Shown: positions 1-29,519 of the stretch, piece by piece | Position numbering within the stretch: position 1 is the first letter of the stretch | How the letters are laid out: every line of letters begins with the position of its first letter | DNA from: a virus | Virus record (IMG/VR): IMGVR_UViG_3300022187_000015 | Span: 1-29,519 of that record | Strand: one strand, 5' to 3' | Length of the DNA: 29,519 nucleotides | The notes under the pieces: generated by a model | Databases searched by the model: none | What the model saw: the letters and a program-made list of their open reading frames with translations, nothing else | Told to the model about the DNA's origin: nothing | Made by a program: the position numbers and the translations under genes

Positions 1-127
1 CGCCGTCTTGTTTGAGTTCTGGAAGCTCATCCAATAACGTACCGCCCGAAGTTGGGGTTCGTCATATGCCACGTCGCTCCATAGCGAGCCGCATCGACAA
101 AGTGGTCGTAGCCTGGCGCGGGCTCAT
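1..127. repeat. Terminal direct repeat, left copy
   Basis: These 127 bases are identical to the last 127 bases of the window (29393-29519). An exact overlap of this length at both contig ends is what a de Bruijn assembler leaves on a circular sequence, so the molecule closes and the unique length is 29,392 bp. The repeat holds the 3' end of the large terminase gene. It is more likely an assembly overlap than a biological terminal repeat, because 127 is a common maximum k-mer size. Confidence 0.95.
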
Positions 128-1187
128 TCAGCTGTCTGCCGTTCTTGTCCTCCCTCCACTTGTAGTTGCGAAGTTCCTTGATGCCGTTCACGCTGCTCCT
201 CGTAACCATCATGGGGCGTGACCGCAGGAAGTCGATGCCCGCACGAACGCTATCCCGTCCTTTCTTGCATGGGTGGATGTTGAACCCGTACCCGTGAATC
301 TGGTCTATGCTCTTCGGCTCAGCACTGTCCGCGATGATGGGGACAGTACGTGAGACCCCTTTCGCCTTCATCTCCTCTGCTATCTGCGCATTCGAGAGCC
401 CCGTGCTGTACAGCAGCTCCTCGAACAAAAAAGCGTGTCCGTCGCTCCACACCTCCACCAAGCAGCTGGGGTCATTGACGTACCCGAAGTCCAGCCCATA
501 TGCAATGAGCTTGAAGCCCTCTGGCTTGGAGTCCACCTCACGCCAGTGGGTTAAGCACAGAGCCCTGCTTACGCCTCTCTCCCCCAGACCGTAGACCCGC
601 CAGTAGTCTGGGTCAGCTTCCTTCAGTCTCTCAATCTCTGCCACCACTGCCTGAGGTAGGTGCGGATTGTCGAGGTAGGTCGTCTTGAAAAAGTCCATGT
701 CATCCCGCGTCAGTACATGGTCGTAAATCCAGTGGAACTCGTCCGACGGGTTGTAGTCAAGTATCGTCTTGGATGTGGTCCGCAGAATGAGCTGCCTGAA
801 GTCCTCCAACGTCAGCTCGTTAGCCTCGTTGATGAAGCATATGTCGCGCTTCCTGCCGCGAATCTTCTGCGGTTGGTCCACGCTGATGAACTCCACCATG
901 TTCCCCCACAGTATGTATGTCGATTCGGACTTGTTATGGTGACTGGCATTGTAGATGTCCTCCCTCTCCAATATCTCGAAAAAGTCCCGCATCACCGATG
1001 CCCGTACGCTGGGGAAGGTCTTGCGCACAATTGTCACCACCGCGCCCGCATTGTGATTGCGGTAGCACAGCTCAATAATCGCCATGAGTATGCTGTACGT
1101 CTTGCCTGAGCGAGTCCCTCCCTGGTGTACCTGTACTTTGGCCGTGCTTTGGGTAACGTGGTAGTATGTCTTGGCGAGTCCGCTCAA
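27..1187 (-). CDS. terL: Terminase large subunit
   Basis: This is the ATPase-nuclease that drives DNA into the prohead and cuts it. The 386-residue product has a Walker A motif GGTRSGKT at residues 23-30, a Walker B motif ICFINE at 116-121, and a C-terminal RNase H-like nuclease with candidate metal ligands D233 (GLDFGY), D287 (IADSAEP) and D361/D365 (YDHFVDAARYG). It looks full length for the compact Terminase_3/6 type. The only usable start is TTG at 1187, overlapping the upstream stop as TTGA; the next ATG lies inside the ATPase core, so translation is probably coupled. The small terminase subunit is one gene upstream. The gene converges by 11 bases on the plus-strand 25-residue peptide gene across the circle junction. 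Certain as a terminase; the packaging mode (cos or pac) cannot be read from this. Confidence 0.97.
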   Translation of the reverse strand: MSGLAKTYYHVTQSTAKVQVHQGGTRSGKTYSILMAIIELCYRNHNAGAVVTIVRKTFPSVRASVMRDFFEILEREDIYNASHHNKSESTYILWGNMVEFISVDQPQKIRGRKRDICFINEANELTLEDFRQLILRTTSKTILDYNPSDEFHWIYDHVLTRDDMDFFKTTYLDNPHLPQAVVAEIERLKEADPDYWRVYGLGERGVSRALCLTHWREVDSKPEGFKLIAYGLDFGYVNDPSCLVEVWSDGHAFLFEELLYSTGLSNAQIAEEMKAKGVSRTVPIIADSAEPKSIDQIHGYGFNIHPCKKGRDSVRAGIDFLRSRPMMVTRSSVNGIKELRNYKWREDKNGRQLNEPAPGYDHFVDAARYGATWHMTNPNFGRYVIG

Positions 1188-1417
1188 TCTCGTGCAATGA
1201 AGATGGGCGTTTTGTCACCGTGGTACGAGCCCAGCACATTGTAGTCCATCCATTCCTGAGCCTCCTCGTAAGCCCACCTGTTAGCCTTCATGAGTACCTG
1301 TATGCACTTCTCATAATCGTAGACCGCCACGACATTGCTGCCGACGGTATAGCCAATGAGAGCTGCGTCGAGTCCCTCTGCGAGCAGAGCCTCCGCATCT
1401 TCGAGTATATGCATCAT
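1184..1417 (-). CDS. Small conserved protein between TerS and TerL
   Basis: A 77-residue acidic protein that begins with ATG in an ATGA overlap with the small terminase stop and ends inside the TerL start. Its C-terminal half (AYEEAQEWMDYNVLGSY, then TPIFI) resembles small proteins often found beside terminase genes in aquatic phages, with a core of the form YEEA..WxxYNVxGxxxGxxTPxF. No catalytic motif or membrane segment is visible. Its position between the two terminase subunits suggests a packaging accessory role, which is inference. Function unknown. Confidence 0.75.
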   Translation of the reverse strand: MMHILEDAEALLAEGLDAALIGYTVGSNVVAVYDYEKCIQVLMKANRWAYEEAQEWMDYNVLGSYHGDKTPIFIARD

Positions 1418-1752
1418 GCTACTGTACTTGAATCATCCGTGAACCATGACAACGGCTTGCGCTCCGTCATCTCCACCTCTTGCCGCTCCACATAGCCCCG
1501 CGCCTTGCCTCGTGTCTTGAGGTAGAAAATAACCGCCGCTACGTTTCCATCTCTGATGGCCTTATGCAAGGAGCTCTCCGCAAAGTCCAGAGTCCTTTCG
1601 TGGATGAGGTTCACCGCATCCTTGTACTCTGTATCGCTCTTCATCCAGTTGTAGTGAGTCTGACGTGCGATGTTCGCCCTCTCACAAGCCGTGGTCACGA
1701 TGCCCAATGCCCTTTCGAGAGCTTCGAGCATGTCCTTTTTTTTGGTGTCCAT
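1414..1752 (-). CDS. terS: Terminase small subunit
   Basis: This 112-residue protein probably binds the packaging start site on DNA and hands it to TerL. The N-terminal 45 residues form a helix-turn-helix of the phage TerS kind (GIVTTACERANIARQTHYNWMK), followed by a helical oligomerisation region (DAVNLIHERTLDFAESSLHKAI, given here in two parts by function, then GNVAAVIFYLKT). The AVIFYLKTRGKARGY stretch is typical of small terminases of the phBC6A51 kind. ATG at 1752 was chosen over a TTG three codons upstream. It lies ten bases after the glycosyltransferase gene. Family assignment is strong from motifs and position. Confidence 0.9.
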   Translation of the reverse strand: MDTKKKDMLEALERALGIVTTACERANIARQTHYNWMKSDTEYKDAVNLIHERTLDFAESSLHKAIRDGNVAAVIFYLKTRGKARGYVERQEVEMTERKPLSWFTDDSSTVA

Positions 1753-1762
1753 TTTGTCCAAT

Positions 1763-2503
1763 TTATACCCCCTTCAGTGGGACTTTCAAAACGGGGTTAA
1801 AGTCAAAAGTTCTCTTGCTTCCCTTGTCTCTTGCAATCACATCCTTGCCCCACTTGCGCTGCAAGTCGAAGAACTGCTGTTTTTCCCTGTCCATGTTACG
1901 GTAGGTAGCACATCCTCCCTCTTGTTCTGCCTGTTTGACGACGTAGTGCGCGTAATTCACTCGCATGCATCCTCCGTACCTCTGGATGTGTTGCAACGTA
2001 AGGTCGTAATCCTCCTTCAGCGGGAGCTCTTCGTCATACCTGAGCTCGCTGCTTTTGAGGTGAGCTTGAAAGGGCCCGCCGATGTACTGCAAAGTGCCGA
2101 AAGGTGTGTATTCGCGATATGCTCCCTTGTCGGGGATGCAATTCAGCCCCCAGAAGTGGTAGCCCCATTCCTGACACATGCTCGCCCAGTTCTCACAGTA
2201 TTCCGTCAGCTCATCAGGCGACAACGTATGAGCAACCTGCTCCTGCCACACCTTGATAGCCGAGCAGTCATCATCGAGGAGCACGATGCAGTCGGCATCA
2301 TCGAATAGGTTGTCGAGCATCCAATTTCTTACGCGACACAAGTTGCCCTGAGCCGAGTCTGGGCACTCGATGATTTCGTTGCCATTCTTTCTGTACTCCT
2401 CCGCCTCCGATTCACGCACGACCAGCTGTACCTGTGGGTACGCCATCTGCGTCATGCTCTTCTCTGGCCGTCGGTAACTTGGGGCGAGGAACTTAATTCG
2501 CAT
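1763..2503 (-). CDS. GT-A glycosyltransferase, possibly DNA-modifying
   Basis: A 246-residue glycosyltransferase of the GT-A fold. It opens with the beta strand IKFLAPSYRRP, then QVQLVVRESEAEEY, the RVRN motif (57-60), the metal/nucleotide-sugar binding acidic triad DDD at 77-79 (VLLDDDCS), and a catalytic-type acidic motif KEDYD at 163-167. This arrangement resembles the phage TET-associated glycosyltransferase (TAGT) group proposed to sugar-modify oxidised bases. The gene overlaps the ParB-like gene by 11 bases and precedes terS, a place where DNA could be modified just before packaging. No oxygenase, hydroxymethylase or thymidylate-synthase-like gene is visible anywhere in the circle, so the acceptor is unknown and could equally be a protein or glycan. 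Glycosyltransferase: confident; DNA as substrate: inference. Confidence 0.82.
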   Translation of the reverse strand: MRIKFLAPSYRRPEKSMTQMAYPQVQLVVRESEAEEYRKNGNEIIECPDSAQGNLCRVRNWMLDNLFDDADCIVLLDDDCSAIKVWQEQVAHTLSPDELTEYCENWASMCQEWGYHFWGLNCIPDKGAYREYTPFGTLQYIGGPFQAHLKSSELRYDEELPLKEDYDLTLQHIQRYGGCMRVNYAHYVVKQAEQEGGCATYRNMDREKQQFFDLQRKWGKDVIARDKGSKRTFDFNPVLKVPLKGV

Positions 2504-3116
2504 TTTGCAGCTTTTTAAGTGCTTTCACTCCATCCACCACACGGCCAATGCCGCTGCTCCAGGGCTTGCCATTAGCCCGTTTAGCGGTCTCCGTGCCCAG
2601 TCCGAGCAGGGTCTTGGCTTGAATCCAATCTATGTCCGTTTCAAATTTGAGCACGACGTAATTGTGCTCTCTGTCAATCTCCGTAGCAAACGGGTGCTCG
2701 GTCTCTGCATTGTCTGGGTTGCCCATCTCCTCCAGCTCATCCTTGCTGAAAGGTAGAGGTAAGCCCCACTGGTCCAGCTCCTCTACGTCCCATTCATTTG
2801 CCAGGATGTCCCAGTCCCAGTCACCAAAGCCCACGTTGTCTTTGATGATGAATTGCCGCCGCTCCTCCTCAGTCATGTCGGCTACCTTCATCACTGGAAC
2901 TTCCGTGATGCCCAGGGCCCGCAGAGCCTTCAGCCTCATGTTGCCGCCCACCACTACGTTGTCTTTGTCCACCACGAGCGGACGCAGGTTCAGCATGTCA
3001 GGGAATTTGTCAATGCTGTCCTTCAGCTTGTTGAACTGCACCTTGCTGATGGTGCGTGGATTGTTTTCGTTGGCCTTGATGTCGGCCACCTTCATTTTGC
3101 TTGCCTTGCTCTTCAT
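2493..3116 (-). CDS. ParB/sulfiredoxin-like nuclease-domain protein
   Basis: The N-terminal 100 residues are a ParB-type domain: ANENNPRTIS (15-24), FNKLKDSIDKFP, LRPLVV, and the phosphate-binding GGNMR motif (57-61), followed by LKALRALGITEVPV. The region after residue 90 (IKDNVGFGDWDWDILANEWD) is typical of phage ParB proteins encoded beside methylases or other DNA-modifying enzymes. The C-terminal 70 residues (VVLKFETDIDWIQAK onwards) form a separate unrecognised domain. The start is ATG in an ATGA overlap with the upstream stop, and the gene runs into the glycosyltransferase. Family knowledge suggests DNA binding or nicking; a role in guiding the glycosyltransferase is inference. No second partition gene is present, so plasmid-type segregation is unlikely. 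Confidence 0.88.
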   Translation of the reverse strand: MKSKASKMKVADIKANENNPRTISKVQFNKLKDSIDKFPDMLNLRPLVVDKDNVVVGGNMRLKALRALGITEVPVMKVADMTEEERRQFIIKDNVGFGDWDWDILANEWDVEELDQWGLPLPFSKDELEEMGNPDNAETEHPFATEIDREHNYVVLKFETDIDWIQAKTLLGLGTETAKRANGKPWSSGIGRVVDGVKALKKLQNAN

Positions 3117-3316
3117 TGGTTGAATAGTATTTTGCCCTCTACTTCATCGGCGATGATGTTCAGCCATACCCGTCCATATTCGGTCATAGGTTTGGAGTAC
3201 TGCAGGGGTGGTAGTTTCTTGTCTGGGTGCGTGGCGAAAAATTCCTCGTCGTGCGTCAATGCGAACCGCCGAATGTTGATAGCGATTGCCTCCCTTTCTT
3301 CTCTTGTGTAGCTCAT
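3113..3316 (-). CDS. Hypothetical protein, 67 residues
   Basis: A short, charged, probably helical protein (MSYTREEREAIAINIRR at the N terminus) with no recognised domain, membrane segment or cysteine pair. ATG at 3316 overlaps the stop of the small membrane gene upstream, and its own stop overlaps the ParB start, so it is translated within the operon. A longer in-frame extension to 3340 would run into the membrane gene and is not needed. Function unknown. Confidence 0.65.
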   Translation of the reverse strand: MSYTREEREAIAINIRRFALTHDEEFFATHPDKKLPPLQYSKPMTEYGRVWLNIIADEVEGKILFNQ

Positions 3317-3456
3317 GCGATTAAGATTCCAGCTCCGCACATCAGCAATGCGATAACGTCACTGATGTAGACCTGTTGAACAAGCAGGTAGGTCTCTGCC
3401 ATGCGATGTACGCACATCAGTCCCACGAAGGTAAGCACGATGTCACAGCTCGTCAT
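3313..3456 (-). CDS. Small two-span membrane protein, 47 residues
   Basis: A short gene with ATG at 3456, overlapping the end of the zinc-protein gene, and a stop overlapping the next ATG. The product has two hydrophobic segments, about residues 4-16 (CDIVLTFVGLMCV) and 30-47 (YISDVIALLMCGAGILIA), with a short polar link. Tight overlap on both sides and two membrane-length segments support a real gene. It could be a holin-like or membrane-targeted takeover peptide; nothing in the sequence decides between these. Confidence 0.55.
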   Translation of the reverse strand: MTSCDIVLTFVGLMCVHRMAETYLLVQQVYISDVIALLMCGAGILIA

Positions 3457-3868
3457 CGAAATGAGTTCTAAGTCGGTTAATCATCTTCGTCCAGCATGTC
3501 GAGCATGTATTCCTCTTAGCCTTCATGCCTGTCAAGGCCACGTAAGCATCGTGAATCGCAATTTGCTCCTCTTCGTTGATGCGTCCGAGCCTCTGTCCCT
3601 CTGGAGGTAATCTGTCCAGCACCTCCTTAGCTTTCATGAGCAGCTCGCGGTCGACTGTTGGTAACCACTTATTCACCGAGCAGGATGCTACCTTTAGCTT
3701 AGCCTTGATGGGCATAATGCATCCGCACAGGTGGTATTCCTTGCGTCGGTAGGTGACAGTCTCCCCAATGACGGGTGTGCCGCATGTTTGGGTGTGGGCC
3801 TGGAAGTATTTGCATCTTCGGCAAATGTCCATGCGCTCACGGTAGAGTTCATTTCTTACTGTAAACAT
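3443..3868 (-). CDS. Cysteine-rich zinc-binding protein
   Basis: A 141-residue protein with an N-terminal zinc-ribbon-like region (residues 13-65): ICRRC, then QTCGTP, then HLCGCIMPIKAK and ASCSVNKW. The spacing of cysteines and the CGCxMxIKxK segment followed by CxxxKW resemble small zinc proteins common in Bacteroidota phages. A second cluster near the C terminus (NTCSTCWTKMINRL) could hold another metal or a helix for partner binding. It directly follows the sigma-like gene, with a 20-base overlap, so a transcription-related role is plausible but not shown. ATG at 3868. Function is inferred only from context. Confidence 0.7.
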   Translation of the reverse strand: MFTVRNELYRERMDICRRCKYFQAHTQTCGTPVIGETVTYRRKEYHLCGCIMPIKAKLKVASCSVNKWLPTVDRELLMKAKEVLDRLPPEGQRLGRINEEEQIAIHDAYVALTGMKAKRNTCSTCWTKMINRLRTHFDDEL

Positions 3869-4334
3869 ATTTGAGTAGTTTCTTCGTTCTGTTGACTACG
3901 TTGTAAAGTACCGTAGGGTTTATGCCCGTCTGTTGCGCTACCTCCTGCATGTTCCATCCATCTATGTACAGCCGCATTACAGTCTGTTCAAACCAGGGCA
4001 GTCTGTCCAGCACAATCTCGATGCGCTCCAGCTTCAACAGTCGTCCATCATCGAGGAAAGGTCTGTCCTGTATTCTCTCCACATGCTCCCTGCTACGCAG
4101 CTTGTGTTTTTTGTGATACTGCCCCCTGGTATACTCCGTCCACATCGCTGCCTTGAAGTATGCCGTCGGTTTTCTCATGACTGCCGCCGCCTTTGCGTCA
4201 CATACCTTGTCCACGCGCATGAACGTATGGTGCACCAGCTCATTCGGTTCAGGACAGTATGCAGCAGCTTCAATCAATGCCTCGTAGTTTTCTGCGAACC
4301 ATTTACGCCAGTCCTTTTGACTCTGCAAGCTCAC
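3849..4334 (-). CDS. Sigma-factor-like protein (region 4 HTH)
   Basis: A 161-residue protein with the layout of a small sigma-70-family factor. The N-terminal half (WFAENYEALIEAAA, HHTFMRVDK, then PTAYFKAAMWTEYTR) looks like an ECF region 2. The C-terminal 55 residues are a region-4 helix-turn-helix: VLDRLPWFEQTVMRLYIDG, then NMQEVAQQTGINPTVLYNVV. Its probable role is to redirect host RNA polymerase, for example to late promoters. The start is GTG at 4334 overlapping the NinG stop; a TTG two codons later is an alternative. If real, it is the best candidate for the early-late switch. It could instead be a terminase-like or generic HTH protein; the helix pattern argues for sigma. Confidence 0.68.
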   Translation of the reverse strand: MSLQSQKDWRKWFAENYEALIEAAAYCPEPNELVHHTFMRVDKVCDAKAAAVMRKPTAYFKAAMWTEYTRGQYHKKHKLRSREHVERIQDRPFLDDGRLLKLERIEIVLDRLPWFEQTVMRLYIDGWNMQEVAQQTGINPTVLYNVVNRTKKLLKYVYSKK

Positions 4335-4716
4335 GGGCTAAGCGCTCAAAGTGTTGGCACATAGCCTTGAGTTCATCCCCCGTGAACTTGCGTATATGCT
4401 TAGATTTGTGGAGCACTGCTTCAGCAGTCCCCTCTCCGTACTTCTCGTCGATGGCCCTGCCGTGCTCGAACTGCCGCCCAGACAAAAAGCCATTGCACCG
4501 CTTACACTGCAGGTGAGCATTCTGCTCATCCCATCGAGTGCTGCGACAAGCCCGTGTGATGAAGTGACCGCAGTCCGCTTCCGTATAGTGTCGGTTGGCG
4601 CCACAGGTGATGCAATTCCCGTAGCCATCATCATCGGAGTCACGTAACCGCACATACCTGCTGAATGCTGTGTCAAGTTTTTTTTCAAGACTGCTCCTGC
4701 TCCGTTTTTTGCTCAT
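4303..4716 (-). CDS. ninG: NinG/Rap-like recombination nuclease
   Basis: A 137-residue protein matching the lambda NinG (Rap) pattern. It has an N-terminal basic helix, CITCG at 35-39, the metal-site motif DCGHFI at 48-53, TRWDEQNAHLQC at 60-71, CKRCNGFLSG at 71-80 and AIDEKYG at 89-94. In lambda this protein is a Holliday-junction endonuclease in Red recombination. Here it would resolve branched replication or recombination intermediates before packaging. ATG at 4716 was chosen because upstream in-frame sequence lies inside the previous gene; the overlap with that gene is 32 bases. All zinc-binding cysteines and the DCGH core are intact. Confident in the family; the pathway in this phage is inferred, since no annealing protein is recognisable. 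Confidence 0.9.
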   Translation of the reverse strand: MSKKRSRSSLEKKLDTAFSRYVRLRDSDDDGYGNCITCGANRHYTEADCGHFITRACRSTRWDEQNAHLQCKRCNGFLSGRQFEHGRAIDEKYGEGTAEAVLHKSKHIRKFTGDELKAMCQHFERLARELAESKGLA

Positions 4717-5266
4717 CGTCCAGTGGGGTGTTGGGGTACGGGATGAAGTCCCACCGCCCATGCGGTTTGCGTCCCTCTGGTAATTTAAGGTCTTTTGCCA
4801 AACGTCGGTACACCTCGTCTTGCCATACTGGGAATTTATCCTGCTCCTTCTGCTTCTGTCGGTGCATATTCTCCATCATCTCAGCTCGTTTCTCCTCATG
4901 CTTTCCGAAAGCATCCACCAGCTCAGGGAGCTTGAGTCTCTCGTACAGCTTGCCATACTTGCCACGCTTGATGTTGTCACATACGTGCTTCCATTCCTCC
5001 AGCTTCATGACTGGGTAATCGTCAATCAAGGTCTGTACTGCAAAGATGATTTCGTCCTCGTCCATCGTCTTGTTGCAATCCATGGTTTTTACGAGGTCTG
5101 CGATAAGCAGCGACAACGCTGCGAACGTCCGCTGGGGGTCGTGCTTCATAGCCGTCTGCACATTCGTCCCCTGCGTCCATGCGTCAGCCGCCGTGATTGT
5201 TTGCAAGCGATTCGATATGCGCTCGCAGCTTGTCTCCGTTAAAGCCAGTTTGTTTTTGTTTTCCAT
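4685..5266 (-). CDS. Probable replication accessory protein (DUF6633-like)
   Basis: A 193-residue, mostly helical protein that overlaps the preceding replication-type gene by 83 bases. Residues about 65-135 (QTLIDDYPVMKLEEWKHVC, NIKRGKYGKLYERL) resemble a domain frequent in Bacteroidota mobile elements next to replication initiators, where a single subdomain follows a PVMKLEE-type helix. A charged coiled-coil-like stretch follows (HEEKRAEMMENMHRQKQKEQ). ATG at 5266 was chosen; a longer reading frame to 5323 would only deepen the overlap. It is probably a helicase-loading or primosomal accessory; that role is inference from position. Confidence 0.6.
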   Translation of the reverse strand: MENKNKLALTETSCERISNRLQTITAADAWTQGTNVQTAMKHDPQRTFAALSLLIADLVKTMDCNKTMDEDEIIFAVQTLIDDYPVMKLEEWKHVCDNIKRGKYGKLYERLKLPELVDAFGKHEEKRAEMMENMHRQKQKEQDKFPVWQDEVYRRLAKDLKLPEGRKPHGRWDFIPYPNTPLDDEQKTEQEQS

Positions 5267-5906
5267 TTTTGAGTGCAAATAAGCCCTGCCACCCCTTAGC
5301 GATGCTTTGGTGGATGATGGCAATAGCTACAGTTTCGTCATTCCCGCTGATTTTCTGGAGGTCATGCAAGGTTGCTTGTTCTCCGCGAGCTGTGTACTTC
5401 TTGTAACGTCTGTCCCTCCTCTCCTGTTTCCATGTATTCCATGCTCCGATGAAAGCGTCGGACTCCCATGGTAGTAATATGTTAGTCTGTTTGGTAGTTA
5501 TCTGGTATTGCTGGGACGATTCCACACCATGCTCAGCACGGTTTCGTCCTTTCGATTGTACGGTATCGTACTTTGGGATGGACGATAGCGAACCATACAG
5601 CTCCCGTACCTCAGGCGATAACGTGAACCACAGTGTACGGTCATAGCCTTTCTCGTTGAAGTTGCCCACCTCGATAGCTCCGTCATTGTGGAGCTTAGTA
5701 ACGAGCCTCTTCACCTGGGATTGGCTCCAGAAAGGAAAGAGCTTAGCCAACGCTTTGCTGCTATTGTACGTCCATGCGCGGCCTTCATGGATGTTTTTGC
5801 CGTGGGCTTCGTTGTGTTCCACCCAGTATGCAAAGTGATGAAGGAGGACAGCCCCCGCCACACCGTAGCGAGAAGCTGCCTCTCCATTGAATGCAAAGAA
5901 CTCCAT
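5184..5906 (-). CDS. Winged-helix replication initiator/organiser-like protein
   Basis: A 240-residue protein with an N-terminal winged helix of the phage replisome-organiser kind: LLHHFAYWVEHNEAHG, then RAWTYNSSKALAKLFPFWS, QVKRLVTKLHNDGAIEVGNF and DRTLWFTLS. The C-terminal 80 residues (AFIGAWNTWKQERRDRRYKK, then AIAIIHQSIAKGWQGLF) match the helical tail seen in DnaD/DnaB-like loaders, which end in a similar GWxGLF motif. It likely binds the phage origin and brings in the host helicase. ATG at 5906 sits two bases after the previous stop. No phage helicase or polymerase is visible, in keeping with reliance on host enzymes. Confidence 0.75.
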   Translation of the reverse strand: MEFFAFNGEAASRYGVAGAVLLHHFAYWVEHNEAHGKNIHEGRAWTYNSSKALAKLFPFWSQSQVKRLVTKLHNDGAIEVGNFNEKGYDRTLWFTLSPEVRELYGSLSSIPKYDTVQSKGRNRAEHGVESSQQYQITTKQTNILLPWESDAFIGAWNTWKQERRDRRYKKYTARGEQATLHDLQKISGNDETVAIAIIHQSIAKGWQGLFALKNGKQKQTGFNGDKLRAHIESLANNHGG

Positions 5907-5907
5907 G

Positions 5908-6138
5908 TCAGCAGTTCCCCTTGATTTTGCGGTCCCGCTCACGCTGGTAGGATGTCACTATGTGGTTAGCCAGCTTGTAAGCATCAGCCCGCATCTGCAT
6001 CTCCATCGGCTGAAGTATTTTGCCAGCAATGACCTTGCGCAAGATGTCTGCCGTAGCCCATTCCAGGTTGTTGTCCTCAATCCATTTGAACCAAGCCCCG
6101 TCGTTGAGCATGTCTGCCAATTCCTCCAGCTCTTTCAT
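5908..6138 (-). CDS. Hypothetical helical protein, 76 residues
   Basis: A small charged protein, predicted mostly helical (KELEELADMLNDGAWFKWIE at the N terminus). It lies between a 51-residue gene and the replication initiator, joined to the former by an ATGA overlap. No motif is recognised. A role in replication or host takeover is suggested only by position. Confidence 0.65.
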   Translation of the reverse strand: MKELEELADMLNDGAWFKWIEDNNLEWATADILRKVIAGKILQPMEMQMRADAYKLANHIVTSYQRERDRKIKGNC

Positions 6139-6290
6139 GCCTTCACAATTTTGAACTCGTCAGACGTATTGTCCGCAAACCGTTTGATGCGTGGTAGGAT
6201 GTGCTCGCACTCCTCCTTTGTTCCTTTGAACCAAACGGAGCGAGTGACCGCTTGAGCCGTGTAGCTTTCAATCCTGTATTCGTCTTTCAT
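6135..6290 (-). CDS. Hypothetical protein, 51 residues
   Basis: A short gene with ATGA overlaps at both ends. Its product starts KDEYRIESYTAQAV and has a central WFKGTKEECEHILPRIKRF segment. The beta-strand, turn, then EEC-helix layout resembles the many small phage proteins in which a short sheet is followed by a TxEEAxxxL helix. No catalytic motif is visible. Evidence is the unbroken frame and perfect overlaps on both sides. Confidence 0.65.
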   Translation of the reverse strand: MKDEYRIESYTAQAVTRSVWFKGTKEECEHILPRIKRFADNTSDEFKIVKA

Positions 6291-6508
6291 CCCTGGAGCT
6301 TTTCTTCGTGGAACAGTACCTCACCACCCAGCTGAGTCCAGGTGATGTTTTTCTGCGCCACAATCTCAGGCGCATGCTTTAACAGTCCTCGTGGGTTGGT
6401 GCTTATCCAGTTTTGAACCGTCCGCTGGGTCACTCCCAGCTCTTTCGCACAGTCAGTCAATGTGCCGTAGTGCTTCCGCAGAAAGCTGCTCAAGTTTTCG
6501 TCCTTCAT
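6287..6508 (-). CDS. Cro/CI-type HTH DNA-binding protein
   Basis: A 73-residue protein with a clear helix-turn-helix at residues 15-37 (YGTLTDCAKELGV, TQRTVQNWIS), followed by a basic-aromatic tail (RGLLKHAPEIVAQ). This is the architecture of small phage regulators that bind operator DNA. It is embedded in the operon rather than divergent to it, so it is not a classic lysogeny switch, and no integrase is present. A role as an early repressor or as an initiator for replication is possible. The start is ATG overlapping the preceding stop (ATGA). Confidence 0.78.
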   Translation of the reverse strand: MKDENLSSFLRKHYGTLTDCAKELGVTQRTVQNWISTNPRGLLKHAPEIVAQKNITWTQLGGEVLFHEEKLQG

Positions 6509-6711
6509 CCTAATTTGTATTTGCTAATGGTTGTTGTCGTTCCGTACCGCGTGGGCACCTTGGTCTGCTCTGTCCGAATCACATGCCCCAGACGCTTCAG
6601 GTCATGGATGCGTGAAGCCAGTCGGTATACACCAAGGTCTCGCATAGCCTCAAGCGGCGTGATGCTTTCATACTTGCGCATGTAATCAATCACTCGTTCG
6701 CACTGTGTCAT
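6505..6711 (-). CDS. Winged-helix DNA-binding protein
   Basis: A 68-residue winged-helix protein: ERVIDYMRKYESITPLEAMR, DLGVYRLASRIHDLKRLGHV, then IRTEQTK and a wing ending ISKYKLG. The SITPLEAxxDLGxxRLxxRIxxLxxxGxxI pattern is common in small phage regulatory proteins of Bacteroidota and Bacillota. It overlaps the OB-fold-like gene by ATGA. Likely a transcription or replication regulator; target unknown. Confidence 0.8.
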   Translation of the reverse strand: MTQCERVIDYMRKYESITPLEAMRDLGVYRLASRIHDLKRLGHVIRTEQTKVPTRYGTTTTISKYKLG

Positions 6712-7109
6712 GGCTGCACCTCTCTCTTAAGTGACGTACGTGCCTCCAAAGCCAGTCGAGCATACTGCATGACCTGTTGGTCGTAGTTGGGTGCATCACG
6801 GTCTGCGACTTGCATAGCCACACCTACCGCCCAGCTTGCGATGATGCCCTTGGTAGAGTCATCACTTCCGCCACCTCCACCGCCGTAGGTCTGCCCTGGT
6901 TTACTCAGCTTCAGCTTCGTACCCCATTGGGTTTCGCTTTTGGTGTAGGTCACCTGGTCGCCAGGCTTCCACTTGTTTTCCGTACGGGCGCTTACCTCCC
7001 CGTTGGTGCCATCTTCGAGCAGCACCTCTTGTTTGAACATCACCGAGCCGTCGAACTTGCTCGTGTAACTGCCCGCATTCTGGGCCTCCTTAATAGTTGA
7101 ATTGTACAT
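6708..7109 (-). CDS. OB-fold-like, possible ssDNA-binding protein
   Basis: A 133-residue protein whose first 75 residues look like a compact beta barrel (SKFDGSVMFKQEVLLEDG, GEVSARTENKWKPGDQVTY, WGTKLKLSKP), followed by a Gly-rich linker (GGGGGG) and a helical tail. A barrel plus Gly-rich linker is the general layout of phage ssDNA-binding proteins, and the gene is near the replication genes. The tail is helical rather than an acidic SSB tip, so it is not a standard SSB. ATG at 7109 follows an A-rich leader (AATAAAAACC), the kind of initiation region expected in Bacteroidota. Function inferred. Confidence 0.5.
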   Translation of the reverse strand: MYNSTIKEAQNAGSYTSKFDGSVMFKQEVLLEDGTNGEVSARTENKWKPGDQVTYTKSETQWGTKLKLSKPGQTYGGGGGGSDDSTKGIIASWAVGVAMQVADRDAPNYDQQVMQYARLALEARTSLKREVQP

Positions 7110-7114
7110 GGTTT

Positions 7115-7471
7115 TTATTTGCACAGCTTCTCGATGAAGCTGCAGATTTGTTTCTGCGTAGGGTTTGTAATGTCGGTGTACGGGCGTCCCATGTAATTGG
7201 GTTGGTACTGCCGTAGGTAATCCAAGGTCTTTGCCACCTTCATGTTCGTCATCTCATCCTCGTCCAGACAGTTTATGCCAAGCATAAAGCGGTGTTTCGT
7301 TTCATCATCCCAGCGAGCCGTCTCCACCAGGTCGTCGATGCGATGGTAAGCCCTCTCGTCGAAGAGCTCATCGCCCCACGTGCTCACCTCCCAAGCCTCT
7401 CGGTAAGCATCGTCCTTCTCCCATTCGGGGTTGCAACCTTCGTGGTCAATCCAGTTTCCTGTCGTCTTCAT
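7115..7471 (-). CDS. Hypothetical acidic protein, 118 residues
   Basis: An acidic, Trp-rich protein (GNWIDHEGCNPEWEKDD, WEVSTWGDELFDE) with no known motif. ATG at 7471 makes an ATGA overlap with the previous stop; a longer frame to 7549 would invade the neighbour. Strong negative charge together with early position would fit a DNA mimic or host-inhibitory protein, but that is speculation. Confidence 0.65.
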   Translation of the reverse strand: MKTTGNWIDHEGCNPEWEKDDAYREAWEVSTWGDELFDERAYHRIDDLVETARWDDETKHRFMLGINCLDEDEMTNMKVAKTLDYLRQYQPNYMGRPYTDITNPTQKQICSFIEKLCK

Positions 7472-7698
7472 AGCGTCTTGCGTTTTGGGCTCAATCCAAG
7501 GTTGTCTGCATCTACCTGGAACAACGTAAGCCTGTACAGCACCTCCCATGCAGGTCCGTTAATTACACCAGTAGCATGCCAGTCATTGATGGTCTTCACA
7601 TCTGGTAGCTTGTCATCCATCATCTTCAGTATTTGACGGAGCAGCGCGTCGGCGTCCATCATCTTGAAGGTCTTTTGCAATTCATCGTCAATGCTCAT
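7468..7698 (-). CDS. Hypothetical protein, 76 residues
   Basis: A small helical protein (SIDDELQKTFKMMDADALLR) with no recognised family. It is linked by ATGA overlaps to the genes on both sides, which is the main evidence that it is real. Confidence 0.6.
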   Translation of the reverse strand: MSIDDELQKTFKMMDADALLRQILKMMDDKLPDVKTINDWHATGVINGPAWEVLYRLTLFQVDADNLGLSPKRKTL

Positions 7699-8006
7699 CG
7701 AATCTCGGTTGTAAAGTCAGAAGTAGAAAGAATGTAGCCCTTCAGCTCATCAGCCAGCACCAACGTGAAGTCGGGAGCAAAGCCCTTCGCCTGAAGGTAC
7801 TCGTAAGCCTGTTCCAGGATGTCACCATGCTTGTAACTGTAAGACAAAGTAATGCGGTCACCTCTGCGGAGGTCCTTGATGCAAACGCGGTCACCACGAT
7901 GGTCCGTAGGAGGGATGAAGTACACCTGTATAGCTCGGTGTCGGGGTAGGGCATGTACAGTCATGTCTATGGGGTTTGTTTGTTGATTCACTCTGTATTC
8001 AATCAC
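7695..8006 (-). CDS. Hypothetical protein, 103 residues, GTG start
   Basis: A mixed alpha/beta protein (RHRAIQVYFIPPTDHRGDRV, then DLRRGDRITLSYSYKHGD). The first codon is GTG in a GTGA overlap with the upstream stop; no ATG is better placed before the conserved-looking core. A YEYLQAKGF helix and DFTLVLADELKGY strand follow. No family is recognised. Confidence 0.6.
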   Translation of the reverse strand: MIEYRVNQQTNPIDMTVHALPRHRAIQVYFIPPTDHRGDRVCIKDLRRGDRITLSYSYKHGDILEQAYEYLQAKGFAPDFTLVLADELKGYILSTSDFTTEIR

Positions 8007-8308
8007 TTGGCATTGGCCCAGTCACGCACACCGTTCACGATGAAGACGTAGACGCACTTGCCAGTCTTAGGGTCAAACCACTTCTCGCAATCTTCGCTGC
8101 TGTTCTTGAGGTACTGAGCACGTGACTCCAAAGGCATGTTCTCCGCATCGTCCATCACCTGGTAGAAAAGACCGTTTTTCTGAGCGGGGGTCAAGTGATA
8201 CTGTTCAGCAGCTTTCGTAACCTGAGCAATCACTGCATCTTCGATGTTTCCGTTGAACGATTCCAAGGTGTTGATGGCGTTCTTAGCGAGGGTAATTGAG
8301 AAGTTCAT
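8003..8308 (-). CDS. First gene of the early operon, hypothetical, 101 residues
   Basis: A helical protein (NFSITLAKNAINTLESF) ending in a short beta segment (KTGKCVYVFIVNGVRDW). It is the promoter-proximal gene of the 8.3 kb leftward operon: the promoter element at 8335-8366 lies 26 bases upstream of ATG 8308 with an A-rich leader. That placement implies strong early expression. An in-frame extension to 8338 would start inside the promoter and is rejected. Function unknown. Confidence 0.7.
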   Translation of the reverse strand: MNFSITLAKNAINTLESFNGNIEDAVIAQVTKAAEQYHLTPAQKNGLFYQVMDDAENMPLESRAQYLKNSSEDCEKWFDPKTGKCVYVFIVNGVRDWANAK

Positions 8309-8334
8309 TTTTTTCTTTTTCCTTGATTGATACC

Positions 8335-8366
8335 GCAATATAGAAATTTATTTCTTGTCCAGTCAA
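8335..8366 (-). promoter_or_regulatory. Promoter D for the leftward early operon
   Basis: On the minus strand a TTG (8366-8364) is followed after 21 bases by TATATTGC (8342-8335), then ATCAATCAAGGAA and ATG 8308. Spacing and boxes approximate the Bacteroidota promoter (TTTG near -33, TAnnTTTG near -7). It shares the TTGAC start and the ATCAATCAA leader with three other copies in the genome. It is the most divergent copy at the -7 box. Confidence 0.65.
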
Positions 8367-8408
8367 GTCGTTCGTGAAAAAAACTGCATTTTTTTTTTGG
8401 ACAGCCCG

Positions 8409-8591
8409 TCACCCCTCTCGCTTCTTGTATTCCTCCAAAGCCGTCAGCATCTTGTGTCGACTGGTCAACCGCTTCTGCAATTCCACAGTGACCTTGTTCA
8501 GCCGCTCAAAAGCCGCGCACTCCACGGCCTTTGAGTACATGTTGATGTCATCCTTCAGTATCTGGATGCGGCGGTCGATGTCCTCGCTCAT
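8409..8591 (-). CDS. Hypothetical coiled-coil-like protein, 60 residues
   Basis: ATG at 8591 makes an ATGA overlap with the upstream stop, so it is preferred over upstream in-frame codons. The product (SEDIDRRIQILKDDINMY, then RLNKVTVELQKRLTSRHK) is charged and heptad-like, probably a helical hairpin or coiled coil. It is the last gene of the regulatory cassette before promoter D. Function unknown. Confidence 0.6.
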   Translation of the reverse strand: MSEDIDRRIQILKDDINMYSKAVECAAFERLNKVTVELQKRLTSRHKMLTALEEYKKREG

Positions 8592-8791
8592 GTCAGTCGG
8601 CATTCTGCCAGCACAGCCAGCGTGTTCCACGAAGTGACCAAGTATTCCAACTCCTCCATGTTCCAGGGCTTGCGAATCTCCCTGTAAAGTCTCCACATCT
8701 CCATTGTCTCCTGCTTGGTCAGGACGTCCCGCATGTCAGCGGTCATAGGTGTGCAACCCACGTAGGGCTGCGAGTCAGTTCTTGGTGTCAT
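8588..8791 (-). CDS. Hypothetical protein, 67 residues
   Basis: A small Met- and Trp-rich protein (KQETMEMWRLYREIRKPWN). ATG at 8791 lies immediately past the upstream stop, and its own stop overlaps the next start by ATGA. No family recognised. Confidence 0.55.
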   Translation of the reverse strand: MTPRTDSQPYVGCTPMTADMRDVLTKQETMEMWRLYREIRKPWNMEELEYLVTSWNTLAVLAECRLT

Positions 8792-8792
8792 A

Positions 8793-9041
8793 TCAGCAAA
8801 TGTTGTTTCCGTATTGAATCAGCTTGGCGATGTAATGCTCATCCTCCCAGTTTTTGACAGTGACGTGCTGCAAGGCGAGAGTCAAGCCCTGCCAGCTCCT
8901 GTCGTCCAGGGCCTGGTCAACCCAGTCATCTTCGAGCAGCTCATGGTCATTGCAAAGGATTAAGAAGTCCACCACCTCCTGCTTGAAGGTGGAGATAACG
9001 CGGTTTGCGATTGAGTCGGTAGAGTTTCGAAAGTTCATCAT
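8793..9041 (-). CDS. Hypothetical acidic protein, 82 residues
   Basis: Starts at tandem ATG codons (9041/9038) directly after the CAATACCCAAG leader that is repeated before other cassette genes. The acidic product (FLILCNDHELLEDDWVDQAL, then NWEDEHYIAKLIQYG) resembles small charged early phage proteins. The frame upstream of 9041 overlaps the neighbouring gene and is rejected. Function unknown. Confidence 0.6.
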   Translation of the reverse strand: MMNFRNSTDSIANRVISTFKQEVVDFLILCNDHELLEDDWVDQALDDRSWQGLTLALQHVTVKNWEDEHYIAKLIQYGNNIC

Positions 9042-9057
9042 CTTGGGTATTGAAAGA

Positions 9058-9234
9058 TTAAGCGAAGCGGTAGTCCTTGTACTCACGGTACAGCTGGTTG
9101 AGCTCACGCTGTGATGCGTTTTCCAGTGAGAAGGGGATGTCATAGCCATCAGCAGTCAAGGTGTCATACATGGTCTGGTAAGACACGGTTTCCATGACCT
9201 GAGCGACTGCGAGTTCTTTTGAGAGGTATTGCAT
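9058..9234 (-). CDS. Hypothetical protein, 58 residues, behind promoter C
   Basis: This gene is read in a different frame from the longer open frame at 9156-9437. It starts at ATG 9234, 31 bases after promoter C. The product (QYLSKELAVAQVMETVSYQ, DIPFSLENASQRELNQLYRE) is helical with a TADGYDIPF turn. Its promoter-proximal position and well-behaved composition identify it as the real coding frame here. Function unknown. Confidence 0.65.
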   Translation of the reverse strand: MQYLSKELAVAQVMETVSYQTMYDTLTADGYDIPFSLENASQRELNQLYREYKDYRFA

Positions 9235-9265
9235 AATTCCTGGGTTCCTTGATTGATTGATGACA

Positions 9266-9296
9266 CAAAGATGAAGAAAGTTTCCTGTTCTTGCAA
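9266..9296 (-). promoter_or_regulatory. Promoter C
   Basis: Minus strand: TTG (9296-9294), 20 bases, then CATCTTTG (9273-9266), then TGTCATCAATCAATCAAGG. It is nearly identical from the -7 box onward to copies A and B. The box differs from TAnnTTTG at one position. It drives the 58-residue gene at 9058-9234. Confidence 0.75.
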
Positions 9297-9315
9297 GCCT
9301 TTTGTGAATTTTTTT

Positions 9316-9465
9316 TCAGAATTTGTTTTTGCCCCAGTATACCTCGCCGCCGTAAGCCATCTCGTATTCATCACAGAGCCGCTTGGCTTCGTCCAGGGTA
9401 TCTGCCTCGTCCACGACGTGCAGCCCGTAGCTGCCATTCCAGTAGATGTAGTACATGCTCTTCAT
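9316..9465 (-). CDS. Hypothetical protein, 49 residues
   Basis: A short protein (MYYIYWNGSYGLHVVDEADT, then LDEAKRLCDEYEMAYGGEVY): a beta hairpin followed by a LDEAK helix, a shape common among small phage proteins of unknown role. ATG at 9465 follows the repeated AATACCCAATAAC leader. It ends 20 bases before the promoter C -33 element. Confidence 0.6.
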   Translation of the reverse strand: MKSMYYIYWNGSYGLHVVDEADTLDEAKRLCDEYEMAYGGEVYWGKNKF

Positions 9466-9482
9466 GTTATTGGGTATTGAAA

Positions 9483-9500
9483 GGGGAGCCGAAGCTCCCC
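9483..9500 (-). terminator. GC-rich UUCG hairpin after the winged-helix gene
   Basis: Stem GGGGAGC/GCTCCCC (7 bp) with a TTCG tetraloop on the minus strand, then TTTCAATACCC. It lies 18 bases past the stop of the winged-helix gene. The minus-strand U tract is short, so partial termination or an RNA-stability role is likely; on the plus strand the downstream GTGTTTTTC would be a better terminator. Confidence 0.65.
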
Positions 9501-9517
9501 GTGTTTTTCTCTTGTTC

Positions 9518-9760
9518 TTATTCGCTCCAGTCATTGTGGTAGTAGAGGTCGTGCTCCAGGAATGATGAGTATTCAGCGAGGTCCACCGTAATCACGTCTT
9601 TTTTGAACAGGTCACCCAAGTGGCCTTTCACCACGTTTGCAGAAAAGCCTGTATCAATGCAGATGTCTTTGAGTGATGCTCCGATTCCTCCATTCGCTTC
9701 TTGTTCTGCGTAGATGGCGTCTGCGACTGCCTGAGAGCCTGGTGTAAGATTGTAGTTCAT
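9518..9760 (-). CDS. Winged-helix regulator behind promoter B
   Basis: An 80-residue protein with an N-terminal winged helix: LTPGSQAVADAIYAEQEANG, ASLKDICIDTGFSANVVKG, HLGDLFKKDVITVDL, ending in an acidic aromatic tail (HDLYYHNDWSE). Recognition helix around SANVVKGHLGDL. It is the first gene of the regulatory cassette, with its own promoter and a GC hairpin after its stop, as expected for an early regulator. ATG 9760 is preferred because its leader length (about 31 bases) matches the other promoter copies; ATG 9787 (MNQSN) would be nearly leaderless. Targets unknown; the repeated promoters are candidates. Confidence 0.72.
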   Translation of the reverse strand: MNYNLTPGSQAVADAIYAEQEANGGIGASLKDICIDTGFSANVVKGHLGDLFKKDVITVDLAEYSSFLEHDLYYHNDWSE

Positions 9761-9791
9761 CTTGGGGGTGTTGTTTGATTGATTCATGACA

Positions 9792-9823
9792 CAAAGATGA
9801 AAAAAACTTCTTGTCATGTCAAG
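9792..9823 (-). promoter_or_regulatory. Promoter B
   Basis: Minus strand: TTG (9822-9820, within CTTGAC), 20 bases, CATCTTTG (9799-9792), then TGTCATGAATCAATCAAA. It is nearly identical from the box onward to promoter A at 29099-29131. It lies immediately downstream of a strong terminator that closes the late operon, so it starts an independent transcript. Confidence 0.78.
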
Positions 9824-9845
9824 CATCAGGTGAAAAAAAATTCAG

Positions 9846-9875
9846 TAAAAACAAAAAGCCCCCATTTCTGGAGGC
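9846..9875 (-). terminator. Rho-independent terminator of the late operon
   Basis: On the minus strand the stem GCCTCC/GGGGGC (9875-9858, one T-G wobble) with a 6-base loop is followed by TTTTTGTTTTT. The wobble works only on the minus strand, which fixes its direction. It lies 60 bases past the last late gene and just before promoter B. The 9876-9934 stretch holds no other feature. Confidence 0.85.
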
Positions 9876-9934
9876 TTCCTGCTGTGGAATGAATCAAGGA
9901 TTGCAGCCATACCCAAGCCGCACTGCTAATGTAG

Positions 9935-10192
9935 TCAACTTTGTCGGTTTTCCAAAAAAGACAAGCACAAAGGCAGGACACCTACCGCACACAAGCATAC
10001 CAGCTGCCACGAGCAGTCATGCTCCAGTATCTCATTGCAAGCCGTCATGACGATGATGCCGCCCACGGTCCGCTTGGCGCTCCACCTTCGCAGGTCTCCA
10101 ATTCTCTTGGTTTTGAAAGCCTGTGTAATATCGAGCGTGTTGAGCAATCCGATGATGCTCTGCCAGCTCGGCGATACGTTGTCTTTGTTCAT
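9935..10192 (-). CDS. Small membrane protein, possible holin
   Basis: An 85-residue protein with a cytoplasmic-looking N terminus (WQSIIGLLNTLDITQAFKTK) and two hydrophobic segments, about residues 43-57 (TVGGIIVMTACNEI) and 65-80 (LVCLCAVGVLPLCLSF). The KRTVGG...EIL...SW..L.L..VGVLPL layout resembles small membrane proteins often seen in Bacteroidota phages. It is the last gene before the late terminator, in the lysis neighbourhood, so a holin or holin partner is plausible. It overlaps the preceding gene by 161 bases in another frame. Confidence 0.65.
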   Translation of the reverse strand: MNKDNVSPSWQSIIGLLNTLDITQAFKTKRIGDLRRWSAKRTVGGIIVMTACNEILEHDCSWQLVCLCAVGVLPLCLSFLENRQS

Positions 10193-10319
10193 CTAAGCGC
10201 TCAAAATAGTTCTTGGTGGCTATACGTTGCAACAGCTCCACCTTACGCCGCATGTAGGAGCGACCGCACAGAGGTTTGTAATACTCCGTGCGATGCCCTG
10301 GGGGTCGGTGGGTCTTCAT
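10032..10319 (-). CDS. Basic helical protein overlapping the membrane gene
   Basis: A 95-residue, strongly basic protein (RSYMRRKVELLQRIATKNYF, then QRQRIAELAEHHRIAQHARY). Its ATG makes a TGATG overlap with the metallophosphoesterase stop. Residues 20-60 look helical and natural; the last 40 residues lie wholly inside the next gene's frame and are Arg/His-rich, so they may be a by-product of that overlap. The nested arrangement recalls spanin pairs, but there is no signal peptide or lipobox, so a spanin call is not supported. Confidence 0.5.
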   Translation of the reverse strand: MKTHRPPGHRTEYYKPLCGRSYMRRKVELLQRIATKNYFERLDEQRQRIAELAEHHRIAQHARYYTGFQNQENWRPAKVERQADRGRHHRHDGLQ

Positions 10320-11176
10320 CAGTACATGGCCCGCAGAGTAGGAGTCAATCCTCCTGCATCATTGCGCCGTACGTTGATGCCCAGCTCGAAGCAACCCACG
10401 GGCTTGGGTGGGCGTCCTCTCTCCACGTGGAAGTCCAGGTACCCGTCCTCGTACTCCTCCTTGTATGTGGGAGTCCTGACGTGGAGCACCTTCACCAGCT
10501 CCACACGGTTCTGCTTGTTGAGCCTCTCAGCCATATGAGTCATGCTCCACATCTCATGTATGTGACCCTGCCACTGCATGTCCGCTCCATGAATCATCGC
10601 CATGCCCCTTTGCGCTCCAATAGTCCCCTTTGTGACAGCTCCACCGCCACCAGCTCCGTGGAAGTATTTGACGCGATAGGTTTGAATGTCCTTGCCTCTC
10701 TCGAAGCGAAGCAACAGCCACCCGCCGTACCCGCCAATCTCTACATGTCCGCCCGCCTGGGCGTTGTAGAGAGCAGCAAACCGCTGAAGCAGGTCGGTCT
10801 CACAGTGACGCAAGATGGACGTCTCGTGGTTCCCATAGCCGATGAGCTTGAGCACATCCTTGTAGGGAGCAAACCACTCCACAGCAGTTTCCACCAAGCT
10901 GTCCAGGTATCGACTGTTGTTGTGTTCATCCCTGATGTTTGACTTGCTGCGGCGTCCGTCATACTTGCCCTGCATAGCGCAGAAAAAGTCGCCATTCACA
11001 ATCACAGGCACACCCTGCTCGGCAGCGTAATCCAGATGCCGCTTCAGTATGTCGCGCTGACAGTGGGGATTGTCCCAGTGTATATCGCTCATCAGCAGGA
11101 ATCGGTAGTCCTGCTGCATGCTGTATTCGTATGTGAGTTGGTGTACGTTTCTGGCAATCCTTGTAAATTCATTCAT
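10319..11176 (-). CDS. Calcineurin-like metallophosphoesterase
   Basis: A 285-residue enzyme with all five core motifs of the family: DIH at 31-33, GD at 62-63, GNHE at 115-118, H173 (FHGAG) and GHIH at 204-207. These bind two metal ions and hydrolyse phosphate esters; substrates in this family include nucleic acids, cyclic nucleotides and phosphoproteins. ATG 11176 overlaps the endolysin stop. In phages such enzymes often sit beside lysis or DNA-processing genes. Here it follows the endolysin in the late operon, so it may act on host nucleic acids or on signalling nucleotides late in infection; that is inference. Confidence 0.88.
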   Translation of the reverse strand: MNEFTRIARNVHQLTYEYSMQQDYRFLLMSDIHWDNPHCQRDILKRHLDYAAEQGVPVIVNGDFFCAMQGKYDGRRSKSNIRDEHNNSRYLDSLVETAVEWFAPYKDVLKLIGYGNHETSILRHCETDLLQRFAALYNAQAGGHVEIGGYGGWLLLRFERGKDIQTYRVKYFHGAGGGGAVTKGTIGAQRGMAMIHGADMQWQGHIHEMWSMTHMAERLNKQNRVELVKVLHVRTPTYKEEYEDGYLDFHVERGRPPKPVGCFELGINVRRNDAGGLTPTLRAMY

Positions 11177-11528
11177 ATGTCCACAGTCGGGGGTTGGGTT
11201 TGTTGGGGTCGCAGTCGACGTGGATGAAGTTCTCGCCCACGCCAATGCGAGTGAATCCTGCATTCAAAAAGGCCACAATCATGTGGTACCGCTTCATGCT
11301 GTTTGTGCAAGCGATGTCCGCCGCATAGCCCAGCATGTGGCTGCTCCGTCGGGAGCCATTTACAGCCTTGTTGTGAGCGACCGTCCTGAAGCCGCTGGTC
11401 ACAATCATTGGTGCTCCGTAGAGGTCACGGGCAAGGTCGAGCATCTCCAAGCATTCGGGCTCCATCATCTCCCCAGAGCCAGGAAGGTCTGGTGAATCGA
11501 ACTCGGCAAGGTTGAAGTACTTAAGCAT
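11169..11528 (-). CDS. M15-family peptidase endolysin
   Basis: A 119-residue peptidase of the M15A/VanY-like group, which cuts peptidoglycan peptide bridges. It shows SGFRT (45-49), HNKAVNGSRRSSH ending in zinc ligand H64, GYAADI with D71, and FIHVD with zinc ligand H103. It is a single catalytic domain with no signal peptide or wall-binding domain, so it needs a holin to reach the wall. ATG 11528 was chosen; an upstream TTG is an alternative. An XhlA-like membrane gene lies just upstream. Assignment is strong. Confidence 0.92.
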   Translation of the reverse strand: MLKYFNLAEFDSPDLPGSGEMMEPECLEMLDLARDLYGAPMIVTSGFRTVAHNKAVNGSRRSSHMLGYAADIACTNSMKRYHMIVAFLNAGFTRIGVGENFIHVDCDPNKPNPRLWTYE

Positions 11529-11727
11529 GGCCGCTCTTTGCAATTTGTATCTTAATGTCCATCACCATGTCATGCACCTCCTTGAGCAGCCGCTTGAGCT
11601 CCCTGCTATCTCCCTCCAACGTGCTAACGCGAACCCGCAGCTTTGCCACCTCCATGTTTAGGTGAATCCAAACTGTGAGAGCCGTGCCGATGCTTGGTAG
11701 TAGGGCGAGTATGAGTTCCGTCGTCAT
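11521..11727 (-). CDS. XhlA-like membrane protein with coiled coil
   Basis: A 68-residue protein: an N-terminal membrane segment (about residues 4-22, ELILALLPSIGTALTVWIH) followed by a heptad-rich helix (VAKLRVRVSTLEGDSRELKR and onward). In XhlA-type holin partners the order is usually coil then membrane, so this is the reverse layout. It overlaps the endolysin start and is the best candidate for a lysis membrane protein. ATG 11727 is preferred over TTG 11745. The 58 bases upstream hold no convincing gene (a 56-codon frame from 11794 is discussed as rejected). Confidence 0.65.
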   Translation of the reverse strand: MTTELILALLPSIGTALTVWIHLNMEVAKLRVRVSTLEGDSRELKRLLKEVHDMVMDIKIQIAKSGHA

Positions 11728-11803
11728 TCCGTTTTTGCTTGTCAATCCACTTAGCCAGCCGCACCTCGTTTTGTCTCCTTGTACTGCTTTTCATGTGGTA
11801 AGG

Positions 11804-12379
11804 TTACTTGATGTTTGTAAGGATGTCCCTGTCCAGTATCTGCTGCATGGTCATGGGCCGCTCGCCTGAGATGCTCAAGCCATTTTCAAAGTACACTGCC
11901 TTCTGTGGGTACATGTCAGGCCAGCTGTTCCCTGGGTATTCGTCAATGTCCGTTGCATTGTCCGTCAGGTAATCAACAAGCCTCTGTGTGTAATGCTGCG
12001 CATTTTTACGTGCCCGCTCCACCTCACGGCTGAGGTCAGCAGTCGTGATAGCTGTGGTGTCTTCACTACCGCGAATCGCCAGCCCTCCATTGTCCACACG
12101 AACGTACAGCGAGGGAAGCAGCTCCACCATCATCCACCACACCGTAGCCTTCCGTACATAGTCGTCGAGCACGGTAGCATAAATGCCCGTGACGCTGCTG
12201 CCTGAGATGTCAGACTTGAGCTTTGCGAATAACGTGGTGCCCAAGTAAGTCTGCATGTACTTGTCCTGAGCGATGATGGTAGCCGCCACAATCATGTCGT
12301 CTTGTACGCTGCCGTTGAGCGACGTCAAACGCTTGGCATAGGCGGGGTTGATGAAGAGTACCTCTGCTGTCAGTGCCAT
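11804..12379 (-). CDS. Head-tail connector protein
   Basis: A 191-residue helical protein with the look of Bacteroidota-phage head-completion/connector proteins (DUF6712-like). Features include VLFINPAYAKRL at the N terminus, QDKYMQTYLGTTLFAKL, a TVWWMMVELLPSLYVRVDN segment with the NGGLAI turn, and RKNAQHYTQRLVDYLTDN near the end. Such proteins form the ring below the portal and pass DNA to the tail. It follows the portal gene directly, which fits. Confidence is moderate because no catalytic signature exists for this class. Confidence 0.7.
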   Translation of the reverse strand: MALTAEVLFINPAYAKRLTSLNGSVQDDMIVAATIIAQDKYMQTYLGTTLFAKLKSDISGSSVTGIYATVLDDYVRKATVWWMMVELLPSLYVRVDNGGLAIRGSEDTTAITTADLSREVERARKNAQHYTQRLVDYLTDNATDIDEYPGNSWPDMYPQKAVYFENGLSISGERPMTMQQILDRDILTNIK

Positions 12380-12380
12380 G

Positions 12381-14051
12381 TTAGTTCAATTTGCCGCGTG
12401 AAGCTGTGTCGATGGGTCTGCGGCTGACCATGCTATCTTCGCTTTTGATTCTGTTCCTGCGGCGCACATCCTCGTCAGGAATCTGCGAGATGATGCGTCG
12501 TGCCTCAGCAACGCTTATTTTCTTGTTGCCTTTGCGTAGATACACCTGTCGAATCCAACGGTGGTGACAGTACGCGCCGCCTTTCCACAGCCAGATGCTG
12601 TACGTGTCATCCCCATTGGGACCAAAGCCAGGGTTTACTGCGATGTCGCCCGCCGCTATGACGTCCTCCTTGCGGTACAGCTTACTGCGCCCCCCCTTGA
12701 GCATCATCTTGCAGAAGTCACGACTGTTTGGCTTTACGTCCCCGTCATATCGGTAGCGAATGCGCACGATGTCATTGTCGAGCTCCGACGGTCTGCCAGC
12801 ATCACCTGGGACGCGCTGGGCAAACTTAAAAGCGACGTGAGCAAGGTGGTCTGTATCGTAATCCACTGGAGCCTCTGTAACGAGCTCCCAGTCCTCGCCC
12901 ATACCGTCCTCCCCCTTGGGCAGCAAAAAGTCCAGGATGGCCGTTCCAGTGTGCTCACAGAGCTTCGGTACCTCTGGTTCTTTGGACAGCTGCGTCTGCT
13001 CCGTGCTTTCAAGTCCATTCACGCCTTTCAATCCCGATGCATCAGCAATTACTTTGACCGCTTCCAGCACCACACGACGGTATGGCTCAATGACGTTTTT
13101 ACCGAAGATTCGCTCCGCATCCTCAAGCTCCTTGCCTCCGCCCAGTTGACCTGGTACGGCAACGCCAAACAGCATCGGTGAAGTGACCCTATGCCCGACC
13201 ATAATTTTGGCCGTTACCTCTTGCGAAAGGAACTGGTACTGCTTGTCTGCATCGGACAATGGGAAAGGCTCGAAGTCAGGCTTGCGGTCAGGTTCATCGG
13301 AGTACGTGATGATGAATTTGCCAGCATTGGTAGCCCCCTGGAGCTGGTTTTCCATGTCCTGACGAATGCGGTTGCGCTCCTCAGGTGGCGGCACTCCGTT
13401 TTTGAAGTGGATGCTGAAGCTCGGAGCCATCCCATTCTTGATGTTGTTGATGTGGTACTTGCCCACCTCCTTGTCGAGCTCGATGTAATTCACGCTGCCG
13501 ATGTAATCGGGTTTGGGATAGTAGAAGCTCCCAGGGCTGAAAGGAGTGATGTACAGTATCTGCACAGGCTCCGTATGCCGCTTGTGGTAGTCAAAGGCGC
13601 AGATGCGCTCAGGCTCCACCTGCCGCGTGTTGCTCCAGTCCTTCGAGTAATAGTAGTGAGTCACCTTGTCCGCCTCATTTACCTGTTCAGCGCGTACGTT
13701 TTCAAACGGCAAGTGGTTGACGCGGCTGATGGATTCGCGGTTCAGCGAGTAGATGATTTCGAGTGCGAAGCCCCCCTGTATTTTCAAGTCCAAGCATGCC
13801 CGTCGCAAGTGGTCGTCGAGGTTCCACTTTTCAAAAGCGAGCTTGGTCTCCAGGTCGTCGGACTGCAACCCGTCGCCGAAAATCATGTAAGCGATGCTAT
13901 TGCACAAAGCATTGTGCGTAGCTGAGGAGTGGTAAAGGTCGATGAGGTACTGTGGGTATAGGTTATCCTCACCGTACGTGACCCACCCGTTTTTGCTAGG
14001 TGCTTCCTCGTAGCTCTTTTCCTGGTATTTTGAGAGTTTAAGTACGTCCAT
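12381..14051 (-). CDS. Portal protein with C-terminal extension
   Basis: Residues 1 to about 345 form an HK97-type portal: NGWVTYGEDNLYPQYLIDLY, RRACLDLKIQGGFALEIIY, a clip/stem region around NIKNGMAPSFSIHFKNG, then QGATNAGKFIITYSDEPD, TSPMLFGVAVPGQLGGG and NVIEPYRRVVLEAVKVI. The portal is the dodecameric channel through which DNA enters and leaves the head. Residues about 380-556 add another domain with NSRDFCKMM, YRKEDV, NPGFGPNGDDTYSIWLWKGG, a CHHRW motif that could bind metal, and a basic tail. That extra domain is known to me from other Bacteroidota-phage head proteins, often attached to the protease instead. The gene lies downstream of capsid and tube genes, an unusual place. Confidence 0.88.
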   Translation of the reverse strand: MDVLKLSKYQEKSYEEAPSKNGWVTYGEDNLYPQYLIDLYHSSATHNALCNSIAYMIFGDGLQSDDLETKLAFEKWNLDDHLRRACLDLKIQGGFALEIIYSLNRESISRVNHLPFENVRAEQVNEADKVTHYYYSKDWSNTRQVEPERICAFDYHKRHTEPVQILYITPFSPGSFYYPKPDYIGSVNYIELDKEVGKYHINNIKNGMAPSFSIHFKNGVPPPEERNRIRQDMENQLQGATNAGKFIITYSDEPDRKPDFEPFPLSDADKQYQFLSQEVTAKIMVGHRVTSPMLFGVAVPGQLGGGKELEDAERIFGKNVIEPYRRVVLEAVKVIADASGLKGVNGLESTEQTQLSKEPEVPKLCEHTGTAILDFLLPKGEDGMGEDWELVTEAPVDYDTDHLAHVAFKFAQRVPGDAGRPSELDNDIVRIRYRYDGDVKPNSRDFCKMMLKGGRSKLYRKEDVIAAGDIAVNPGFGPNGDDTYSIWLWKGGAYCHHRWIRQVYLRKGNKKISVAEARRIISQIPDEDVRRRNRIKSEDSMVSRRPIDTASRGKLN

Positions 14052-14052
14052 G

Positions 14053-14472
14053 TTACTCGTAGTAAATTACACTGTCGGGTATGGTGAATGAAGGGATAGT
14101 AGCTACGTCTTCATCATTCACCACAGCCACCTGTATGGTCAGCAATCCAATGACGCTGCTGTCCGTCGGGTCGAGGTTGGAGGATGATGTCTGCCCGTAG
14201 ATGCGTAAAAGGTACTGCCCAGCATTGGTAAGTTTGACCTGCGAGCTCGCTTCACTGCCCGCCGTGTCAGTTTTGGCGATGTCAAAGCTGGTGTACCGCT
14301 CATTGCTGACGTGCACGGTGGGGATGAATCGGTATGTCTTGCCCGTTGCATCCTCTACAAGCTCCCAGAGGTAATGCGTGATTGTATCGCCGCCAGTGAG
14401 CATCTTCACAGCCCCCGCAAGCGTGGTGTGAATCCTTTGAGTCGTATTGCTATTGCCTGTAATGTAAATCAT
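14053..14472 (-). CDS. Beta-rich virion protein
   Basis: A 139-residue protein built of alternating beta strands (MIYITGNSNTTQRIHTTLAG, THYLWELVEDATGKTYRFIP, NERYTSFDI, NAGQYLLRIYGQTS). The pattern of a YLxxLxxDxTGxxYxFIP segment, an RYxxFxI strand and a GxYxYxIY strand is common in Bacteroidota phages next to capsid genes and is probably a minor capsid or decoration-type protein. It lies between the tail tube and the portal genes. No enzymatic motif. Confidence 0.6.
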   Translation of the reverse strand: MIYITGNSNTTQRIHTTLAGAVKMLTGGDTITHYLWELVEDATGKTYRFIPTVHVSNERYTSFDIAKTDTAGSEASSQVKLTNAGQYLLRIYGQTSSSNLDPTDSSVIGLLTIQVAVVNDEDVATIPSFTIPDSVIYYE

Positions 14473-14485
14473 CTTGAAAAAGAAA

Positions 14486-14507
14486 GGGGAGAGCTAATGC
14501 CCTCCCC
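14486..14507 (-). terminator. Intergenic hairpin after the tail tube gene
   Basis: On the minus strand GGGGAG (14507-14502) pairs with CTCCCC (14491-14486), with an inner GC/GC pair and an ATTA tip, then TTTCTTTTTC. It lies in the only sizeable gap of the virion region, just after the capsid and tube genes. Placement suggests a leaky terminator that gives capsid and tube more transcript than the portal downstream. Confidence 0.6.
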
Positions 14508-14535
14508 CCGCCATGTACAAGTTTACCTGTTCCTG

Positions 14536-15057
14536 TTACGGTGCTGCTGTCACGGTAATGTTGGTGCCAGATGCAGACGGTCCAGTCGGTGCTGGGGCGT
14601 TTTCGATAGCCGTCAGGGTGACCGTCAAACCATGAAGGTCGCTGGCACCTTGTCCGACACCAGCAGACCCGCCTGAGCATTCAGCTCCATTGAGTGCGCC
14701 CATGACGAAGCCTTGCCCGTTCATGTCGACCACCACCACAGCCAAGCGCGACTGCATCACCTCGTGAATTTCGGCGATGGTAGCCGCGTCGTAGCCCGCG
14801 ATGTTGAAGGTCAGCTCCTGCGTGAAAGCGACAGCTCCGTTTTCCAACGATGCGTCGACCGTTTGATTGAAAGAGCCAGAGCCCTTAGCAATCTCGTATG
14901 TCAGCATGGTCTGAGATTCAGCTGTATCGTCGATAGCTCCGCTGCTTGCAGCATTCCAAAAGCCGTCCGACCATTGGGCGAGCAGTACCTTGTGTACGCC
15001 GCCAATCTTAGTCTTGCACGGTACTCCAATTCCCGCCAGTGTTGCGTTACATGCCAT
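14536..15057 (-). CDS. Major tail tube protein (probable)
   Basis: A 173-residue protein that follows the major capsid gene. It starts ACNATLAGIGVPCKTKIGGV, contains a hydrophobic beta core (GSFNQTVDASLENGAVAFTQ, ELTFNIAGYDAATIAEIH, LAVVVVDMNGQGFVMGAL) and ends in a Pro/Ser-rich tail. Length, the VVVDMNGQGFVMG strand, the GxSASGTNITV-like end and neighbourhood fit a siphovirus tube protein, which stacks in rings around the tape measure. It could instead be a decoration protein; tube is favoured by the FTQELTFNI strand typical of tube folds. Confidence 0.65.
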   Translation of the reverse strand: MACNATLAGIGVPCKTKIGGVHKVLLAQWSDGFWNAASSGAIDDTAESQTMLTYEIAKGSGSFNQTVDASLENGAVAFTQELTFNIAGYDAATIAEIHEVMQSRLAVVVVDMNGQGFVMGALNGAECSGGSAGVGQGASDLHGLTVTLTAIENAPAPTGPSASGTNITVTAAP

Positions 15058-15075
15058 TGTTTGCGGGTTTAGGGA

Positions 15076-16077
15076 TTAAGATGTGCGACGGCAAACGGAA
15101 ATGTCAGCCAAGCTCGCAATTTGAGTACCGCCGCTGAAACGCATAGCCACACGCACATTGTCAGAGCCATCAGTCAAGCTCATGTCGACGACGCGAGCGT
15201 TGGTCTGGTCCGTGGTGAGGTCACATCCAAAGTGGAGGTTCTCAGGGTTGGTGTAGAGCATGGTGTCGTTCGGACAGCCTGGGAGCATCACGATGGGGAT
15301 GCCCATGTACTGTGACGTGAGGCCACTTGTGAGGAACTCAGGCGATGCGATACCTTGGGCAGCAGAGCCTTCGGAAGCAACGACGCGGTCAACAAAGCCA
15401 CCCAAAGCACGCTGCAAAAGGAAGCCAGTCTTGCGGCTCATGTAGATAACTGCGCGAGAGTCATTCTGCACAGTAGCGGGTGCACCATTTACGACACCAT
15501 CCAAGCGAGCCAAGACGTTAGTTGAGTCGATTGCATTGGCCACCTGGTCATCATTGCCGAGCGATGCTGCGCCATCCACGATGTGGTGGTACAAGCCGTC
15601 GAATGAAGTGGTGATTTCGCCACCACCCGTCAAGCTGGAGTCGGTGGGGTCAAAGTTTCCACCCCAGATGCTTTTCTCGATGTTCTCAGCCACCTTGCGG
15701 CCCAAGAATTGAAGCAGGAATGTTTCAAAGTTGGGCGGGATGCGGTCGTTGAGCAAACCACGTCCAGTCTGCAACGCCTCCCAGTCAGCACGGAAGTCCT
15801 TCTTGCAAAGCTCCTGGTTGACCATGAGCTCTGTAACCTGCAGCACCACCTCATCCAAGTCGAGGTCGCCGGCAACTCCCGTGAAGGAACAGTCGTTGGC
15901 CTTCACAATCTCAGCATTGTTGCTGAGCTTCTTGAGTACAGCCTTGTACTTCACGTTTTGGTGAATGGTCACCGCACCTGTGGCGATGGTTTCAGCCGCC
16001 AGGATTGCTGGGGCGATGTACGGCAGCGCGAGTTCTCCGTCGTAACTGCTCGTGTTGATGTCAAATGACTTAGCCAT
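15076..16077 (-). CDS. Major capsid protein
   Basis: A 333-residue protein with HK97-like features of Bacteroidota phages: an N-terminal arm (SYDGELALPYIAPAILAAET), a long helix region (KKDFRADWEALQTGRGLLND, FETFLLQFLGRKVAENIEKS), and P/A-domain strands (NDSRAVIYMSRKTGFLLQ, SQYMGIPIVMLPGCPNDTML, FGCDLTTDQTNARVVDM). It forms the icosahedral shell. It lies immediately downstream of the protease and scaffold genes, the usual head-gene trio, in the same order as in related phages. ATG 16077 follows a short gap of two bases. Confidence 0.9.
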   Translation of the reverse strand: MAKSFDINTSSYDGELALPYIAPAILAAETIATGAVTIHQNVKYKAVLKKLSNNAEIVKANDCSFTGVAGDLDLDEVVLQVTELMVNQELCKKDFRADWEALQTGRGLLNDRIPPNFETFLLQFLGRKVAENIEKSIWGGNFDPTDSSLTGGGEITTSFDGLYHHIVDGAASLGNDDQVANAIDSTNVLARLDGVVNGAPATVQNDSRAVIYMSRKTGFLLQRALGGFVDRVVASEGSAAQGIASPEFLTSGLTSQYMGIPIVMLPGCPNDTMLYTNPENLHFGCDLTTDQTNARVVDMSLTDGSDNVRVAMRFSGGTQIASLADISVCRRTS

Positions 16078-16079
16078 GT

Positions 16080-16742
16080 TTAGTCGTTGTAGTATTCAAA
16101 GATTGCAGAAACGCGGTCCTTGGCAGACAGCCCGCGCAGGTTGATTGGTTCACGCTGTTGGGTATGGGGGGCACGTGAAAGCCCTTCGGTTGCCGGTTGA
16201 TTGTCCAGCTCCTCCTTGATAGCAGAAAGCTCTGTTTTGTGAGCCTCAAGCTCTTGCTTGTACTCCGTGAGGGCTTCCGTCAGGGCCTCCTTCACCAGCT
16301 CGCGAACTGCATCGGCAGTCATCACCGTCTCTGGAGCCTCCTCGGCCATCTCCTCCTTGTCCTCGTCTTTCTCGGCTTCGGTAGCGTCCATAATTTCAGC
16401 AATCTTGCCGCCCTCGACGCGAGTCTTGCCGCCGTCCTCGTACTCGTACTCCCCGTCAGGAAGTGGAATCTTCTCGCCCTCGTCATTCATGACGAAAACG
16501 TCCGCACCCACGGCAAACTCACCGTCGGTGAAAATCTCCGTGCCATTGGCGAGCTTCTTGCTTGCCATAAGTTCCTCAGCTTCCGTCTCGGTTTCGAGCT
16601 CGGTAGCCTCAGGCTGTGTGGCGTCCTCCTGCTCCATTGCCTGGAGGTTGACGGAGTACTGCTCGAACAGCTGGTTTACTCGTTCTTTGAGGTTCATGTT
16701 TCTGTAACGCTTTTGTGTGGATAGTTCTCGCATGTGAGTCAT
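16080..16742 (-). CDS. Scaffold-like protein
   Basis: A 220-residue, very acidic protein with a central low-complexity stretch rich in Glu (EATELETETEAEELM, EKDEDKEEMAEEAPE) and a long helix (ELVKEALTEALTEYKQELEA) before a C-terminal peptide (PINLRGLSAKDRVSAIFEYY) that probably docks onto the capsid protein. Acidic, helical, coiled-coil proteins located between the protease and capsid genes are typical scaffolds, removed during maturation. ATG 16742 makes an ATGA overlap with the protease stop; ATG 16697 is an alternative start. No DNA-binding or enzymatic motif. Confidence 0.8.
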   Translation of the reverse strand: MTHMRELSTQKRYRNMNLKERVNQLFEQYSVNLQAMEQEDATQPEATELETETEAEELMASKKLANGTEIFTDGEFAVGADVFVMNDEGEKIPLPDGEYEYEDGGKTRVEGGKIAEIMDATEAEKDEDKEEMAEEAPETVMTADAVRELVKEALTEALTEYKQELEAHKTELSAIKEELDNQPATEGLSRAPHTQQREPINLRGLSAKDRVSAIFEYYND

Positions 16743-18097
16743 TTTTTGTCCGACTTGGGATGCCCTTTGGGCAGCAGGTCATAGTCCCCTGTGTACTTCT
16801 TGTTTTGGGGGCGTCCATTTTTGACCAGGTACAGGTAAGCATTTACGCGAGCTTGTCCCCATTGCTGGCTGCTGCTGACATTTGGACTGTGGCTTGTTTG
16901 GAATGCCCCCACCCCCCGCTGGTATACCGTGCGTAGCTGACCGATTGTGACGCCGTAGCCGAGCTTTTTCTTGTACCGCTCGTTGAACTCGTCGGCTTTC
17001 TTTTGCAACGACTTCTCTACAGCCGCTGGCACCTTCACCCCGCGGGTATTCGATGCTGCCCCTGGCTTGTTCTTGGAGCTGCCTCGCTTAGGGTTTCTGT
17101 TGGGTGTCCCTGACTTGGGAGCTTTACGGCTGGGCTTGACACCACCGCGAGGCCCAATGGTCGCCAACTCCGCTACGAGTTCATCCTCCATAGCCTGAAG
17201 CATGTCCAACTCACGCAGTTTGCCTCGCGACCAGTTTTTTGCCGCCTTGCCACCCCACAGCAGGTAGCTGATTGTTCCGCATGCTTTGGAGTCACTGGGG
17301 TCGTAATATGCCTCCGCTCGATTGAGGTAGCCCCACATACGTTTAATTGTGGTAATGCTGATGGGCTTGCCGTCTGCCAACTGTTGAGCCCGCACCTTGC
17401 CCACCTGAGTGGCACAGCGGTTGTTCACCCGCTCGTTCATCTCAATGCCTCGCTTGGCATTGTTCCGTACAGAGTCGGGGTAATCATTGAAAGATTGCAG
17501 AGCCGTCTTGTCATCCGTGATGAAGGTGTTGGCAAGCTCTTCGAGCAGGTCCTCCTGCATCTCCGTGGCCTTTTCTTTCAATGCCATGCGGTCGACAAAA
17601 TAGCCCTCGATGCTGAAGCCCTTCACCTTGCCCTCCTTCACGAAGTTTTGCCAGATAGCGTCGTTGTTGACTTTCACGGCGACCATCCACGTACCTTTCG
17701 GGTAGGTCATGCCGTACGAGTTGCTCTTGTCCTTTTCTGGGTCTTCGATGAGCCAGGACTCCACCACGCTGAGCCCCTGAAGTGGAAAATTGTGGTCGAG
17801 GGTAGTTCGTCCTTGGTTGCCCGCCATTAGGAACAGCTGCATAGCCTGTTTTACCGTCGACTTGCTGAAGTAAACGTAGTATTCCTCATCGTCACTGCGA
17901 CGAAAGATGGGCTTGTCAGGAATGAGAGCAGGACCGAGCAAGATACGTTCATCTTCATCGACCTGAGCAAAGGTCTGTTTCTGCTGTTCTGCGAAAGCCA
18001 CGAAGTCCGCTTCAATCGCGGGCTGTTCAACCAGCGAAATAGCCTCGATGCCATACACCTCGGCTTCCTCGTCAATTACAAGTTCTACAATAGTCAT
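16739..18097 (-). CDS. XkdF-type prohead protease with two extra domains
   Basis: Residues 1-185 match the XkdF-like serine protease: EAISLVEQPAIEADFVAF, ILLGPALIPDKPIFRRSDDE, H102 in TTLDHNFPL and S162 in GFSIEGYF. It processes scaffold and capsid proteins. Residues about 205-295 form a second domain (NAKRGIEMNERVNNRCATQV, ITTIKRMWGYLNRAEAYY, then a YLLWGGKAAKNW block) found with phage head proteases. A basic linker (320-355) leads to a C-terminal domain about 370-443 (YGVTIGQLRTVYQRGVGAFQ, ARVNAYLYLVKNGRP) resembling a DUF5824-like domain known from marine phages. The total of 452 residues is far longer than a protease alone. It has ATGA overlaps on both sides. Confidence 0.85.
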   Translation of the reverse strand: MTIVELVIDEEAEVYGIEAISLVEQPAIEADFVAFAEQQKQTFAQVDEDERILLGPALIPDKPIFRRSDDEEYYVYFSKSTVKQAMQLFLMAGNQGRTTLDHNFPLQGLSVVESWLIEDPEKDKSNSYGMTYPKGTWMVAVKVNNDAIWQNFVKEGKVKGFSIEGYFVDRMALKEKATEMQEDLLEELANTFITDDKTALQSFNDYPDSVRNNAKRGIEMNERVNNRCATQVGKVRAQQLADGKPISITTIKRMWGYLNRAEAYYDPSDSKACGTISYLLWGGKAAKNWSRGKLRELDMLQAMEDELVAELATIGPRGGVKPSRKAPKSGTPNRNPKRGSSKNKPGAASNTRGVKVPAAVEKSLQKKADEFNERYKKKLGYGVTIGQLRTVYQRGVGAFQTSHSPNVSSSQQWGQARVNAYLYLVKNGRPQNKKYTGDYDLLPKGHPKSDKK

Positions 18098-20034
18098 GTT
18101 ACGTTGGCTTGGTCGTCAATTTTTTGGGTAATCTGTTGAGCCGTATTCACCTCCTCGGTGAGCACATATGCCCGTATGTCTTGGGTGATGGAATCGCCCA
18201 GGAATGAAAGGTCGATTTGCGGAGCTCCTGTCCCTTGTGTGACCTGTGAAGCTGTCGAGGACAGGCTCGGTGGCTCAGGCATGCTGGGCTCCGATGCGCC
18301 ACCGCTGGGACTAAATTGAGTCTGCTTAATGGTAGCCAACTGAGTCGCACCCGTCAGAGCAGCCGTCGCTGCACCAGGCAGACCCGCAGGTATACCCAAT
18401 CCACCCACCGCAGGGTTGATAGCCGCCACCACCGCCGCCGCAGTACCAGCAATGGTCTGTGCTATTTGAGCCGCCTTGTTTCGTTTGAATGCCCGCTCCT
18501 GTTCCTCCTCCGATGCGTCAGCATCTGCCGCCGTCAGTGCCTGGAAAAAGCCAAATGCTGCGTTGACCATAGCCATGCTTTGGTCGAGGTTTTGCTTCCG
18601 TGCCTGAGCCTTCTGCTTTTCTGCATCCTCCACCGCCTTGCGGGCATCAGCCACTACCTTAGCCTCTTGGTCTGCGTACTTCTTGTTAATCCGCTGGACC
18701 GCGACGCCCTGGGCTTCCATGAGCATCCGCTCCTGCTCATCGTATCGAGCATTCACCTCTGCGATGCGTCGCCGCTTTTCATCTTCGTCCATCACCTCCT
18801 GCTCAATCAATGCGAGCTCCTTGTCCCGTAGGGCCATGCTCTTGGCAAACAGTCCCTCGTGGTGTTTGACGAGCTTGTCAATCTCCTTCTGTTGAGCATC
18901 GGTTTCGAGAGCAGCAAGCAGTTCAGCTTGGGCTTTCTCCATGTCCTTGAGCTCCTTGTCGGCAGCTTTCCTTGCGGCCACCCTGTCCCGTTCAATCTCC
19001 TTGTTGAGTCGGTTGAGTTCTCGTTGGGTGCTGCGTTGCTGGTTCAAGCGGTTAGCCTGTTGCTGGTTGACAGCAGCGATAGCCTGAGCCTCCTTGTCCA
19101 AGGCATCCTGCGTGGAGCGAGCCAGCTTGTTTTCCTCTACCTGGGCATCGCGACGAAGTACGAGCACCTCGGTCTCACGAGCCAGCAGGTCCTCCTCCAG
19201 TCTTTGGGCCTCCAGCAGTGCAGCCTTCCGTACCTCAGCACTAAATTCATCTTCCTGTCTGCTCTTGAGCCGCAGTCCTGCAATCTCCGATTCGAGCTTG
19301 CTACGGTCCACGAGCAGCTTCCGCTCCAGACGAGTCGCCTTGTTCCGCTTTTGAGCGATGATGTCGGCTTGTTTTCCCTCCTCCACTACCTGTTCCACGA
19401 AGTCCTTGCTGGCGTCGATTGCATCCTGTGTCTTTTCCACCACATCCTCGACGCCCAGCGCCACCTTGCCAACAGCATTTGCCGCTGTTTTACCCGCCTC
19501 AGAAAACTCGCCGCTGAAAAGGAGTTGCAGGGCTTTGACCAGCTCAGGGATGAGCTCAGCCAACCCCTCAAATCGGTTTGTTATATTCTGCGTTATGAGG
19601 TTGGCAAAGTCTTTCAACGCCTGTTGTGGGTCGCTGAAAATTGAGATGAGCTTCTCGCCCACATCCGCCACCACATCCAAAATGTTGTCCATGACAGAGC
19701 CGAGCACCCCCATAATGCGGTTGAATTTCTCAGCCCCCTGCTCACTGCTGCGGAATGCCGTCACCACGGACGCCAACAGCCCCACAAGCAGGAAAATTGG
19801 GGACGCCTTGAGCACCGCATTGAGCCCCTTCATCCCTCCGCCAAAACGCTTCAGGGAACTTGCCCCTGCCACGAAGCCCGAAGCCAACCCACCTGTAAGT
19901 GAATCGAGCTGCTTTGTGAGTCCTCCCGCTGCCGCCCCTGTTGCCGCCGCGGAGTCACCGACTTTTGTCAGCTTCTCCTCGACGTCACTGGTGTCTGCTG
20001 TGACTGTATATCGTATCTCCTCTACTTGAGCCAT
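18094..20034 (-). CDS. Tape measure protein
   Basis: A 646-residue protein. It has an N-terminal beta segment (VEEIRYTVTADTSDVEEKLT) of the Bacteroidota type, an Ala/Gly-rich stretch, a hydrophobic segment about residues 78-94 (SPIFLLVGLLASVVTAF), a very long charged coiled coil (about 220-500), a second hydrophobic Ala/Gly stretch (IAGTAAAVVAAINPAVGG), and a tail ending YVLTEEVNTAQQITQKI. This is the standard layout of a siphovirus ruler that fills the tail tube; at about 1.5 angstrom per residue it would set a tail near 100 nm. ATG 20034 was chosen because sequence up to 20118 is occupied by the small membrane gene in another frame. Confidence 0.92.
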   Translation of the reverse strand: MAQVEEIRYTVTADTSDVEEKLTKVGDSAAATGAAAGGLTKQLDSLTGGLASGFVAGASSLKRFGGGMKGLNAVLKASPIFLLVGLLASVVTAFRSSEQGAEKFNRIMGVLGSVMDNILDVVADVGEKLISIFSDPQQALKDFANLITQNITNRFEGLAELIPELVKALQLLFSGEFSEAGKTAANAVGKVALGVEDVVEKTQDAIDASKDFVEQVVEEGKQADIIAQKRNKATRLERKLLVDRSKLESEIAGLRLKSRQEDEFSAEVRKAALLEAQRLEEDLLARETEVLVLRRDAQVEENKLARSTQDALDKEAQAIAAVNQQQANRLNQQRSTQRELNRLNKEIERDRVAARKAADKELKDMEKAQAELLAALETDAQQKEIDKLVKHHEGLFAKSMALRDKELALIEQEVMDEDEKRRRIAEVNARYDEQERMLMEAQGVAVQRINKKYADQEAKVVADARKAVEDAEKQKAQARKQNLDQSMAMVNAAFGFFQALTAADADASEEEQERAFKRNKAAQIAQTIAGTAAAVVAAINPAVGGLGIPAGLPGAATAALTGATQLATIKQTQFSPSGGASEPSMPEPPSLSSTASQVTQGTGAPQIDLSFLGDSITQDIRAYVLTEEVNTAQQITQKIDDQANVT

Positions 20035-20198
20035 GCGATTGCTAATGCGATGGGTAATATGTATGCCAGAGCCACTACGGCCACCACCGTGAGCCACTGC
20101 AGGACTCTGCCCCACCACCGTACGGTGTAGTCAGCCCCCAGAGCCTGTTGGTAGCGTATGCCTCCTAAGATGAAACGCCCGTCGTCGAAATTTCTCAC
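20022..20198 (-). CDS. Small membrane protein, 58 residues, GTG start
   Basis: A short gene reading from GTG 20198, two bases after the stop of the large tail protein, to TAG at 20022, overlapping the tape measure ATG by 13 bases. The product begins RNFDDGRFILGGIRYQQALG, continues ADYTVRWWGRVLQ, and has a C-terminal membrane segment of about 24 residues (WLTVVVAVVALAYILPIALA). Similar small membrane proteins occur beside tape measure genes in Bacteroidota phages, though their role is unknown. The frame, gap-filling position and hydrophobicity support it. It could be a holin-like or tail-assembly peptide. Confidence 0.62.
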   Translation of the reverse strand: MRNFDDGRFILGGIRYQQALGADYTVRWWGRVLQWLTVVAVVALAYILPIALAIAWLK

Positions 20199-20199
20199 G

Positions 20200-23178
20200 T
20201 CATGTATAGCTTTTGACCTGCACGTAGTCGAATCGAGCCGTGACCATGTGCGTGTAACTGCTTCCCCTGGAGCCTGGGTTGCTGTTATGGGTCAACCGTA
20301 GGTCCGCGACCTCATTGTCTGTTGTGATGTCCCATGCCAGCGTCCAGTCACCCGTGGTGTAATCTCCTTCAGCTCGGTGCGTGTCTATGTCCCCTTCAGT
20401 CATCACGGTGCTCTTTTCCAAGCGCACGGTAGCCGTTAGTAATCCCGCCAGAACCACGTTGCCGTTCACAGAGTTACGCTCCATAATTACAATGCTCATT
20501 GTCCCACACACCTGCGACTGGTCGGGGATGCGAATCTTGCTGTCTTTGATGCCCTGGAAAAAAAGCGAAACCGTATTGCTGTGAGCTATCTGCACATCCC
20601 TCGTGAAGATGAAGGTGCCATATTGGTGGAAGCCGCTGCCCGTCCTGTTTAACGTGCTATGCCCTCCGCCATAGTGGTACCCACCTCCGTACACCTCCGC
20701 ATGTCTCCCTGACACAATCACGCTCTGCAATACGTCATCATCATCGAACGGAGCGACCACGTGCTGCGACCCGCCAATGAAGCTGTGAGCAATCTCCTTA
20801 GCAGTGCTCCCCGCACCAAGGATGATGTTGCTGCGGTTGCTGTCGTTGTTTGCGGACCGAGCTGCGACTTCGTCCTCGGCATCTTCTGCCGTCCCCCCAA
20901 TAGCTACCCGTGGACGTGACGTAGCTCGATAGCATTTGCCCGCCCCTGGGTTCCATGTTCCTCCATACCTGGTACAGCATACTCGGCTGCCATCCAAACC
21001 TGTGTTGCCGTCGGCATCGGTAAAGGTAATCTGTCCCTCGTCCGTGACGTCACTGGGTATGTACTCACAATCTCGCGGCGCCTCGACGTCTTTGAGCAAC
21101 TCCACCATGCACGGAGCCTCTGTCGTCACATCGAAGCCACGAATGCCCAGCACCCTGTACCTGTGGTTTTTGATGTAGATGTAATCTCCAAAGGAGAAGT
21201 TGGCGATGTCATCTCGTGTCAACCTGAAGTGAGCCTTCATCACCCTGGCCTCGTCACTGTACAAAGCCGCGATGTAGGGGCGCCAGTACTTGTAATATAG
21301 TGTGTTGATGCCGCTGGGGTCACGGAAAGTCAACGGCGTAGTTGCCCCGTAGAAAAGCGTGTCGTCCAGTATGCCGTTGGTGGCATTTTCATACCCGCTG
21401 AATGTGGGATGTAGAAGGCCATTGCTTGTGAAGGAACTGCCGTCGTATATGTAATATTCAGCCTGAGTGGTAACCAGTCCATTCCAAAACGCCAGCGTGA
21501 CCTTGTTGTAGTCCTCGATGGAGTCCCCCGAAGGGCTGAGAGCACGGAATATCTCCAGCTCGCTGCCTGGAATCAAAGACGTGACAAAAGGCACGGCAGG
21601 GTTCTCGATGCGTATCTCGTCTTGGGCCGCGTGTTCATTGTCTGGGTCAACCACAAGGTGGCGTCCATACACCCGCCCCAGACTGTCCGCCACGGTTTGG
21701 TTTATGACGTCACTGCCTGGAGCCATGGTAAGCTCGAACCTGCGAGCCCCCAAGTCAGCAGTGGGAGTCATCACCACATCCTTGCTGGTGTCCAGCTTGG
21801 AAGTCCAGTCTTTGGTTGACCCGCTGCCGATGAAGTCGGTGTAGGTCTCAATCAGCACCTTGTTTGGTATGTACGGGTCGGGAATGAACACCAGGTTGAA
21901 AGCCCGCTGGAGCACTTGTAGGAACTCTACCTGGCTGACGTCAGGAGCTTCCACCTCAGGAGCCAGCGATACACCAGCAAAGGGCTCGATGTCAATCAGC
22001 TTCCAAGTGCACCCACCACCTACGGCACTGCCCGTAACTGTATCGCCTCCAATGGTGGTTTTGAAGTACTGCAGGTAGATTCGGTTGGAGGCCTCGGCCA
22101 AAATAGAAACATCCACTGTCGTCGCGAAGCCACCCGATGAAGGTACCGTAGCAATCACCTCCACAGCTGTGCCTGTTGGCGTACCTGGAGGTCCTGCTAC
22201 CAAGCGGAAAAAATCCCCCTGCTCCACGTCTGACGCTTCGATGTAAATCTGGAATCGGCAGCGACCAGCAACGGGTGCTGTGAAGTACCCGCCCGATTCG
22301 CTAAAGCTGCCGTTTGTGTCGTAGAAGCCATCCAACCCAATTCCCCAGTTGGTCAACGTATATGAGCCAGGGTTAGAGGCCGTCACATTAGCCGTTAGGT
22401 AAACATTGAAGCCATACTGCTGACTGTTGAATGCACCATGCAGCTTGCCCGTATTCATCCACGGCACATATATGTCCAGACCTACCGCCGATTCAAAGAA
22501 TGTGCTGCCGAAGGTGAAGCCCGCATCATCCAGTATACTTTCCAGTACATGATGCACCTGCCTGAAAGGGGTGTGGTCTGTGACTGCCAAAGCCCCCTCC
22601 TCCTGTTGACCCCATGTGACGCCTGTCTGGTTTGCAAATGACCAGTTCTGCCCCCTGTCCACGATGCCATAGCGGACGTGAGCATTGGCATCTGTTCCGT
22701 TGGCAAGCCATGACACCTGCATGCTGGTGAGTGTCACCGCGCTGCCCGCTGCCCCGAAGTCGATGTCAGCCAGCCTCTTCTCCCCCAAAGCTGTCGTGAG
22801 GTCAATGGTCTTGCCAAACACCACACAGGTAAGCTCATGCGATGCATCTTTGTGCGTCACCACCTCCTTGAGCTGGATGTAACCATCCAACAACATGAGT
22901 GAATTGTAATACACCTTGCAAGGCGTCCTCTGCTTCAGCGAGTACCTGCCGTTGATGCGGCCGTTACTGTCGTGGAATGCTCCAGGGTCGTGCACATCCC
23001 CAAAGAACTGTCTGTTCTGCTGCGTCAGAGGCAACCGCACCCGCTGGGTGTGACTGCCCTTGGCTCGGCTGATGTCAGACAGGTCCTGAAGCAGTATGTT
23101 GACATTGAAAGGCTCGTCGCGGAAAGTCTCCAGGTCATACGTGTTGCCCGATGCGTCCTGTACCTCAAGTCTTAGCAT
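20200..23178 (-). CDS. Large tail-tip/baseplate protein
   Basis: A 992-residue virion protein. The N-terminal 170 residues (LRLEVQDASGNTYDLETFRD, DISRAKGSHTQRVRLPLTQQ, YYNSLMLLDGYIQL) look like the conserved baseplate-hub region of Bacteroidota siphophages. A central beta-sandwich with a repeated FRLVAGP/RIYLQYF pattern (about 280-410) resembles a carbohydrate-binding or C1q-like module. After a hinge (PFVTSLIPGSELEIFRALSP) the C-terminal 220 residues are Gly/His-rich (GRHAEVYGGGYHYGGGHST) and beta-structured, likely a receptor-facing tip. It probably links tube to receptor. No enzymatic motif is seen. ATG 23178 overlaps the previous gene by seven bases. Confidence 0.75.
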   Translation of the reverse strand: MLRLEVQDASGNTYDLETFRDEPFNVNILLQDLSDISRAKGSHTQRVRLPLTQQNRQFFGDVHDPGAFHDSNGRINGRYSLKQRTPCKVYYNSLMLLDGYIQLKEVVTHKDASHELTCVVFGKTIDLTTALGEKRLADIDFGAAGSAVTLTSMQVSWLANGTDANAHVRYGIVDRGQNWSFANQTGVTWGQQEEGALAVTDHTPFRQVHHVLESILDDAGFTFGSTFFESAVGLDIYVPWMNTGKLHGAFNSQQYGFNVYLTANVTASNPGSYTLTNWGIGLDGFYDTNGSFSESGGYFTAPVAGRCRFQIYIEASDVEQGDFFRLVAGPPGTPTGTAVEVIATVPSSGGFATTVDVSILAEASNRIYLQYFKTTIGGDTVTGSAVGGGCTWKLIDIEPFAGVSLAPEVEAPDVSQVEFLQVLQRAFNLVFIPDPYIPNKVLIETYTDFIGSGSTKDWTSKLDTSKDVVMTPTADLGARRFELTMAPGSDVINQTVADSLGRVYGRHLVVDPDNEHAAQDEIRIENPAVPFVTSLIPGSELEIFRALSPSGDSIEDYNKVTLAFWNGLVTTQAEYYIYDGSSFTSNGLLHPTFSGYENATNGILDDTLFYGATTPLTFRDPSGINTLYYKYWRPYIAALYSDEARVMKAHFRLTRDDIANFSFGDYIYIKNHRYRVLGIRGFDVTTEAPCMVELLKDVEAPRDCEYIPSDVTDEGQITFTDADGNTGLDGSRVCCTRYGGTWNPGAGKCYRATSRPRVAIGGTAEDAEDEVAARSANNDSNRSNIILGAGSTAKEIAHSFIGGSQHVVAPFDDDDVLQSVIVSGRHAEVYGGGYHYGGGHSTLNRTGSGFHQYGTFIFTRDVQIAHSNTVSLFFQGIKDSKIRIPDQSQVCGTMSIVIMERNSVNGNVVLAGLLTATVRLEKSTVMTEGDIDTHRAEGDYTTGDWTLAWDITTDNEVADLRLTHNSNPGSRGSSYTHMVTARFDYVQVKSYT

Positions 23179-24473
23179 TTAATCGAAGTTGCTCGTTTGA
23201 CATTCAAGGTAGCACGGTACAGTCCCGTCCGCGACTCAGTTTCGGCCCGTACGCTTGTGTTATCAATCACGACAGGTACCCACCCCTCGCTCAAACGTAT
23301 GAAGACATTTTTGCTCCGTAGGGCGTGTTCCAACAGTTGCTGCTCCTCAAGGTACGGTGTCTCCATCTGTAAGGTGTAGACCTCGGTCCCCTCGACGTAG
23401 TACGGCCTCACCTCTCCACCGCTTGTGTCCAGCGTGAATGTGCTGCCGCCATATGAGCCCGTCACACGTGAGTACATCTTCCTGCTTACCTGGACGTCTT
23501 TTTGAGTCTTCAGGTTGAACCACAGGTAGTCGTAGCCTCCTCTCCAGTTTGTGAATGCCATCTGCACATGGTCATGCTTCTTGGAATAGCAGTGCTTGTA
23601 CAGATTGCACTGAGCTAAGTAATTGTTGCTTGCGTCCCGCATAATGACCTCCATGTGAGTCCACGTAACCTGGTCCAGGTCGCTCGTGAAAATCGCCTCC
23701 AGCTTCTCCCTGTTGAGCTGCACATACTGGATTTTGCGGGTGTAATTGCTGGTTGAGCTCTGTGTGCCAAGTCCGCTGCTGCTCTCGGCACTTTCCACGA
23801 CGCTGCTGTTATTCCTGAGTCTTAATCGAAGAGAGCCCAGGTCCCTTTGAGCGGTCAGCATCACGTTGTCATTGATGAATGCCAGCACGATGTGGTCATT
23901 GTCAAAGTCCCATCGGTAAGTCAAGATGTTTGTGTCTTTCTGCAGAGGCAGACGGGCAGCAAGATAGCCCCCATCAGTTACGACATTTGTGAAGTTGGAG
24001 TCCATGAGCCCTACAGGCTCAGGGTGCAAGCCCTCCGTGTCCTGACGTGCTCCAGGGATGAGCAGGAAGTTTTGGGTGATGTCGGGCGATGTCTCTCCCC
24101 CTGCGTCGGTGTACTCACCAAAGCGTATGTAAATGCGCCTTGGCCCTACGTCATCACTGTCCGCAATCAAGGTGCTTTCGAAGTTGTCCCCATCCACCAA
24201 CAAGTTGCCGTCTTGATTGAAGAGCTGATGCTCCACTAAGCCGCGTGCGGTGTCGTTGAAGTTGAAATGGAGTTTGTCCTCTGGGTTGGGAGGTAGGTAA
24301 TACTTTGCGAGCAACGTGCCACTGGCACTGTTTTCTCTTATGTAGACAACGTACCGAAAATCATCCGTGATGGTCGTGTCGGTGCTGACGCTCCAGACCG
24401 CCGTCTGGTTGGAGTACACAATCCGCTTGGTACTGTGCGTCGTGATTGGTGATGCGTCCAGAGTGATGCTCAT
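23172..24473 (-). CDS. Tail structural protein (distal tail/baseplate)
   Basis: A 433-residue beta-rich protein (YSNQTAVWSVSTDTTITDDF, LHFNFNDTARGLVEHQLFNQ, DNDHIVLAFINDNVMLTAQR, YDYLWFNLKTQKDVQVSRKM) with no enzyme motif. Length, beta content and position between the tail-completion and tail-tip genes fit a distal tail or baseplate component. It has an ATGA overlap with the upstream gene. A Ser/Asn-rich stretch at about 235-265 may be a flexible loop. Assigned by context; the exact ring it forms is unknown. Confidence 0.65.
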   Translation of the reverse strand: MSITLDASPITTHSTKRIVYSNQTAVWSVSTDTTITDDFRYVVYIRENSASGTLLAKYYLPPNPEDKLHFNFNDTARGLVEHQLFNQDGNLLVDGDNFESTLIADSDDVGPRRIYIRFGEYTDAGGETSPDITQNFLLIPGARQDTEGLHPEPVGLMDSNFTNVVTDGGYLAARLPLQKDTNILTYRWDFDNDHIVLAFINDNVMLTAQRDLGSLRLRLRNNSSVVESAESSSGLGTQSSTSNYTRKIQYVQLNREKLEAIFTSDLDQVTWTHMEVIMRDASNNYLAQCNLYKHCYSKKHDHVQMAFTNWRGGYDYLWFNLKTQKDVQVSRKMYSRVTGSYGGSTFTLDTSGGEVRPYYVEGTEVYTLQMETPYLEEQQLLEHALRSKNVFIRLSEGWVPVVIDNTSVRAETESRTGLYRATLNVKRATSIKC

Positions 24474-25057
24474 GCCTTGAGTTTTCCTGTCGATTTGCCG
24501 ACCGTGATGTTAATGCCTGTAATAATGTCCGCTTTCATAGCCTGTCGAATCTTTGCTTGGTGCTTGGGTAGAGTCATCTTCACTGCCGTCGACCAGTATT
24601 TGACCCCTGGAAGTCCTCGCCGCTTGATAGCTCGTGCCATGACGAACGCCACACCACGTAAGCCCGACTCTGTATGCTTCTTAAAACGCCCCTTGCTGTC
24701 CCTCAAAAGCACCCGCACCCCCTTTACCCTAAGCCAGTTCAAGATAACGTCTGTGGGTGGCTGCTTTTTGAACGTGAACGGGCTGCCATGACGCCGCTGT
24801 GTGCCATTCACTCCGAAGTAGACGTAGCTCTCGTATTTTTTTGCAGCTCCCTTCACCCCAAAATTGAGCGCGAAGTCCTGCCCCCGTACCGTGACGGCGT
24901 AACCAAGTGAACGCTGTAATTGTCCACTGGCTACGCCATACGTCGGGTTGTTTCCTACCTGTCTGCCGAGTTCATTCCTGGCGTTGTCCACCAGCTCCTC
25001 AGCAAACAGTTGTAGGGCCTTTTTAAGCTCCTTCGTTGCCACCTTTGCGTCGGTCAC
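24470..25057 (-). CDS. HK97 gp10-like tail-completion protein
   Basis: A 195-residue protein with the gp10-family pattern: an N-terminal helix (KELKKALQLFAEELVDNARN), the SGQLQRSLGY turn, YESYVYFGVNGTQRRHGSPF, then PPTDVILNWLRVKGVR and a long helix GVAFVMARAIKRRGLPGVKY. These proteins join tail to head-completion ring. The start is GTG 25057, since the first internal ATG would remove the family core; it overlaps the small membrane gene by 35 bases. Confident on family. Confidence 0.82.
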   Translation of the reverse strand: MTDAKVATKELKKALQLFAEELVDNARNELGRQVGNNPTYGVASGQLQRSLGYAVTVRGQDFALNFGVKGAAKKYESYVYFGVNGTQRRHGSPFTFKKQPPTDVILNWLRVKGVRVLLRDSKGRFKKHTESGLRGVAFVMARAIKRRGLPGVKYWSTAVKMTLPKHQAKIRQAMKADIITGINITVGKSTGKLKA

Positions 25058-25199
25058 CAGTAATTGCCGTGATGAGCAAGTCGAGGTAGCCGAAAATTTG
25101 GTTGTCCGATTCTGTGGGGGTGAGGTTCACCACCACCTTAGCGAAGGCCATAGCAGCCAAGAGCAATTCTGCCCAGTTTTCAATAATGAAGTCAGCCAT
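25023..25199 (-). CDS. Small membrane protein, 58 residues
   Basis: ATG 25199 to TAA 25023, overlapping both neighbours. The product is FIIENWAELLLAAMAFAKVV followed by VNLTPTESDNQIFGYLDLL and a basic tail: one membrane segment (about 8-26) and a PTExDNxIFxxL motif. That motif is familiar from small membrane proteins of Bacteroidota phages, which are often placed near lysis or tail genes and sometimes labelled holin without proof. Real gene likely; lysis role unproven. Confidence 0.7.
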   Translation of the reverse strand: MADFIIENWAELLLAAMAFAKVVVNLTPTESDNQIFGYLDLLITAITGDRRKGGNEGA

Positions 25200-25302
25200 T
25201 GTTGATTTTTTGAATGATGTTCTGTATGACGTCGAGTAGGTGAGGCACCATGCTCAGTGCGTCCTTTTCCTGCTCGGTAAGTGTAATAGGTTCTTGTGCC
25301 AT
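25192..25302 (-). CDS. Small helical protein, 36 residues
   Basis: Starts at ATG 25302 in a TGATG overlap with the fibre gene stop and ends overlapping the next small membrane gene. The product (AQEPITLTEQEKDALSMVPH, then LLDVIQNIIQKINNG) has one amphipathic helix with no membrane segment. The double overlap and codon-like frame are the evidence. Role unknown, perhaps a chaperone-like adaptor. Confidence 0.55.
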   Translation of the reverse strand: MAQEPITLTEQEKDALSMVPHLLDVIQNIIQKINNG

Positions 25303-27329
25303 CAGTTGGTAATTGTAACGGTCATGGACTCGTATTTGATAGTAGCAGACCCTGTAGCCAGAGCCGTGATTTTCAGGGTTCCAGAGTTAGCTGCTCCCGT
25401 GTCATTGTAACCTTGAGCAACAGTGCCTGTAAGCGTAGCTGTCTGCTCTGTTCCATCACCTGTAATTGTGACTGAGGTAGCGCTGCGGAAAACGCCAGTC
25501 GCCGTCGTGCTGAAAGCAACCACCACCCCCGAAGCAGCCGTGCATTTGATTCTCGCGGTGTAGGAAACGCCAGCCTGTGTGCTGACTCCACCCACGGCCA
25601 CCACATCATTGATGCTGTTCTGCTGCAGGAAGTTGCTGCCCCGTGTGGTAATGGTGGAGCTTGTTTCATCCATGCGTGGGACAAAGACGGTGTTGGAGCC
25701 CGCACTTACAGCCTGAGTCGATGTGTAACCCCTCCATTCCAGAGAGCTGGTAAGCCCCTGTGTTTTGCGCAACTCAATCTGTTCAGAGATAGCCTTGCTT
25801 GTAGCCAGCTGGAAGTCATCATCGCTGTCGTAATTCTCGTACTCGTAATTAGCGATGAATGTGCTGCCCAGGTTGTTTACTTTGGATTCAATCCGCGATG
25901 CTGGAGTGCGAGCCGAACCGCCAGGCGTGCGCCCTGCCACGCTGCGATTGACGCTGCAATCTCCTCCTGGTTCGTAGCTTGTGCCATAGATTGTGAGGAA
26001 GGCCAAAAAGTCCTCAAGTCCAATGAACCCGTCGCCATTGAAGTCCCCAGGGTTGTTATTGCCAAAGCTGACTGAGCACCCGCTGTCCGTGAGCACCTGC
26101 TGCACAGCAGCCAACAGGTCGGTGTTCTGAAAAGAGCCGTTCGTATAGTACAGCACATCACCTGCCGCGGGACTGCTCACAGTCGCGTCGCTGAGGTCAT
26201 TGAGTTCCCCAGGTATGCTTGTACTTCCCTCCAAAGCCGTACCTGCTGTAGTGCCAAAGCCTGGGAAGCTGGTCTTAGCTGTGTTCGCCGTAATAGCGTT
26301 TGCCTGAGCCGTCGTAATGGTCGTCGTGTCACCAGCCAGCGCCGTGGTCGATGTTGTGCCCAGCTGCAAGAGAGCGGTGTTGCCCTCCAACGCCGTGCCC
26401 TCCGTGGTTCCAAAGCCAGGGAATGATGTTTTAGCGGTGTTGGCTGCGATGGCAGCTGCTTGGCTTCCAACTACGTTGTTAGCATTCTGCACGAGGAGGT
26501 TGAATACTGGCACGTTAATCCACTTGCTGAGTGACGAAGCATAGTAGAGCACATCACCATTGTCGAGACCCGTCAAGGCGCCAAGGTCGGTGTCCGTCAG
26601 GTCGTCCAAAGTGCCGCCGCCTGTCTCGATGGTCACATTGCCGTTTGCATCGGGCGATACGTTGTTGACCGTTTGCACGCTGCCAGTGCCCAGGTCCAGA
26701 GTGACGATGCCACCACCTGAGTCTGTCAATGCGCCATTGGTCACCTGGATGGTCGTCACCCCTGACACGCTGGGTGAGCCATCATTCTCACGTACCGTCA
26801 GTGAGCCCGTGTCAACGGGACTGGTGAGCACACTACCTGCGGGCGTGACTCCCTCCAACGGTGGGTTGCATGCATCATAGCCGTACGGCAGGTCGATTGC
26901 GATGTCCAGGAGCACACCCACCAGCAGGTTGCTTCGGGTATCTGTAAGGGGGGTCATACGAGCACTGTTGAGCCCATAATGCAGCCCCAAGTCAAAGACC
27001 TTGTGCCCCTGCTGGATGTCCGCCAGCAAGTCCTCCGCAATCTGCTCGATGTCACTCACCGCTTGGGTCTGTACATCCTCCCGCACCCCTGCTGCGTCAT
27101 CATCCAAGGACGGGCTGCCCAAGATGTACACCTCGAATGCGTATGTCTTGTTCCCTGCATTCCCTGACACCTGGTAGTTGGCCCCAGTGTAGACCAAATG
27201 CAGGAACGGGTATTTGCGAATCTTCTCTACGTCGACCGCATCGGGAGCACCGTGTGAAAAGCCCTCCAACAGCAGGTGCTTATCCGCAAAGGATTCAAAA
27301 GCTGTGACTATGTTGTTGTAGTTGACCAT
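25302..27329 (-). CDS. Tail terminator fused to a fibre with dockerin-like loop
   Basis: A 675-residue chimera. Residues 1-157 look like a tail terminator (NNIVTAFESFADKHLLLEGF, KTYAFEVYILGSPS, REDVQTQAVSDIEQIAEDLL, LLVGVLLDIAIDLPYGYDAC). Residues about 165-420 are fibre repeats: SVQTVNNVSPDANGNVTI, LDDLTDTDLGALTGLDNGDV, DVLYY blocks at 259 and 391, and two near-identical copies of ANTAKTSFPGFGTT (296-309 and 348-361). Residues 429-440 form a dockerin/EF-hand calcium loop (ligands D429, N431, D433, D440) followed by FLAFLTIYG. Residues 460-675 are beta-rich adhesin-like sequence. A terminator is normally alone, so this joins ring assembly to a surface fibre. The fusion could reflect a missed gene boundary, but no stop or frame change is present. 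Confidence 0.8.
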   Translation of the reverse strand: MVNYNNIVTAFESFADKHLLLEGFSHGAPDAVDVEKIRKYPFLHLVYTGANYQVSGNAGNKTYAFEVYILGSPSLDDDAAGVREDVQTQAVSDIEQIAEDLLADIQQGHKVFDLGLHYGLNSARMTPLTDTRSNLLVGVLLDIAIDLPYGYDACNPPLEGVTPAGSVLTSPVDTGSLTVRENDGSPSVSGVTTIQVTNGALTDSGGGIVTLDLGTGSVQTVNNVSPDANGNVTIETGGGTLDDLTDTDLGALTGLDNGDVLYYASSLSKWINVPVFNLLVQNANNVVGSQAAAIAANTAKTSFPGFGTTEGTALEGNTALLQLGTTSTTALAGDTTTITTAQANAITANTAKTSFPGFGTTAGTALEGSTSIPGELNDLSDATVSSPAAGDVLYYTNGSFQNTDLLAAVQQVLTDSGCSVSFGNNNPGDFNGDGFIGLEDFLAFLTIYGTSYEPGGDCSVNRSVAGRTPGGSARTPASRIESKVNNLGSTFIANYEYENYDSDDDFQLATSKAISEQIELRKTQGLTSSLEWRGYTSTQAVSAGSNTVFVPRMDETSSTITTRGSNFLQQNSINDVVAVGGVSTQAGVSYTARIKCTAASGVVVAFSTTATGVFRSATSVTITGDGTEQTATLTGTVAQGYNDTGAANSGTLKITALATGSATIKYESMTVTITN

Positions 27330-27558
27330 TGTTAGCCCGTTTAATTACTTCTGCTTTGTCCTGGAGGTATGCCAAATGCCTGAAAACGACGAAGCACCCC
27401 AGCTCTGTTGCTTGATTGAATCGGAGTAAGTCTCCGTCCGTGATGGTGTCAAGAATGCCATGCCATCCATACTTGTTTAGCTGGGCTCCTTCACCACCTC
27501 CTCCGCCTCCATCGAAGACCGCTGCAAAATGAGCTCGCGTGTCTTGTTGGAAGTCCAA
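27295..27558 (-). CDS. Tail assembly chaperone, frameshifted C-terminal part
   Basis: This reading frame has no ATG; it opens at a TTG inside the T9 run and should be reached by a -1 frameshift from the preceding gene. The 87 residues hold a Gly-rich linker (FDGGGGGGEGAQ) and a compact domain (LNKYGWHGILDTITDGDLLR, ATELGCFVVFRHLAYLQDKA) of the kind found as the extension of Bacteroidota tail chaperones. The fused product would be 154 + 87 = 241 residues. The stop lies 35 bases into the next gene. Confidence 0.8.
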   Translation of the reverse strand: MDFQQDTRAHFAAVFDGGGGGGEGAQLNKYGWHGILDTITDGDLLRFNQATELGCFVVFRHLAYLQDKAEVIKRANNGQLQQHSHSF

Positions 27559-28019
27559 AAAAAAAGCATGAGCCCCGTGAAGATGTCCGCCGTGACCTCT
27601 CCAAAAATCTTGTCGTTCTCCTTGCCCGTATACCTCTCGATGTCATACCGCTCGCCCACCCTGTTCGTAATAGGTCGATAGAGCAGGGCCATGAGCTTGT
27701 GAGCATTGGGCCAGAGGTCCTGTACCAGCTCCTCCGTATCAATCCACTCGCCCAACGTGAACTCGCCCCAGTCAGGGATGATGCCGTATTCTTTTCCATC
27801 CAGCATCAGCACCCGCTCAAAACGTGACGTTTCGTTGCCCATGACATTTGCCACCTGCTTCTGTACTCGGTCATACAGGTTGTGGGGCAATTCCCTCACG
27901 GTCGAAGCGGGGACGTCAGCGAGGGCTGCTATCCTGTCCGCATCGTTATCCGCTTGCATATACGCTTGCATCTGCCTAAGCCGTAAGTCTTGGAATCTGT
28001 GGGGTAAGCGAATCTCCAT
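27477..28019 (-). CDS. Tail assembly chaperone, short form
   Basis: A 180-residue protein (IRLPHRFQDLRLRQMQAYMQ, AALADVPASTVRELPHNLYD, KEYGIIPDWGEFTLGEWID, AHKLMALLYRPITNRVGERY). The GIIPDW.xxTLGEWIDxE and LMALLYRPI signatures are characteristic of tail chaperones in Bacteroidota phages, which coat the tape measure during assembly. Frame 0 ends 26 residues after the slippery site (LMLFF). ATG 28019. It is the first gene of the late tail block, behind a hairpin pair. Confidence 0.82.
   Translation of the reverse strand: MEIRLPHRFQDLRLRQMQAYMQADNDADRIAALADVPASTVRELPHNLYDRVQKQVANVMGNETSRFERVLMLDGKEYGIIPDWGEFTLGEWIDTEELVQDLWPNAHKLMALLYRPITNRVGERYDIERYTGKENDKIFGEVTADIFTGLMLFFWTSNKTRELILQRSSMEAEEVVKEPS
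27558..27564 (-). promoter_or_regulatory. Slippery site for -1 ribosomal frameshift
   Basis: Within a run of nine T (27565-27557 on the minus strand), frame 0 reads CTT TTT TTT TGG, so a perfect T TTT TTT heptamer sits in register. Slipping one base back gives TTT then TTG GAC, which opens the 87-residue extension at 27295. Position, register and product agree with the known -1 shift of lambda-type G/GT chaperones. Confidence 0.82.
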
Positions 28020-28065
28020 GCCAGTAAGATAACCCAGTCTGCTCAGAAAGTTCGCAACAGCAGAA

Positions 28066-28089
28066 AGGCGGGGCTGTCACCTCCCGCCT
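28066..28089 (-). terminator. Hairpin, probable terminator
   Basis: Stem AGGCGGG/CCCGCCT (7 bp) with a 10-base loop, followed on the minus strand by TTCTGCTG. It lies 22 bases past the zinc-ribbon gene, beyond a second hairpin, and before the chaperone gene. The T tract is weak, so partial termination or an RNA boundary is likely. Confidence 0.5.
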
Positions 28090-28106
28090 CCAACGTTCTG
28101 CGTTGG
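28090..28106 (-). terminator. Companion hairpin
   Basis: CCAACG/CGTTGG stem of 6 bp with a 5-base loop, directly adjacent to the preceding hairpin. The pair fills the 91-base gap between the zinc-ribbon gene and the chaperone gene. No separate U tract. Confidence 0.4.
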
Positions 28107-28110
28107 TCAG

Positions 28111-28221
28111 TTACTCGTATTCAAAGTCGCACCACTCCAAACAAGCGGAGCAGATGGGCGTGTCGGGGTCTGTCGGAGCACCACAGCAGTCGCTGAGAGC
28201 TCCCATCGGCAAGTCATTCAT
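28111..28221 (-). CDS. Micro zinc-ribbon protein, 36 residues
   Basis: ATG 28221 makes an ATGA overlap with the upstream gene. The product contains DCCGAP and then CSACLEWCDFE, a four-cysteine pattern that fits one zinc ion. Such tiny CCG..CSxCxExC proteins are frequent in Bacteroidota phages; their function is not known. It could act as an RNA polymerase or host-protein binding patch. Confidence 0.68.
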   Translation of the reverse strand: MNDLPMGALSDCCGAPTDPDTPICSACLEWCDFEYE

Positions 28222-28457
28222 CCTACCTGGATTTGTACGCACCATCCAATCAAGCCCGTCACATCACATTTGCCCATGCACTGTTCCAGGTCGTCTGGGT
28301 ACTCCTCCTGGTAAACGGGGTACCAGTGGTGACCATGCTCGTCACAAAATTCCTGGAGCTGCTCCTCCTCCTTGTCTGTCAACCCTGTCATGTCACTGTT
28401 GACAACTGCAGGGAGCAAGTGCATGAGCACTTCGTAATCGTATCTCGGTTCATCCAT
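28218..28457 (-). CDS. Small acidic phage protein, 79 residues
   Basis: ATG 28457 chosen; the frame upstream crosses a hairpin. The product (DEPRYDYEVLMHLLPAVVNS, DMTGLTDKEEEQLQEFCDEH, GHHWYPVYQEEYPDD, CDVTGLIGWCVQIQV) follows the pattern LPAxxNxDxTGLTDxEExxLxxF seen in small proteins of many Bacteroidota phages (DUF6926-like). No catalytic motif. It may be a host-interaction protein; unproven. Confidence 0.65.
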   Translation of the reverse strand: MDEPRYDYEVLMHLLPAVVNSDMTGLTDKEEEQLQEFCDEHGHHWYPVYQEEYPDDLEQCMGKCDVTGLIGWCVQIQVG

Positions 28458-28472
28458 AGTAAGGGAGTTTAA

Positions 28473-28490
28473 GGGGGGCACAGGCCCCCC
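28473..28490 (-). terminator. GC-rich intergenic hairpin
   Basis: A 7-bp stem GGGGGGC/GCCCCCC with a 4-base loop between the 98-residue and 79-residue genes; on the minus strand TTAAACTCCCTTAC follows. It resembles the two UUCG hairpins in placement directly between a stop and a leader. Likely a weak terminator or RNA-processing structure. Confidence 0.5.
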
Positions 28491-28497
28491 ATTTGTT

Positions 28498-28794
28498 TCA
28501 TCCTTCGAAGTCAGTGAGCTTTCTCAATTCCTCTCGCATCTGGTCTTTCAAGTTCTTCAGCAGAATATCGAGCTTGGCTTCCTGGCTGTCCAGGCCAAGT
28601 CCGCCATTCCGGTCGAGGAAGTTTGTCCAGTCGTCTGCCGTCTCTTCGCCATCCTTGTAAATTGGAGTTCGGGTCTTGGCAAAAAAGCCAGGGCGCAGGG
28701 TGTTGAGTTCATCAGTGGCGTAACGCTTGCCGAGGTCAAATGCATCGTCGATGATGTCTGCAAGCTGCTGGGGGGTGAGAGTGTAATACTTCAT
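28498..28794 (-). CDS. Hypothetical helical protein, 98 residues
   Basis: A helical, charged protein (YYTLTPQQLADIIDDAFDLG, KRYATDELNTLRPGFFAKTR, DILLKNLKDQMREELRKL) starting at ATG 28794 after a CCACCCC leader. No family recognised. It is flanked on both sides by GC hairpins, so its mRNA may be a separate unit. Confidence 0.65.
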   Translation of the reverse strand: MKYYTLTPQQLADIIDDAFDLGKRYATDELNTLRPGFFAKTRTPIYKDGEETADDWTNFLDRNGGLGLDSQEAKLDILLKNLKDQMREELRKLTDFEG

Positions 28795-28808
28795 GGGGTG
28801 GGTATAGT

Positions 28809-28826
28809 GGGGGACCGAAGTCCCCC
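28809..28826 (-). terminator. GC-rich UUCG hairpin after the first right-end gene
   Basis: Stem GGGGGAC/GTCCCCC of 7 bp with TTCG on the minus strand, then ACTATACCCACCCC leading to ATG 28794. It has the same arrangement as 9483-9500: promoter, gene, UUCG hairpin, ACCC leader. It probably attenuates transcription from promoter A. Confidence 0.6.
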
Positions 28827-28833
28827 GTTTGAA

Positions 28834-29070
28834 TTACTTAATGACTGAGGTACGGTAGAAAACTTTTGACAATGACTTGCGGAAGGCGTTGCGCATCTCG
28901 ATTGCCTCACGCAATGCACCGGAAGTTTCGTACGTGTGACCTTGCTCGATGTATTGAGCGACACGGCCTTCGTAGGCTTTTACGGAATCTTGCAAGAACT
29001 TCATGCAAAAGTTGCGGTCAGCCTCAGTTGTGAAGCGAAACTCGATGTGGTTGTTGAGGAAGTTTTCCAT
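28834..29070 (-). CDS. Hypothetical protein behind promoter A, 78 residues
   Basis: The first gene after promoter A. It begins ENFLNNHIEFRFTTEADRNF and is helical afterwards (CMKFLQDSVKAYEGRVAQYI, GALREAIEMRNAFRKSLSKV). ATG 29070 is preferred because it gives the same leader length as at the other promoter copies; ATG 29094 (MNQSN) is nearly leaderless. Function unknown. Strong promoter and hairpin suggest high, separately set expression. Confidence 0.65.
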   Translation of the reverse strand: MENFLNNHIEFRFTTEADRNFCMKFLQDSVKAYEGRVAQYIEQGHTYETSGALREAIEMRNAFRKSLSKVFYRTSVIK

Positions 29071-29098
29071 CTGGGGGGTATTTGATTGATTCATGAGA

Positions 29099-29131
29099 CA
29101 AATATGGAACTTTTTTTCCTGTGAAGTCAAG
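29099..29131 (-). promoter_or_regulatory. Promoter A for the right-end and late region
   Basis: Minus strand: CTTG (29131-29128, TTG 29130-29128), 21 bases, CATATTTG (29106-29099), then TCTCATGAATCAATCAAA. It has the best conserved box and leader together with copy B. The next terminator-strength structure on its path is weak, so it may feed the 18 kb late operon as well as the first small gene. Confidence 0.78.
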
Positions 29132-29157
29132 TCTTGCCGTAAATTTTTTTCGCGTTT

Positions 29158-29189
29158 TTGTAACTTCCGTAGAGTTTCTCCGTAATTGC
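29158..29189 (+). promoter_or_regulatory. Possible divergent plus-strand promoter
   Basis: TTG (29158-29160), 21 bases, GTAATTGC (29182-29189), five bases before ATG 29194. It resembles the box of promoter D but only weakly fits TAnnTTTG. It would give an almost leaderless transcript for the only plus-strand genes. Confidence 0.35.
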
Positions 29190-29193
29190 GACC

Positions 29194-29382
29194 ATGTGGA
29201 GTGACTTCATCATGGACCTGCTTTTGATGCTTCAAGCCTACGGCCTGGAGCTGACCCCTGGAAGCCAGGCCAGTGCCTTTGACTTTAACGGCAACGGCAC
29301 GATTGATATGCAAGACTTCCTGCACATGTTATCACTGCAACCCCCTCTGTCATGCTCTACGTCGCTTGGTTCATCACGCTGA
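29194..29382 (+). CDS. Dockerin-like EF-hand peptide, 62 residues
   Basis: One of the two plus-strand genes. The product begins WSDFIMDLLLMLQAYGLELT and contains a calcium loop DFNGNGTIDMQD followed by FLHML, ligand pattern D-x-N-x-N-x-x-x-D-x-x-D as in type I dockerins; the first segment looks like a partial repeat of the same fold (DFxxxLLxxLxxYG). Dockerins bind cohesin partners or stabilise surface proteins. The same motif occurs in the fibre protein. Real coding is supported by the motif and the fitting start; translation is unproven. It overlaps the following membrane peptide gene by 31 bases. Confidence 0.6.
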   Translation: MWSDFIMDLLLMLQAYGLELTPGSQASAFDFNGNGTIDMQDFLHMLSLQPPLSCSTSLGSSR

Positions 29383-29429
29383 CCTTTGTTGCCGCCGTCT
29401 TGTTTGAGTTCTGGAAGCTCATCCAATAA
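29352..29429 (+). CDS. 25-residue membrane peptide
   Basis: ATG 29352 to TAA 29429, overlapping the dockerin gene end; on the circle it ends at position 37. The product is LYVAWFITLTFVAAVLFEFW plus a short KLIQ tail: one membrane helix of about 20 residues. Such micro-proteins can act as holin-like or membrane-signalling peptides. It converges on the terL stop by 11 bases. Real gene plausible because the frame is clean and coupled to its neighbour; no experimental-type evidence in the sequence. Confidence 0.45.
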   Translation: MLYVAWFITLTFVAAVLFEFWKLIQ

Positions 29430-29519
29430 CGTACCGCCCGAAGTTGGGGTTCGTCATATGCCACGTCGCTCCATAGCGAGCCGCATCGACAAAGTGGTCG
29501 TAGCCTGGCGCGGGCTCAT
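29393..29519. repeat. Terminal direct repeat, right copy
   Basis: Exact copy of positions 1-127. It carries a second copy of the end of terL (29419-29519, minus strand) and lets the 25-residue membrane gene be read whole in the window. On the circle these bases count once. Confidence 0.95.

What the first reader, a model, noticed from the sequence alone, without database searches (positions are those of the whole stretch)
1763..3116. ParB-like protein plus glycosyltransferase: a possible DNA-decoration pair without its usual partner
An overlapping ParB-domain gene and a GT-A glycosyltransferase with RVRN, DDD and KEDYD motifs lie directly upstream of the terminase genes. In known phage hypermodification systems the TAGT-type transferase works with a TET/JBP oxygenase or hydroxymethylpyrimidine synthesis; neither is visible in this complete genome. 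Either the sugar acceptor is different (host-made base, protein, teichoic-like glycan), or one of the unknown small proteins makes the acceptor. Strong palindrome avoidance argues against fully protected DNA, which adds tension to the idea.
Basis: partly seen in the sequence, partly recalled or inferred. Interest (0 to 1): 0.75.

Follow-up and report, generated by a model that had tools for sequence, protein, structure and literature searches.

The report
ParB-guided phage DNA glycosyltransferase cassette
A small phage carries a two-gene unit, a DNA-binding-type ParB protein and a sugar-transferring enzyme, in the genome slot where its relatives keep DNA-modifying enzymes; the pair is always inherited together across very different bacterial hosts and lacks any enzyme to prepare the DNA for the sugar, so it probably attaches sugar to viral DNA by an undescribed route.

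Summary
The 246-aa protein is a bona fide TAGT (Pfam PF20691 over cut-off; AF2 model pLDDT 94; nearest viral folds are TAGTs, including a T-even enzyme). The 207-aa protein is a ParB N-domain plus an undescribed ~80-aa C-terminal domain (CTD).

In 245 related loci no assessable counterexample was found: ParB-CTD always precedes TAGT, usually overlapping, ahead of the terminase. They are the only genes in all 18 near-complete TAGT phage genomes. TET/JBP and hydroxymethylase families are absent from all 18, with positive controls.

Decisive context: phages with the closest terminases lack this TAGT, but in the same ParB-to-terminase slot carry ParB-MTase fusions, Mom, or TET/JBP plus amino acid:DNA transferase and kinase sets, and the ParB tail changes with the partner. 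The slot is thus an exchangeable DNA-modification slot, and DNA is the likely TAGT target. Hosts span many phyla, so an envelope acceptor is unlikely. No other conserved phage gene could make an acceptor, so the sugar probably goes on a canonical base or a universal host feature. This is inference; no chemistry was tested. Palindrome avoidance is real but occurs in TET-bearing sisters too, so it does not discriminate.

The parts
1763..2503 (-). TAGT glycosyltransferase, 246 aa, GT-A fold
   Evidence: Pfam PF20691 2e-9, PHROG 842 3e-15; AF2 pLDDT 94.1, pTM 0.91; BFVD nearest folds are TAGTs
2493..3116 (-). ParB-like protein, 207 aa: ParB/Srx N-domain plus TAGT-specific C-terminal domain
   Evidence: PHROG 498/620; profile matches ParB structures 4umk 2e-12 and 6sdk 3e-11; model fold matches ParB/Noc/sulfiredoxin
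2496..2735 (-). ParB C-terminal domain (aa 128-207), marker of the TAGT-paired ParBs
   Evidence: Alignment of 21 diverse copies; among 50,697 phage records found only in Javan291, the one record with this TAGT
2324..2335 (-). RVRN motif (aa 57-60)
   Evidence: N60 invariant, R57 and R59 at 90% or more of 107 sequences
2267..2275 (-). DDD (DXD-type metal/nucleotide-sugar) motif (aa 77-79)
   Evidence: invariant in 107 sequences
2003..2017 (-). KEDYD motif (aa 163-167), candidate catalytic xED
   Evidence: D167 invariant, K163-Y166 at 90% or more
1414..1761 (-). terminase small subunit, 115 aa, directly downstream
   Evidence: PHROG 309 1e-8
27..1187 (-). terminase large subunit, 386 aa
   Evidence: Pfam Terminase_3 3e-25

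Best explanation
The pair is a two-gene DNA-glycosylation cassette. ParB binds phage DNA through its NTP-switch N-domain and recruits TAGT through its dedicated C-terminal domain. TAGT, a metal-dependent GT-A enzyme with an xED-type (probably inverting) active site, transfers a host nucleotide sugar onto phage DNA late in infection, around packaging. No phage enzyme prepares an acceptor, so the sugar probably goes onto a canonical base (an exocyclic amine by analogy with the Mom and N6/N4-MTase cassettes of the same slot) or onto a universal host-made feature. Shown: fold and family, active-site conservation, pairing with a specific CTD, absence of acceptor enzymes, and the shared slot with DNA-modification enzymes. 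Inferred: DNA as target, ParB as guide, CTD-TAGT contact, the acceptor atom, the timing.
For: TAGT family by sequence and fold: (BFVD top hits of TM about 0.7-0.86 are mostly annotated TAGTs, including Klebsiella phage PKO111 beta-glucosyl-HMC-alpha-GT; generic GT2 fall to about 0.5). Pairing: 207 strict ParB-CTD/TAGT pairs in 245 loci and no assessable counterexample. Universality of only these two genes in 18 genomes. CTD identity tracks TAGT (Spearman 0.39) better than the ParB N-domain does (0.11). Slot replacement: 80 closest-terminase loci have 18 ParB-N6/N4 MTase fusions, 7 with Mom, 7 with TET/JBP (6 of them with ADDT and kinase), 0 with TAGT, and the ParB tail differs by partner. Published precedent: phage CaiB genes 1-5 before the terminase are ParB, TET/JBP, pyrophosphorylase and kinase (PMC9302106). 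Extra genes between ParB and TAGT in some loci are a second TAGT, FkbM and other SAM methyltransferases, or a radical SAM-SPASM enzyme, as expected for building up a sugar. Purifying selection: pN about 0.15 with synonymous sites saturated.
Against: The only TAGT substrate described in the papers I could read (T2/T6) is a sugar already on hmC; no TAGT known to me glycosylates an unmodified base. No ParB-TAGT fusion exists in 245 loci. CTD-TAGT contact is not tested, and the CTD is modelled only moderately well (pLDDT about 50-87). Palindrome avoidance shows that the DNA is not fully protected.
Confidence: 0.68

Rival explanations
1. The sugar goes onto a host-made base modification (a product of host DNA methylation or oxidation), not onto a canonical base; ParB still guides TAGT to DNA.
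For: Known TAGT substrates carry a hydroxyl on the modified base or its sugar; some TAGT phages carry C5, N6/N4 or Dam methyltransferases.
Against: MTases are present in only a minority; TET/JBP is absent from the four host genomes searched; hosts span many phyla, so a shared unusual base is unlikely.
Confidence: 0.12
2. TAGT glycosylates a protein: its partner ParB, the neighbouring terminase, or a virion protein.
For: The two genes are inseparable, so ParB could be the substrate; the terminase is nearly always next; PDB fold matches include protein-directed GT-A enzymes.
Against: The nearest folds among viral proteins are TAGTs; the slot holds DNA-modifying enzymes in sister phages; terminase type varies while the pair stays; terminase and capsid families are not universal in the TAGT phages.
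Confidence: 0.13
3. TAGT modifies an envelope or teichoic-type glycan, for example to block superinfection.
For: GT-A folds commonly do this; other glycosyltransferases lie upstream in a few loci.
Against: The pair occurs with Gram-negative and Gram-positive hosts and in code-25 phages, whose hosts have unrelated envelopes; the DNA-modification slot and the ParB partner do not fit.
Confidence: 0.03

Closest known systems
T2/T6-type TAGT (beta-glucosyl-HMC-alpha-glucosyltransferase, PF20691, PHROG 842)
   Same: Same family by Pfam/PHROG, aligned core motifs (PSY.R, DDD, ED, GG..RN), fold TM about 0.78 to the Klebsiella phage PKO111 homologue
   Different: In the T-even-like phage CC31 the enzyme lies beside dCMP hydroxymethylase and beta-GT; here none of these exist and ParB is the obligatory neighbour. 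ParB-paired TAGTs form their own clade, 99/96 support, with the caveat of a long T-even branch
ParB + TET/JBP + ADDT/pyrophosphorylase + kinase cassettes before the terminase (phages CaiB and Tonitrus; sister loci L343, L364, L369)
   Same: Same kind of position and a ParB first gene (PMC9302106, PMC11955845)
   Different: They carry a thymine-oxidation pathway and a different ParB tail; the window has one transferase and no oxygenase
ParB-N6/N4 DNA methyltransferase fusions and ParB + Mom pairs
   Same: Same slot and same ParB N-domain family; single-enzyme cassettes without acceptor synthesis
   Different: Methyl or Mom-type chemistry, not sugar; fused or other ParB tails
Solitary phage TAGTs (288 of 753 GT-bearing phage genomes; PMC13216743)
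   Same: TAGT without alpha-GT or beta-GT, function noted there as unknown
   Different: That paper does not mention ParB; whether this clade is among its 288 was not checked

Membership tests
TAGT (PF20691) | Profile match over curated cut-off | tested here: met
   38.1 bits against cut-off 27.5, E=2.1e-9
TAGT (PF20691) | GT-A fold with conserved DXD-type and ED motifs | tested here: met
   AF2 model, PDB GT-A matches, motif conservation
TAGT (PF20691) | Genomic association with TET/JBP or hydroxymethylpyrimidine synthesis | tested here: not met
   0 of 18 genomes with PF12851 while 4 of 4 TET phages ring; 0 of 18 with PF00303 while CC31 rings. This is a usual association, not a required family feature
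TAGT (PF20691) | Transfers a sugar onto modified DNA | not testable with these tools
   Needs biochemistry
ParB/Srx (ParB-CTPase) fold | ParB N-domain with the G..R nucleotide motif | tested here: met
   Profile to ParB structures 2e-12; G58 invariant, R61 at 90% or more; fold search ParB/Noc
ParABS partition ParB | HTH DNA-binding domain and ParA partner | tested here: not met
   No HTH Pfam match in the protein and no ParA among the window ORFs scanned
Pre-terminase ParB DNA-modification cassette | ParB directly followed by modification enzyme(s), then the terminase | tested here: met
   that TAGT modifies DNA is inferred

The most novel reading that the evidence does not exclude
TAGT with its ParB adaptor glycosylates a canonical DNA base directly (for example an exocyclic amine), a new class of DNA modification that needs no pre-oxidised or hydroxymethylated base, with ParB serving as a general guide subunit whose tail is swapped to match the modifying enzyme.
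Probability: 0.35. Interest if true: 0.9.

Novelty: new variant of a known kind. Interest (0 to 1): 0.68.

Why it matters
Known phage sugar-DNA systems first make a hydroxylated base. Here a widespread two-gene unit has no such step, yet occupies a DNA-modification slot. It may reveal direct base glycosylation, and it suggests a testable role for the unexplained ParB proteins next to phage DNA-modification genes. It also gives part of the solitary phage TAGTs a concrete partner.

Tried and rejected
Conserved small protein as acceptor maker: rejected, since only ParB and TAGT are universal in 18 genomes. Teichoic or envelope glycan: unlikely from host range. ParB-TAGT fusion: none in 245 loci. 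Palindrome avoidance as evidence against DNA modification: dropped, because the TET phages G032 and G033 also avoid sites. PDB sequence search with the TAGT profile: no relative. The PDB fold search gave only generic GT-A matches and so no acceptor information. The CTD has no convincing sequence relative in the PDB. The first TET/JBP search had no positive control and was repeated with one. The Iyer 2013 paper that probably discusses ParB and TAGT neighbourhoods is not held. dN/dS could not be given because synonymous sites are saturated. A long-branch warning limits the tree.

Full report
What is there. On the minus strand the window reads ParB (2493-3116), TAGT (1763-2503), TerS (1414-1761), TerL (27-1187), with an 11-nt overlap between the first two and a 1-nt gap before TerS. 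The genome is a complete 29.5-kb contig with a 127-bp terminal repeat. TAGT scores over the Pfam cut-off (2e-9) and hits PHROG 842, the T2/T6 beta-glucosyl-HMC-alpha-glucosyltransferase (3e-15); the ParB protein hits ParB-methyltransferase and ParB-like PHROGs (1e-31, 3e-28).

Family and fold. A profile of 107 relatives finds the CC31 T-even-like TAGT across the core motifs. The AF2 model has pLDDT 94.1 and pTM 0.91. Against predicted viral structures the best matches are mostly annotated TAGTs (TM about 0.7-0.86, including the Klebsiella phage PKO111 enzyme), with a gap to generic GT2 proteins at about 0.5. Solved structures give only generic GT-A folds. The DDD residues, N60 and D167 are invariant and the rest of RVRN and KEDYD is conserved at 90% or more, apart from V58, so the enzyme is probably active. 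Close relatives differ mainly at saturated synonymous sites.

The pair. In 245 loci from viral contigs and bacterial genomes, ParB with a specific C-terminal domain (NNYxVLKFDxDIDWxQAxTLF...GxGRVxxG) lies upstream of TAGT: 207 strict pairs, usually with 4-, 8-, 11- or 17-nt overlaps, never fused. The remainder have an inserted gene, a second TAGT, stop codons read in another code, a gene-call or frame problem, or a contig end; one (L274) cannot be judged because another gene and then the contig end precede TAGT. The CTD appears in one of 50,697 phage records, Streptococcus phage Javan291, which is also the only record with this TAGT. CTD identity follows TAGT identity better than the ParB N-domain does (Spearman 0.39 against 0.11). 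These are correlations, not proof of contact.

No acceptor pathway. In 18 near-complete genomes ParB and TAGT are the only families present in all (BLAST clustering, so very divergent proteins could be missed). TET/JBP is absent from all 18 and from four searched host genomes, while the same search finds it in 4 of 4 sister phages. Thymidylate synthase/hydroxymethylase is absent from all 18 and from Javan291 but found in CC31. DNA methyltransferases occur in a minority.

The slot. The 80 best loci for the window's terminase (68-74% identity) do not carry this TAGT. Sixty-nine of them have a ParB of the same N-domain family without the TAGT-type CTD. Beside or fused to it are N6/N4 DNA methyltransferase (18 fusions), Mom (7 loci; L329 1.6e-48), TET/JBP (7 loci; L335 6.5e-18) with amino acid:DNA transferase (L324 3e-18) and P-loop kinase in 6, or nothing recognised (35, many with a CxxC tail CKHCEKMIP). 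Some loci are near-copies and partner hits were counted anywhere in the locus, so the numbers are a census, not independent events. None of the Mom, TET, ADDT, kinase or PLP seeds matches any ORF in the 245 TAGT loci. Published phage genomes describe the TET version in the same place: CaiB genes 1-5 precede the terminase (PMC9302106) and Tonitrus has a like set as its first genes (PMC11955845). ParB proteins near other DNA-modification genes have been noted as functionally unclear (PMC12783734).

Elaboration. In about a dozen loci a gene sits between ParB and TAGT: a second TAGT (L086, L193, L195, L202), FkbM-type methyltransferase (L095, L185), other SAM methyltransferases (L192, L197, L201, L203, L238) or a radical SAM-SPASM protein (L200). 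These would fit decoration of a sugar already attached; that is inference.

Host range. Prophage or contig hosts include Bacteroidota, Lentisphaerota, Negativicutes, Planctomycetota, Spirochaetota, Verrucomicrobiota (several are metagenome bins) and Streptococcus. In L248 five in-frame TGA codons fall on conserved glycines of TAGT and reading TGA as Gly restores it, pointing to code-25 hosts. So a lineage-specific envelope acceptor is improbable.

Palindromes. The window has GATC 0 (expected 90), CCGG 4 (86), CTAG 1 (31). Other TAGT phages avoid other sites. Since the sister G032 with TET, ADDT, kinase and PLP genes also has CTAG 0 of 42 and GATC 0 of 39, avoidance argues only against complete protection and not against modification.

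Verdict. ParB-TAGT is best read as a DNA-glycosylation cassette of an exchangeable pre-terminase DNA-modification slot. That is a new variant of a known kind; direct glycosylation of a canonical base would be new, and is not shown.

Noticed in passing
window, whole: GATC is absent (0 against about 90 expected), CCGG 4 against 86 and CTAG 1 against 31, suggesting past restriction pressure.
   Followed up: yes
L292-L317 and others: Sister phages carry ParB with a short conserved CxxC tail (CKHCEKMIP) and no recognised partner enzyme before TerS.
   Followed up: partly
L354:3311-4054 and 4033-4452: An ABC-type ATPase and a GNAT-like protein follow ParB in the same slot: a possible further DNA-modification set.
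   Followed up: no
L248:8001-8759, L249: TAGT has in-frame TGA codons at conserved glycines, so these phages likely use genetic code 25.
   Followed up: yes
L086, L193, L195, L202: Two TAGT genes in tandem after ParB; the extra copy in L193 scores better against PHROG 842 (1e-18) than the window's TAGT does.
   Followed up: partly
L278:7481-8029: A P-loop kinase-like 183-aa protein without Pfam or PHROG match lies between ParB and TAGT.
   Followed up: no
L082:11411-12001: The Javan291 gene annotated 'DNA modification methylase' is a ParB-CTD protein with no methyltransferase part visible: a likely misannotation.
   Followed up: yes
L083:6435-8627: Upstream of ParB lie an LpxA-like acyltransferase and two glycosyltransferase-like genes (read by eye from the sequence) in a Chitinophagaceae contig.
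   Followed up: no

Follow-up and report, generated by a model that had tools for sequence, protein, structure and literature searches.

A marine phage group with a tail terminator domain fused to an exchangeable fibre suggests an arm at the phage neck

Background

In long-tailed phages, receptor binding is usually sought at the tip of the tail. In those phages for which structures have been solved, the terminator ring is found on top of the tail tube (PMC11784142), at the end that meets the head. A gene carried by an uncultured virus (IMG/VR record IMGVR_UViG_3300022187_000015), within a stretch of 29,519 bases referred to here as the window, raises the question of whether a terminator could itself bear a fibre. 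An earlier note on this DNA, made from the sequence alone, described a terminator-type domain continuing into fibre repeats and a dockerin-like calcium loop, and proposed that the fibre would project from the neck and might be anchored to host proteins through that loop. If terminators routinely carry swappable adhesins, then for many uncultured marine phages the search of annotation pipelines for host-binding proteins is misdirected.

Organisation of the gene

The gene (25302-27329, minus strand, as are all the features described in this section) begins with an ATG codon and encodes 675 aa in a single frame without an internal stop, and the description of it as a one-frame combination of terminator-type domain, fibre repeats and exact calcium loop is confirmed. 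Residues 1-158 (26856-27329) are assigned to a tail terminator domain on the basis of an AlphaFold2 fold, Foldseek and VIA matches, and homologues. They are followed by a linker of the form G-V-T-P-x-G-S (residues 159-178; 26796-26855), just ahead of which standalone relatives end, and by a beta-type adaptor module (VRENDGSPSVSGVTTIQVTNG..., residues 179-235; 26625-26795) that is also present behind the linker in fused relatives, such as those on contigs L091-L093 and L097-L108 in our numbering. The placing of the domain boundary at around residue 157 in the earlier note was accurate, as the similarity to standalone relatives stops exactly at the motif C-N-x-P-L (residues 154-158).

Beyond the adaptor lies a fibre module matching phrog_13853 with an E value of 5e-4 (residues 236-279; 26493-26624) and then a shaft, identified by direct reading of the sequence, that includes two NTAKTSFPGFGTT repeats (residues 280-375; 26205-26492), each sitting inside a longer copy starting at residues 293 and 345. 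Residues 403-449 (25983-26123) comprise a putative helix, a single EF-hand loop (residues 429-440) and a second helix, recognised from the motif and a weak Pfam EF-hand similarity. A further predicted helix, modelled with moderate to low confidence and possibly forming a coiled coil (residues 503-523; 25761-25823), precedes a probable beta-sandwich knob resembling TNF/C1q-type heads (residues 525-675; 25305-25757), which is proposed from the AlphaFold2 model, its fold matches and a weak similarity, at the profile level, to fused relatives' tails.

The terminator domain

The first 158 residues were modelled with AlphaFold2 from an alignment of 32 rows, consisting of the window's protein and 31 relatives from viral contigs, giving a structure with a pLDDT of 80.4 and a pTM of 0.78 in which the elements are ordered alpha-beta-beta-beta-alpha-beta-beta. 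Foldseek gave 47 PDB matches to this model at E <= 0.001; the 50 PDB matches listed were all phage or phage-like tail, neck, connector, cap or collar proteins, named terminators, or the entries 2gjv and 4acv, both of which are counted among the terminator hexamers in PMC11784142. In VIA-align, where the best 30 matches listed had Z scores from 12.5 down to 10.0, the closest were a neck chain of P74-26 (Z 12.5 over 131 residues, rmsd 2.4) and p142 of T5 (Z 12.4 over 133 residues, rmsd 2.5); the terminators of Mu (Z 11.5) and lambda (gpU, Z 11.2), and gp15 of T4 (Z 8.8), could likewise be superposed. The predicted sheet with its two flanking helices thus has the gpU/TrP fold typical of solved terminators.

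The same domain had no match to PHROG families at E values up to 0.1 or to Pfam families at E values up to 1, and the search of a phage collection with the domain alone returned nothing at an E value of 10. The only PDB sequence match to the domain profile, synaptonemal complex protein 3, had an E value of 0.19 and was rejected as being at the level of chance. The whole 675 aa protein found no relative among phages (at E 1e-3) or viral contigs, and a scan of genome contigs with a pair of the N-terminal domains revealed no prophage carrying it. Related isolates were identified solely through the portal protein and synteny, the nearest being the Nonlabens phages P12024S and P12024L, with 34% identity over the full length of the portal.

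The gene is situated among those for neck and tail assembly proteins. Upstream is a tail assembly chaperone gene (27477-28019, minus strand; phrog_32199, E 1e-13; a weak Phage_TAC_7 match; conserved synteny), and downstream is a gene for an HK97-gp10-like tail completion or neck protein (24470-25057, minus strand; phrog_29822, E 2e-12; HK97-gp10_like, E 0.04; conserved synteny), beyond which are conserved proteins of 433 and 992 aa, the tape measure, an XkdF-type protease and the head genes. In P12024S the same slot, between homologues of the chaperone and of the HK97-gp10-like protein, is occupied by a standalone 138 aa protein, gp41. Fold, synteny and relatives together uphold the assignment of this region as terminator-type, and the structure prediction that the earlier note had called for supports its identification as a tail terminator domain.

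Both the fold and the slot beside the chaperone and HK97-gp10-like genes are shared with the terminators of lambda (gpU), T5 (p142), Mu and T4 (gp15). The difference is one of length, as the solved chains matched are approximately 120-280 aa long, whereas here there are around 520 extra residues of fibre. The additional domains of known terminators described in PMC11784142 either serve the sheath or duplicate the terminator domain. Among the predicted viral structures of BFVD, the fold heads proteins of 393-1035 aa from uncultured phages (A0A6J5N4L8, A0A6J5MQB1, A0A6J5NWP7, A0A6J5NHA8 and others), none of these bearing the name of a terminator and some being named after collagen-like or SO2946-like C-terminal domains; such fusions are thus already present, unnamed, in public data. 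A literature search confined to open-licence papers found, in the text it returned, no description of a terminator fused to a fibre.

Recurrence of the fusion in related viruses

The same fusion was sought in related phages, as the earlier note had advised, and it was found repeatedly. The terminator domain was identified on 65 further viral contigs, 53 through a two-sequence pattern and 12 through a second query, and 62 could be classified; on the remainder, either no frame was evident at the expected start (L112) or the contig was cut within the domain (L113 and L114). In 39 of the 62 the frame runs on from the domain into a long C-terminal part, in 18 the domain is followed by a separate fibre ORF, and in the last five it stops with no fibre ORF after it. 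Eight of the fused genes reach the end of their contig (L101, L103, L104, L106, L108, L110, L119 and L122), and were scored as fused because the frame reads on beyond residue 152. Standalone domains terminate at, or close to, C-N-x-P-L/I, while fused ones run straight into G-V-T-P-x-G-S or a similar linker.

It is extremely improbable that the fusion is an artefact of assembly or sequencing. The existence of split relatives lends this idea its one foothold, but this architecture is seen on contigs of many metagenomes, the junction peptides are alike across fused relatives, and purifying selection extends through the junction. The earlier note had itself envisaged that its fusion might dissolve into separate genes in relatives and a frame error here: separate genes do indeed exist in 18 contigs, but the frame error does not, as 39 contigs are fused independently of the window. 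The fusion of terminator and fibre is real.

In all 18 split contigs the ATG of the fibre gene overlaps the stop codon of the terminator gene (ATGA), such that fibres of the same kind are produced in these relatives as independent proteins whose translation is coupled to that of the terminator, and domains similar to ArabFuran-catal are common to some fused tails and split fibres. A covalent linkage is therefore not essential, and the fusion might serve only to set the ratio of expression or to deliver the fibre, which would then be cleaved, or moved to the tail tip, rather than forming a neck fibre in the virion. We consider this distinctly unlikely, given that the retention of the fusion in 39 of 62 contigs, with an exact junction, favours the link itself being used.

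A tree was constructed from 49 distinct terminator domains (29 fused, 13 split and seven alone) after merging those with identical first 150 residues, the rows including the window and four sequences from outside the set of 65 contigs (L060, L062, L064 and P12024S). At least four changes among the three states are required, against a mean of 17.7 for shuffled labels, but since near-copies would make any label cluster, no more can be concluded than that the state is heritable and has switched on several occasions. The window is placed with little certainty, being on a long branch.

Exchange and evolution of the fibre

Closely related terminators carry very different tails. The domains of contigs L087 and L091 are 95.4% identical and their tails 31%; those of L088 and L093 are 97.4% identical and their tails 29%; and the fused domain of L094 is 86% identical to that of L102, which stands alone. 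When the last 150 aa of the 32 complete fused ORFs were compared, they fell into nine groups without a blastp link at E 1e-3. In having one constant N-terminal part and C-terminal parts of several unrelated classes, the fused proteins resemble the lactococcal neck passage structure (NPS) proteins of phages 936 and TP901-1, which similarly consist of a constant anchor, a shaft and swappable C-terminal modules, and are missing in some relatives. NPS proteins have an N-terminal anchor of around 180 aa, carbohydrate-binding domains at the C-terminus and seven C-terminal classes, with weak host binding having been shown for one module (PMC6669499). Their anchor is a BppU-like domain at the portal or adaptor (PMC6669499, PMC10747895), whereas here the anchoring role would fall to the tail terminator. 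The fold matches listed included no BppU and no fibritin. As the same slot may hold a different fibre, a coupled separate fibre gene or none, the terminator appears to be a constant anchor and the fibre swappable.

Across 12 pairs of fused genes, dN/dS in the terminator domain ranged from 0.006 to 0.142. In the nine alignable tails that gave a ratio it ranged from 0.077 to 0.334, and was higher than in the terminator domain of the same pair in all nine; no ratio was available for L087/L089, which were saturated, or for L091/L092, which lacked synonymous changes, and the value of 0.485 for L088/L093 was set aside because these tails are not truly alignable. Both halves therefore behave as real protein, with the fibre tail evolving faster than the terminator, yet under purifying selection.

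These patterns bear on whether the C-terminal part could be a structural collar or decoration, stabilising the joint or acting as an anti-aggregation whisker, with no role in binding the host. The five related contigs with no fibre suggest that this part is dispensable, and precedents exist in the account of PMC10966104, according to which T4 whiskers and the neck fibres of cyanophage A-1(L) serve purposes other than receptor binding or do not detectably bind the host; the carbohydrate module of the A-1(L) fibre did not bind the host, and neck fibres need not therefore be receptors. Such a purely structural role is nevertheless unlikely, as tails have been swapped between near-identical terminators, have changed faster than the terminator in every alignable pair with a ratio, and in several cases contain lectin-type domains. 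The tail of contig L098 has an Lcl_C domain (E 7e-7, below the Pfam cut-off), and the fused tail of L100 has an ArabFuran-catal-type domain (E 5e-31), with similar domains present on the split fibres of L082 and L076.

The calcium loop

The loop D-F-N-G-D-G-F-I-G-L-E-D (residues 429-440; 26010-26045) is followed directly by F-L-A-F-L-T-I-Y-G (residues 441-449; 25983-26009). By composition, approximately 6e-7 occurrences of DFNGDG-x5-D[LF], or 0.001 of the looser DxNxDG-x5-D, would be expected in 675 residues, and so the EF-hand loop is not attributable to chance. Pfam EF-hand similarity is weak (E 0.045-0.15, with EF-hand_1 and EF-hand_6 at 0.12-0.15, both below the cut-off), and AlphaFold2 places two helices around the loop with low pLDDT.

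Docking onto cohesin-like host proteins, as the earlier note suggested, would be in keeping with the match of the loop to the dockerin/EF-hand consensus and with the appearance of a cellulosomal chain, 2y3n_B, in a PDB sequence search at E 1.4. Type I dockerins require two tandem EF-hand-like repeats, but the fusion protein contains no second repeat, and Pfam Dockerin_1 matches neither the whole protein (E up to 1) nor its C-terminal part (E up to 0.1). The loop is also inside the shaft rather than at an end, and comparable single loops are found within other phage fibre-like proteins. Anchoring of the dockerin type is accordingly very improbable, and this part of the earlier proposal is not sustained.

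A scan of viral contigs for the EF-hand pattern found at least 100 stretches, and the ORFs at the 80 listed loci that were read (81 ORFs) were a mixture: some code for large proteins, some for dockerin-like repeats, others are small ORFs, and several encode fibre-like proteins. In four of the latter (L132, L141, L184 and L134) the loop and a DLLxFLxxFG motif precede a beta-type C-terminal part, as they do in the window. Such single loops suggest an element of the shaft rigidified by calcium, and the simplest reading in the present case would be a hinge or knuckle stiffened in this way in sea water.

Apart from this loop, a six-frame scan of the window detected just one more, in a small ORF at 29281 on the plus strand. 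This divergent 62 aa ORF (29194-29382, plus strand) is a conserved EF-hand microprotein of the pattern MWSxxIMDxLLLL..YG...DFNGDGxITMYDFLEMLSQQP; it had no match in the 18 related records searched, which are mostly fragments, and was present in seven other contigs (L135, L140, L147, L156, L157, L179 and L201). Overlapping its end in another frame (29352-29429, plus strand) is a 25-residue hydrophobic peptide, MLYVAWFITLTFVAAVLFEFWKLIQ, and contig L193 has a similar arrangement, in which a membrane-type ORF comes after an EF-hand mini-ORF.

The C-terminal knob

The C-terminal 216 aa have no relatives in viral contigs or phages, and the C-terminus was modelled together with the tails of nine relatives. 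The overall confidence of the model is limited (pLDDT 57, pTM 0.50), with block means of 53-84 for residues 525-675, which are predicted to form a beta-sandwich behind a helix. The fold matches of this region, with Z scores up to 11.6, are mostly to trimeric TNF/C1q-type heads: EDA-A1 (Z 11.6), the phi812 spike (Z 10.4) and a protein of cyanophage A4 (Z 10.1) score highly, and others include the tail-needle knobs of Sf6 and HS1, the short tail fibre of A-1(L), BclA, the TNF-like lectin PLTL and the lectin BC2L-C. In this moderate-confidence model, the knob superposes as a jelly-roll on C1q and TNF heads and on phage knobs. The alignment behind it is weak, hhalign linking the window's knob to the tail family with a probability of 30%, and a TNF/C1q-like knob is therefore probable rather than proven. 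TNF/C1q-type heads are generally trimers.

Position and function of the fibre

Taken as a whole, residues 1-158 would form a ring that halts growth of the tail tube and receives the head and that, by analogy with solved relatives, is presumably hexameric. From the natural C-terminus of this ring, the Gly/Pro linker would lead through the beta adaptor and repeat shaft to the calcium-type EF-hand knuckle and the knob, which probably trimerises. As this chain starts at the ring's C-terminus, the fibres are likely to project from the head-tail junction: if the C-terminus exits outwards, each terminator subunit would display one fibre at the neck. Outward exit is not automatic, since a C-terminal His-tag on the T5 terminator led to aberrant polymerisation, the authors of that study proposing that the tag may have folded inwards, into the lumen (PMC11784142). 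Six chains bearing trimer-type knobs could be arranged as two trimeric fibres, and a hexameric ring with trimeric fibres would need some compromise of symmetry, so that the locus poses a concrete structural question.

Several known systems offer parallels. The whiskers of T4, made of fibritin, are neck-borne, a likeness to the arrangement proposed here; they differ in being a separate coiled-coil protein that is not known to be fused to a ring protein. The neck fibres of A-1(L) (gp82-gp81-gp80), described in a paper that also mentions T4 whiskers (PMC10966104), are trimeric, have a distal carbohydrate module and have been seen at the neck; they differ in being separate proteins, and the ring on which they are mounted is not a terminator but pentadecameric gp5. 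Evolved Dit and major tail proteins also join a core protein of the tail to a host-binding carbohydrate module (PMC6669499), though the core protein is a different one, positioned either along the tube or at its tip. Neck fibres bearing exchangeable adhesins are already known; the present case is set apart by the proposed use of the tail terminator as their anchor.

We therefore regard it as probable that this group of marine phages possesses a terminator with a built-in, swappable fibre projecting from the head-tail junction as accessory or main host-binding whiskers, which suggests that attachment to the host may involve the neck in addition to the tail tip. In a stronger version, towards which we are sceptical, the main variable host-recognition module would reside on the terminator ring, the six C-termini pairing as two trimeric neck whiskers, and host range would evolve through fibre swapping, splitting and deletion behind a near-frozen terminator while the tail tip remained comparatively constant. 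The occurrence of fused, split and fibre-free forms among close relatives amounts to a natural experiment testing the importance of neck fibres in adsorption.

Other features of the window

Near its end, the chaperone gene contains a run of nine T on the coding strand (27557-27565, minus strand), and reading on from there in the -1 frame (27295-27558, minus strand) yields a second conserved domain (...YGWHGILDTITDGDLL...LAYLQDK). All ten relatives checked share an XTTTTTTT slippery sequence and a similar -1 product, and the gene thus appears to contain a conserved programmed -1 frameshift. This would resemble the gpG/gpGT arrangement of lambda.

The order of genes between 12381 and 28019 (minus strand) is unusual, with the chaperone, the terminator, the 433 and 992 aa proteins and the tape measure coming before the protease, capsid and portal, and the tape measure gene directly adjoining that of the protease. 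The XkdF-type protease (16739-18097, minus strand) has a C-terminal DUF5824 domain. Elsewhere in the window, the protein encoded at 1763-2503 (minus strand) matches a phrog named beta-glucosyl-HMC-alpha-glucosyltransferase with an E value of 3e-15.
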